From assembly GCA_004144175.1 (NCBI GenBank), contig SEFT01000024.1:1-46083 (forward strand): a stretch of 46,083 bases of DNA. Direction: 5' to 3'. Numbering within the stretch: position 1 is the first letter of the stretch; each line of letters begins with the position of its first letter. The notes beneath the pieces were generated by a model. The model had not been told where the DNA came from. It made no database searches and saw nothing but the letters and a program-made list of their open reading frames with translations. The stretch is from Sphingobacteriales bacterium. Lineage in GTDB: Bacteria; Bacteroidota; Bacteroidia; Chitinophagales; Chitinophagaceae. The position numbers and the translations under genes were made by a program. This document shows positions 1-46,083 of the stretch, piece by piece.

Positions 1-471
1 ATAGTAACCCCAGGGACTGCCATAACCCCAGTTACCGCCCCATCCCCATCCGCTGCCGATGACAACTGATACTCCGGGACCACCCCAGTATGGATTATAC
101 CATGGGTCGTAGAAGGGGTCGTACCATGGGCTATAGTAGCCTATGCGATAAGAAGGGTAGCTAAAACGGTTGATACGTGCCGAATAACCATAGTCGTCGT
201 CTACATCGTAGCTGCGGTTCGATGACGAAACATAGCCATCCCCATTGTCGCTCGATATCTCGTCGCCCGAGCTATTGTAGGTTTGAGCAGTATTGTTCCT
301 TCTTTGCGTAGTCTCCTGTTTGTACTCGTCGTCCTTGCTGGCTTCAGCGTCTTCTTTTGCGTCCTTAGTGGTATAATAGATATCGTCTACCTGGCGGTTT
401 TTGCGCTGTGCATCAGCCGGCATCTGACCTACTCCTACCAGCAACAGACCAATTAGTAGGAAACGTTTCAT
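1..471 (-). CDS. Secreted hypothetical protein, 3' part cut off by the window edge
   Basis: An open frame runs on the minus strand from an ATG at 471 to the window edge (157 codons visible, no stop). The first ~21 residues are a clear signal peptide: Lys-Arg, a hydrophobic stretch, then an Ala-Gln cleavage site. A charged Asp/Glu/Lys/Asn-rich, probably disordered segment follows up to about residue 85. The visible tail is dominated by Tyr, Trp, Pro and Gly, with repeated PWYDP-like units. I do not recognise a named domain. Such aromatic/Gly-rich exported proteins are common in Chitinophagaceae, and envelope or surface location is inferred. It is divergent from proS with a 99-bp gap. Confidence 0.7.
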   Translation of the reverse strand, partial: MKRFLLIGLLLVGVGQMPADAQRKNRQVDDIYYTTKDAKEDAEASKDDEYKQETTQRRNNTAQTYNSSGDEISSDNGDGYVSSSNRSYDVDDDYGYSARINRFSYPSYRIGYYSPWYDPFYDPWYNPYWGGPGVSVVIGSGWGWGGNWGYGSPWGYY

Positions 472-513
472 TTGTAAAGTTTTTTTTGCGTAAGAATTGC
501 TTATCGAAATTAC

Positions 514-521
514 TACTTTTG
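514..521 (+). promoter_or_regulatory. Bacteroidota -7 promoter element (TAnnTTTG) for proS
   Basis: TACTTTTG matches TAnnTTTG exactly and lies 49 nt upstream of the proS ATG, in the gap to the divergent secreted-protein gene. I see no TTTG -33 box at standard spacing. Confidence 0.5.
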
Positions 522-570
522 CCACACTCCACCAATTTGATGGAGGAGCGAAAAGTATGCCAAATTCAAT

Positions 571-2052
571 ATGAGCAATGTTTTAACATCTCGCCAACAA
601 GATTATTCTAAGTGGTATAATGATCTGATACTGAAAGGCGGATTTGCCGACTATTCAGCCGTTAAGGGTTGTATGGTCATTAAACCTTATGGATATGCGC
701 TGTGGGAAAATATGCGCGATGTACTCGACCGCAGATTCAAGGAAACTGGTCACCAAAATGCCTATTTCCCGTTGCTTATACCTAAGAGCTTTTTGAGCAA
801 AGAGGCTGCGCACGTAGAAGGCTTTGCAAAGGAGTGCGCCGTAGTAACCCACTACCGCCTCAAGAACGACCCGAATGGCGGCGGCGTGATTGTAGACCCC
901 GAAGCTAAACTGGAAGAAGAGCTGATCATTCGCCCTACATCTGAGACTATTATCTGGAGTACTTATAAGAACTGGGTGCAATCGTACCGCGACCTGCCGA
1001 TACTGGTGAACCAATGGGCAAACGTAGTGCGATGGGAGATGCGTACGCGCCTGTTCCTGCGTACGGCAGAGTTCTTGTGGCAGGAAGGCCATACGGCACA
1101 CGCTACCAAAGAGGAAGCGATTGCAGAAACGGAGCAGATGCTGGAAGTCTATGCGCAGTTTGCCGAAGAGTATATGGCTATGCCGGTAGTGCGTGGCATA
1201 AAGACCGCTAACGAGCGTTTTGCTGGTGCCGAAGAGACCTATTGTATAGAGGCTATGATGCAGGACGGCAAGGCACTGCAAGCAGGAACATCGCACTTCC
1301 TGGGACAGAACTTTGCGAAGGCGTTCGATGTGCAGTTTACCGACAAGGATAATAAAATGGACTATGTATGGGCTACCTCATGGGGCGTATCTACACGCCT
1401 GATAGGAGCCCTGGTAATGGCCCATAGCGACGACCAAGGATTGGTGATACCGCCAAAGCTTGCACCACTCCAGGTAGTCATTGTACCGATATACAACAAG
1501 AAAGACCCCGAAGCCAGCCAGCGCATAGATGACAAGGTGCAGGAGATAATGAAGGAACTGCGCAGCAAAGGCGTAAGCGTAAAATATGATAACGACGACT
1601 CGGCAAGGCCCGGTTGGAAGTTCGCAGAATACGAGTTGCGTGGTGTACCCGTGCGTATAGCACTCGGTGCGCGCGACCTGGAGAATAACCAAGCCGAAGT
1701 AGCCCGCCGCGATACGAAAGAGAAAGCCAGCTACTCGCTTGATGGGATTACCGACCGCATTGTAGACCTGCTGGACGATATACAGAAGAGCATTTACCAG
1801 AAGGCGCTATCGTTCCGCGAAGAGCATACTACGAAAGTCGATAGCTGGGAAGATTTTGTTAGCACGCTGGATGGTAAAGGCGGTTTCGTATCGGCACACT
1901 GGGATGGTACGCCTGAAACGGAAGATAAGATCAAGGAAATGACCAAGGCTACCATACGCTGCATACCGCTGAACAATACGAAGGAGGACGGTACTTGCAT
2001 ACTTACGGGCAAGCCATCTACTCAACGCGTGTTATTTGCCAGGGCTTATTAA
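571..2052 (+). CDS. proS: Prolyl-tRNA synthetase (short archaeal/eukaryotic-type)
   Basis: Charges tRNA-Pro with proline in the cytoplasm. The 493-residue length, the N-terminal block around [16 protein letters not shown], the class II motif 2 region ([20 protein letters not shown]) and motif 3 with GLVIPP identify the compact ProRS lacking the bacterial editing insertion. Bacteroidota normally carry this form. A C-terminal zinc-type/archaeal extension follows the anticodon-binding domain (from about residue 300) and ends with the usual aromatic tail ARAY. The ATG at 571 gives the family's normal N-terminus. It is monocistronic by appearance, with its own promoter box at 514. Confidence 0.95.
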
Positions 2053-2076
2053 TATTTTAATCTGTTTTTGTTATTA

Positions 2077-2084
2077 TACATTTG
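2077..2084 (+). promoter_or_regulatory. -7 promoter element for the DUF5362 gene
   Basis: TACATTTG, an exact TAnnTTTG match, ends 25 nt before the ATG at 2110 and lies in the 57-bp gap after proS. Confidence 0.5.
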
Positions 2085-2109
2085 CACATAAGTAAGCAGA
2101 GATACACAG

Positions 2110-2571
2110 ATGGATAGACTATTTAAACAAGATCAGGAGATATTTTCCTTTGGGATAGACGAAGTAGGTAAAGCTCACTTACTGGAGACAGCCAGGTGGT
2201 CGAAGTTTCTGGCTATACTGTTTATCATCGTTTCGGCAATAATGGTGTTGTTCGGTGTTTTTGCTGCGTTTATGATCGGCAATTTGGGTGGCGATGGTAA
2301 TGAACTCATCGCCGGGCTTGGGGGTGTTGGTTTTGCTATCTTTTACTTCCTGTTCTTAGGTATCTACATGTATCCTGTATGGGCATTGTACAAGTTCTCA
2401 AAGCTTACCCGCCTGGCGGTTAATACATCAAACCAGCAGGTATTTAATGATGCATTGCGCTACCAGCGTAATATGTATAAATACATAGGCATACTAACGA
2501 TCATTGTTATTTCGCTATATGGTATTTCATTTGTGCTAATGGCAATTGCAGCCGCAGTTTCCAGAGTATAA
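2110..2571 (+). CDS. DUF5362-type small integral membrane protein
   Basis: 153 residues. The pattern resembles the Bacteroidota DUF5362 family: an amphipathic N-terminus with LLETARWSKFLAIL, then four hydrophobic segments at roughly residues 33-56, 68-93 and 122-150 (the second broad enough to hold two passes), with a soluble loop carrying NTSNQQVFNDALRYQRNMYKY between the last two. Function is unknown in the family. The gene has its own promoter box and is closed by a strong terminator at 2588, so it looks monocistronic. Family assignment is by recall of the sequence pattern and was not searched. Confidence 0.7.
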   Translation: MDRLFKQDQEIFSFGIDEVGKAHLLETARWSKFLAILFIIVSAIMVLFGVFAAFMIGNLGGDGNELIAGLGGVGFAIFYFLFLGIYMYPVWALYKFSKLTRLAVNTSNQQVFNDALRYQRNMYKYIGILTIIVISLYGISFVLMAIAAAVSRV

Positions 2572-2587
2572 CAGGTTTACATTTTAT

Positions 2588-2625
2588 AGCGAAAGGCGAC
2601 CCTAAAGGTCGCCTTTCGCTTTTTT
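2588..2625 (+). terminator. Rho-independent terminator after the DUF5362 gene
   Basis: A perfect 14-bp stem (2588-2601 with 2607-2620), loop CTAAA, followed directly by six Ts. The T-run reaches into the stop codon of the convergent acyl-CoA ligase gene. Confidence 0.9.
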
Positions 2626-4402
2626 ATGCTGCTGTGTACAGCGATTCTATTTCGTTAGCGTATCGCTGCTCTATGAACTTTCGTTTCACCTTGATGCTGG
2701 GGGTTAGCTCGCCGGTATCGATGGTCCACTCATTGGGCAGCAGTACAAATTTCTTGATCTGCTCGGGGTGGGAAAACTGGGTGTTGTAGCGGTCTATCTG
2801 TTTTTGCACCAGTTCCTTCACCTCCGGCATCTGCACCAATGCCCGGTTGTCTTCCGGTACGTTCACGCCATTGTCTGAAAGGTACTTGCGGATATGAACG
2901 AACGCAGGTACGATCAAGGCACTCACAAACTTACGGCTGCTACCTATCACGATCATCTGCTCGATGAACATGCTTTCTTTCATCTTATTCTCTATTACCT
3001 GGGGGGCCACATACTTACCACCCGAAGTTTTAAATATCTCCTTCTTACGGTCGGTTATCTTCAGGAAGCGTCCCTCAACCCATTGGCCTATATCACCGGT
3101 ATGGAACCAGCCGCCGTTTGATATAACCTCTTTAGTAAGGTCGGGGCGCTTGTAGTAACCCATCATAATGTTATTGCCACGCACCAGTATCTCTCCGTCT
3201 TCAGCGATCTTCGCTTCTACATTTTGTATCAGCGGGCCAATGCTGCCTATTCTCCGTCCATCGCTTACAAACTTGTTTACAGATACCACAGGTGACGTTT
3301 CGGTAAGACCATAGCCTTCCATGATGACAATGCCCGCAGCACTGAATATGCGTATCAGCCTTTCCTGGCAGGGCGCCGATCCTGTTACGATAGCCTTCAC
3401 CTTACCACCCAGCGCTTCACGCCATTTGCTGAAGATGATCCTATTGGCGAGCTTTAACTGCATGCGGTACCACCAGCTTCCCTGGTTTACGTTGTCATAG
3501 TTTTTGCCCAGGCCTAGCGCCCAGAAGAATAGCTTCCGTTTTACCCCGGTCAGCTCCATGCCCTTGCCCAGTATACGTTCGTATACCTTCTCGAGCAGGC
3601 GCGGCACGGTAGTGAACACGATGGGCTGCACTTCGCGGAGGTTGTCGCCAATGGTCTCCATGCTCTCGGCATAGTATACCTGTATGCCTTCGTTGAGATA
3701 TACATAGGTAACTGTGCGCTCAAATATATGGTTGAGCGGAAGGAAGCTCAATGCCCTGCCGCCTTTCTCGGCAAAGGTGAATTCGGGCATGCAGTCCATC
3801 ACATTGCTCACAATGTTCTTATGGCTCAGCATAACTCCTTTGGGGCTGCCTGTGGTGCCCGAAGTGTATATGATGGTAGCTAATGTCGTATCCTTTATAT
3901 GGTGTATGATACCCTCGTTAGGCTTCAAATTCTTATCGATCAGTTCTTTCCAGGACGATACGCCCGGTACATCATCGAAGGTGTATATGTTCTTTAGGGA
4001 AACCACCTGGTCAAATGACTCCTTGAAACGGTCGTATAGTTCTTTATTGGCCACGAAGACCGTATGTATCTCCGAGTCTTTCAAGATATAGGTCATCTCG
4101 GCGGTGCTGATGGTAGGGTAGACAGGGGTGAGTACAGCTCCGGCCATCTGCACCGCCACGTCCGTCATGATCCATTCGGGTCTGTTGGGCGATATGATGG
4201 CTATCTTTTCCAGCTGCTCGGGCGCGTCCGACTTATGCTCTATGCCCAGCGATAGCAGGCCGCCGCAAAGCTTCCGGGCTGTGTTGTACACATCGGCACA
4301 GCTATAGGTGCGCCATTGCCCGTTCTCCTTAGCAGCGAGCATAACGGCATCCGGCTCGTCCGCAGCGCGTTTAGCAACAATGTCAAAAAGCCTCTTGATC
4401 AT
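2624..4402 (-). CDS. Long-chain fatty acid-CoA ligase (AMP-forming)
   Basis: Activates fatty acids to acyl-CoA through an acyl-adenylate at the inner membrane or in the cytoplasm. At 592 residues it has all the core motifs of the ANL superfamily. The phosphate-binding motif TSGTTGSPKG is at about residues 180-189. A5 motif GYGLTETSP is at 363-371, the A7 TGD at 435-437, and the A8 hinge ITDRKKEIFKTSGGKY at 449-464. Sequence style matches the FadD-like/ACSBG-type ligases common in Bacteroidota. It stands alone, and its stop codon overlaps the T-run of the convergent terminator. Substrate chain length is inferred from the family. No consensus promoter box was found upstream of 4402. Confidence 0.9.
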   Translation of the reverse strand: MIKRLFDIVAKRAADEPDAVMLAAKENGQWRTYSCADVYNTARKLCGGLLSLGIEHKSDAPEQLEKIAIISPNRPEWIMTDVAVQMAGAVLTPVYPTISTAEMTYILKDSEIHTVFVANKELYDRFKESFDQVVSLKNIYTFDDVPGVSSWKELIDKNLKPNEGIIHHIKDTTLATIIYTSGTTGSPKGVMLSHKNIVSNVMDCMPEFTFAEKGGRALSFLPLNHIFERTVTYVYLNEGIQVYYAESMETIGDNLREVQPIVFTTVPRLLEKVYERILGKGMELTGVKRKLFFWALGLGKNYDNVNQGSWWYRMQLKLANRIIFSKWREALGGKVKAIVTGSAPCQERLIRIFSAAGIVIMEGYGLTETSPVVSVNKFVSDGRRIGSIGPLIQNVEAKIAEDGEILVRGNNIMMGYYKRPDLTKEVISNGGWFHTGDIGQWVEGRFLKITDRKKEIFKTSGGKYVAPQVIENKMKESMFIEQMIVIGSSRKFVSALIVPAFVHIRKYLSDNGVNVPEDNRALVQMPEVKELVQKQIDRYNTQFSHPEQIKKFVLLPNEWTIDTGELTPSIKVKRKFIEQRYANEIESLYTAA

Positions 4403-4644
4403 AGAACTAAATTTAATTAAAAAACTGCAATGCCGCTTCGGCTTTTCACTCGCTCCCTTCCTGTTCTACTTAACAACTATATACCGTAAAAGCTATGCCA
4501 ATATGATGAGCCGGGTGTTATCATATTGTCGAAATCATTTGCCTGGAACAAGTAACCCATAATGGTTAATATTATTTATCTGTAAAAAATCCTGATTATG
4601 GGTATATAAACAAAACCGTTTTTTCATTTTTCAATCTGCTGTTA
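4403..4644. other. Divergent intergenic region between the acyl-CoA ligase gene and guaB
   Basis: 242 bp without a gene. The only structure I see is a 9-bp inverted repeat ACCCATAAT (4555-4563) / ATTATGGGT (4595-4603) with a 31-bp spacer, ending 42 bp before the guaB -7 box. Confidence 0.3.
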
Positions 4645-4652
4645 TATCTTTG
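4645..4652 (+). promoter_or_regulatory. -7 promoter element of guaB, abutting the start codon
   Basis: TATCTTTG is an exact TAnnTTTG box ending only 3 nt before the guaB ATG at 4656. Transcription would start at or next to the ATG, which suggests a leaderless message. Confidence 0.55.
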
Positions 4653-4655
4653 CAC

Positions 4656-6125
4656 ATGGCTGCAAAATCTAAGTTCTACGGCGAGGGCCTCACCTTTGAT
4701 GATGTACTACTGGCTCCTGCCTATTCTGAAGTACTGCCCCGCGACGTAAACATTTCTACACAACTTACTAAAGACATCCGCCTGAATATTCCTATGGTAT
4801 CTGCCGCAATGGATACTGTAACGGAAAGCAAACTGGCTATTGCACTGGCCCGTGAGGGTGGCATTGGTATTCTGCACAAGAACATGAGCATCGAACGCCA
4901 GGCCGAACTGGTACGAAAAGTAAAACGTTCGGAAAGCGGATTGATCGTTGACCCGATAACGCTGTCGCCAGATGCTACCGTAGCCGAGGCGATAAAGCTG
5001 ATGCGTGAAAATGGCATAGGCGGTATACCGATAGTGGATAAGAATCACTTGCTGCAAGGTATCCTTACCAACCGCGATCTGCGATTTGAAAAGGATATGC
5101 GTAAGAAGGTGAAAGACGTGATGACCCGCGAAAACCTGGTTACTGCAGCTATGGGTACCAGCATGTCGAAAGCCGAAGGTATACTGGAACAGTATAAAAT
5201 AGAAAAGCTGCCTATCGTAGATAAAAAAGGCAAGTTGATGGGGCTTATCACATTCCGTGATATTATACACCTGAAGAGCCACCCCTACGCCTGTAAAGAC
5301 AATATGGGCCGCCTGCTGGTGGGCGCTGCCATCGGCATTACGCCAGATATGCTGCAACGCACCGAGGCACTATTGGCTGCGGGTGTAGATGTAGTAGCAT
5401 TGGATAGCTCGCACGGCCACTCGAAAGGTGTGCTGGAAGCATTACGACTGGTTAAGAAAAGCTTTAAGAACCTGCCTGTGATAGGCGGCAACGTGGCTAC
5501 TGCCGAAGGCGCAAAAGCCCTGGCCGATGCCGGTGCCGATGCGGTGAAAGTAGGGGTGGGGCCTGGCTCTATTTGCACTACACGAATAGTAACGGGTGCA
5601 GGTGCTCCGCAGCTTACAGCTATCATGGAGGCTGCTTCTGCGCTGAAAAGACGCGGTATACCTGTAATAGCCGATGGCGGTATACGCTATACGGGCGATA
5701 TGGTGAAAGCGCTGGTAGCAGGTGCATCCTGCATCATGGCTGGTTCCGTATTTGCAGGTACCGAAGAAAGCCCCGGTGATACCATCATCTACGAAGGCCG
5801 TAAATTCAAGTCTTACCGTGGTATGGGTTCGCTGGAAGCCATGCAGGAAGGATCTAAGGACCGCTACTTCCAGGACGATGAGAAGGATGCCAAGAAACTG
5901 GTACCGGAAGGTATCGTAGGCCGTGTACCATATAAGGGCATGGTGAGCGAAATAGTACAGCAGTTTGTAGGTGGACTACGTGCAGGTATGGGCCTTTGCG
6001 GTGCTAAGGATGTAAAAGCGCTGCAAGACGATGCACAGTTCATCCGCATTACCTCAGCCAGCATGGCCGAAAGCCATCCGCATAATGTGGTAATCACGAA
6101 TGAAGCGCCGAATTATAGTAGGTAA
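4656..6125 (+). CDS. guaB: Inosine-5'-monophosphate dehydrogenase
   Basis: Oxidises IMP to XMP with NAD+, the first committed step to GMP. Numbered from the ATG at 4656 (489 residues), the N-terminal LTFDDVLL is at 12-19. Two CBS domains interrupt the barrel (about 97-153 and 159-215). The catalytic loop [13 protein letters not shown] carries Cys307, and the flap YRGMGS is near 387-392. The upstream TTG at 4650 lies inside the -7 box and is rejected as start. All catalytic features are intact. The gene is monocistronic between a promoter box and the terminator at 6149. Confidence 0.97.
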
Positions 6126-6148
6126 GCTTTACTGTTAGAATATATGGG

Positions 6149-6175
6149 AGCCCTCGCGATAGCGAGGGCTTTTTT
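6149..6175 (+). terminator. Rho-independent terminator of guaB
   Basis: Stem AGCCCTCGC / GCGAGGGCT (6149-6157 with 6162-6170), loop GATA, then a T6 run. It ends 3 bp before the stop codon of the convergent DUF5686 gene. Confidence 0.9.
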
Positions 6176-6177
6176 AG

Positions 6178-8553
6178 TTACAAATTAGCCGAAACCCCAA
6201 CCACAAATCTTCCATGCTTACCAAAGTCAAAGGTAGGCGCCCAGTGGTAATACACACCTGCATTCAGGTTGATGTAGGCAATGTTCAGGTATTCGAAGCG
6301 CAGCAGTTGGTTGAGCATAATGCCGGACTCGTGGTAGCCGTTGGTGGGTGAAGTGATGCCTGTGTTGGCCAGTAGGTTTTCTTTATTCAAACTGCCGTAA
6401 AGCATATTATGCGCAAGGCTCAGGTAGGGTTTGCTGTACTTGTGCTCATAGAAGCTGCGGTCGAAATCGTGCTTGTAATGAAGGCTGACGAACTTGTCGC
6501 TGAAATATGTGAAGGGTAGGAGTGTAAGGAATCCACCCCAAGCATCCAGCTGTATGCGGCTATCTATCCTGAACCCATTACCCGCCATTAGGAAGGAGCG
6601 GGGTAATGACTTATTATCCATTGTCTGTACGATACCCGCATATACCCTGAAATGCTCGTGCCCCAAGCGATTTATGCGAACACGGAAGGTAGCAGAGGCA
6701 AGCGCTTTTGTATAGTTAGTATTGTACAGGCCAGAGGTGATATTGCCACCGCTAAGGCGCAGGTACAAGATTGGGTACTTAGACTCCAGCGGCAGATAGG
6801 TGTCAAACAGCGGCGTTCTCTTTTCGGCATAGGCATAGCGTAGGTTTATGGCAGCTTCCCTGTGCGTGTAGCTTACGCCGTTGTTGTTCTCTCCATTAAA
6901 AACATAGTCGTACCGCGGTGTGAGTAGTTGCCGGCGCGTTTGTAGCTCTGTCTCCCAATACCCTAACCTGCCATGCAGCGTACCGGATAGCTCATGTATC
7001 TCATCGACCCTTGCCAGCAGCCAGTTCCGCAGGCCATTGCGATCCAGCTCGGGGTGTATGTTGATGTTGCCGGTATTTTGATACGTTTTTTGGTAAGCGG
7101 CTTCTATCCAGTGCTCCCGCACACCTGTCGGGAATACGCGGGCAGATCCTCCATACTTCATCACCTTGTCCTTAAAGCCATAGCCAAACCAGCCCCCAAC
7201 CGAATAGTACTTTGATACTTTCTCATTGGTATATAGCCCGAGCCCCAAGCGAGTGCCTTCGTAGGTATTGTAGGCCAGCAATCTTTTCAACTCTATATCA
7301 ACAGGGCCAACAGGTATACGTCCTGTTGCCGCTTTGGCAGTCACATTAATAAGGCCTTCCAGGTTGTTTTCTTTGGCTATGCTGTCTATTACTTTATAGG
7401 TGTTCTTCTCTTTCTCATTCAGTGAGTCGAAGCGCATCGTTTCCCATTCATCAGCAGTGCGCTCATCTATCCGCTTGTCCAGCTTCAGGCTGTGCGCCTT
7501 GTCGAACTTGAAGCTTTTGTCTTCAATAAATGATACAGAATCGATAATGGAATGCCCGTTCATGGTCATACCCACATTCGGGTCGGGAAATTTCTTAAAC
7601 CACAGTTCATAGTTCAGTTCTTTGGGAAACCACTTACCGCCTGTATGCTGGTATATCTGTTCCATCTTTAGCTGGCGGCTTGCGGTGTCGGCATTGTAGG
7701 CTATCATGTGCGATATGGCGTAGCCATTGGTATTGATGTACACAGTGCCGCGCAAGGCGTTAAATGATTTGCCTTTCTTCTGCTTATACTTCAGTATATA
7801 TATAGTGTCATTTCCACTGGTCAGCTCATCCACTATGTCGAATTCGTACCTGCTCTGCCAGCCCGGTGCTATCGGGTGCAGGTAGTCTACTTCGTTCAGG
7901 GTGATGTAGCTGCCATACACATGGAACGGCAGCACATCGGTAACAAGACTGGTAAACAGTGATTTTTTTAAGCCCGAGAACCTACTTGCCAGCACAATAT
8001 CCTGCGTCTTTTGCGGCCGTTTATAGTATCGTTTACTATAGGTCTCGCTCAGTATCAGGTGGCTGGCGTCAGAGAAACGTTTCAGATTAGCTTCCTGGCT
8101 ATCAGTTACCTGTGCCGGCAGCATATCTACCTTCATCTTGTAGTATATATGGCAGCTATACCAGTCGTACTGGTCGGGATTGTGCTGCGATTTGCTATCA
8201 ATGGCCCTGTTGACGATTCGCTTTATCTTATCATAAGGCGGCCGAATAATAACCTCGTTGAATGTAGTGCTGAGGGGCTCCAGGAATATGGTGTCGCGCT
8301 GATTTATGGCAACTATTGCCGGCTTATAACCTATATAGGAGACCGTGATGCGCTTGATGTCTCTATTTGGAGTAAAGCTGAATCTGCCGTTGATGTCGGT
8401 AATGATACCTTCAGAAGATCCTTCGTGTTTTATAGTAGCGAAGGGTAGCGGCTGACTAGTCTCTGCATCTGCAACTGTTCCCCTTATCTGTTGCTGGGCA
8501 TAGCTGTACTTACAGCATAGTAAGGTCAATAAAACTAATAGAATTCGCTTCAA
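6178..8553 (-). CDS. DUF5686/carboxypeptidase-regulatory-like outer-membrane protein
   Basis: About 791 residues. A signal peptide (KRILLVLLTLLCCKYSYAQ) leads into a carboxypeptidase-regulatory-like beta-sandwich (QIRGTVADAETSQPLPFATI, about residues 22-95), as in N-termini of TonB-dependent-type proteins. It is followed by the long DUF5686 region, which ends in alternating aromatic beta-strands typical of an outer-membrane barrel. No plug domain is seen. Function is unknown. I chose the TTG at 8553: a consensus -7 box at 8571-8578 lies between it and the ATG at 8589, and TTG gives a normal signal peptide starting at Lys-Arg. Starting at 8589 would add 12 uncharged residues. The serine hydrolase gene ends 2 nt upstream of 8589, so cotranscription is also possible. 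Confidence 0.85.
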   Translation of the reverse strand: MKRILLVLLTLLCCKYSYAQQQIRGTVADAETSQPLPFATIKHEGSSEGIITDINGRFSFTPNRDIKRITVSYIGYKPAIVAINQRDTIFLEPLSTTFNEVIIRPPYDKIKRIVNRAIDSKSQHNPDQYDWYSCHIYYKMKVDMLPAQVTDSQEANLKRFSDASHLILSETYSKRYYKRPQKTQDIVLASRFSGLKKSLFTSLVTDVLPFHVYGSYITLNEVDYLHPIAPGWQSRYEFDIVDELTSGNDTIYILKYKQKKGKSFNALRGTVYINTNGYAISHMIAYNADTASRQLKMEQIYQHTGGKWFPKELNYELWFKKFPDPNVGMTMNGHSIIDSVSFIEDKSFKFDKAHSLKLDKRIDERTADEWETMRFDSLNEKEKNTYKVIDSIAKENNLEGLINVTAKAATGRIPVGPVDIELKRLLAYNTYEGTRLGLGLYTNEKVSKYYSVGGWFGYGFKDKVMKYGGSARVFPTGVREHWIEAAYQKTYQNTGNINIHPELDRNGLRNWLLARVDEIHELSGTLHGRLGYWETELQTRRQLLTPRYDYVFNGENNNGVSYTHREAAINLRYAYAEKRTPLFDTYLPLESKYPILYLRLSGGNITSGLYNTNYTKALASATFRVRINRLGHEHFRVYAGIVQTMDNKSLPRSFLMAGNGFRIDSRIQLDAWGGFLTLLPFTYFSDKFVSLHYKHDFDRSFYEHKYSKPYLSLAHNMLYGSLNKENLLANTGITSPTNGYHESGIMLNQLLRFEYLNIAYINLNAGVYYHWAPTFDFGKHGRFVVGVSANL

Positions 8554-8570
8554 AGCAACCGTTTGTGTTG

Positions 8571-8578
8571 CAAACGTA
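8571..8578 (-). promoter_or_regulatory. -7 promoter element for the DUF5686 gene
   Basis: The minus strand reads TACGTTTG, an exact TAnnTTTG match. It lies 17 bp upstream of the proposed TTG start at 8553 and inside the longer reading frame, so it also argues about the start site. Confidence 0.4.
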
Positions 8579-8591
8579 ATCAATATCATTT

Positions 8592-9794
8592 TTAGTCTGC
8601 GCCTTCCATTTCTACGCTGTTAGACGACGCGAGGTTTGTTATGGCCGATATGGCTTTCTCCTGGCGGTAAATGCTGCTGTTATATTTGTTGCCGAGTACT
8701 ATTACGGTGTAGTTGTCCTTGATGTAGCGGTAGAATACCGTATTGTTGCCATGCCACCAGCCGTTGTGGTATATCACCTTATCGCCATCGGGGTAGCAAA
8801 GCATACGCCAGCCGAGGCCATAGTTCTTGATGCCCGGCTTTTCGAACGAGCAAGGGCCGTAGGCCAGCTCTATGGTTTCGTTGGAAAGCAGGATATTTTT
8901 ATAGAAAGATTGGTCCCAGCGGTACATATCCTGCGGTGTGCTGTATATCCCCTTATCGCCCGCTACACCATCCGCAAACATATCGGGTTCACGTACCCAG
9001 TTATACTTATAACTTACTGCTGAGCCAACGGGTAAGCCAACTGCCGCGTCGTACATAAATGTATTCTTCATGCCGATAGGCTCAAACACATACTTCTTCA
9101 TGAAGTCGTGGTAGCGCATCTCTGTAACGGCTTCAATAACGCTGGCCAGTACGGCGTAGTTACTATTGCTGTATTTGAAATGTGTATTAGGTTTAAATTC
9201 CAGCTTTGGCCTGTAGGTGGCAAAGAGGTGCATCAACGTAGTATTGTTGATCGGCGTCTTTTGGTCTTTACGGTACACGGGTACCCACTTCAGGTAGTCG
9301 GGCAGGCCCGAGCGGTGGTTGAGCAGCATCTTTACGGTCAGCTCAGGGTAGGGGAAGGTAGGTATATATGTATTTACTCTTTCGTTTATGTCGAGGTACT
9401 TATGCTCGTGCAGGTATAATATGGCTCCGCCAGTGAAAGTTTTAGATACAGAAGCAAGCTGGCTGGCGCTGGTAGGCATCCATTTTTGTCCGTTCTCGCG
9501 GTTGGCCCAGCCAAAGTAGCGCTCGTACAGTACTTTGCCTTTATGTCCTATCAGTACGCTACCATTGAATCCCGCACGTACCTGGCGGTTATAAAATTCG
9601 TCGAGTTGGCGGATGAGTTCTCTGTATTGGGGCGAGGTTGTGTCTTCGTAGCTGATGGCTATCGGGCGTTTTACCGGTTCGTCAGGGTACGGCGATTTAG
9701 GATTCGCAGATGCGGATTCCGTTTCAGAATGACAACCCATGAACAGGGCGGCCATAATAAAGCTGACGAAATATGGGAAGAACACTTTACGCAT
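8592..9794 (-). CDS. Lipoprotein serine hydrolase, beta-lactamase/PBP4*-like family
   Basis: 400 residues, class C beta-lactamase fold family (esterases, D-aminopeptidases, PBP-like proteins). A lipoprotein signal ends at ALFMGC with Cys21 as the acylation site. The nucleophile motif SVSK is at 115-118, the second motif YSN at 208-210, and a third-motif equivalent HNG at 343-345. The catalytic triad is therefore complete. Substrate cannot be read from sequence: peptidoglycan peptides or ester substrates at the envelope are both possible, and a true beta-lactamase is unlikely. The stop is only 2 bp ahead of the longest DUF5686 frame, so the two genes may form an operon. Confidence 0.88.
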   Translation of the reverse strand: MRKVFFPYFVSFIMAALFMGCHSETESASANPKSPYPDEPVKRPIAISYEDTTSPQYRELIRQLDEFYNRQVRAGFNGSVLIGHKGKVLYERYFGWANRENGQKWMPTSASQLASVSKTFTGGAILYLHEHKYLDINERVNTYIPTFPYPELTVKMLLNHRSGLPDYLKWVPVYRKDQKTPINNTTLMHLFATYRPKLEFKPNTHFKYSNSNYAVLASVIEAVTEMRYHDFMKKYVFEPIGMKNTFMYDAAVGLPVGSAVSYKYNWVREPDMFADGVAGDKGIYSTPQDMYRWDQSFYKNILLSNETIELAYGPCSFEKPGIKNYGLGWRMLCYPDGDKVIYHNGWWHGNNTVFYRYIKDNYTVIVLGNKYNSSIYRQEKAISAITNLASSNSVEMEGAD

Positions 9795-9841
9795 AGCTCC
9801 AAGTCAAAAGGTGTAAAAATATCGTCCGTTTCAATCGCCTG

Positions 9842-10429
9842 TTATTCACTTAACTCAAGTTTAACAAATTTCACAACATCGTCCATTAGCTCATAATAAC
9901 ATTGCGCCAACTGGTAATAATAAGCGATAAACGTTTGATACGCAGCGTCGGGCGCGGGCATGTGCTTGGCACGCCTGTGCAACCCTTGTAGCGAACGTTG
10001 TACACCCTGCAGCGTGCGGTATCCGTACAGCCAGTTATGCTCCTGCATATGAGGGAACATAGTAGCAAACTTTTCAGGGAAGTATTGTTTGGTCTCCTCT
10101 AATTGCTGATAGATTTTTTGGGTAAACGAAAGTAGCTCGTCACTCGAGCCGAAGAACTTGGCATCGCTGGCCAAAAAATGGTCATACAATGTATCCATTA
10201 CAGCCCCGGAATACAGGCCATAATGTTCGCGAAACCAGATCTTCGCACGCTGTGTAGCAGGGTGTGCATCTGTAAACGAATCTATCTGCCGGTGCAGCAG
10301 GATGCCTTTCTTTATCTCTTCGGGAAAATGCTCCAGGGCAAGCCTGCCCTTTACGTAATCGCCGATCATATTGCCTGTCAGTATGCCGCTGTTACCAAAC
10401 GATAGCACGGCATGTCCCAGATAGTTCAT
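9842..10429 (-). CDS. ACP phosphodiesterase family protein (AcpH-like)
   Basis: 195 residues. The N-terminal MNYLGHAVLSF, then GNMIGDYVKG and HRQIDSFTDAHP, plus a later DHFLA motif, are the conserved His/Asp positions of the AcpH/DUF479 family, whose founder removes phosphopantetheine from acyl-carrier protein. The length matches the family. Activity on ACP in Bacteroidota is inferred from homology only. It is in a minus-strand run with the FUSC gene 20 bp upstream (stop at 10450), which suggests cotranscription. Confidence 0.85.
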   Translation of the reverse strand: MNYLGHAVLSFGNSGILTGNMIGDYVKGRLALEHFPEEIKKGILLHRQIDSFTDAHPATQRAKIWFREHYGLYSGAVMDTLYDHFLASDAKFFGSSDELLSFTQKIYQQLEETKQYFPEKFATMFPHMQEHNWLYGYRTLQGVQRSLQGLHRRAKHMPAPDAAYQTFIAYYYQLAQCYYELMDDVVKFVKLELSE

Positions 10430-10449
10430 GTGCTAAAACTACTATATTA

Positions 10450-12630
10450 TTATGGTGTGATGTGCATCCGTTCCGCCATTTTCAGCATATCCTGGTACAT
10501 CGATTTCAGTTCTATCGTCATCCGTTCTACATATAACATCTCCTGCGCCGAAAAGGTTATAGGTGTAATGCTACGGCTTCCCGGTTCTGAAATGTTAGTG
10601 GTATTGTTCGGATCAATCTTCTGTGCCAGCGCAATATTCTTATTGAACCAAAGCAGACAGTTATCTATCTGGCGCTTTTGCTCGGCAGGCAAGGGCTGAG
10701 TCAGTGTTTCGTGGTGGTTGTGCTCCTCCTCCAGGTGTATGTTGTTCAACTCCCGCGTCACACGCACATTATGTGTGATGATGTGATAATATACAGGGTA
10801 AGGGTTCTTGCTAGCCCCCGGCTCCTGCATATACCGGTTAAAGGAGTCGAACGCATTACTGTTGTTTGATTCAGCATTGCGTTTATACTTGGTCCAGTTA
10901 GCCAGTATATCGTCGCTGTAAAAGGTAGCCAGGAAGTATTGGTAGTTATGGCAAACGGCATTAGCAAGGTAAACAGGCAGCCATTTCTTGTCCCAATGCG
11001 GCAGTAGCACAAACCCTGTAACGATAGCCAGTATGGCACCACCTGCTGTGGCCAATGCACGGGTAAAAATCAGCATAGGGTTTAGCGTCTCCTCTACATC
11101 GAAAAGCAGTACCACGCTGAAGGTGATAAAGAATACGGCAATGGAATAGCGCTTGCGTATATAATAGACCATAAGTATAAAACTTATGAACATCATTAAC
11201 TCCTTAAGATACAAGCCTGCCGGTACGCGTAGCAATAGTCCGCCTGCTAACCCACCCAATATAGTGCCTATCACACGGTCGAGCGCCTTTTGAAAGGTGG
11301 CGCCGAAATAAGGCTGCAGGACGATGATCACGGTAAACGGTAGCCAATATCCATGGTCTATGTTAAACCACTTGCTGATGAACATGGCAATGGTGGCCGC
11401 AACAGCCGCCCGCAAAGCATAGCGTGTGGTAAATGTGTTGAAATTGAAGAGCAGCTGCGTATTGCGTATAAGGTGCTTTGGGTGCAGAACGAATATGGTC
11501 TTCATAAGCGAATAGGAACGATAGACCGGCAGATCCTGTCCTATCTTTTCCAGCCGTTTCATACAGCTCTGTATCAGCTTTACCGAGCGTTCGCTTAGTT
11601 GGATGATCCTCTTGAAAGCGGCAGTGTGTTCATGCTGTGCAATAGGGTAATCCTTCAGTAGCGCTATCAGGTTTTGTGCCCGGTTGATGCGCGAGGTAAG
11701 CAACAGTTCTTCTTCAGGGCTCAGGCTTACCACCAGCACCGCCATACGGTCTACCGTTTGTTGCAATACCTTGAACACTGCGTACAATTTGAGGCGGAGC
11801 GTACTGTCTGTATTCTTTATATTGATGTTCTCTAGCTCCTGGCTGATGCTGATGATATGGGTAGCTACAAGCGATGTGGCTTTACGGAATTGGGCTAACT
11901 CATATTTGTTTCCTTCGTCCTTATCCACCTGGTGCGACATGCTTTCGTGGAAGTGCAGGGAATTGTCTATGGCGGCGCGTACCGCCCTTTCGCTCAGGTA
12001 GATCTCCCTTAGCGAATTGCGGCTATCGTTCCCGTCCCAACCTTTCGATACGGTATTGATAAGGTCTGAGATAGACCGCCATATCAGCGCTACGCTTCTG
12101 CGATAGGGTTGCTGCGCAGGCATAAATATAGCCGAACCCATACTGACAACCGCATTCCATATGCCGCCTATCAGCACAAGCAGCAATCGATGCTCGAGTT
12201 CCTGTACCGAGTGGGTGGGGTAGGCATTGGTAATGATATAGATGATGTAGACGCAATTGGCAAGCCCGCTACCACGGTCGCCCAGGTTCTTGAACAGGCC
12301 CGAAAGGAAGCCTACTACAAACATGAGGGTAACGCTGAGCCAAAGAATATTGCCCGACGCGCTACCCAATGCGGTAAACACAAGCGCCAACAGTGTACCA
12401 CCCGCCAGTATTCTCGACCTTTGGGCGTAGGTACCTTTCAGCTCTATCCAGCAGATGGCTTCGGCTGTCAGGGTTATCCAGGTGGCAGCTTCCATATTAT
12501 CGGTAGCCACACCCCATATTACCGGCACAATGGCGGCAATAGCCATCCTGAAGCCCCAGCTGAGCAGGGGCTCGAAAGCTTCTTTTTCTTTAAAACGGTT
12601 TAGTTTTTCGTATGATATTAACCGCGACAC
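10450..12630 (-). CDS. FUSC-family (YccS/aromatic acid exporter-like) inner-membrane protein
   Basis: 726 residues with the duplicated architecture of FUSC proteins. There is a first membrane block (about 25-170), a long soluble helical region (about 175-395), and a second membrane block (about 405-545) carrying the signature GYWLPFTVIIVLQPYFGAT and ALDRVIGTILGG. A charged cytoplasmic tail follows. Family members include YccS and the AaeB efflux component. Transport of aromatic acids or other small molecules is inferred and the substrate is unknown. No partner membrane-fusion protein is adjacent. Neighbours are the AcpH-like gene downstream and the TlpA-like gene 32 bp upstream, all in the same direction. 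Confidence 0.88.
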   Translation of the reverse strand: MSRLISYEKLNRFKEKEAFEPLLSWGFRMAIAAIVPVIWGVATDNMEAATWITLTAEAICWIELKGTYAQRSRILAGGTLLALVFTALGSASGNILWLSVTLMFVVGFLSGLFKNLGDRGSGLANCVYIIYIITNAYPTHSVQELEHRLLLVLIGGIWNAVVSMGSAIFMPAQQPYRRSVALIWRSISDLINTVSKGWDGNDSRNSLREIYLSERAVRAAIDNSLHFHESMSHQVDKDEGNKYELAQFRKATSLVATHIISISQELENINIKNTDSTLRLKLYAVFKVLQQTVDRMAVLVVSLSPEEELLLTSRINRAQNLIALLKDYPIAQHEHTAAFKRIIQLSERSVKLIQSCMKRLEKIGQDLPVYRSYSLMKTIFVLHPKHLIRNTQLLFNFNTFTTRYALRAAVAATIAMFISKWFNIDHGYWLPFTVIIVLQPYFGATFQKALDRVIGTILGGLAGGLLLRVPAGLYLKELMMFISFILMVYYIRKRYSIAVFFITFSVVLLFDVEETLNPMLIFTRALATAGGAILAIVTGFVLLPHWDKKWLPVYLANAVCHNYQYFLATFYSDDILANWTKYKRNAESNNSNAFDSFNRYMQEPGASKNPYPVYYHIITHNVRVTRELNNIHLEEEHNHHETLTQPLPAEQKRQIDNCLLWFNKNIALAQKIDPNNTTNISEPGSRSITPITFSAQEMLYVERMTIELKSMYQDMLKMAERMHITP

Positions 12631-12662
12631 CTGATGACAAGATATTGCTTAGGGTTGTAAAA

Positions 12663-13145
12663 TTACAACGCCAGCTGCTTATCTATCAACATCTGCAGGC
12701 GGGATGCTTTAATAGTACCCTCGAAGAAATTTCGATATTCGTTTTTGGGATATACCATTAGCGTAGCAGGTATAGACCCTTGCCACGAGTTCTCTATCTT
12801 GGGTATGAACACATTGGCATTTGTTTCATTCAGCCATATTACTTCGTGTTCCAGCTTTTTCTTTTTTATAAAAGAGACCAGCTTGCCGGGATAATCTTCT
12901 TTAAAGTCGAGGCTTACCAGCAGCACTTTCACCGGTTTTCCCGTGCTTGCATTTTCTATGGCGGTAAACTCGGGCAACTCCTTTACACAGGGTGCGCACC
13001 AGGTAGCCCAGAAGTTGACCACATACATTGTATCGGGGTTAGATATCCTTTTGTTCAGGTCATTGGCCGTGTAAGACGGTACCGATTGTGCTTTGACGCC
13101 AAAGCTCACCAGCACAAGCGCTGCAAGTGCAAACAACTGCTTCAT
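12663..13145 (-). CDS. TlpA-family periplasmic thioredoxin
   Basis: 160 residues. A signal peptide (MKQLFALAALVLVSFGVKAQ) exports it to the periplasm, where a thioredoxin fold carries the redox motif WCAPC at about residues 49-53 in the context VNFWATWCAPCVKELPEF. It is expected to act as a thiol-disulfide reductant or oxidoreductase for envelope proteins or cytochrome maturation. It has the length of a minimal TlpA/ResA-like protein with no extra domain. It lies upstream of the FUSC gene (32-bp gap) and diverges from the acyl-CoA carboxylase gene. I found no consensus promoter box on the minus strand upstream. Confidence 0.9.
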   Translation of the reverse strand: MKQLFALAALVLVSFGVKAQSVPSYTANDLNKRISNPDTMYVVNFWATWCAPCVKELPEFTAIENASTGKPVKVLLVSLDFKEDYPGKLVSFIKKKKLEHEVIWLNETNANVFIPKIENSWQGSIPATLMVYPKNEYRNFFEGTIKASRLQMLIDKQLAL

Positions 13146-13243
13146 TAATATAAAACTAATTAAGGGTATAAAGTTAAGAACTGCCTTGATCCTAAATGCT
13201 AAATAATATGTTATAATATATCTTCAAATTCCTTCATTTACAT

Positions 13244-13251
13244 TAGGTTTG
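13244..13251 (+). promoter_or_regulatory. -7 promoter element of the acyl-CoA carboxylase gene
   Basis: TAGGTTTG matches TAnnTTTG exactly, 21 nt before the ATG at 13273. It overlaps the TTG at 13249, which rules that codon out as a start. Confidence 0.5.
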
Positions 13252-13272
13252 TTCCTGTTTTCAAGAAATGAT

Positions 13273-14811
13273 ATGGACAAAGTAGCTTCATTAAAAAAGA
13301 AGAAGGAACTGGCATTAGAGGGCGGCGGAGCCAAACGTATAGAAGGACAGCATAAAAAGGGCAAGCTCACTGCGCGTGAGCGCCTGACGCTGCTGCTGGA
13401 CGAAGGTTCTTTTGAAGAGATAGGTATGCTGGTGACCCATCGCAGCCGCGACTTCGGTATGGAGAAAGAAGTGTACATGGGCGATGGCGTGGTAACAGGA
13501 TATGGTACTGTGAACGGAAGGCTGATATATGTGTTCTCTCAGGACTTTACCGTGTTTGGCGGTAGCCTTTCAGAGACACATGCTGAGAAGATATGTAAGA
13601 TCATGGACTTGGCCTTGCAGAACGGCGCACCAGTTATAGGCCTGAACGATAGTGGTGGTGCCCGTATACAGGAAGGCGTGGTTTCGCTTGGAGGTTATGC
13701 CGATATCTTCCATAGGAATGTAAAGGCTTCGGGTGTAATACCGCAGATATCGGCCATCATGGGCCCATGTGCGGGTGGTGCAGTGTATTCTCCGGCTATT
13801 ACCGACTTTATCCTGATGGTGGAGCATACATCGTACATGTTCGTAACAGGGCCGAACGTGGTGAAGACCGTAACGCACGAGAACGTAACCAGCGAAGAGC
13901 TGGGTGGCGCACATACGCACGCCAGCAAATCAGGCGTGACTCATTTCTCTTGTGCCAACGAAGTAGAATGTATAGAGCGCATCAAACAGATGCTGAGCTA
14001 TATGCCGCAAAACTGCGAAGAAGATGCTCCGGTATATCCTTACGAAGCTACCGACGAAACAAGGGCTAAGTTGAACAGCGTGATACCTGCTAATCCGAAC
14101 CAGCCTTACGACATGAAGGAGGTAATAGAGGAAGTGGTAGATGCAGACTCCTTCCTGGAAGTACATAAAGAATACGCAGAAAATATAGTAGTTGGTTTTG
14201 CCCGCATTGGTGGCCGCAGCATTGGCATCGTAGCCAACCAGCCTGCCAGCCTTGCCGGTGTGCTCGATATCAGCTCCAGCAAGAAGGGTGCAAGGTTCGT
14301 TCGCTTCTGTGATGCGTTCAATATACCGCTGCTGGTGTTGGTAGATGTACCGGGCTTCCTGCCGGGTACCGACCAGGAGTGGAATGGTATCATCGTAAAT
14401 GGTGCTAAACTTCTTTATGCACTGAGCGAGGCTACCGTGCCTAAGGTTACGGTTATTACGCGTAAGGCCTACGGTGGCGCATACGATGTAATGAACTCCA
14501 AACACATCGGTGCCGACCTGAACTATGCATGGCCTACTGCGGAGATAGCCGTAATGGGTGCTAAAGGCGCTGCTGAGATCATCTTCAAAAAAGAGATATC
14601 AGAAGCTGCCGACCACGAAGCGAAACTGAAAGAGAAAGAGAACGAATATCTCGAGAAGTTTGCCAATCCTTATGGCGCAGCAGCCCGTGGCTTTATCGAC
14701 GAGGTGATCATGCCGGAAGAGACCAGAGGCAAGCTGATAAAAGCATACAAAATGCTGGAGCATAAAGTAGTAAATACACCTAAGCGGAAGCACGGTAATA
14801 TTCCGCTTTAA
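13273..14811 (+). CDS. Acyl-CoA (propionyl-CoA type) carboxylase beta subunit
   Basis: 512 residues from the ATG at 13273. This is the carboxyltransferase subunit family of propionyl-CoA carboxylase and methylmalonyl-CoA decarboxylase. The two crotonase-fold halves are visible. The N-terminal half has [20 protein letters not shown] and the acyl-CoA oxyanion loop [12 protein letters not shown]. The C-terminal half has [13 protein letters not shown] and [11 protein letters not shown]. The carboxyl group would come from biotin carried on a separate subunit not encoded here. Whether it works as carboxylase or decarboxylase cannot be told. It is closed by the terminator at 14833, so it is monocistronic here. 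Confidence 0.92.
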
Positions 14812-14832
14812 TAGACACTCCAAATCATATTA

Positions 14833-14866
14833 AAATGGCTGCCCGAAAGGCAGCCATTTGTTTTTT
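14833..14866 (+). terminator. Terminator of the acyl-CoA carboxylase gene
   Basis: Perfect 11-bp stem AAATGGCTGCC / GGCAGCCATTT (14833-14843 with 14849-14859), loop CGAAA, then G and six Ts. Confidence 0.9.
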
Positions 14867-14871
14867 ACGAC

Positions 14872-14905
14872 AAATAAAAAGCCACCTCACGAAGAAGTGG
14901 CTTTT
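14872..14905 (-). terminator. Terminator of the convergent T9SS gene
   Basis: Stem AAAAGCCAC / GTGGCTTTT (14877-14885 with 14897-14905). On the minus strand it is followed by a T-rich run. It is paired back-to-back with the terminator at 14833. Confidence 0.8.
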
Positions 14906-14927
14906 GTTATGGTCATTGTTCAAATGC

Positions 14928-15773
14928 TTAGTTCTTCATGATAGGCGTTACGTGTTTTACGCCATCCTTCATGATCTGCACATGGTACAGGCCTGCAGCC
15001 CATTTTTCTATTTCAATGGTCTCCAGCAGTGTGTTGCTGTTGTTCACTACAGTCCTTTCCATCATCTTCTTACCTGCAAGGTCGAAGGCGTTGATGGTAT
15101 AAGTTCCTGTGCCTGCATTTTCTATCTTCACTGCTACTTTATTGGTAGCAGGGTTAGGATAGGTAGTAACAGTCATCTGGCTGTTTACATCGGCAACGTT
15201 GGTACCATCTGCCAATACCTTATCTATTCTGTTGCTTACCGCGTCGCCGCTGCTTTGGCCATTAGCGTTTACCGCATTGATGATGCCGTAGAATGTTACA
15301 GGCCCTGAGCTTGTAGCCGGAGCGGTCCATTCTACTGAAGCTTCAAAATTACCGGAGCTGTTCTTTGGTAACGCTGCAGCATGTTCAACAATCGTATTAA
15401 GCGATATTTTTGAGCTGTTTGATGGATTAGCAAAAGTGCCAATGTTCGCATTGCTGCCGTTAAGTGCAACAATTTGGTAACCAAACCTCGAAAAAGTTGC
15501 ATGAGACCCCGTAATAGTGATCACATATGTTTTACCTGGCATGTACTTATTCTCCATGCTGGTGCCACCCTTCATTTTTACAGTAATAGCACCTGTAGTA
15601 GCGGCAGCATCTGCGTTGTGGCAGCCCGAACTGGCGCAAGTACCTTGAGCGCCCGGACTACCCGTGCGGTTCCCTGCGTTGTTGGGGCTGGAGGCCGGTC
15701 CTGAAGAATAGCTCATCAAAGCAGTTGTGGAAAAGCCGGCAAAAAGTGTAAAGAGTAGAAATTTTTTCTTCAT
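14928..15773 (-). CDS. Secreted T9SS cargo protein with a CxxxxCH-containing anchor-V-like domain
   Basis: 281 residues. A Sec signal peptide is followed by a motif-rich N-terminus with TGSPGAQGTCASSGCH (Cys46, Cys51, His52), which resembles the conserved start of 'choice-of-anchor V' domains and looks like a c-type heme-attachment site. A beta-sandwich region follows. The last ~75 residues are a T9SS type A sorting domain starting at TYPNPATNK, ending in HVTPIMKN. It should be exported across the outer membrane by the type IX system and anchored or released. Function is unknown. It is monocistronic, divergent from trmB. Confidence 0.82.
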   Translation of the reverse strand: MKKKFLLFTLFAGFSTTALMSYSSGPASSPNNAGNRTGSPGAQGTCASSGCHNADAAATTGAITVKMKGGTSMENKYMPGKTYVITITGSHATFSRFGYQIVALNGSNANIGTFANPSNSSKISLNTIVEHAAALPKNSSGNFEASVEWTAPATSSGPVTFYGIINAVNANGQSSGDAVSNRIDKVLADGTNVADVNSQMTVTTYPNPATNKVAVKIENAGTGTYTINAFDLAGKKMMERTVVNNSNTLLETIEIEKWAAGLYHVQIMKDGVKHVTPIMKN

Positions 15774-15816
15774 AAGCGTTGTGATGGTTAAAATGATTCA
15801 ATTTTAAGTTTAAAAC

Positions 15817-15824
15817 TATCTTTG
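15817..15824 (+). promoter_or_regulatory. -7 promoter element of the trmB operon
   Basis: TATCTTTG, an exact match, ends 8 nt before the trmB ATG. The leader would be only a few nucleotides. Confidence 0.55.
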
Positions 15825-15832
15825 CCCGAATT

Positions 15833-16534
15833 ATGGGTCATAAGAAATTAATCCGCTTTCAGGCTATAAATAGTTTTACTAATGTACTGCAATATCCTGA
15901 AAATATGAAAGGAAACTGGCATGTTTTCTTTAAAAACAATAATCCGATAACCCTGGAGCTGGCCTGCGGAAAGGGCGAATACAGCGTAAATCTGGGCCGC
16001 GAACATAAAGACCGCAATTTTATAGGTGTAGATATAAAGGGCAACCGCATATATAATGGAGCTAAAATTGCCCTGACCGAAGGGCTGGATAATGTGGCCT
16101 TCCTGCGCATACATATAGGTAAGATCACCGAGTACTTTGCCCCGGGCGAAGTAGGAGAGATCTGGATCATTTTCCCTGATCCCTTCCTGCGTGAGTCGAG
16201 GTCGAAGAACAGGCTGACGCACGCACGCTACCTGCACCTGTACCAGCAGATACTAAAAACAGGCGCTAAGATCAACCTGAAAACAGACTCAAAAGAGCTC
16301 TACGACTTTACCGTAGAGACCATTGCCGAGCAAGGCTGCCATGTACATGAGAACCTGGTGGACATCTACGGAACCGGTAAAGCCACCGGCCCGCTGGCCA
16401 TACAGACCTACTACGAAAAAATGCACCTGGCCGAAGGGCGTACCATTTACTTCATATCATTCTCATTGCCCGAGGGCGAGATAAAGATGCCGGAACGCTT
16501 TAAGAAAGATGGAACAGAAGAGCCAGGAGCCTGA
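15833..16534 (+). CDS. trmB: tRNA (guanine-N7)-methyltransferase
   Basis: Methylates G46 of the tRNA variable loop using SAM. 233 residues. The SAM-binding loop is LELACGKGEYS, the acidic strand end IGVDIKGNR, the family motif FPDPFLRESRSKNRLTH, and the later TDSKELYDFT. These are all hallmarks of TrmB. It heads a tight three-gene cluster: the DUF5522 gene starts inside its 3' end (26-bp overlap), then the alkyltransferase-like gene. The -7 box sits 8 nt before the ATG, so the mRNA has almost no leader. Confidence 0.95.
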   Translation: MGHKKLIRFQAINSFTNVLQYPENMKGNWHVFFKNNNPITLELACGKGEYSVNLGREHKDRNFIGVDIKGNRIYNGAKIALTEGLDNVAFLRIHIGKITEYFAPGEVGEIWIIFPDPFLRESRSKNRLTHARYLHLYQQILKTGAKINLKTDSKELYDFTVETIAEQGCHVHENLVDIYGTGKATGPLAIQTYYEKMHLAEGRTIYFISFSLPEGEIKMPERFKKDGTEEPGA

Positions 16535-16706
16535 TTATTATTTCTTACCGGACGGCAGGCTGGTATTCACCGCCAGCTATCACCTGAAGCGGGGGCACTG
16601 CTGCGGCAACGGCTGCAGGCATTGCCCCTATGATTTTGTGAATGTGCGGGAGCCACGCCGCAGTCAATTGCTGAAAGAACGCGCACAAAATGGCAAAGCA
16701 GAATAA
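16509..16706 (+). CDS. DUF5522-like small cysteine-rich protein
   Basis: 65 residues. The core LVFTASYHLKRGHCCGNGCRHCPYDF contains four closely spaced cysteines plus His, a likely metal-binding knuckle, and matches my recall of the DUF5522 family. Function is unknown. It overlaps trmB by 26 bp and the next gene by 18 bp, which implies translational coupling. Both overlapping neighbours handle modified guanine bases (N7 methylation, O6-alkyl recognition), so a nucleic-acid role is possible but only inferred. Confidence 0.8.
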   Translation: MEQKSQEPDYYFLPDGRLVFTASYHLKRGHCCGNGCRHCPYDFVNVREPRRSQLLKERAQNGKAE

Positions 16707-17040
16707 AAGCAAAGACGACATATACAGCGTGATATATGACGTAGTCCGCCTCGTCCCCAAAGGGCGGGTAACATCGTATGGCGCTGTCGCCGCAGCCATC
16801 GGCGTAAAGTCTGGCGCCCGGATGATTGGATATGCGCTAAACCATTGCGAAGGCATAAAGCCCAAAGTGCCTGCACATAGGGTAGTAAACCGTAATGGCC
16901 AGCTCACGGGCAAGCACCATTTCGACCCGCCGGAGAAGATGCAGCAGCAGCTGGAAAAAGAGGGTATAAAGGTGGTAGATGATGTGGTACAAGACTTTGA
17001 ACAACGCTTTTGGGACCCCTCTAAAGACTTGATTCTCTAA
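16690..17040 (+). CDS. Alkyltransferase-like protein (Atl; MGMT fold without the catalytic Cys)
   Basis: 116 residues with the DNA-binding half of O6-alkylguanine-DNA alkyltransferases. It has the helix-turn-helix region VPKGRVTSYGAVAAAIG, the Arg-finger region GARMIGYAL, and the active-site strand, where PCHRV of true MGMT is PAHRV (Ala62). The alkyl acceptor is therefore absent. Proteins of this kind (Atl1, bacterial Atl) bind O6-alkylguanine and hand the lesion to nucleotide excision repair. That role here is inferred from family knowledge. It overlaps the DUF5522 gene and is the last gene of the trmB cluster, unless the L,D-transpeptidase gene 50 bp downstream is read through. Confidence 0.9.
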   Translation: MAKQNKSKDDIYSVIYDVVRLVPKGRVTSYGAVAAAIGVKSGARMIGYALNHCEGIKPKVPAHRVVNRNGQLTGKHHFDPPEKMQQQLEKEGIKVVDDVVQDFEQRFWDPSKDLIL

Positions 17041-17090
17041 CTGGAACGATTTTATTTAACTGTACTCAGGAGTAATAAACGGATTTACTG

Positions 17091-18788
17091 ATGAGACAGA
17101 TTTCAATATTTGGGAAGCCATTGCATACTGTAATTGCAATAGTTACCCTTTCCATTCTTTGTTTTTCGTGCAAATCGCGCCACCGCGAAACGAATTTCAG
17201 CGACTACTTTACCACTTCAAAGTTTGACGAGGATGATTTTGCAGAGGCACTATATGCTTCGTACAAGGGTAAGGAGATAGACAGTGCTAAATGGGACAAG
17301 AAAAAGACCCATTCAACAGGCGAAATACTGCACTATACATACCACTACAGCGAATACCTGCCACTTTGGGTAGGAGAGACTGGCGGCACTGACCCGGCCG
17401 AGAAATTGATAAAAGAGCTGGAAGGTATGCAGGCAGACGGCATCAATCCCGAACTGTATAAGATGTCGGCACTAAAGAAACAGCTGGCTGCTTTTAAGAA
17501 AGAGTCGGAGCCGGACCTGAATGCGATTATCGCATTGGACACCGCATGTACTATTGCTTACATCGAAGCTTCGCATGACCTGCTGTTGGGCGTTGTTGAT
17601 CCCAAAAAAGCAGACAATCAGTGGTTCCACACCAACGATACTGCCTGGAGGCCTGAAACACCATTGCTGGTACAACTAAACGACCTGGGTAAATACCCAG
17701 AGCTGAAACAGTTCAGGAGCACAGTACCTACCTACGGCTTGCTAATGAAAGCACGAGAGCACTATATAACGCTGGCAAAAGATGCACAGTTCAAAAACGT
17801 GAAAACAGTTGTAGCCACTAACCCTGCCGATAGCGTAATACGTATAATAGTAGCAAAAGAGCTGCAACAAGACCTGAGCAATGTAGTAGCCGATAGCGGC
17901 AAAAGCCCTGCGGTACTGGCTTACCAGCAGTATTATGGCATCATACCTACCGGCAAGCTCGATACATCAACCAAGCGTGCGCTTACGCGTCAGCCCGAGG
18001 AAATTGTATCGTTGATAGATGCCAACCTGGAACGCCTGCGCTGGATGCCTAAGGATATGGCTTCGCAATACATCATTGTAAACGTACCGCAGATGGAATT
18101 GTTCCTGCGTAGAGGCGGCAGGGATGTAATGCATATGAACGTGGTAGTAGGTAAGCCTGCGAGAGAAACGCCAAGCCTTAATTCCGATATGGAGCATGTA
18201 GTGTTCAATCCGCCATGGGGTGTGCCGCCAACTATACTGAAGCAGGATGTACTGCCTGGTATAGAAAGGGCAGGTGAAGCATACCTTGCTAAGAAAGACC
18301 TTGAAGTGTTTGACCTGAAAGGCAGGCGTGTAGACGCCTCGATGGTAAATGCTTCAAACTATAAAAGTTTTGTTTTCCGTCAGCCGCCGGGCGATGATAA
18401 CGCACTGGGTTATGTAAAATTCAATATGCCGAACAGGTGGAACATTTACCTGCACGATACTCCGCACAGGGAAGACTTTGATAAGCCATACCGTGCTAAA
18501 AGTTCAGGATGCATCAGATTGCAACAGCCACAGGAAATGGCAGAGTATATACTGACGCAGATTGAAAAAAGAGATTTCGATCAGTCGAAGATCAGCGGTA
18601 TTATCAGCACGCAAACGACTAAGTATGAGAAGCTGAAAACCAAGCTGCCCGTACATATCGTATACCTCACTGCATTTGAGGATATGAGCAATAAGCGTAT
18701 CCGTTTCTCGCAAGACATCTACAAGCGCGATGATAAACTGGTAGATATGCTGAAGTCGAAAGAAGAGCGCTTGTACGCTAAGAAGTAA
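17091..18788 (+). CDS. L,D-transpeptidase, YcbB/LdtD-like, lipoprotein
   Basis: 565 residues. The N-terminus is a lipoprotein-like signal ending near Cys27 (SILCFSC). A scaffold region and a peptidoglycan-binding-like segment (around residues 265-310, YYGIIPTGKLDTSTKRAL) precede the YkuD catalytic domain (about 325-490). His455 in YLHDTP and Cys474 in SSGCIRL form the active site. It should make 3-3 crosslinks in, or attach proteins to, peptidoglycan in the periplasm. The lipobox is not perfect, but Bacteroidota lipoboxes are loose. No consensus promoter was seen in the 50-bp gap upstream. It faces a second, unrelated L,D-transpeptidase gene. Confidence 0.9.
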   Translation: MRQISIFGKPLHTVIAIVTLSILCFSCKSRHRETNFSDYFTTSKFDEDDFAEALYASYKGKEIDSAKWDKKKTHSTGEILHYTYHYSEYLPLWVGETGGTDPAEKLIKELEGMQADGINPELYKMSALKKQLAAFKKESEPDLNAIIALDTACTIAYIEASHDLLLGVVDPKKADNQWFHTNDTAWRPETPLLVQLNDLGKYPELKQFRSTVPTYGLLMKAREHYITLAKDAQFKNVKTVVATNPADSVIRIIVAKELQQDLSNVVADSGKSPAVLAYQQYYGIIPTGKLDTSTKRALTRQPEEIVSLIDANLERLRWMPKDMASQYIIVNVPQMELFLRRGGRDVMHMNVVVGKPARETPSLNSDMEHVVFNPPWGVPPTILKQDVLPGIERAGEAYLAKKDLEVFDLKGRRVDASMVNASNYKSFVFRQPPGDDNALGYVKFNMPNRWNIYLHDTPHREDFDKPYRAKSSGCIRLQQPQEMAEYILTQIEKRDFDQSKISGIISTQTTKYEKLKTKLPVHIVYLTAFEDMSNKRIRFSQDIYKRDDKLVDMLKSKEERLYAKK

Positions 18789-18813
18789 ATCAAGTAATAA
18801 GTTTACATAATGC

Positions 18814-18846
18814 AAAAGGTGGTTGAGTATATCAACCACCTTTTTT
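18814..18846 (+). terminator. Terminator between two convergent L,D-transpeptidase genes
   Basis: Perfect 13-bp stem AAAAGGTGGTTGA / TCAACCACCTTTT (18814-18826 with 18832-18844) with T-run on the plus strand. The A4 on the left arm would also serve the minus strand. Confidence 0.88.
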
Positions 18847-18893
18847 GCAAACTAAAACTCACACACTATATGAAAAAATCGATAGAACTAAGA

Positions 18894-19757
18894 TTATTGG
18901 ATGATGGTAGTAGCATTAGAATCTGCCTTTACCTGAACAGATGCTATTGCTCTCTTCTCCATATTGAAATCGACAGGTATTGATACTATTTCGCTATTGA
19001 GCCATACCGATGATTGCAGGTAGTTCTTTTGCGGAGCATATACAAATACACAAGTGCCTTCTTTGATCGTGTTGATCATCTTGCCTGCTATCTTATCAGA
19101 TACCGCAGGGCATCCCCAGCTACGACCCAGGCGTTTTTGTCCCGCTACAAACTGATCGCAAACATAAGCTGCACCGTGTATCACTACTGCACGCTCGTAT
19201 GCTGCATTATTAAAGCCTTTATCCATGCCATGCAGGCGAAGCGAAGTGCCATGCTTGCCAACATAAGTATCGCCCGTTACATAAAAACCAAGACTGCTTT
19301 GGTGAGAGCTATTGGTATTAGAGAACATCGTTGCAAACTCGTCGCCCGAACCCTGGCCATGCGCCACGTAGTCGTTGATCAATACTTTCTTTTCACGCAG
19401 GTCTATTACCCAAAGACGATAAGCGGTAGAAGACTTAGAGAAATCACAAACGGTCAGGATGTCCTTATCGCTGCTCAGTTTGCCCGAATTACGAAGGTTG
19501 ATGTAGCCATGATAAGCCTTCTGGAACACATCAAAATCCAGCTTCTTAGATTTTGAAAAATCGATCTGGCTGTATACATCTTTAATATGCTGATCAATAT
19601 TGTTGACCTGGCTCATCACATTAATAGCAGGCTCACCATCTTGTTCGGTCACTACTACCACTTCTTTGGCAGAAGTATTATCGTTAGCTATTACCAGCTT
19701 ATAAGATGTACCGATTATTGAAAGACATACCGACGCGCACAAAACCAATTTCTTCAT
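18894..19757 (-). CDS. Murein L,D-transpeptidase catalytic domain family protein (YkuD_2)
   Basis: 287 residues. A signal peptide (MKKLVLCASVCLSIIGTSY) and a short linker precede a YkuD_2-type catalytic domain. Its motifs are RLWVIDLREKK, the HGQGSGDEF loop, His194 in VVIHGA and the catalytic Cys216 in GRSWGCPAVS. It belongs to a separate family from the L,D-transpeptidase encoded convergently next to it. It is expected to act on peptidoglycan in the periplasm. The exact reaction (crosslinking versus hydrolysis or exchange) is not known for this family as far as I recall. It is monocistronic; no consensus promoter box was found upstream of 19757. Confidence 0.88.
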   Translation of the reverse strand: MKKLVLCASVCLSIIGTSYKLVIANDNTSAKEVVVVTEQDGEPAINVMSQVNNIDQHIKDVYSQIDFSKSKKLDFDVFQKAYHGYINLRNSGKLSSDKDILTVCDFSKSSTAYRLWVIDLREKKVLINDYVAHGQGSGDEFATMFSNTNSSHQSSLGFYVTGDTYVGKHGTSLRLHGMDKGFNNAAYERAVVIHGAAYVCDQFVAGQKRLGRSWGCPAVSDKIAGKMINTIKEGTCVFVYAPQKNYLQSSVWLNSEIVSIPVDFNMEKRAIASVQVKADSNATTIIQ

Positions 19758-19977
19758 AGTCTACATTTATCGTTTGGAGTGAGGTAAAATTACCACAACT
19801 CTGATTATCAACCAATTAAATCACACTCCTTTAGGCCTCATTTAACAACCATCTGGCTTATAACTTAAATATAAGTTAAGCTATAAGTGTTTTCGATGGA
19901 CTGGCATAAGAAATCGCGCCAACAGAACAGATTAAATGCGTAAATTGCGATGTCTTTTTAAAATATTTCAATTGATT
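19758..19977. other. Divergent intergenic region before the thiolase gene, with a short palindrome
   Basis: 220 bp without a gene. It holds a perfect 7-bp inverted repeat TAACTTA-AATA-TAAGTTA at 19861-19878, which could be an operator. I find no exact TAnnTTTG box on either strand. Confidence 0.3.
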
Positions 19978-21159
19978 ATGAAAGAAGTATATATTATTTC
20001 TGCCGTTCGTACCCCTATGGGAAGCTGGGGTGGTTCTCTGAAAAATTATTCTGCAACCAAGCTGGGCGCTGTAGCCATAAAAGGCGCACTGGAAAAAGCG
20101 GGTGTAGCAGCTGCCGAAGTAAATGAAGTGATCATGGGTTGCGTATTGCAAGCCAACCTGGGACAAGCGCCTGCACGCCAAGCTGCACGTTTTGCAGGTG
20201 TGCCCGACAACGTTCCTTGTACTACGGTAAACAAAGTATGTGCAAGCGGTATGAAGGCGATCATGAACGGAGCACAAGCCATCATGCTGGGTGATGCGGA
20301 TGTAGTAGTAGCCGGTGGTATGGAGAGCATGAGCAATGTACCTTTCTACAGCGAGAATATCCGCTGGGGTAGCAAGTATGGTAACGTAAGCATGATAGAT
20401 GGTCTTGCAAAAGATGGTCTTACTGATGTGTACCACAACTACGCTATGGGTAATGCTGCCGACATGTGCGCAACAGAGTGCAAAATAAGCCGCGAAGACC
20501 AGGATGCATTTGCAATAGAAAGCTACAAGCGCAGCCAGGCTTCGGTGAACGAAGGCCGCTTCGCTGACGAAATAGTACCGGTAGAAATACCACAGAAAAA
20601 AGGTGAGCCTGTAAAATTTGCAAAGGACGAAGAGCCGTTCAATGTGAAATTTGAGAAGATACCTGATCTGCGCCCTGCATTTACCAAAGAAGGTACGGTA
20701 ACTGCTGCTAACGCCAGCACCATGAACGATGGCGCTGCTGCGGTAGTACTGATGAGCAAAGAAAAAGCAGAAGCGCTGGGCCTGAAACCAATTGCAAAGA
20801 TCAAAGGTTTTGCAGATGCAGAGCAAGCGCCTGAATGGTTCACTACAACTCCATCGCTGGCAGTACCTAAGGCAGTAGCTAAGGCAGGCCTGAAGATGGA
20901 AGATATCGAGTTCTTCGAGTTGAACGAAGCGTTCAGCGTAGTAGGACTGGCAAACATGCAAAAGATGAACCTGAAGCCTGAGCAAGTGAATGTGAATGGT
21001 GGTGCTGTATCACTGGGTCACCCGCTGGGTGCCAGCGGTGCGCGTATCATTGTAACGCTGGCTAACGTACTGAAGCAAAAAGGTGCTAAGTACGGTGCTG
21101 CGGGTATATGCAATGGTGGTGGCGGTGCAAGTGCTATGGTTATCGAGAGCGTTAACTAA
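19978..21159 (+). CDS. Acetyl-CoA C-acetyltransferase (thiolase)
   Basis: Condenses two acetyl-CoA to acetoacetyl-CoA or runs the thiolytic reverse step. 393 residues from the ATG at 19978. The acyl-accepting Cys88 is in NKVCASGMKA, and GGMESMSN follows. The active-site His348 is in GGAVSLGHPLGASG, and the second Cys378 in GICNGGGGASA. The length and N-terminus KEVYIISAVRTPMGSWGG fit biosynthetic/AtoB-like thiolases. The in-frame ATG at 19936 would add 14 atypical residues and is rejected. No fatty-acid or PHB genes are adjacent, so its pathway is open. Confidence 0.93.
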   Translation: MKEVYIISAVRTPMGSWGGSLKNYSATKLGAVAIKGALEKAGVAAAEVNEVIMGCVLQANLGQAPARQAARFAGVPDNVPCTTVNKVCASGMKAIMNGAQAIMLGDADVVVAGGMESMSNVPFYSENIRWGSKYGNVSMIDGLAKDGLTDVYHNYAMGNAADMCATECKISREDQDAFAIESYKRSQASVNEGRFADEIVPVEIPQKKGEPVKFAKDEEPFNVKFEKIPDLRPAFTKEGTVTAANASTMNDGAAAVVLMSKEKAEALGLKPIAKIKGFADAEQAPEWFTTTPSLAVPKAVAKAGLKMEDIEFFELNEAFSVVGLANMQKMNLKPEQVNVNGGAVSLGHPLGASGARIIVTLANVLKQKGAKYGAAGICNGGGGASAMVIESVN

Positions 21160-21180
21160 AACAACAGCCGATAAGAATAT

Positions 21181-21214
21181 AAAGCGCCTCCGGTACTGTA
21201 CCGAAGGCGCTTTT
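21181..21214 (+). terminator. Terminator between the thiolase gene and the convergent envelope-protein gene
   Basis: Hairpin AAAGCGCCT-c-CGGTAC / GTACCG-a-AGGCGCTTT with one mismatch and a 1-nt loop as written, followed by TTTTG. The stem is A/T flanked on both sides, so it may work in both directions. Confidence 0.82.
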
Positions 21215-21218
21215 GTAT

Positions 21219-22424
21219 TTAGTCGCGGAAGAGGAAGCCTTTGAATGTAACGCCCGGAAAGAAACCCTTGAAGTTATTCGTTGCGATTACCTCCGGTGCT
21301 ATTACAAACTGATCGCCCAGCGGGAAGTTGAGGAATGCTTTGAACGTAGTACCGGTGAAATAAGTACCGCGCTGCTTGAAGAGATAACCGGCGCCTGCGG
21401 TCATCTTTTTAAAGTATTGTCCTTTACCATCATCTACCCAAATGTTTCCAAATTCGGCATTAACGAACCAGTTATCATTTGTTTGATAGTTGCCGTCGGC
21501 CTTCTTATCGAACATGAAGTAGCAACTGGCCGATAGCCTGACCATAGGTATGTAATCGCGCATTGCCTTTTTTGAGAACCGGTATTCAAGGCCTGCTTCG
21601 GCAACCGGAGCAATGGTATTGCGCACAAGGCCTGCTCCAACGTCTACTACGGCTCCAATGCGCTTCGGGTGGTGTATCCATTGCATATAGGCATCTTCGC
21701 CCGATGTAATGCCTTTGTAAAGCATAAACCTGCTGCCAACCATGCCTTGTATCTTGCCAGACCTGCCAGGGTAGTAGAGGATGGTAGTCTTGTAGAAAAG
21801 ATCTTTGGCGAGTTTCGATTGCTGAGATACCTGCGACATGGTATCGATATAATGCTGAAGCATGTCTTCTTTTATCAAGCTATCTATTTCGTTCAGGTTA
21901 TTCAATATAAGTTTTAGTTGTATAGGCCTTGGTATATGGAATGATGCTTTCCCAAACATCGTTTTTGCTATATGCTCAAACTTAATGTTAACAGTATCCT
22001 GCTCTATTTTAAGATGCGAGATGTTACCGTTGTTTTCCACAAACAGGTCGCCATTGCTGCTATACCTGCGTATCATTATCTTATTTGGGTTTCCGGTTGT
22101 CGACTTCAGATAATCAATGCGGACAGTGCCAGAAGGACCCGCGTCCAGCGAGTCGTGAAACGGCACAAGGCTGTTCTTAAAGTCTGTCAATGTGCGGTTG
22201 ATGTTTTGCAGCATTTCATAATCCTCCAGGTACACCATCTCTACGATCATCTTGTTACCCTTTGGCAGCGATACGATATGCCGGTGATTGATGTTTGTAA
22301 TGTCGAAGCTGGAAGTAGTCTTTGAGGGTTTGGACTTCGGGCAACCTTCACATTGCGAATCTTGCGACAATACGGTGCCTGTTGCACCGGCCAGCAGTAC
22401 AAGTAACGATAAGATCTTTTTCAT
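21219..22424 (-). CDS. Exported hypothetical protein with a barrel-like C-terminal half
   Basis: 401 residues. A signal peptide (MKKILSLLVLLAGATGTVLSQ) is followed by a short Cys pair (CEGCPK, residues about 24-29) and a mixed alpha/beta region. From about residue 225 there are alternating Gly/aromatic strands ending in FKGFLFRD, as in outer-membrane beta-barrels, though the family is not one I recognise. It lies 6 bp after the putative anti-sigma gene and should be in the same operon as the ECF sigma gene, which makes it a likely effector or target of that envelope signal. This role is inferred from position only. Confidence 0.7.
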   Translation of the reverse strand: MKKILSLLVLLAGATGTVLSQDSQCEGCPKSKPSKTTSSFDITNINHRHIVSLPKGNKMIVEMVYLEDYEMLQNINRTLTDFKNSLVPFHDSLDAGPSGTVRIDYLKSTTGNPNKIMIRRYSSNGDLFVENNGNISHLKIEQDTVNIKFEHIAKTMFGKASFHIPRPIQLKLILNNLNEIDSLIKEDMLQHYIDTMSQVSQQSKLAKDLFYKTTILYYPGRSGKIQGMVGSRFMLYKGITSGEDAYMQWIHHPKRIGAVVDVGAGLVRNTIAPVAEAGLEYRFSKKAMRDYIPMVRLSASCYFMFDKKADGNYQTNDNWFVNAEFGNIWVDDGKGQYFKKMTAGAGYLFKQRGTYFTGTTFKAFLNFPLGDQFVIAPEVIATNNFKGFFPGVTFKGFLFRD

Positions 22425-22430
22425 TTTTGG

Positions 22431-23111
22431 TTAGTTTTCTAAGTAGCTGTTTAGTTTGAGTCTGTTGTTGGTAGGAGCCCTGTAGCGTGGCGTGCTATAG
22501 GCTGTATTTTCCCTATTGCCGGGCGACAATAAGTTAAGAATGCTTTCCTGCCGTACAGGTTTGAATGGAGTGACTTCAGTTGTAATGTCGTTTATGTGAA
22601 CCGTCTTTAGCTTTTTCTTTTCAACCGTAACGTATGCAGCAGGTACAGGCTGAGTTGTATCTGCTGTTACTGCTACTACGTCTGTTGCCAATGTCTTTAT
22701 TTCTTGTGCGGTATCTGTATTTGCCGTTGTAGTATTAGTTAAAGATTCCCCTTGTATTTTCGTAATAGTCCGTGATGAGTGGGTTACTGTTACAATAGGT
22801 TCTTGTTTTACTTCTTTATCGTAAATGATCCTTTCCGTTTTATCTGTTGCGGCGACAGTCGGTAAGGCTGGTTTTGAAACTTCTGTAACAGCTGGCTCGT
22901 TATCCTCGCGATTCAGAAATAATGTTGCCGCTAAGATGCAGAGTATAGCCGCGGCAGCGATGCCATAAGAGATGTGCTTCTTTTTCTTTGCAGGCTTTGG
23001 TGATCTGCGCATTTGTAGTTTATCCCAGGCGGCATTCTTATCCCATTCCATACCCGGCAGTTCATCTATTTCGTCCATCATGTTCCTTACCATCTTATCT
23101 GAACTGCTCAT
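22431..23111 (-). CDS. Single-pass membrane protein, putative anti-sigma factor
   Basis: 226 residues. A ~45-residue acidic then basic cytoplasmic segment precedes one transmembrane helix (ISYGIAAAAILCILAATLFL, about 47-66), then a long Thr/Val/Lys-rich periplasmic tail. No FecR or zinc anti-sigma (HxxxCxxC) motif is present, so the anti-sigma role rests on topology and position. The gene starts inside the 3' end of the ECF sigma gene (17-bp overlap), the standard arrangement for sigma/anti-sigma pairs. The tail might sense or bind something in the periplasm. Confidence 0.7.
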   Translation of the reverse strand: MSSSDKMVRNMMDEIDELPGMEWDKNAAWDKLQMRRSPKPAKKKKHISYGIAAAAILCILAATLFLNREDNEPAVTEVSKPALPTVAATDKTERIIYDKEVKQEPIVTVTHSSRTITKIQGESLTNTTTANTDTAQEIKTLATDVVAVTADTTQPVPAAYVTVEKKKLKTVHINDITTEVTPFKPVRQESILNLLSPGNRENTAYSTPRYRAPTNNRLKLNSYLEN

Positions 23112-23643
23112 GATAACCTCCTTCCTGTTTTATTTTGTGTTGTAATAGCTGGCGTGCCTTGCTCAACTGAGACTTTGATGTGCCTTCGGATATACCGAGT
23201 AGTATAGCAACCTCCTTATGCGTGTATTGCTCTACCACAAAGAGGTTGAATACCGTGCGGCAGCCATGTGGCAACTCCGTGATATAGCCGAATAACCGCG
23301 CAGCCTCCATACCTGAGAAAAAGCTATCGTCAGCTGGTATTTCCTCCGCAGCTTTTTCATCTATCATGATCAGCCTGCCCTTCTTGCGAAGGAACATCAG
23401 GCATTCATTCACCATGATCTTTTTGAGCCAAGGCGCTATACTGCCTTCGCCATTATACACGAACCGCTCTATCTGGTCGAAGAACTTGTAGAAGCCATTC
23501 AGCATTAGCTCTTCGGCATCTGCCTGGTTCTTTACATAGCGCAGGCATACCAGCATCATTTTTTGTGCATACCGGTCATACAGCAGCTTCTGGGCCTTTG
23601 CCTGCCTCTTTTTGCAATCTGATATGATCTGTTGTTCGGTCAT
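23095..23643 (-). CDS. ECF-type RNA polymerase sigma factor
   Basis: 182 residues. Region 2 is recognisable at YDRYAQKMMLVCLRYVKNQADAEELMLNGFYKFFDQIERF, with the core polymerase-binding helix. Region 4 has the helix-turn-helix HKEVAILLGISEGTSKSQLSKARQLL. There is no region 1.1 or 3, as expected for an extracytoplasmic-function sigma factor. It heads a three-gene minus-strand cassette with the putative anti-sigma and an exported barrel-like protein. No TonB-dependent receptor or SusCD pair follows, so it is not a classic polysaccharide-locus sigma. Confidence 0.9.
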   Translation of the reverse strand: MTEQQIISDCKKRQAKAQKLLYDRYAQKMMLVCLRYVKNQADAEELMLNGFYKFFDQIERFVYNGEGSIAPWLKKIMVNECLMFLRKKGRLIMIDEKAAEEIPADDSFFSGMEAARLFGYITELPHGCRTVFNLFVVEQYTHKEVAILLGISEGTSKSQLSKARQLLQHKIKQEGGYHEQFR

Positions 23644-23716
23644 GTGTGCCTGTACAGATATCTATATGCAGATACTGGTTAAAAGGTTGCTTTGTTTCCC
23701 CAAAAGAGTTGAAAAA

Positions 23717-25396
23717 TTATTTTGCCTCTTTTTTCGTTCTATACCCCGACAAAAAAGTCTCAAACTCCTGCAACGTATAGCTGCTCAGGTTATGCCCAGG
23801 CGTTAGGCCGCCTTTTTGAGCAGTCATTACACCATAGTACACATCGCGGAAGCCAGCTATAGAGTGGGCGTCTGGGTCAATGGATAGCAGCACGCCTTTT
23901 TCCATGGCATATTCTATCCAGCGCCAATCGATGTCGAGTCGCTTGGGGTGAGCGTTTATTTCAATAACTACGTCGTAGGCGGCGCACATGTCAATGATCT
24001 TCTTGTGGTCTACCGGGTAACCTTCGCGTGAGAGCAGCAGGCGTCCCGTCGGGTGACCAAGGATGGTTGTGTACGGATTGTGTATGGCTGCAGTGATACG
24101 GTCCATTGCCTTCTCCAGCGTCATCTTCAAGTTGCTGTGTACGGATGCTATGACAAGGTCGAATGTATTCAATACACTACTGCTATAGTCAAGGCTGCCA
24201 TCGCCCAATATATCGGCCTCTATGCTTTTGAATATTTTGAACGGGGCTAGCTTTTCATTTAATGCATCTATCTCCTGGTGTTGTGCAGCTATGCGTTCGG
24301 GGCTTAATCCATTTGCATAGTACGCAGCCTGCGAGTGGTCGCTGATGACTAAGTATTCGAGTCCCTGGTCTCGCGCTGCTTTTGCCATTTTCTCGATCGT
24401 ATCCATCCCGTCGCTCCAGGTAGAGTGGGAGTGGATAATACCCTTGATGTCGTTGGGAGTGATCAACTCCGACATCGTATGTACCGCAGCTCTGTCGACA
24501 ATACCTTCCGTCTCGCGCAGTGCAGGCGGTATGTACGAAAGGCTGTGTTCGCGGAAGATTGCCTCCTCACTCTCTGGTATCTCCGGCACTTTATACTTGC
24601 TGATGAAATAAGCCAGAAATTCGTCGCTTCCAGTAGTCATAAATACTGTATGCCAGATAGCAGCAGCATCGCATAAGTAAAACTTAATGGCGGGCTGGTT
24701 CGGTATACGTACGGTAAGGCGGTTATTAGGCTCTTCCTCAATAACCGTATCGGGTAGCGGTTCAAATTGTTTCACCACCTCGTCTCTCGATAGGTCGCTT
24801 ACGATCTCTACAAACTCCACCACCTCACTTTGGCGGCGTATAGCACCAGTTAATATGAACTTATTCTGAGGGAAGGCTTTGGATAGTTGTGCTACCAGCT
24901 CTTTCGCTGTGTTCTCTACTTCAGCCCATAGGTGGTATCCCTGGTTCTGGCGATAGTAGGTGATGCTTTGCAGCACGCTGTCCTGCGTTTTAGCACCGAA
25001 GCCCTTGACCGCTGCCAGCCTGTTCTCATTGCAGGCATATTCCAGTTCACCCAGTGTTTCTATGGCCATCTCTTTCCATATCACCGCGATCTTCTTAGGG
25101 CCAAGTCCTTTTATCTGTAGCATTTCCAGTACGCCGGGCGGTGTGGCTGCCAGTATCTTTTCCAGTACATCCAGCTTGCCGGTGCCTTGTATCTCCCTTA
25201 TCTTCTTGCCGGTACTATCGCCAATGCCTTTGCTGGCAAATAGCTCTGCATCATCCATCTCTGCTATCTCTCTAGGCAGCTTCTCTATATTGTATGCAGC
25301 AATGCTGTACGATTTAGATTTGAAGGAATTCTCTCCATGTATATCCATCAGCTTCGAGAGCAGCGCAAAGTGGTCGGCGATCTCATAGTTATTCAT
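23717..25396 (-). CDS. PolX-like protein: HhH and PHP domains with a degenerate family X polymerase domain
   Basis: 559 residues in PolX order. The 8-kDa-like domain and three helix-hairpin-helix motifs (GIGDSTGKKI near 58, GLGPKKIAVI near 97, GFGAKTQDSV near 132) come first, then a polymerase palm, then a PHP phosphoesterase domain (about 318-555). The PHP metal ligands look intact: HSHS 322-325, DHS 353-355, Glu393, His420, GHP near 447 and DPDAH 507-511. The palm aspartates look lost: GAIRRQ at 184-189 is followed by EFVEIV where DIDIL is expected, and Lys238 stands where the third Asp should be. It is therefore probably a nuclease or phosphoesterase with a DNA-binding dead polymerase part. 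It is commonly annotated polX. Confidence 0.88.
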   Translation of the reverse strand: MNNYEIADHFALLSKLMDIHGENSFKSKSYSIAAYNIEKLPREIAEMDDAELFASKGIGDSTGKKIREIQGTGKLDVLEKILAATPPGVLEMLQIKGLGPKKIAVIWKEMAIETLGELEYACNENRLAAVKGFGAKTQDSVLQSITYYRQNQGYHLWAEVENTAKELVAQLSKAFPQNKFILTGAIRRQSEVVEFVEIVSDLSRDEVVKQFEPLPDTVIEEEPNNRLTVRIPNQPAIKFYLCDAAAIWHTVFMTTGSDEFLAYFISKYKVPEIPESEEAIFREHSLSYIPPALRETEGIVDRAAVHTMSELITPNDIKGIIHSHSTWSDGMDTIEKMAKAARDQGLEYLVISDHSQAAYYANGLSPERIAAQHQEIDALNEKLAPFKIFKSIEADILGDGSLDYSSSVLNTFDLVIASVHSNLKMTLEKAMDRITAAIHNPYTTILGHPTGRLLLSREGYPVDHKKIIDMCAAYDVVIEINAHPKRLDIDWRWIEYAMEKGVLLSIDPDAHSIAGFRDVYYGVMTAQKGGLTPGHNLSSYTLQEFETFLSGYRTKKEAK

Positions 25397-25460
25397 CCGG
25401 CAAGTATTTTGGCAGCCTCAAAAATCAAGATTAAAACGCAAAAGAAAAAGCAACAGGCAT

Positions 25461-25486
25461 AAAAAAGCCGGTTGTTTTAACCGGCT
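25461..25486 (-). terminator. Terminator of cmk
   Basis: Stem AGCCGGTT / AACCGGCT (25466-25473 with 25479-25486), followed on the minus strand by a T6 run (25461-25466). The stem overlaps the cmk stop codon. Confidence 0.8.
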
Positions 25487-26175
25487 ACTGTTTGTGTAGT
25501 TCTTTCTTTAACCCACCCAAGCACTTTTTCCAGTTGCTCTTCGCGGGTCAGGTTGCTGTTGTCCAGCACTATGGCGTCGTGCGCCTGCCGCAGCGGGCTT
25601 TCTTCACGGTTGCTGTCTATGTAGTCACGCAACTCCAGGTTATGGCGTACCTCGTCCAGTGTCACGTTATGGTTGCTGGGGTACAACTCCTGGAAACGGC
25701 GTTTTACCCTTACTTCCGGCTCTGCGGTCATAAATATCTTCAGCTCGGCATCGGGGAACACTACGGTGCCTATATCACGTCCATCCATCACTATTCCTTT
25801 CTTTTTGCCCATGCGCTGCTGCTGCTTTACCGCGAAGGCACGCACTTCTTTAATAGCTGCTACAGGGCTTACTTTTTCAGCAACGATCAGGTCGCGGATG
25901 TAAGGCTCTACGTTCTCATCATTCATGCAGATATCCGAAGCCTGTCTTTCTTCATTGAAGTGGAAAGACAGGTGTATATCCTTCAGCGCTTCTACGACCT
26001 GCTCTTTATTGTTGATGTCGATTCCATGCCTTAAGAAATAAAGTGTAATAGCACGATACATAGCTCCGCTGTCAATAAAGCTGTAGCCAAGTATGGCTGC
26101 CATTTGCTTGGCCAGCGTGCTCTTTCCGCACGACGAAAAACCGTCAATCGCAATAATTATTTTCCTTGCCGACAT
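25477..26175 (-). CDS. cmk: Cytidylate kinase
   Basis: Phosphorylates CMP and dCMP with ATP in the cytoplasm. 232 residues, standard length. The P-loop GFSSCGKST is at 12-20, the NMP-binding motif DSGAMYRAIT near 36-45, and MDGRDIGTVVFPDAELK contributes the conserved Arg-Asp. It lies downstream of the M20 dipeptidase gene but has a 143-bp gap with that gene's terminator, so it is likely transcribed alone. Its own terminator stem starts inside the stop codon region. Confidence 0.95.
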   Translation of the reverse strand: MSARKIIIAIDGFSSCGKSTLAKQMAAILGYSFIDSGAMYRAITLYFLRHGIDINNKEQVVEALKDIHLSFHFNEERQASDICMNDENVEPYIRDLIVAEKVSPVAAIKEVRAFAVKQQQRMGKKKGIVMDGRDIGTVVFPDAELKIFMTAEPEVRVKRRFQELYPSNHNVTLDEVRHNLELRDYIDSNREESPLRQAHDAIVLDNSNLTREEQLEKVLGWVKERTTQTVAG

Positions 26176-26263
26176 AAAGGCAAATTTCAGCTAATTATCG
26201 CGAATAAAAAAAGGCAAGGTGTATTGGCTGACTAACCTAAAAATCTTACTTTCCTCTGGGTGT

Positions 26264-26297
26264 AAAAACAGAGAACGCTGCCCAAGGACAGCGTTCT
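26264..26297 (-). terminator. Terminator of the M20 dipeptidase gene
   Basis: Stem AGAACGCTG / CAGCGTTCT (26272-26280 with 26289-26297), followed on the minus strand by CTGTTTTTAC. Confidence 0.75.
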
Positions 26298-26318
26298 ATC
26301 AACAAATATATTCAAGAC

Positions 26319-27692
26319 TTAGTTCTTACTCATTTCTGTAAAGTACTTATGGAAGTACGGTATGGTCTCAATTCCTTTGAAGTAGTTGAAGATGTCATAC
26401 TTCTCGTTTGGCGAGTGGATGTTGTCGTTGTCCAAACCAAAGCCAAGCAGTACGGTTTTAAGTCCCAGCGTTTTTTCAAATAGTGCAATGATCGGGATGC
26501 TGCCACCGCCGCGCGTAGGTATCGGCTCTTTACCGAAAGCAGTCTTGATTGCCTCGGCTGCTGCTTTGTATGCTGCAGAGTCGGTTGGTGTTACCACAGG
26601 CTCACCGCCGTGGTGCTCGTTTACTTTTACGGTTACATAGTCGGGCGCAATGCTTTCAAAATGCTCCTGGAATATCTTAGCGATCTCTTTCGAGCTTTGG
26701 TGTGGCACCAGGCGCATAGATATTTTGGCGAATGCTTTTGAAGGCAGTACCGTCTTGGCACCTTCACCTGTATAACCGCCCCATATGCCATTCACATCCA
26801 GGGTAGGGCGGGTGCCGGTACGCTCCAGTGTAGTGTAGCCTTTTTCGCCCCATTCAGCTTTCACGTTCAGTTCTTTCGTGTACTCTTCCAGGTCGAAAGG
26901 TGCATTGTTCAGCGCCTTACGCTCCGCATCGCTCAGGTCTTGTACTTTATCGTAGAAGGCTGGGATGGTAATATGGTTATTCTCATCGTGCAGCGAGGCG
27001 ATCATCTTGCAAAGCACGTTGATCGGGTTAGCTACAGCGCCACCGTATACACCACTGTGCAGGTCGCGGTTAGGGCCTGTTACCTCTACTTCCATATAAG
27101 CCAGTCCGCGCAGGCCGGTCTCCAGCGACGGGGTCTCCATGCTGATCATCGACGTATCTGATACCAGTACGATGTCCGCCTTCAGCTTTTCTACATTTTC
27201 TTCCAGGAATTTGCCCAGGTTCACCGAGCCTACTTCTTCCTCGCCCTCTATCATGAATTTCACGTTGCAGGGCAGGGTATTAGTCTTCACCATTACCTCT
27301 ATCGCCTTCACATGCATAAACATCTGGCCTTTGTCATCGCAGGCGCCGCGTGCATATATCTTCTCGTCTTTTATCACCGGCTCAAACGGGCCACTGTGCC
27401 AAAGTTCCAGCGGATCGGCAGGCTGCACATCGTAGTGGCCATACACCAGTACGGTTGGCTTCGATGGGTCTACTAGCTTTTCGCCATATACTATGGGGTG
27501 GCCGGCAGTAGTGCATATTTCGGCTGTATCGCAGCCCGCTTTCAGCAGGCTGTCTTTTACCGCTTCGGCACAACGTGCCACATCAGCTTTGTATTTGCTA
27601 TCGGCGCTTACAGATGGTATACGGAGCAGATCGAGCAGTTCATCAAGAAAGCGTTGCTTATTTTGAGACAAATAGTCGTTCCAGACTTGCAT
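26319..27692 (-). CDS. M20-family dipeptidase
   Basis: 457 residues from the ATG at 27692. This is a two-metal M20 peptidase close to cytosolic carnosinase/dipeptidases. Metal ligands are His86 in GHYDVQP, the bridging Asp119 in GACDDKG, the catalytic Glu pair in EGEEEVGS (about 149-156), and later DLHSGVYGG in the dimerisation lid. It cleaves dipeptides or short peptides in the cytoplasm (no signal peptide). The longer frame back to 27755 starts upstream of a consensus -7 box at 27714-27721 and is rejected. It is monocistronic, divergent from queA. Confidence 0.92.
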   Translation of the reverse strand: MQVWNDYLSQNKQRFLDELLDLLRIPSVSADSKYKADVARCAEAVKDSLLKAGCDTAEICTTAGHPIVYGEKLVDPSKPTVLVYGHYDVQPADPLELWHSGPFEPVIKDEKIYARGACDDKGQMFMHVKAIEVMVKTNTLPCNVKFMIEGEEEVGSVNLGKFLEENVEKLKADIVLVSDTSMISMETPSLETGLRGLAYMEVEVTGPNRDLHSGVYGGAVANPINVLCKMIASLHDENNHITIPAFYDKVQDLSDAERKALNNAPFDLEEYTKELNVKAEWGEKGYTTLERTGTRPTLDVNGIWGGYTGEGAKTVLPSKAFAKISMRLVPHQSSKEIAKIFQEHFESIAPDYVTVKVNEHHGGEPVVTPTDSAAYKAAAEAIKTAFGKEPIPTRGGGSIPIIALFEKTLGLKTVLLGFGLDNDNIHSPNEKYDIFNYFKGIETIPYFHKYFTEMSKN

Positions 27693-27713
27693 GTGTTTTA
27701 TCTTTTTAGAGCC

Positions 27714-27721
27714 CAAATGTA
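27714..27721 (-). promoter_or_regulatory. -7 promoter element of the M20 dipeptidase gene
   Basis: The minus strand reads TACATTTG, an exact TAnnTTTG match, 21 nt ahead of the ATG at 27692. It fixes the start choice. Confidence 0.5.
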
Positions 27722-27820
27722 ATGCAACCATATATAAAGGTCTAGCGAACATCATTGATTTTTCGTTTTTGCCCGTTTTGCACTTGATGGCACTATGTTA
27801 GCGGAATTGGTTTTTTTGAC

Positions 27821-27828
27821 TAACTTTG
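27821..27828 (+). promoter_or_regulatory. -7 promoter element of queA
   Basis: TAACTTTG, an exact match, ends 26 nt before the queA ATG. Confidence 0.5.
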
Positions 27829-27854
27829 CCCACTTTTAAACTGTTTTTCCATAT

Positions 27855-28904
27855 ATGAAGTTGTCGCAATTTAAATTCGACCTCCCGTTAAATCTCATAG
27901 CGCAGCACCCTGCCAAGACTAGAGAGGAAAGCCGCCTGATGGTGGTACACCGCGACACCGGCAAAATCGAACATAAAGTATTCAAGGATGTTCTGGGTTA
28001 CTTCGACGATAAGGATGTAATGGTGGTAAACAACACCAAAGTATTCCCTGCACGTCTGTATGGCCGCAAGGAAAAGACCGGCGCTAAGATCGAAGTATTC
28101 CTGCTTCGCGAGCTGAATAAGCCAAACCGTCTGTGGGATGTTATCGTTGATCCCGCAAGAAAGATACGCGTAGGCAATAAGCTGTACTTCGGCGATAACG
28201 ATGAATTGGTAGCAGAGGTAATCGACAACACTACTTCCCGAGGCCGTACCATCCGTTTCCTTTTCGATGGCGACGACCAGGGGTTTAAAGACATGCTGGA
28301 ACTGCTGGGCGAAACCCCGCTGCCTAAATACATTAAGCGTAAGCCTGAAGAAGAAGATAAAGAGCGTTACCAAACAGTATATGCTAAGTACGAGGGCGCT
28401 GTTGCAGCCCCGACTGCTGGACTGCACTTTAGCCGCGAGCTGATCAAAAGACTTGAGATCGTAGGTGTTAAGTTTGCTGAAGCAACTCTGCATACCGGTC
28501 TCGGTACCTTCCGCCCGATAGAGGTTGAAGACTTGTCGAAACATAAAATGGACGCAGAATACTTTCGTGTAGACGAATTTGCTGCGCAGATCGTGAATAA
28601 GGCTAAGACAGAACGTCGCCATATATGCTCGGTAGGTACTACTACCATGCGCGCGCTGGAAAGCTCGGTAACGGCACAAGGCCTGCTAAAGCCTGCTGAA
28701 GGCTGGACCAACCTGTTCATCCATCCGCCTTACGAGTTCTCTATCGCAAATTCGCTTATCACCAACTTCCACCTGCCAAAGACCAGCCTGTTGATTATGA
28801 CCTGCGCCTTCGCCGGGTACGATCTGGCTATGGAAGCGTACAATACAGCTATTAAAGAAAAATACCGTTTCTTTAGCTATGGTGATGCCATGCTGGTAAT
28901 ATAA
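27855..28904 (+). CDS. queA: S-adenosylmethionine:tRNA ribosyltransferase-isomerase
   Basis: Transfers the ribosyl part of SAM to the 7-aminomethyl-7-deazaguanine of tRNA to make epoxyqueuosine, in queuosine synthesis. 349 residues. It has the N-terminal [23 protein letters not shown], then [34 protein letters not shown] and the C-terminal [13 protein letters not shown], all conserved QueA blocks. Other queuosine genes are not in the window. It is closed by the hairpin at 28933, which doubles as the upstream part of the gmhA promoter. Confidence 0.96.
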
Positions 28905-28932
28905 TAAACTGATTATAAAAACGTTTTATAAA

Positions 28933-28970
28933 GACAGCGCACGTAATTAACGTGCGCTGTCGTATTTTTG
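28933..28970 (+). terminator. queA terminator hairpin fused to the gmhA -7 box
   Basis: Perfect 11-bp stem GACAGCGCACG / CGTGCGCTGTC (28933-28943 with 28951-28961). The T-tract behind it is TATTTTTG (28963-28970), an exact TAnnTTTG promoter element for gmhA, ending 6 nt before the gmhA ATG. One sequence serves as both terminator and promoter. Confidence 0.7.
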
Positions 28971-28976
28971 GGATAT

Positions 28977-29558
28977 ATGCAACAGACCATCAGAGAGATC
29001 ATCCAGACCTCGATTGATACTAAGAAGAATGTACTTGAAAACCCCGAATTGCTGCATAGAATACAGCAGATAGTGGAAGCCATGGTAGCGGCTTTAAAAA
29101 ATGGTAATAAAGTGCTTTTTTGTGGTAATGGCGGCAGCGCTGCCGATGCCCAACACCTGGCAGCTGAGTTGAGCGGCCGTTTCTATACCGACCGCGATCC
29201 GTTGCCGTCGGAGGCGCTACACTGCAACTCATCCTACCTTACGGCTGTAGCCAACGACTATGGTTATGATGTAGTGTATAGCAGGTTGATAAAAGGCCTT
29301 GGTAAGCAGGGCGATATACTGGTAGGGCTCAGCACTTCGGGCAATTCTACCAACATTGTAAAAGCAATGGAGCAAGCGCGTCAGCTAGGCATGATAAATG
29401 TAGGATTTACAGGAGAAACGGGTGGCGCTATGAAAGACATTTGCGATCATTTGATAAACGTGCCCAGCAAGGACACGCCGAGGATACAGGAAGTGCATAT
29501 AATGGTAGGGCATATTGTATGTCAGTTAGTTGAAGAACAATTATTTAAAACGAATTAA
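28977..29558 (+). CDS. gmhA: D-sedoheptulose-7-phosphate isomerase
   Basis: SIS-domain isomerase that makes D-glycero-D-manno-heptose 7-phosphate, the first step to ADP-heptose for lipopolysaccharide core. 193 residues from the ATG at 28977. It has FCGNGGSAADAQHLAAELSGRF, the loop DRDPLPSEAL, LSTSGNSTNIV and the C-terminal QEVHIMVGHIVCQLVE, all GmhA hallmarks. The TTG at 28968 is within the -7 box and is rejected. The phosphatase gene follows after 1 nt, so the two form an operon. Confidence 0.93.
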   Translation: MQQTIREIIQTSIDTKKNVLENPELLHRIQQIVEAMVAALKNGNKVLFCGNGGSAADAQHLAAELSGRFYTDRDPLPSEALHCNSSYLTAVANDYGYDVVYSRLIKGLGKQGDILVGLSTSGNSTNIVKAMEQARQLGMINVGFTGETGGAMKDICDHLINVPSKDTPRIQEVHIMVGHIVCQLVEEQLFKTN

Positions 29559-29559
29559 G

Positions 29560-30129
29560 ATGAGCCCCTTTAATATTCAGATAGATAAAACGTGGACGCT
29601 GTTCCTCGATCGTGACGGAGTGATCAATGTGGAAACAGTGGGTTCTTATGTAGTGAACTGGGATGAGTTTCAGTTTTGTGACGGAGCGCTGACTGCGCTG
29701 AAGACTTTGAACGAGTTTTTTGGGCGTATAGTGGTAGTGACCAACCAGCGCGGTGTAGGTAAAGGTATTATGAGTTTTGATACGCTGAAGGAGATCAATG
29801 TAAACATGACCGGAGCTATTGCGGATGCGGGTGGCCGTATCGACAGTATATATGCCTGCACAGCGGTTTCGGACAATGACCAGAATCGCAAGCCTAACGT
29901 AGGCATGGCCTTTCAGGCAAGAGAAGACTACCCGGAAATAGATTATAGAAAAAGCGTGATGGTAGGCAACAGCCTTTCGGATATGGAATTTGGTAAGCGC
30001 CTGGCAATGCACACGGTGTTTCTTACTACAAAACATGAGCCATTTCCTATGCCGCACGACCTTATAGATGAGCAATTCCCGTCGCTACAGGCCTGGGCGC
30101 AAAGCCTGACGGCCGAAATGGTAGGATAG
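29560..30129 (+). CDS. gmhB: HAD-family heptose-bisphosphate phosphatase (GmhB-like)
   Basis: 189 residues from the ATG at 29560, one nt after the gmhA stop. HAD motif I FLDRDGVIN, motif II VVTNQRGVGKG, and motifs III/IV RKPNVGM and VGNSLSDMEFG follow the HisB-N/GmhB subfamily, which dephosphorylates heptose 1,7-bisphosphate. The zinc loop of enterobacterial GmhB (CxH...CxC ahead of RKP) is not conserved here: only one Cys (YACTAV) remains. An alternative start at 29530 overlaps gmhA by 29 bp and is less likely. The function assignment leans on the operon with gmhA. The kinase/adenylyltransferase HldE is not in the window. Confidence 0.85.
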   Translation: MSPFNIQIDKTWTLFLDRDGVINVETVGSYVVNWDEFQFCDGALTALKTLNEFFGRIVVVTNQRGVGKGIMSFDTLKEINVNMTGAIADAGGRIDSIYACTAVSDNDQNRKPNVGMAFQAREDYPEIDYRKSVMVGNSLSDMEFGKRLAMHTVFLTTKHEPFPMPHDLIDEQFPSLQAWAQSLTAEMVG

Positions 30130-30213
30130 TAGCACCTTAATAGTCAAAGGACTGCACGTGTACAGTGACTTTTTAGCCCGCAATGTAGGCATATTCAAAA
30201 TTTCCTGTGAAAT

Positions 30214-30246
30214 TTTGTAATAAAAGAAAAAGTTTCTTTACCTTTG
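30214..30246 (+). promoter_or_regulatory. Full Bacteroidota promoter (-33 and -7) of infA
   Basis: TTTG at 30214-30217 and TACCTTTG at 30239-30246 are separated by 21 bp, the best two-part match to the Bacteroidota housekeeping promoter in the window. The infA ATG is 13 nt further on. Confidence 0.65.
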
Positions 30247-30259
30247 CAGTCCTTTTAAT

Positions 30260-30478
30260 ATGGCTAAACAGTCTTTAATCAAACAAGACGGGACGATCGT
30301 AGAAGCTTTGTCGAATGCAATGTTTCGTGTACGCCTCGAAAACGGACACGAAATACTGGCTACAATCTCTGGTAAGATGCGCATGCACTACATCCGTATC
30401 CTTCCCGGCGACAAAGTGGGTGTCGAAATGAGTCCTTATGATCTAAGTCGTGGCCGTATCATATATCGTTATAAATAA
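30260..30478 (+). CDS. infA: Translation initiation factor IF-1
   Basis: 72 residues with an S1-like OB fold; the core [25 protein letters not shown] is diagnostic. It binds the ribosomal A site during initiation. It is the first gene of a seven-gene ribosomal cluster with its own strong promoter. In most Bacteroidota secY and map come directly before it; here gmhA-gmhB do. Confidence 0.97.
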
Positions 30479-30499
30479 ACTTTAAATAACCAACCAGTC

Positions 30500-30616
30500 A
30501 TGAAGGTTAGAGCTGCTATAAAAAAGCGTAGTGCTGATTGCAAGATCGTTCGTCGTAAAGGCGTACTGTTCGTAATTAACAAAAAGAACCCTCGCTTTAA
30601 GCAACGCCAGGGCTAA
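30500..30616 (+). CDS. rpmJ: 50S ribosomal protein L36
   Basis: 38 residues (117 nt), beginning [17 protein letters not shown] and ending in FKQRQG, 21 bp after infA. It is too short for usual ORF cut-offs but unmistakable. Of the four zinc ligands of the C+ form only Cys14 remains, so this is the zinc-free (C-) version. Confidence 0.96.
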
Positions 30617-30654
30617 TTGAAACTGAATTTTTATTTTTAAATTTTGAAATATAC

Positions 30655-31035
30655 ATGGCTCGTATAGCTGGTATTGATCTTCCGAAAAACAAGCGTGGCG
30701 AGATAGCGCTTACTTACATCTACGGCATCGGCCGTAGTACTGCCCAGTACATTCTGGAAAAATCCGGTATCGATTTCGATAAGAAAGCGGCCGAATGGAA
30801 TGACGATGAGCAGTCTGCTATCCGTAATATCATCTCCACCGAGTTCAAAGTTGAAGGTCAGCTACGTTCTGAAGTGCAAATGAACATTAAGCGCCTCATG
30901 GATATTGCTTGTTATCGTGGTCTGCGTCACCGTAAGGGTCTTCCTCTTCGTGGCCAGCGTACACGTACCAACAGCCGTACCCGTAAAGGTAAGCGTAAGA
31001 CAGTTGCAGGTAAGAAAAAAGCACCTAAGAAATAA
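30655..31035 (+). CDS. rpsM: 30S ribosomal protein S13
   Basis: 126 residues. Begins [25 protein letters not shown], has the [25 protein letters not shown] block, and ends in a basic Lys-rich tail that contacts the 30S head and tRNA. The gene sits 38 bp after rpmJ in canonical order. Confidence 0.98.
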
Positions 31036-31044
31036 TTCTGGTAT

Positions 31045-31060
31045 CACTGCCGGATCCGGT
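31045..31060 (+). repeat. Leader motif copy 1 (CACTGC-CGGATCCGGT) ahead of rpsK
   Basis: Direct-repeat partner of 31589-31606. It is followed by a small hairpin, CCGGTG / CACCGG at 31056-31072, in the rpsM-rpsK spacer. It may be an RNA regulatory element. Confidence 0.4.
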
Positions 31061-31139
31061 GGGGTGCACCGGGGAGGAGTGTTCCAAGGCTGGTTTATGA
31101 CCTGCTTATCATTTTTTGACTACCTTTTTCTAAAACGAA

Positions 31140-31541
31140 ATGGCAAAACAACAAGCTTCTGCTAAAACCGCTGCGAAAAAACGCATCGTGAAAGTTGATC
31201 CGCACGGAGATGTGCATATCAGCGCAACATTCAACAACATCATTGTGAGCATTACCAACAAGAGTGGTCAGGTTATCTCCTGGTCTTCTGCGGGTAAAAT
31301 GGGCTTCCGTGGTTCTAAAAAGAACACCCCATACGCTGCACAAATGGCTTCTCAGGACTGCGGTAAAGTAGCAGTTGATGCAGGCATGAAAAAAGCGGAC
31401 GTATTCGTTAAAGGGCCTGGTTCGGGCCGCGAAGGTGCTATCCGTGCGCTGGGTGCAATCGGTATTGAAGTAGTGTCGATCAAAGACATCACCCCAATGC
31501 CGCACAACGGTTGCCGTCCTCCTAAAAAACGTCGTGTATAA
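31140..31541 (+). CDS. rpsK: 30S ribosomal protein S11
   Basis: 133 residues. Contains [52 protein letters not shown] and the terminal [15 protein letters not shown], all diagnostic. It lies 104 bp after rpsM, an unusually long spacer for this operon, holding the leader motif at 31045. Confidence 0.98.
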
Positions 31542-31588
31542 TCTGCACGCGTTTCAACAACAACAGTATTCATTTTTATTTTTTCATA

Positions 31589-31606
31589 CACTGCTTCGGA
31601 TCCGGT
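31589..31606 (+). repeat. Leader motif copy 2 (CACTGC-TT-CGGATCCGGT) ahead of rpsD
   Basis: Repeats the 31045-31060 motif with two extra Ts, in the 110-bp rpsK-rpsD spacer. A following poly-T and A-rich stretch precedes the rpsD ATG. Confidence 0.4.
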
Positions 31607-31651
31607 TTTACGATTTTTAAAAGAGACGGAGCAGGTTAATCAAAAATCGTC

Positions 31652-32257
31652 ATGGCACGTTATACAGGACCAAAAAACAGAATCTGCCGTATTTTCGGCG
31701 AGCCTATCCTTGGCTCGGGTAAAAACCTGGGAAAGAATAGCAACCCTCCGGGTCAGCACGGACCTAGCCGCAAACGTAAGACTGCGAGCGAGTACGCAAT
31801 ACAGCTGAAAGAAAAACAAAAAGCAAAGTACACTTACGGCTTGCTTGAGAAACAATTCCGCAACACCTATGTCGAGGCGTCTCGCCTGAAAGGTGCATCG
31901 GGCGAAAACCTGATAAAGCTGCTGGAAGCTCGTCTGGACAATACCGTATATCGTATGGGTATTGCGCCTACACGCCCTGCAGCACGTCAGCTGGTTTCTC
32001 ACAACCACATCATGGTAAATGGTGAATCAGTGAACATCCCTTCTTACCAGCTGAAGTCTGGTGACGTGATCGAACTGAAACCAAAGAGCAAGGTGAACCC
32101 TACGCTTACCAGCATGATTCGTCCTAAGAACCCGAAGATCAACTGGGTTGACTGGAGCGAGAAAGACATGAAAGGTACCTTCCTTGCAAGCCCTGAACGT
32201 GAAAGTGTTCCGGAAAACATTAAGGAACAGCTGATCGTCGAATTGTACTCTAAATAA
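31652..32257 (+). CDS. rpsD: 30S ribosomal protein S4
   Basis: 201 residues. Primary 16S-binding protein and, in other bacteria, translational repressor of the alpha operon. The start ARYTGPKNRICRIFGEPI, an S4 RNA-binding domain (RLDNTVYRMGIAPTRPAARQLVSHNHIMVNG, about 93-155), and the end EQLIVELYSK are standard. The zinc knuckle of some S4 proteins is absent. It is followed by a hairpin at 32266 before rpoA. Confidence 0.98.
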   Translation: MARYTGPKNRICRIFGEPILGSGKNLGKNSNPPGQHGPSRKRKTASEYAIQLKEKQKAKYTYGLLEKQFRNTYVEASRLKGASGENLIKLLEARLDNTVYRMGIAPTRPAARQLVSHNHIMVNGESVNIPSYQLKSGDVIELKPKSKVNPTLTSMIRPKNPKINWVDWSEKDMKGTFLASPERESVPENIKEQLIVELYSK

Positions 32258-32265
32258 TGAATTTC

Positions 32266-32302
32266 AAAGCCCCCGCTTGAAAGGGGGCTTTACTTGTTTT
32301 TT
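32266..32302 (+). terminator. Hairpin with delayed T-run between rpsD and rpoA
   Basis: Stem AAAGCCCCC / GGGGGCTTT (32266-32274 with 32283-32291), loop of 8, then ACTTG and six Ts. It is likely a terminator or attenuator that lowers read-through into rpoA. I find no exact -7 box for rpoA in the 100 bp after it. Confidence 0.6.
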
Positions 32303-32401
32303 GAATAGGCTGTTTTTCAATATATTCGTTGCTTTTTTGCCGATTTTGAAGGCCTCCCGAAAGACTATCAATTACTAAATCGTAAATCATTTTTTCTCAA
32401 T

Positions 32402-33397
32402 ATGGCTATATTGAACTTCCAAAAACCGGATAAAATTGTTCTTCAGAAAGCAACAGATTTCGAAGCTCAGTTTGAATTCCGTCCACTGGAGCCGGGTTAT
32501 GGTGTTACCATTGGTAATGCGCTGCGTCGCGTGCTGCTTTCTTCTCTCGAAGGTTATGCCATCACTGCGATCAAAATAGCCGGTGCCGACCATGAATTCG
32601 CAACGATCAAGGGTGTGCTGGAAGATGTTACAGAGATCATACTGAACCTGAAACAAGTTCGCCTGAAGAAAGCCGTAGAAGGTGATGTAACTACCGACAG
32701 GGTAGAGCTTACCATCAAAGGCCAGGAAAACTTTACTGCCGGCATGATCGGCGAAGCATTGCCAAACTTTGAGGTAATGAACCCTGAGCTGGTTATCTGC
32801 AATATGGATGCTACCGCTACTTTCCAGATAGAACTGCATATAGGTAAAGGCCGTGGTTATGTACCTGCCGAAGAGAACCGTCCTAAAGACGCGCCTCTGG
32901 GTATCATCGCTATCGACTCTATTTACACTCCGATAAAGAATGTAAAATACAGCATCGAGAATACCCGCGTTGAGCAGCGTACCGACTTCGAAAAGCTGAT
33001 CATGGAAGTTATTACCGATGGTACTATTCATCCTGAAGAAGCTGTAAAAGAAGCATCGCGCATCCTGATACAACACCTGATGATCATCACCGACGAGAAC
33101 ATCTCTCTGGACACTAAACGTGAAGAGAAAGAATCTATCGTAGATGAGGAAACACTGCAACTGCGTAAGGTACTAAACACACCGCTGGAAGATCTGGAAC
33201 TGTCTGTTCGCGCATTCAACTGCCTGAAAGCGGCCAAGATCAATTCACTGAGCGAGCTGGTACAGTACACGCAGGAAGAACTGATGAAGTTCCGCAACTT
33301 CGGTCAGAAGTCACTGTCTGAGATAGAGCAGGTACTGAACGAGCGTGGACTGAGCTTCGGTATGGACATCAGCCGTCTGCAGCGTAGCAACGATTAA
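32402..33397 (+). CDS. rpoA: DNA-directed RNA polymerase subunit alpha
   Basis: 331 residues. The N-terminal dimerisation domain includes [23 protein letters not shown]-like sequence ([20 protein letters not shown]) and the C-terminal domain after about 255 has [23 protein letters not shown] and [16 protein letters not shown]. It has the expected length and position. It is separated from rpsD by 144 bp and a hairpin. Confidence 0.98.
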
Positions 33398-33495
33398 TTT
33401 TCATTTTATTCTTTTTTTAATTAACCAATAAGTACTTCGTAAATCCCTGACAACGGTACGGAGGAAAGCCGAAGGGCAAAAAAACAAAAACTGTC

Positions 33496-34035
33496 ATGCG
33501 TCACGGAGACAAGATCAAAAATTTAGGACGTACTGCTTCTCACAGAGCTGCATTATTGTCGAACCTCGCTTGCCAACTGATAGAGCATAAGCGTATCACT
33601 ACTACCCTGGCTAAAGCCAAATCTCTGCGTGTATACGTTGAGCCGATCATCACCCGTTGCAAGAACGATAGCATGCACAACCGTCGTGTGGTGTTTAGCT
33701 ACCTGCAAGACAAAGAGTCGATCAAAGAACTGTTTGGCGCTATCAGCGACAAGGTTGCTGACCGTCCGGGTGGTTACACACGTATCATCAAGCTTCCTCG
33801 CCGTATGGGTGATGCTGCTGATATGGCTATGATCGAGCTGGTTGACTTCAACGAGATCTACAAGAAAGACAGCAAAGATGGCGCTGCTAAGAAAACACGC
33901 CGTAGCCGTCGTAGCGCTGGTGCTGCTAAGAAGACCGAAGCTGCTGCTCCTGTTGCTAACGAAACTGCTGCAACCGAGAACACTGCTTCTGAAGCTCCTG
34001 CACAAGAAGGTACTACAGAAGAGAACAACGCTTAA
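33496..34035 (+). CDS. rplQ: 50S ribosomal protein L17
   Basis: 179 residues. The first ~120 form the L17 core ([25 protein letters not shown], then [17 protein letters not shown]). The last ~55 residues are a low-complexity tail: Lys/Arg-rich, then Ala/Glu/Thr-rich. It makes the protein longer than the ~120-residue E. coli form, as is usual in Bacteroidota. Last gene of the cluster, followed by the terminator at 34061. Confidence 0.97.
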
Positions 34036-34060
34036 TTCTTTAGTAAGTATAGTCATTGCG

Positions 34061-34088
34061 AAAAGGCTGCCCGAGGGCAGCCTTTTTT
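34061..34088 (+). terminator. Terminator of the ribosomal protein cluster
   Basis: Stem AAAAGGCTGCC / GGCAGCCTTTT (34061-34071 with 34076-34086), loop CGAG, six Ts. Confidence 0.92.
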
Positions 34089-34554
34089 GTTGGCTGTTGC
34101 GACAGGATGGCATATTAAAAGATATCGAAGCATGGATAGCAGGGTTAAGCGGCCCATTGATCGAAAAAATCATTTTCAATATTGGGATGGTGTTGATTTG
34201 ATGAATAAATGATAGCTGCGCACGGTGCTGTAAAGCTGCTGTTAAGGTGCTGTTGCGCTGTCGTTGTGCTGCTGCTGTGGTGACGTTGCGCTGTTGCTGC
34301 GCTGCTGTTCAGCTGCCCTTTGCTTGCTGTACATACTGCCATTTTGCCGCTCGGCTCCGTCCTCCTGCTGGCTTACAGTAGGCCGGGCTAATCCTGGTCT
34401 TGGTGTACCTTGCATATTAGTGGTGCGATGTGGTGTTGGTGGGCAGTTGTTCATTGCGCGGTAGGTCATTTTCATTTGCGGTAAGCACTTGCAGACCGCA
34501 GCCTTGCGGTGCAGCCTATGCGGTTAGGAGTAGGGGCGATAGCCCTCGCCTTTA
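34089..34554. other. Low-complexity spacer between rplQ and the DUF4373-like gene
   Basis: About 466 bp. The part 34215-34330 is built of irregular GCTGCTGTT/GCGCTGTTGCTG-type triplets that read Gln/Ser/Thr/Asn-rich on the minus strand. Except for the doubtful small ORF at 34242-34475 I see no gene, and no promoter or terminator I would defend. Confidence 0.4.
34242..34475 (-). CDS. Doubtful small Gln/Ser/Asn-rich ORF
   Basis: 77 codons on the minus strand, 79 bp downstream of and in the same direction as the DUF4373-like gene. The first half is Pro/Thr/Arg-rich and the second half is Gln/Ser/Asn-rich, encoded by the triplet-like low-complexity tract. No domain is recognised. It may be a real low-complexity product of the same accessory unit or a chance frame. 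Confidence 0.25.
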   Translation of the reverse strand: MKMTYRAMNNCPPTPHRTTNMQGTPRPGLARPTVSQQEDGAERQNGSMYSKQRAAEQQRSNSATSPQQQHNDSATAP

Positions 34555-35211
34555 TCATTTATCCAGCACCCGCCTGATGGCATCGTAGCTGGTGCTGGTG
34601 CGGTTACGCAGGTCGGCATTCTCTTGCAGCTCGTCTATGGCTGCCAGTATATCATCGGGTGGGTAGTTGTTGCAGATGTAGATGCTCTGGTCAATGAGCG
34701 GGGACATTAAGAAACGCTCCATGCCCGGCGACCGCCACGATATCATACGCTTCAGCCATTTATGCATTTCTATATCATTTCTGTTGTACCCTTTGCCGAT
34801 GTATCGTTTGGTTTCCTCATCTTCAGGCTCGGGCGCGGGTGCCTGCTCTGCGGGTGTCTCATCGGTGGTTGGCTCAGGTGCTACTATTACAGCAGCCTGG
34901 CGCGGTTTGCTACGCCTTGTATAGCTAAGGGTCGATACCAGGTGGTTATCTTCAACCGCCAGCAACTCGTATACCGCTATCATATCTTCCAGCAGTTGTG
35001 CAAAGGCTGCACGCTCCATGCCTACCTGGCCGCCCAGGCGTTTCATACGCTTTTCAGTGTATTCGATGCCCATGCGTTCTTCGCGGTGCATTATCTCCAG
35101 TATCATCCAGTAGGCGCCATAGCCCGCGGGGCCATGGTCGCCTACAAGGGCTGCTATCTTTTCGTTATGACGCGTATTTACGGAGTGGCGGAGTGTCTTT
35201 GCTCGGGGCAT
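34555..35211 (-). CDS. DUF4373/Lin1244-like protein, phage replication-type
   Basis: 218 residues. The N-terminal ~100 residues (HSVNTRHNEKIAALVGDHGPAGYGAYWMILEIM...) have the pattern of the DUF4373 domain, found at the start of phage and mobile-element replication proteins: a short 'organism depth, Gly-Gly-Tyr, whole-helix' winged-helix-like module. A Pro/Glu/Ala-rich linker (about 112-140) follows, then a C-terminal helical part ending YDAIRRVLDK. No DnaC or helicase partner gene, integrase or capsid gene is nearby, so it looks like an orphan or remnant. The minus strand has a near-consensus CATCTTTG box at 35233-35240, 21 nt before the ATG. Confidence 0.6.
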   Translation of the reverse strand: MPRAKTLRHSVNTRHNEKIAALVGDHGPAGYGAYWMILEIMHREERMGIEYTEKRMKRLGGQVGMERAAFAQLLEDMIAVYELLAVEDNHLVSTLSYTRRSKPRQAAVIVAPEPTTDETPAEQAPAPEPEDEETKRYIGKGYNRNDIEMHKWLKRMISWRSPGMERFLMSPLIDQSIYICNNYPPDDILAAIDELQENADLRNRTSTSYDAIRRVLDK

Positions 35212-35560
35212 GGTCGATAGGGTTTATACCTGCAAAGATGAAGCAAAGGCGGGTAGCAGAGGCTTTGGCACACCCCCTTTGTTTGGGGCCATACCCCGAC
35301 CAACAACAGGGCTTTTACATCATTTTCTTCATTTTTTGCCCTATAAAATAACCATCCATTTCCACAAAATCAATCCGTGTTTTAACGGGTTGCGGCGTAT
35401 TATTTTTTTTCGCAACTTTACTTTATAGTTAATGTAGTTCTTTCAGATCGTGCCAAACCTGTCTTCATGAAGAGCCCGGAATTGCGTGTATATACCAGAT
35501 GAAAACACGGAGCAAGCGCCATAAAACCGTATTTGTTTAAAACCCAAATAGAGAGTATCC
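35212..35560. other. Intergenic region between the DUF4373-like gene and the T9SS cargo gene
   Basis: 349 bp, largely AT-rich from 35310. It holds an imperfect hairpin-capable pair GTTGCG (35389-35394) / CGCAAC (35411-35416) around a T-rich loop, and no exact TAnnTTTG box for the downstream gene. I see nothing else. Confidence 0.35.
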
Positions 35561-35633
35561 ATGATTAAAAAACCCGGCGCTTCCGGAAGGACCGGAGCCA
35601 GCGCAAGAAAACACACGCATCAGCAAGTCCCTC

Positions 35634-37955
35634 ATGGCAGGGTTGCTGACCTGTTCCCTGGTTACCACTGTTACCGCCCAACCCGTTGTCAAGTCTTTCC
35701 TGATCAACAATGACATTAAGAACTACGCCATCGAGAAATCCAACAATCCCAATTTCGACCTGCTAATGGCAGGCACCTCCTTCAATAACGGACCGGGAGG
35801 CCGCAACCAGATCCATTTCATCCGCACCAGCCAAAATGGTACACCTGCCGTTTGGAAGTACTACTACGAAGCGGGTACTGGCTATGTAGACGAACGCTGT
35901 GCCGATATTGCCGTTGACCCTAATGAACCGAATGCCGCTTACATTACCTCACTGGTAAGACATTACCCTGCACCGGGTATCGGGCAAGACCGTATCAAAG
36001 TGTACAAGATCGATATTAATACGGGCAATATCATGCACGAAAATATCATTGAGGCTAGCGGCGATTACAGCAATGCATATCCCAACCACACCATTGTACA
36101 GGACGGCATTTTGTATATTTGCGGTTACAATACACCTGAAACCTCTACGAGTTTACCGGTAACTTCACCAACCTACATACCTACTGCCTGGGGATGGACC
36201 GGCCGTATGGCGAAGAAGGCAATGGTGTTGAGGTACGACCCCGCCGGGCCTGGCACCGTAACGCATGCTGCGCACTTCGACTATTATTATGTTTCCGGGA
36301 CTGGTTTTGGTTTCCCTAATAACTATGTAGCTACTACGCCGCCAGCGCCAATCAACAATTTTCTGGCGGGAGATTTTGACATGGCGACGCGGATGACCAT
36401 GCTGAGCAATGGCAAGCTGCACGTAACGGGCATGGCCAACCTGATGGGCTCCATAAACCGCTACGACTATCAACCATACAACTTTGTGGAAGACGGCGTA
36501 CTGAACCTGGTACTGGATCCGGCTGACCTTACCATTATAGCAGATGCCCCCTTTGGGCAGGAAGGCGGCGGTTTTGGTGTAGGCATTGTAGAGAGCTACG
36601 GAAACGGGCAAGATATGGGCTACTATATACTTACTAATAGCCTGAATCAGGAAATACTTGGCCCGGGCGGCGGTCCTGAGCCTGACGATGCAGGGGGATA
36701 CAACCCGCTTGTGAGCGGCGCGTCTGCCGTGTACATCAGGGCAAGCGGTGATCCCGACCACCCGTATGAACCGTTTTACAACTGGAACAGCAGTATAAAT
36801 CACGATGCCTCAGGCTCTCTTCCGCAGACAAAAGGCTTTATCTTTTTCTCTCCGCCAACTACGCCTAATAGTTACGCCGATCTTACAGGTGACTTGACAA
36901 GGTATTGGCAGGACTGTCAATCACGCATTTATTTTGGTGGTGATGCGCGCAGTCCCCGTTGGTTCCTGAATGCCCTGCAAAAAAGGCATGACTATACTAT
37001 TAATTCTGATCCTGATAACCAAGCCGTCTTTTGGGCAGCAGGCCTTACCGACAATAAGGATGCACTCTGTAGCTACGGTACCTATTTCCCCAGCCAGGAT
37101 AATATAAATCCTTTTGTAGGCAAAATGAACATTTTTATGAACAATATGCCTCCTGTACCATATATTACAATGCCGCAAATAGATCGCGTTTCTTACGATC
37201 ATTTTGTAACCTATCCTTCGCAGCAAGGTACAGGCATCAGTACCATGTACACCAATGCCTTCAGATACAAAGGGGGGGGGCTGTCCAACATCGGCTGGAA
37301 TTGCGAATTTGCTTTGCAGGACAATACCAATGGACCTGGTTCGGGCGATATATTCCTATCGGCCCCGGTAATGGGCGCGTCGGGCAACCTAAACCTGAAA
37401 TTCATACATGCCAATACAGCCGACGCTTCGCTGCTCGATGGCAGCGGAAAATCTATATGTGCATACATGGATTGTGCGCTTGACTATCGCACCGGGCCAG
37501 TATGGTTCCCCGAAGGTATCGAATGCAAATTGCAATCGGGAAGTCATAGCCGTCCGTCAATCTATACTACGTCCAGCCCTGTTACGCGCGATGATGTAGG
37601 TATGCCGGTGGTAAGGGGATGTATTGATCCGGGCTTCCCGCCATTCTACAAACCTAGCGGCATACAGGATAACACCAAGGATGCCGATATGGGCGCTGAG
37701 CTATATCCTAACCCTGCTGCAGGCTACGTAAACCTGAAGCTGAACGGCGAAGTAGACGGTGCTATGGCTGTGCGCGTAGAGATGAGCAATATACTGGGCC
37801 AGGGCGTGCATACGCTGTATAGCGGCAATGCTACCGGCATTGCTACGGGCGGCCAGCGCCTGGAGTTGCCTGCCGTTACACCGGGTGTGTATATGGTACG
37901 CGTGTTTGCCAACGGCAGGCTGCTGCACCAGCAACGCCTCAGTGTAACGAAGTAG
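35634..37955 (+). CDS. Large secreted T9SS cargo protein, start region probably frameshifted
   Basis: 773 residues from ATG 35634. A hydrophobic leader (MAGLLTCSLVTTVTAQ) with no positive n-region is followed by a ~650-residue beta-rich body I do not recognise. A T9SS sorting domain starts near residue 687 (AELYPNPAAG) and ends in QQRLSVTK. The frame continues upstream of 35634 without stop to 35565, encoding ...TRISKSLMAG..., a proper n-region. A well-placed ATG at 35561 is one nt out of frame with it, through an A6 run (35567-35572). Removing one A would give a 24-residue longer N-terminus. A G9 tract lies at 37272. Substrate or adhesive role is unknown. Terminator at 37983. Confidence 0.8.
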   Translation: MAGLLTCSLVTTVTAQPVVKSFLINNDIKNYAIEKSNNPNFDLLMAGTSFNNGPGGRNQIHFIRTSQNGTPAVWKYYYEAGTGYVDERCADIAVDPNEPNAAYITSLVRHYPAPGIGQDRIKVYKIDINTGNIMHENIIEASGDYSNAYPNHTIVQDGILYICGYNTPETSTSLPVTSPTYIPTAWGWTGRMAKKAMVLRYDPAGPGTVTHAAHFDYYYVSGTGFGFPNNYVATTPPAPINNFLAGDFDMATRMTMLSNGKLHVTGMANLMGSINRYDYQPYNFVEDGVLNLVLDPADLTIIADAPFGQEGGGFGVGIVESYGNGQDMGYYILTNSLNQEILGPGGGPEPDDAGGYNPLVSGASAVYIRASGDPDHPYEPFYNWNSSINHDASGSLPQTKGFIFFSPPTTPNSYADLTGDLTRYWQDCQSRIYFGGDARSPRWFLNALQKRHDYTINSDPDNQAVFWAAGLTDNKDALCSYGTYFPSQDNINPFVGKMNIFMNNMPPVPYITMPQIDRVSYDHFVTYPSQQGTGISTMYTNAFRYKGGGLSNIGWNCEFALQDNTNGPGSGDIFLSAPVMGASGNLNLKFIHANTADASLLDGSGKSICAYMDCALDYRTGPVWFPEGIECKLQSGSHSRPSIYTTSSPVTRDDVGMPVVRGCIDPGFPPFYKPSGIQDNTKDADMGAELYPNPAAGYVNLKLNGEVDGAMAVRVEMSNILGQGVHTLYSGNATGIATGGQRLELPAVTPGVYMVRVFANGRLLHQQRLSVTK
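37272..37280 (+). repeat. G9 homopolymer inside the T9SS cargo gene
   Basis: Nine Gs encode Gly-Gly-Gly after Phe-Arg-Tyr-Lys. It is the longest G-run in the window, and a gain or loss of one G would truncate the protein before its sorting domain. Confidence 0.85.
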
Positions 37956-37982
37956 TGTTTAGTAAATATTTGTTTTTTTATG

Positions 37983-38016
37983 AACAGCCGCGCTCCCAAA
38001 GCGCGGCTGTTTTTTT
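37983..38016 (+). terminator. Terminator of the T9SS cargo gene
   Basis: Perfect 11-bp stem AACAGCCGCGC / GCGCGGCTGTT (37983-37993 with 38001-38011) and a T7 run. Confidence 0.92.
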
Positions 38017-38020
38017 GAGT

Positions 38021-38207
38021 CCAATATAGTTCGTCATTACGAGCGGAACGTAGTGGAGCGTGGTAATCTCCCGAGCCCATGCAGTCCGCTTAATCAAAGC
38101 GTGCGTAACTCCGACGAGGCCAGTTGCAAATGCTCAGGAGATTACCACGTTCGCGCTATCACGCGATGCCAACGCTTCGCTCACTCGTAATGACGAGCTA
38201 TTATTGG
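38021..38207. repeat. Left copy (L) of the GIY-YIG-associated structured repeat
   Basis: 187 bp that begins CCAATA and ends TATTGG. Its outer arms (38021-38071 and the inverse of 38137-38207) share GTCATTACGAG and CGTGGTAATCTCC. A central part carries the pair GAGCCCATGC / GCAAATGCTC. Its first 92 bp match the inverse of 38832-38923 at about 80-85% by eye. It lies 73 bp upstream of the GIY-YIG ATG. The flank CGGAATGC-y-ATT (38223-38234) recurs after the right copy (38949-38960). Confidence 0.85.
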
Positions 38208-38280
38208 GCGCATTCGTAATGGCGGAATGCTATTAGGCATCCACAGAAATTCCAACTACATTGTAACAACTACTACATCT

Positions 38281-38586
38281 ATGAACGGCAAAGGCGGCTA
38301 TGTATATATCCTCACCAATACGCACCATACGGTGCTGTATATTGGTGTCACCGCCCACTTGTTCAGCCGCATATACGATCATCGCACCAGGCGTTATAAG
38401 AATAGTTTTACAGATAAGTATCAGCTCACTAAACTTGTTTATTATGAACCGCATGATCTGATAGAGCCTGCCATAGAAAGAGAGAAGCAACTGAAAGACT
38501 GGTCGCGGCGAAGAAAGGAAACACTGGTCGCTGGTATGAACCCCGAGTGGCGCGATCTGTGGGAAGATATCAAGGATTGGTTCTAA
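38281..38586 (+). CDS. Small GIY-YIG nuclease-family protein
   Basis: 101 residues, a stand-alone GIY-YIG domain (UvrC-N/SLX1-like fold). It has the paired motif YVY (7-9) ... YIG (20-22), Arg30 and His34 in LFSRIYDHR, and the metal-binding Glu near 67 in AIEREKQLK, followed by a basic KDWSRRRKE and a C-terminal MNPEWRDLW. All expected catalytic positions are present. There is no DNA-binding extension. The ATG at 38281 is favoured; the frame extends to 38227, giving 18 unlikely residues. It is bracketed by copies of one structured repeat (38021-38207, 38604-38688, 38759-38923), which suggests the repeats are its substrate or that gene and repeats form one element. Function is otherwise unknown. 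Confidence 0.85.
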   Translation: MNGKGGYVYILTNTHHTVLYIGVTAHLFSRIYDHRTRRYKNSFTDKYQLTKLVYYEPHDLIEPAIEREKQLKDWSRRRKETLVAGMNPEWRDLWEDIKDWF

Positions 38587-38603
38587 TGGGCTTTGTTGAG
38601 TGG

Positions 38604-38688
38604 CGCATGCCTTGATTAGGCGGACTGCAAGGGCTGGGGAGATACCCACGGACTGCCGCGTTCGCGGGCAGGCTCGGTATGACGAATT
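38604..38688 (-). repeat. Half copy (R1) of the structured repeat, right after the GIY-YIG gene
   Basis: Read on the minus strand it has GTCATACCGAG ... CGTGGGTATCTCC, GCAGTCCGCCTAATCAA and ends GGCATGCG. It matches the first half of the left copy, starting 17 bp after the GIY-YIG stop codon. It contains an internal hairpin CTGCCGCG / CGCGGGCAG (38653-38671 approx.). Confidence 0.75.
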
Positions 38689-38714
38689 TCTGTTTGGCGA
38701 GGCACATTAAGCAT

Positions 38715-38790
38715 GTCATACCGAGCGAGGCACATCAAGGCCGTCATACCGAGCAAGCCCAATAGAGATTCGTCATACCGAGCGAGGCAC
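38715..38790 (+). repeat. Three short units GTCATACCGAGC
   Basis: Copies at 38715, 38743 and 38772 share GTCATACCGAGCrAG. An inverted copy is at 38671-38683. These are the arm ends of the larger repeat, the third being the left arm of the right full copy. The spacing is 28-29 bp, but there are only three units and no conserved spacer or repeat length, so this is not a CRISPR. Confidence 0.75.
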
Positions 38791-38923
38791 GAGCGTGGGT
38801 ATCTCCTGAGCCTATGAAATTGGCTTCATCAGGGTTACGCAAGCCTTGATCGTACGGATTGCATAGGCTAGGGAGATTACCACGCTTCACTACGTTCCGC
38901 TCGTAATGACGAATTACTATTGG
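38759..38923. repeat. Right full copy (R2) of the structured repeat
   Basis: 165 bp from CCAATA (38759) to TATTGG (38923). The left arm is of the TACCGAG/GGGTATCTCC flavour and the right arm of the TTACGAG/GGTAATCTCC flavour. The central pair is AGCCTATG / CATAGGCT. The right half is the inverse of the left element's first 92 bp. Together L and R2 bracket the GIY-YIG gene as imperfect inverted repeats. Confidence 0.85.
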
Positions 38924-39052
38924 ACGGTCCTTGTGGCACTCTTAACGACGGAATGCCATTCAGCGAAATACTACAAACCCGCACTAAAAAATATTAACCA
39001 AAACACGTATCTTGTAAAAGACAAATCTGTTGAGCTCAAAAAATAAGATTGC

Positions 39053-39385
39053 ATGAAAACAGCTATACAACGCCTGTTGCCTGTGGCCTTGCTGGCCATA
39101 GGGCTACACCTGCCTGCCACCGCCCGTACCGGCAACGACATACCGGACCATACTAAAACGCCTGCGCAGCAACACAGCATGCAGCAGGGCGTACCCTTTG
39201 CCTTTATAGAGAACAAGGGCCAGATAACAGACCAGCACAACCGCGAACGCAAAGACATAGACTATAAGCTGAGCGTACCCGGCATGGATATATACCTGGG
39301 TGCAGGCGAGCTACACTACCAGTGGAGTAAAGAAGAGCGGAGCGCGCCGGGCGGGGAACGGGGAACACGGAGACAAAGACGGTAG
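39053..39385 (+). pseudogene. N-terminal part of a frameshifted T9SS cargo gene
   Basis: 110 residues: a signal peptide (MKTAIQRLLPVALLAIGLHLPATA), then GVPFAFIENKGQITDQHNRERKDIDYKL and HYQWSKEER. This is the start typical of large SBBP-repeat T9SS proteins. The frame stops at 39383-39385 after an out-of-frame Gly/Arg-rich stretch. The continuation (TETKTVELYRMDV...) is in another frame from about 39331 on. The junction lies near a tandem GGGGAAC x2 at 39353-39366. The ORF and the one at 39397 are one gene with a net +1 or -2 frame difference. A near-consensus TATCTTG lies at 39008-39014. Confidence 0.8.
39353..39366 (+). repeat. Tandem GGGGAAC duplication at the frameshift site
   Basis: Two head-to-tail copies of a 7-nt unit. 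The reading frame would be restored by a third copy or by loss of both, since 7 nt changes the phase by one. Confidence 0.8.
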
Positions 39386-39396
39386 AGCTATACCGC

Positions 39397-42300
39397 ATGG
39401 ATGTAGCGCTGCTGGGCGCTAATACGAACGTAGTACCCGTAGCCGAAGAGCTGCAGGCCTATTACGAGCAGCACTACAATGAGCAGCGCCCCGATGGCGT
39501 ACGGGCACAGAGCTATGCGCGTATAGTGTACCGCAATGTGTATCCTAATATTGACTGGGTGCTGTACACCCGTAATGGAGAACTGAAGTATGACTTTGTA
39601 GTACACCCCGGCGGCAACCCTGCACTGATACAGCTACAATACAAGGGCGCTACAACCTTGCAGCTAAAAGATGGTGCGCTTACGGCCAGCACCCCTATGG
39701 GCAGCATAACCGAGCAGGCGCCCTATAGCTACGATGCCGCTACCCGTAAGGCCATTGCCAGCGCTTATAAGTTGCAGGGCGATGTACTGAGCTTTGACGT
39801 AGCGCAGGCAAAAGGTGGCATTGTAATAGACCCCAACCTGAGCTGGGCTACCTATTATGGTGGTAGTGCCAATGAAGCTGACGACCCTAAAGTGATAACT
39901 ACAGATGCTTCGGGTAATGTGTACATAGCAGCGAGTACAGAGAATCTCACTAATATGGCTACTATTGGAGCATACCAGACCAGTATGAGTAACAGCAGCA
40001 AGAATGGGCTGATCGTAAAATTTAACAGCGCAGGCGCGCGGCAATGGGGTACCTATTATGGCGGTAATAGCTACGACCAACTTAATGATATTTTATACAG
40101 CAGCAATGCCATATATGTAGCCGGTAGTTCCTTTAGCACTACAGGTATGGCTACCACCGGGGCTTTTCAAACAACAAAATCAGGTCCCAGCAACGGAGCT
40201 AATACTATTCTTGCAAAGTTCGACCTGAACGGCAGCAGGCAATGGGCTACATACTACGGCGAGGGTGGGCAAATTGGTGGATTTAATTCCTCGGTACTGG
40301 CAGCAGACCCTTCCGGCAATATTTATATGCGCACCCAATCAGTCGTAGCAGCTACGCCAGGAGCCTACCAAACGGTTGCAGTACGTGGTGATGCGATGCT
40401 TACAAAATTCAACCCTTCAGGCAACCGCCTTTGGGCGACCTACTTTGGTGGGGATTCATTAGACAATGCAAGCGCTGTAGCCTGTGATGCCAGTGGTAAT
40501 GTATACCTGGTGGGGGCCACAAAATCTGTAAATGGTATTGCCACTACCGGTGCTTACCAGTCCGCGCGCAATTTCCCTTATCAGGATGGCGATCAGTTTC
40601 TAGCCAAATTCAGTTCCTCGGGCAGTCTGCTTTGGGGAACCTATCATAGCCATGGCGCAGGTGTAGGCTCCATGGTCTGTGACAATAACGGCGATGTGTA
40701 CCTGGGAGGTATTACACACAGTATAAATAACATTGCAACAGTCGGTTCTCATTGGTCTAATCATACTTCCAATGGGAGCTCATATAACGGTTTCCTGATA
40801 AAATTTAGCAACTCCGGCACGAAACAATGGGGGACCTATTTTGGTGCGATCGTGAGAGATATAGCCTTGAGTACGCAAAACAATCTCTATGTAACAGGAA
40901 TGTATGATAGTACCTGGGCTCCCATACCGGTGATCACAGCTAATGCGCACCGGTCCACATTGCCGTTTGTACAGGGTGGCTTTTACAGTATACTTAATAG
41001 TAGTGGTAATTTGTTGTATGGTAGCTACCTTCCTGGCAATGCAAATGACGATCCATATGGTATAACTGTCAGCAGTAGCAATTCCATGCATCTGGTAGGG
41101 CGCACAGGTAGCACTTCAGGTCTGGTCACTACAGGAGCTCACCAAACCACATATGGTGGAGGAAGCTGGGATCTTTTTGTAGCTAAGTTTGACGACGATA
41201 CCAGCGTGTATTTAAATACACCTTTTAATGATACCCTGCTGTGTACAGATACCATCATACATGTGCCTTATACGGTATCTGCTCCTTTCAATACCGGCAA
41301 TACCTTTACCGTGCAGCTCAGCAATGCTACGGGCAGCTTTATAGCCCCGGTAAATATCGGTACGGTCACGGCTACGGGCTCGGGCAGCATCACCTGCAAT
41401 GTACCTATCGGCACATTGGCAGGCACGGGCTACCGCATCCGCATCGTCAGCAGCAGCCCTATGCGCACCAGCAATGATAATGGCAAGACCATAGAATTCA
41501 TCAGCAGGCCCAATATAACCGCCAGCGCCAATACACCTGTATGCGCGGGCAGTACGCTCACCCTCAGCAGCACTACTGGCCCCGTAGGCTCGGCCTATGC
41601 ATGGCGCGGCCCCAATGGCTTCACGGCATCGGGCGCTACCGCTACTATCACCAGCGTGGCAGTCATAAATGCAGGGGTATATACCGTAGAGGTCAATAAC
41701 CTGGGCTGTAAAAGGATAAGCAATATACCGGTAACGGTTAACCCCACGCCTGCCGTACCCGTAGCCAGTGTGGCGCAGCCTATATGCAAAGGTGGGGTAA
41801 TAGCCCTTTCGGCTACCTCTACACCCGGCGCTACCTACCAGTGGAGTGGCCCGCTGAGCTATACCTCCACCCTGCAAAACCCGACCATCAGCCCTGCGGC
41901 TACCAATATGAGCGGCACCTACAGCGTAGTGGCCAGCCTGGGCAACTGCCCCTCGGCAGCAGCCAATGTAGTGGTCACCGTAAACAAAGTAGCCGACATA
42001 GGCGCCTACGCCAGCCCCAACGATACGGTATGCGCGGGTGAGATACTCACGCTGGTGGGCTTCCCGCAGAGCGGCGGCACATCGCCCACCTTTGAATGGT
42101 ATAAGAACGGGCTGCCCGTAACCACCAATACCGTATACAGCAGCAACACCGTATCCACCGGTGATAAGTTCTGGTGCGTAATGACGGCCACCGGCGTATG
42201 CCCCACCACCCTCACACTAACATCGGACACGATAACAATAACAGTACTGAACGTAAAGTACACACCGAAGGTAAAGATCACCGCCAGCCCCGCAGTAACC

Positions 42301-42789
42301 GGCGACCCGGCCCAGACGGTAGAGTTTAAAGCCAATCCCCTATACGGCGGTATGACGCCCACCTACCAGTGGTACCGCAATGGTGTAAAGCTGGCAGGCA
42401 TCAGCGGCGCCACCTATACCACCAACGGTGTATATATGGGTACCGTAGTAAGCGTAGAGATGACCAGCAACCATGCCTGCGCCGATGTGCTGCTGGCAGC
42501 CGACACAGTATCGATAAACTTCCCGACATCGGTAAAAGATCATGACAAAAACACAACAGCATCGCTATATCCCAACCCCAACAAAGGCAGCTTTACCATA
42601 GCAGGCATCACCGCCGGCGAAGTGCAGCTGAACATCATCAACGCCCTCGGCCAAACGGTGTACAGCAAAACCCAGCGCGATGTAGCGGGTACCATGCAGG
42701 TGCAGGCAACGCTGCCACCAGGCGCCTATATGGTAAGGGTAGTAGCCGATGGCAAGGTGCAGGTACTGCGGTTCAACGCCGCTTTATAA
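39397..42789 (+). CDS. Body of the frameshifted T9SS cargo protein: SBBP-like repeats, Ig-like domains, sorting domain
   Basis: 1130 residues in the second frame, continuing the N-terminus at 39053. The first 140 residues resemble the lead-in domain of SBBP proteins (PNIDWVLYTRNGELKYDFVV). From about 150 to 600 there are propeller-type repeats of the pattern WATYYGG...DxxGNVYxxGxT. At about 700-990 there are three Ig/PKD-like units with Cys pairs (TPVCAGSTLTL, QPICKGGVIAL, NDTVCAGEILTLVG). The T9SS sorting domain begins near 1055 (SLYPNPNKGSF). The ATG at 39397 is only the first Met after the shift, so the isolated ORF would lack a signal peptide. It should be a surface or secreted protein if intact. 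Confidence 0.85.
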   Translation: MDVALLGANTNVVPVAEELQAYYEQHYNEQRPDGVRAQSYARIVYRNVYPNIDWVLYTRNGELKYDFVVHPGGNPALIQLQYKGATTLQLKDGALTASTPMGSITEQAPYSYDAATRKAIASAYKLQGDVLSFDVAQAKGGIVIDPNLSWATYYGGSANEADDPKVITTDASGNVYIAASTENLTNMATIGAYQTSMSNSSKNGLIVKFNSAGARQWGTYYGGNSYDQLNDILYSSNAIYVAGSSFSTTGMATTGAFQTTKSGPSNGANTILAKFDLNGSRQWATYYGEGGQIGGFNSSVLAADPSGNIYMRTQSVVAATPGAYQTVAVRGDAMLTKFNPSGNRLWATYFGGDSLDNASAVACDASGNVYLVGATKSVNGIATTGAYQSARNFPYQDGDQFLAKFSSSGSLLWGTYHSHGAGVGSMVCDNNGDVYLGGITHSINNIATVGSHWSNHTSNGSSYNGFLIKFSNSGTKQWGTYFGAIVRDIALSTQNNLYVTGMYDSTWAPIPVITANAHRSTLPFVQGGFYSILNSSGNLLYGSYLPGNANDDPYGITVSSSNSMHLVGRTGSTSGLVTTGAHQTTYGGGSWDLFVAKFDDDTSVYLNTPFNDTLLCTDTIIHVPYTVSAPFNTGNTFTVQLSNATGSFIAPVNIGTVTATGSGSITCNVPIGTLAGTGYRIRIVSSSPMRTSNDNGKTIEFISRPNITASANTPVCAGSTLTLSSTTGPVGSAYAWRGPNGFTASGATATITSVAVINAGVYTVEVNNLGCKRISNIPVTVNPTPAVPVASVAQPICKGGVIALSATSTPGATYQWSGPLSYTSTLQNPTISPAATNMSGTYSVVASLGNCPSAAANVVVTVNKVADIGAYASPNDTVCAGEILTLVGFPQSGGTSPTFEWYKNGLPVTTNTVYSSNTVSTGDKFWCVMTATGVCPTTLTLTSDTITITVLNVKYTPKVKITASPAVTGDPAQTVEFKANPLYGGMTPTYQWYRNGVKLAGISGATYTTNGVYMGTVVSVEMTSNHACADVLLAADTVSINFPTSVKDHDKNTTASLYPNPNKGSFTIAGITAGEVQLNIINALGQTVYSKTQRDVAGTMQVQATLPPGAYMVRVVADGKVQVLRFNAAL

Positions 42790-42816
42790 TAGATCAGCAG
42801 CTTAATAAATAATACA

Positions 42817-42842
42817 GAAGCCACTCGTACAGGAGTGGCTTC
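42817..42842. terminator. Bidirectional hairpin between the T9SS gene and the RHH gene
   Basis: Stem GAAGCCACTC / GAGTGGCTTC (42817-42826 with 42833-42842), loop GTACAG, followed by GTTGTTATTATC. The T-rich signal is weak on both sides. Confidence 0.65.
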
Positions 42843-42868
42843 GTTGTTATTATCAGGTACCCGCGCGG

Positions 42869-43054
42869 TTATGCTGCGTCGGGGTTATCTTTTTGCTTTG
42901 GGTCTTTCTTCTTACGGCCGGCTTCTTTCAGGCCTTTGTCTATGAGCCATTCCAGTTGCCCATTCACACTACGGAACTCATCCGCAGCCCATTTCTCCAG
43001 GGCTTTGAAAGTTTCCTCATCTATCCTCAGTACAAAGTTTTTCTTGCCGCTCAT
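42869..43054 (-). CDS. Arc-type ribbon-helix-helix DNA-binding protein
   Basis: 61 residues. The beta-strand KNFVLRIDEETFKALEKWAADEFRSVNGQLEWLIDKGL is the classic RHH strand-helix-helix of Arc/CopG repressors, followed by a Lys/Asp-rich disordered tail. RHH dimers bind short palindromic operators. It lies 15 bp after the SPFH gene in the same direction, so the two should be cotranscribed. A perfect palindrome overlaps the promoter of the pair (43943-43965), which makes autoregulation a reasonable inference. No toxin gene is present beside it. Confidence 0.85.
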   Translation of the reverse strand: MSGKKNFVLRIDEETFKALEKWAADEFRSVNGQLEWLIDKGLKEAGRKKKDPKQKDNPDAA

Positions 43055-43069
43055 TACCGTAGCAAATGA

Positions 43070-43933
43070 TTATTGATATAAAGAGCCGGTGTTGAGTACC
43101 GGTTGTGCGCCCTTCTCGCCGCAAAGTACTACCATCAGGTTACTTACCATAGCGGCTTTCTTTTCTTCATCCAGTTCTACTATCTGTTTCTTGCTCAGCT
43201 CTTGCAGCGCCATCTCTACCATGCCCACCGCACCTTCCACTATCTTGAAGCGGGCAGCTACTATGGCTGTAGCCTGCTGGCGTTGCAGCATGGCGCCGGC
43301 TATCTCGGGAGCATAGGCCAGGTGGCTTATCCTTGCTTCCAGCACCTGTATACCGGCAGTAGCCAGGCGTTCGGTCAGTTCCCGCTCCAGAAATTCATTG
43401 ACTTTAACACCGCCCTCGCGGAGGGTGATATTGGCATGTTCATCTTCGATATTGTCGTATGCAAAGCTGGTTGCCAGTATACGTACGGCGGCCTCGCTTT
43501 GGGTGCGCACATAGGCCAGGTAGTCGGTTACATCGTATGCAGCGCGGTAGGTATCCTGTATCTGCCACACTATCACGGCACCTATCTCTATGGGGTTACC
43601 CATTTTGTCGTTCACCTTTAGCGTAGGCGTGGCGAGGTTTTGCGCGCGTTGTGTCAGCTTTACGGTAGCGTAGAAAGGGTTCACGAAGAACAAACCATTC
43701 TCTTTAATGCTGCCCACATACTTACCGAACAGGTTGAGCACGCGGCTGTGGTTGGGCTGTACGATCATGAGCCCCTTCCAGATGAACATGGCTATGATCG
43801 CGGCAGGTATGGCTATTGCCAGGCGCGTAGCATCTTCGGGCGATGTAGCAATAAGGTAGATGGCGACACCGAAAGATATCAGCGATACGATGAGTGCGAG
43901 ATACCCGTTTACCGGTTTAGTGATCTTTTCCAT
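43070..43933 (-). CDS. SPFH (band 7/stomatin-prohibitin) domain membrane protein
   Basis: 287 residues. Two closely spaced membrane segments at about 11-28 and 35-55 ([19 protein letters not shown] and [15 protein letters not shown]), then the SPFH core with [43 protein letters not shown] and [16 protein letters not shown] coiled-coil-like tail rich in Gln/Ala/Glu follows (from about 215). Such proteins build membrane microdomain scaffolds. It is the first gene of a pair with the RHH gene. Confidence 0.9.
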
Positions 43934-43942
43934 AAAATTTGA

Positions 43943-43965
43943 TTTGATATCATTTTGATATCAAA
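43943..43965. promoter_or_regulatory. Perfect operator-like palindrome at the SPFH-RHH promoter
   Basis: TTTGATATC-ATTTT-GATATCAAA, 9-bp arms with a 5-bp spacer. Its right arm overlaps the -7 box 43962-43969 of the minus-strand SPFH gene, so a bound dimer should block transcription. Confidence 0.6.
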
Positions 43966-43969
43966 TGTA
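43962..43969 (-). promoter_or_regulatory. -7 promoter element of the SPFH-RHH pair
   Basis: The minus strand reads TACATTTG, an exact TAnnTTTG match, 28 bp ahead of the SPFH ATG at 43933. Confidence 0.5.
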
Positions 43970-44050
43970 TATTACCTGTTGGAACCAGCAAAATTTTTAT
44001 TTGAGCGGCGCTTCTTTGCCGTCTGCGCTTTTGTGTTCAAATTTGTGGCT

Positions 44051-45187
44051 ATGTTACTGAGCAATGTAGTAGGGCAGCACAACGCAAAGAAGGGATTGTT
44101 GAATATGTGGCAGACCGGCCATTTTCCGCATGCTTTGCTGATTGCAGGAAAGGAAGGTACCGGTGGCCTGTCGTTGGCGCTGGCATTGGCGCAGTACATC
44201 TTCTGCGAAAACAAGCAGCAGCAAGACTCCTGCGGTCAGTGCACATCGTGCCGAAAAACGGCAAAGCTGGAACATGCCGACCTGCATATAAGCTTCCCAT
44301 CCATATCGCCCAAGCCGGGTACCAAGGCGATGAGCCGGTATTATATGCAGGAGTTTCGTGAGTTCATTGCGCAGACGCCCTACAGCTCTACGTACGATTG
44401 GCTGCAGTTCATCAACGCAGAGAACAAGCAGGGAAACATTACGGCCGAGGAGTGCCGCGAGATGATAGAAACCCTGAACCTGAAATCGTACGAAGGCGGT
44501 AAGAAAGTACAGATCATCTGGCGGCCTGAATACCTCGGCAAGGAGGGTAACATACTGCTAAAGCTGATAGAAGAACCACCTTCCAATACCATCATGCTGT
44601 TTGTAGCGGAAGATACGGAGGATATACTGGCAACCATATTATCCAGAACGCAGATAGTAAGGCTGCCGCCAATCAACCCGCAGGATATTGCCCAGGCACT
44701 TGTCTCGCGCTCCTTGACCGATGAGAAAAAGGCAGCACAGGTGGCCCATATGGCCGATGGTAGTTTTACGGAGGCATTACGATTGGTAAGACATGCAGAG
44801 AACGACCTGTTCCCCGATGTACGTAACTGGTTCAATGCTTTGTTTCGTAATAATGGTGTGGAGCTGGCAAAGTTCTCTGAAGACTGGAGTAAGGCAGGCC
44901 GTGAGCAGCAAAAGAATTTCCTCCGCTACATAGTGCAGCTGCTGGAGCAGGCTATACGCGCACGCTACCTGCCGGGGCATCCACCTGCTTTGCCACCCGA
45001 GGAAGCACAGTTTGTACAGAAGCTGGCGGCCATGCAGGTATCGCTGGAGGTGTTTGAAAAGATGGTAAAAGAGATAACAGACACTATCTACTATATAGAG
45101 CGCAATGCACATAGCAAAACACAGCTACATGCTTTATCGATAAGGGTTGTATATACTATACAAGGTAGAAACATACCAGTGTTATAA
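44051..45187 (+). CDS. holB: DNA polymerase III subunit delta'
   Basis: 378 residues from the ATG at 44051. Clamp-loader AAA+ subunit. It starts MLLSNVVGQHNAKKGLLN, with a degenerate nucleotide loop GKEGTGGLSLA as usual for delta'. A zinc module is formed by Cys52, Cys61, Cys64 and Cys67 (FCENKQQQDSCGQCTSC). HISFP, EEPPSNTIMLFVAE and the SRTQIVRLPP motif follow, then a helical collar domain. The in-frame extension to 43955 is rejected: it overlaps the divergent promoter/operator area and is unusual for the family. Terminator at 45203. Confidence 0.94.
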   Translation: MLLSNVVGQHNAKKGLLNMWQTGHFPHALLIAGKEGTGGLSLALALAQYIFCENKQQQDSCGQCTSCRKTAKLEHADLHISFPSISPKPGTKAMSRYYMQEFREFIAQTPYSSTYDWLQFINAENKQGNITAEECREMIETLNLKSYEGGKKVQIIWRPEYLGKEGNILLKLIEEPPSNTIMLFVAEDTEDILATILSRTQIVRLPPINPQDIAQALVSRSLTDEKKAAQVAHMADGSFTEALRLVRHAENDLFPDVRNWFNALFRNNGVELAKFSEDWSKAGREQQKNFLRYIVQLLEQAIRARYLPGHPPALPPEEAQFVQKLAAMQVSLEVFEKMVKEITDTIYYIERNAHSKTQLHALSIRVVYTIQGRNIPVL

Positions 45188-45202
45188 ATTATACGAAGTT
45201 AT

Positions 45203-45243
45203 AAATAGAGAAAGGCCGGCATGATACCGGCCTTTCTCTATTT
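45203..45243. terminator. Bidirectional terminator between holB and the T9SS gene
   Basis: Perfect 17-bp stem AAATAGAGAAAGGCCGG / CCGGCCTTTCTCTATTT (45203-45219 with 45227-45243), loop CATGATA, with A/T flanks on both sides. Confidence 0.88.
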
Positions 45244-45258
45244 AAGATAATTAAGTCA

Positions 45259-46083
45259 TTACTGCTTTGTTACTTTAAGTACCTGGTTTTGTTCTTTGTC
45301 CGAGTACTTCAGCAGGTAGATGCCCGCAGGCATGCTGCTCATATCGATACTCATAGATGCGGCGGTAGCCTGTTTGCTGTAGACCACTTTACCCGTAATG
45401 TCGCTAAGCATTAGCAAACCTGCATTATTCTGAAGGCCGTTAAGGTCAACAGTGATCGTGTTCTTCGCAGGGTTAGGGTAGGCCATTATCAATAGTTGGC
45501 CATTCACATTCACATTGCTGATCGATGTTTCCGATGGTTCTCTAACTACTTTAGTAGCCCACTCTGATGATGTAAATATGCTTACGCATTTTGAACGTAC
45601 ATGCAGGTAGTACCCTTTTTCATCATTAGGGATGCTGAATTTTACATCGTTCTCGTAGATGATCTTGCCGAGAGACGGTGGTGTAACGTCCGAGTTGACT
45701 GCATACTCATAAGCCACTGCGGTAGGTACTTCGTTCCAGGTTGCTTCCTTATCTGTATTGCTCAATGGTATCAGTGTTATGTCCGGTGCTTGGCACTCTA
45801 CCATGGTTGTAAATTCGGTCGGTTCCCAGTCCGATGTTTCATTATTGGTGCACTGTGTGCGCATATAAAGGTAGTAATGGGTATCAGGGCTTAAGCCTGA
45901 TAATTGAGCACTATTGCTGGTCGTATTACCTGCACCCAAATCACTTGTTGGCGGCACACCGGTCGTATTGTATATATACTGATAGTTGATGCCAACCGGC
46001 AGGCTGTTCCAAAGTGCCAGTGCAGATTCGTGGGTGATATTGGCCATGCTTACTTTTGGTGCAATACAAAGAGTAGTAGCAAA
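45259..46083 (-). CDS. C-terminal part of a T9SS cargo protein with fibronectin III-like domains (5' end outside the window)
   Basis: The frame is open to the window edge; 274 codons visible. At least two Fn3-like units are seen (ATTLCIAPKVSMANITHESA... ALWNSLPVGINYQYIYN and the one around ITLIPLSNTDKEATWNEVP), with repeated HYYLYMRTQC/YYLHVRSKC sequences. A T9SS sorting domain begins about 74 residues from the end (AYPNPAKNT) and ends GIYLLKYSDKEQNQVLKVTKQ. The Met at 46047 is internal, not the start. Surface or secreted location is inferred. It is convergent with holB. Confidence 0.88.
   Translation of the reverse strand, partial: FATTLCIAPKVSMANITHESALALWNSLPVGINYQYIYNTTGVPPTSDLGAGNTTSNSAQLSGLSPDTHYYLYMRTQCTNNETSDWEPTEFTTMVECQAPDITLIPLSNTDKEATWNEVPTAVAYEYAVNSDVTPPSLGKIIYENDVKFSIPNDEKGYYLHVRSKCVSIFTSSEWATKVVREPSETSISNVNVNGQLLIMAYPNPAKNTITVDLNGLQNNAGLLMLSDITGKVVYSKQATAASMSIDMSSMPAGIYLLKYSDKEQNQVLKVTKQ

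Follow-up and report, generated by a model that had tools for sequence, protein, structure and literature searches.

The stretch of DNA analysed here (the window; 46,083 nucleotides, contig SEFT01000024.1 of the Chitinophagaceae assembly GCA_004144175.1, positions 1 to 46,083 of the forward strand) carries a stand-alone GIY-YIG nuclease gene among several copies of a palindromic repeat. The gene, a candidate to encode a mobility enzyme, lies at 38281-38586 (+) and specifies a protein of 101 amino acids; the original prediction had its sequence and coordinates right, and Pfam assigns the protein to PF01541 (E = 6.1e-13). One full repeat copy (copy A, 38021-38207, +) precedes the gene and another (copy B, 38759-38923, −) follows it, and each is an inverted pair, or dimer, of CGTC-tagged units that begins with CCAATA and ends with TATTGG, as had been noticed at first reading. 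From a locus scan, with coordinates counted on the sequence, we placed in copy A a unit that reads GTC-ATTAC...GTAAT-C at 38033-38068 (+) and a second unit of the ATTAC flavour at 38140-38194 (−), and in copy B a unit of the ATACC flavour at 38772-38803 (+) and one of the ATTAC flavour at 38875-38910 (−). The half copy expected after the gene's stop codon is also there, as a single ATACC-flavour unit directly 3' of the gene (38641-38683, −; locus scan and inverted-repeat matches), and a direct-repeat match marks a tandem pair of partial units (GTCATACCGAGC...), 28 bp apart, at 38715-38761 (+). The inverse match between the two full copies exists, but the 92 bp first given for it is too short: it extends over 130 nt at 82%.

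The units share a simple plan: GTC, a stem strand made of AT and three variable bases, a loop, the stem's reverse complement and a final C. Both full copies fold far better than shuffled sequence (z of −9.81 for copy A and −8.37 for copy B). The two covarying flavours reported at the outset are likewise real, but the pairing of ATTAC with GTAAT, and of ATACC with GGTAT, takes place within one arm, and each arm is thus its own hairpin. In the fold of the copy whose arms differ in flavour, the long palindrome shows internal loops at the flavour positions. Between genomes the stem sequence varies while the pairing is kept. AT occupies the first two stem positions; although our detector requires this, the hairpin was formed by 177 of 287 GTCAT sequences less than 450 bp from the gene and by only 30 of 818 lying more than 2 kb away (66 Bacteroidota loci). 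For covariation, we picked units by their 5' side alone (GTCATxxCGA) and compared the dinucleotide immediately preceding the first downstream ATC(T/C) with the complement of xx. Partners were complementary in 52 of 59 units, against a mean of 10.2 and a maximum of 20 in 2000 shuffles, so the check for covarying pairs suggested with the original prediction came out in its favour. Pairing counts in a separate alignment (A4) are not independent evidence, because pairing at five positions was the basis on which its rows had been selected. A compensatory stem change was also found in an orthologous dimer of two Sphingomonas genomes, where both sides of one stem pair differ (AGC/GCT to GGC/GCC).

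BLAST placed the long repeat at only four sites in the window's own genome, two of them in the window and one each on contigs 32 and 4, and the remaining GIY-YIG genes of that genome are distant. Among 14 relatives in the genus, we found no orthologous place that could serve as an empty site for the window copy; the matches were to neighbouring coding sequence. The contig 4 copy (L004, near 1850-1960) lies close to a gene start resembling the window open reading frame at 34555-35211 (−; MPRAK..LRHS...NEKIAALVGDHGPAGYGAYWM).

Protein searches detected homologues of the nuclease in 92 of 244 Chitinophagaceae genomes at E 1e-10. We examined 40 further homologous loci outside the window's genome, 20 kb each, that had been chosen for contig room and not by their repeats. 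Units occurred at 3.75 per kb within 150 bp of the gene and at 3.5 per kb between 150 and 300 bp, compared with densities per kb of 0.063 (2-4 kb), 0.051 (4-7 kb) and 0.041 (7-10 kb) farther out and a chance density of 0.029 per kb in first-order random sequence; that is, 87 units in 24 kb within 300 bp as opposed to 31 in 615 kb beyond 2 kb, a roughly 70-fold difference. A unit lay within 400 bp of the gene in 29 of the 40 loci and on both sides in 22, while random positions in the same loci (n = 6289) had a unit in 3.2% of cases and units on both sides in 0.13%. At least eight of the 11 loci that the detector missed have variant units by eye (GTCTTTGC..., GTCACTGC...GCAGTC and others). A looser detector (GTC plus a perfect 6-bp stem of any sequence) found units at 6 of 40 loci in Bacteroidota, a poor yield because stems there close for only 5 bp.

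Other samples of loci behaved similarly. In the first family search, 25 of 26 loci had a unit and 14 had units on both sides (26 of 30 were counted, leaving out the window's own locus, L005, and L009, L024 and L033, which a contig end cuts). Named genomes, scanned separately with the two detectors combined, had a unit at 35 of 42 loci and units on both sides at 24 (42 of 45 counted; L078-L080 were left out as partial or weak matches, here and in the covariation, tree and residue-conservation counts); L036, L042 and L043 duplicate the stretches L007, L021 and L011. The anticipated enrichment of the repeat at GIY-YIG genes thus stands far above background. In one locus (L020), ten CGTC units in one orientation are spaced 88-89 bp apart from −907 to −109 relative to the GIY-YIG gene, and similar arrays occur in L019 and L034.

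The association is specific to one clade of GIY-YIG proteins. In a maximum-likelihood tree of 140 proteins, the homologues (112 rows, the window's own locus among them) were separated with support of 100/100 from another stand-alone GIY-YIG clade (28 rows), which we had seeded with an 87-aa gene that the window's genome carries on contig 43; the alignment has few columns, and we used the tree for this deep split only. Before tree building we dropped identical proteins and, on account of stops or length, 5 of the 120 test loci and 2 of the 30 controls. Within 400 bp, the homologue clade had units on both sides in 62 rows, on one side in 30 and on neither in 20, whereas the other clade, from the same family of genomes, had none with units on both sides, 3 with units on one side and 25 with none. 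By the strict detector alone, 2 of 30 loci of the other clade had any unit and 0 of 30 had units on both sides. Genes of this other clade lie head to tail, four each, at G055:C1:638659-640051 and G085:C1:4316280-4317708.

The window protein has the GIY and YIG motifs and the arginine and glutamate that define the GIY-YIG superfamily, of which it is a member. Across 34 aligned homologues, Y9, Y20, G22 and R30 are invariant and E68 and N87 are conserved in at least 90%; we take Y9, Y20, G22, R30 and E68 to be the catalytic residues of the fold. Its AF2 model (pLDDT 95.2) has the UPF0213 protein 1zg2 as top structural match (E 6e-4), in agreement with a profile search, followed by weak matches to Slx1 (E 0.03-0.25) and the UvrC nuclease domain. 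On the basis of these matches, it is plausible that the protein is a structure-specific nuclease. Stand-alone UPF0213 proteins (PDB 1zg2, 1ywl) resemble it in fold and size, although the other stand-alone clade that we tested is separate and largely without units; 1zg2 itself is not on that tree. Besides GIY-YIG, domain searches returned at most a sub-threshold T5orf172 match and did not identify the protein as an HUH tyrosine transposase. In 11 of 13 homologue pairs, those for which it was computable, dN/dS was 0.04-0.37, indicating purifying selection that keeps the protein functional. We also considered a defence gene, for which PADLOC gave no match, and a phage gene, for which PHROGs matches were weak (best E 0.002) and tblastn against 50,697 phage records returned none at E 1e-4.

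The repeats themselves are not wholly new. The original prediction called the locus an undescribed element; the repeats belong to the CGTC REP superfamily described in 2013, and it is the link to the gene that we did not find in print. According to the accessible text of that description (Di Nocera et al., PMC3733652), CGTC REPs, described as "apparently lack[ing] a dedicated transposase", are not regularly accompanied by any transposase gene and never flank tyrosine transposase genes; the neisserial dRS3 is equated with CGTC-1, and the rickettsial RPE-6 and RPE-4 with CGTC-1 and CGTC-4, respectively. The authors suggested that a wide range of transposases mobilises these repeats and left to future work whether RAYTs or other transposases do so; GIY-YIG is not mentioned in the accessible text. 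Nor did we find an earlier report linking GIY-YIG to CGTC REPs or dRS3 in the open-access literature, preprints excluded, and GIY-YIG does not appear in the accessible parts of two later papers citing the CGTC work or of a 2024 MITE review. A literature search by the repeat's sequence letters yielded no repeat paper among the matches listed.

Like the CGTC REPs set out in the accessible part of the 2013 paper, dRS3 and RPE-4/RPE-6 among them, the present units have a terminal unpaired CGTC tag (the window reads TTCGTCATTACG; TGTC and CCTC are variants), a stem that starts with AT, inverted (HH) dimers in the window and at other loci, and an occurrence in many phyla. The four described families have stems of 8-9 bp and loops of 4-5 nt, whereas stems in the window close for 5 bp and then open into long loops; we therefore file the window units loosely with the CGTC superfamily and with none of its four families. 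In the Neisseria and Sphingomonas units, stems are longer and loops short. A terminator-like hairpin (AACAGCCGCGCT...AGCGCGGCTGTT, then a T-run) at 37983-38019 directly precedes copy A, which places this copy just behind a gene end, as is often the case for CGTC REPs in the accessible text (PMC3733652).

Detector-positive loci came from Bacteroidota, Pseudomonadota, Chloroflexota and Cyanobacteriota (a Planktothrix plasmid), and variant units were seen by eye only in Acidobacteriota (L076) and KSB1 (L047). In N. gonorrhoeae, a homologue (49% identity) lies inside an array of dRS3 and is bracketed by it. In S. meliloti, Planktothrix and Aeromonas, units flank the gene on one side or on both, a variant unit (CGTCGCCCCG...) brackets the Novosphingobium gene by eye, and the detectors found no unit within 400 bp of the Rhizobium copy. 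Three records labelled as N. gonorrhoeae and Aeromonas caviae plasmids (NZ_CP119140.1, NZ_CP119142.1 and NZ_AP026896.1; 2.2 and 4.9 Mb) look like chromosomes.

Comparison of related genomes suggested what moves. At six Sphingomonadaceae loci, a left hairpin (GTCATGCCAGC...GCTGGCATC) precedes the gene by about 55 bp, and at four of the six a right hairpin (GAGACCCCAGC...GCTGGGGTGAC) follows within 40-55 bp of where the match ends; the right side is arranged differently in L053 and L061. These copies are 72-83% alike in DNA, and the similarity ends near the hairpin tags. Their flanks lacked tblastx similarity in all nine pairs compared, while in two same-site pairs from other species the flanks do match. 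In the Sphingomonas locus L070, the gene and two terminal hairpins form a 375-bp element (query positions 744-1118) with no room for another gene, and matches to this query in three other Sphingomonas genomes spanned positions 743-1122 in two (82-81%, one of them from 736) and 743-1086 in the third. A gene-less 85-bp pair beside L070 corresponds to positions 1-34 plus 325-375 of the element (80 of 85 identical), and a 155-bp derivative in S. meliloti (L178) corresponds to positions 1-43 plus 257-368 of its element (148 of 155 identical). Gene-bearing and gene-less copies thus have common ends at both loci, as in an autonomous transposon with its MITEs. Both derivatives adjoin full copies and could be products of local duplication and deletion. 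On both strands, and with single units included, the 85-bp pair had 15-60 matches in eight of nine Sphingomonas genomes and 3 in the ninth, among the matches listed. For the alternative of a structured RNA, Rfam gave no match in the window, and the conservation of the ends in gene-less derivatives points to DNA.

The L070 site was then compared with 19 related loci. One carries a decayed copy, four carry units or pairs without the gene and six lack any CGTC unit; a GxxExxY gene is present at three and another inverted repeat at a further three, and two were unreadable. Two genomes that are gene-less at this site (G256 and G257) have the gene-bearing element elsewhere. Within flanks that are 95-96% identical, S. 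meliloti has the gene, whereas Sinorhizobium M103 lacks it and keeps a single hairpin. Syntenic Sphingomonas stretches of 16-18 kb yielded no exact junction, the flanks of the compared sites being too diverged for a target duplication to be read, and no clean empty site was found among relatives of the Novosphingobium plasmid. From these comparisons, gene and hairpins appear to move together as one small unit, and we see the window layout as an older, partly degenerate state of the Sphingomonas-type arrangement.

We ran a covariance model of the unit on 117 genomes. Among the matches listed, 66 genomes had a unit, namely 38 of the 43 that have the gene and 28 of the 74 that lack it (Fisher p = 8e-8, kinship ignored; absence of the gene defined at E 1e-10). 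A profile search of the 15 unit-richest genomes without the gene gave no hit in nine and 9 hits in the other six, none of which had a unit within 500 bp. The units of such genomes may be relics or may have been moved by something else, and units in gene-less genomes count against a strict one-to-one link between gene and unit.

Collectively, these data make it likely, in our judgment, that the repeats are CGTC-tagged REPs and that the GIY-YIG protein is their dedicated mobility nuclease, and they single out the nuclease as a strong candidate for the enzyme that a widespread DNA repeat family has been lacking. The shared neighbourhood of gene and units across phyla, the covariation and the gene-plus-hairpins unit are well supported by genome comparison. 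The layout first likened to REPINs with their RAYT transposase, with a GIY-YIG nuclease in its place, also gains support from the clustering, the covariation and the apparent joint movement. That the protein itself cuts the repeats is what we infer, and the same holds for the chemistry of movement. The protein would recognise the folded unit or a cruciform and nick both ends at the GTC tag or close to it. The segment so freed or copied, whether or not it includes the gene, would then be placed elsewhere, and gene-less pairs would be moved in trans. GIY-YIG enzymes hydrolyse DNA and are not known to form a covalent link to it, so joining would probably be left to host repair, unlike in the case of RAYT, an HUH tyrosine transposase that is the proposed mobility enzyme of GTAG REPs.

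We weighed several other accounts of the association. A free-standing endonuclease might instead cut empty or solitary CGTC hairpins, with the gene copied in by homologous repair, in which case the repeats would be landing places and not ends. GIY-YIG is a classic homing nuclease fold (PMC1564403, accessible part), in relatives the same site holds solitary or gene-less hairpins (L202, L203, L207 and L214; L184), and the gene copies lie in clusters of units. However, Sphingomonas copies with unrelated flanks and similarity that ends at the outer tags call for the ends themselves to move, and homing alone leaves the 15-60 gene-less pair matches per genome (eight of nine genomes, among the matches listed) unexplained; we consider this account unlikely. 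Free-standing GIY-YIG homing endonucleases share the catalytic fold and selfish spread, but here there is no intron, and the gene has its own hairpin ends and gene-less derivatives. It is more doubtful still that the gene is cargo of an element moved by another enzyme, such as an IS200-like transposase acting in trans. The predicted nature of the protein's activity, the 28 of 74 genomes with units and no gene (among the matches listed) and the broad spectrum of transposases suggested as movers (Di Nocera et al., PMC3733652, accessible text) would all fit such a passenger. The 375-bp Sphingomonas unit, however, has no space for a second gene, the association is seen again in different phyla with proteins of 45-60% identity, purifying selection acts on the gene, and CGTC units are described in the accessible text as never flanking tyrosine transposase genes (PMC3733652).

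A housekeeping function, in which the nuclease removes or processes hairpins and cruciforms as Slx1 does and is kept nearby as a guard or regulator, draws on the weak Slx1 match (E 0.03-0.25) that follows UPF0213 (1zg2) in the structural search. The patchy presence of the gene (92 of 244 genomes), its 2-11 divergent copies per genome in 12 genomes and its changed places fit a selfish element better, and we regard this function as very improbable. We find it hardly credible that repeats and gene merely accumulate in the same intergenic sites, by chance or at a hot spot: the Sphingomonas site does take other repeat families too, but the random-position and other-clade controls speak against such a coincidence, and the derivatives keep the element's own ends.

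The dedicated-nuclease reading, by analogy, would have the system work like a REPtron, with small hairpins, one dedicated nuclease and gene-less pairs as satellites. REPtrons (GTAG REPs or REPINs with RAYT) likewise have inverted hairpin pairs around one small gene and gene-less pairs elsewhere; they differ in having an HUH RAYT and a GTAG tag, in place of which we find an unrelated GIY-YIG enzyme, which is not a RAYT, and a CGTC tag. If the GIY-YIG protein is the mover, it would be a new enzyme class for REPtron-like elements, and a very small enzyme class would join the known drivers of transposition. We lean, by a little, towards a class of mobile DNA that is new at the top level, hairpin-ended and with a stand-alone GIY-YIG nuclease as its sole enzyme, of which the CGTC REPs of many phyla, including dRS3, would be the non-autonomous population. 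On this view the recognition code would consist of the GTC tag and a freely variable, self-complementary stem, letting new flavours appear without loss of structure. A 100-aa protein with a known active site makes the enzyme question of CGTC REPs directly testable, and dRS3 and the palindromes of Bacteroidota and alphaproteobacteria, described separately, are now linked.

The intergenic Sphingomonas site of L070 lies directly after a terminator and looks like a hot spot for insertion. The GxxExxY gene found there (TIGR04256, E 1e-38; L210, 2233-2631, −; also in L212 and L219) lies between inverted repeats (AAGACACAAAGGCACGAAG / CTTCGTG...CTTTGTG) and looks like another small palindromic unit that bears a gene. 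A third, longer inverted repeat (CCCTCTCCC...GGGAGAGGGAGGGAGCC) occupies the same site in L211, L213 and L215.
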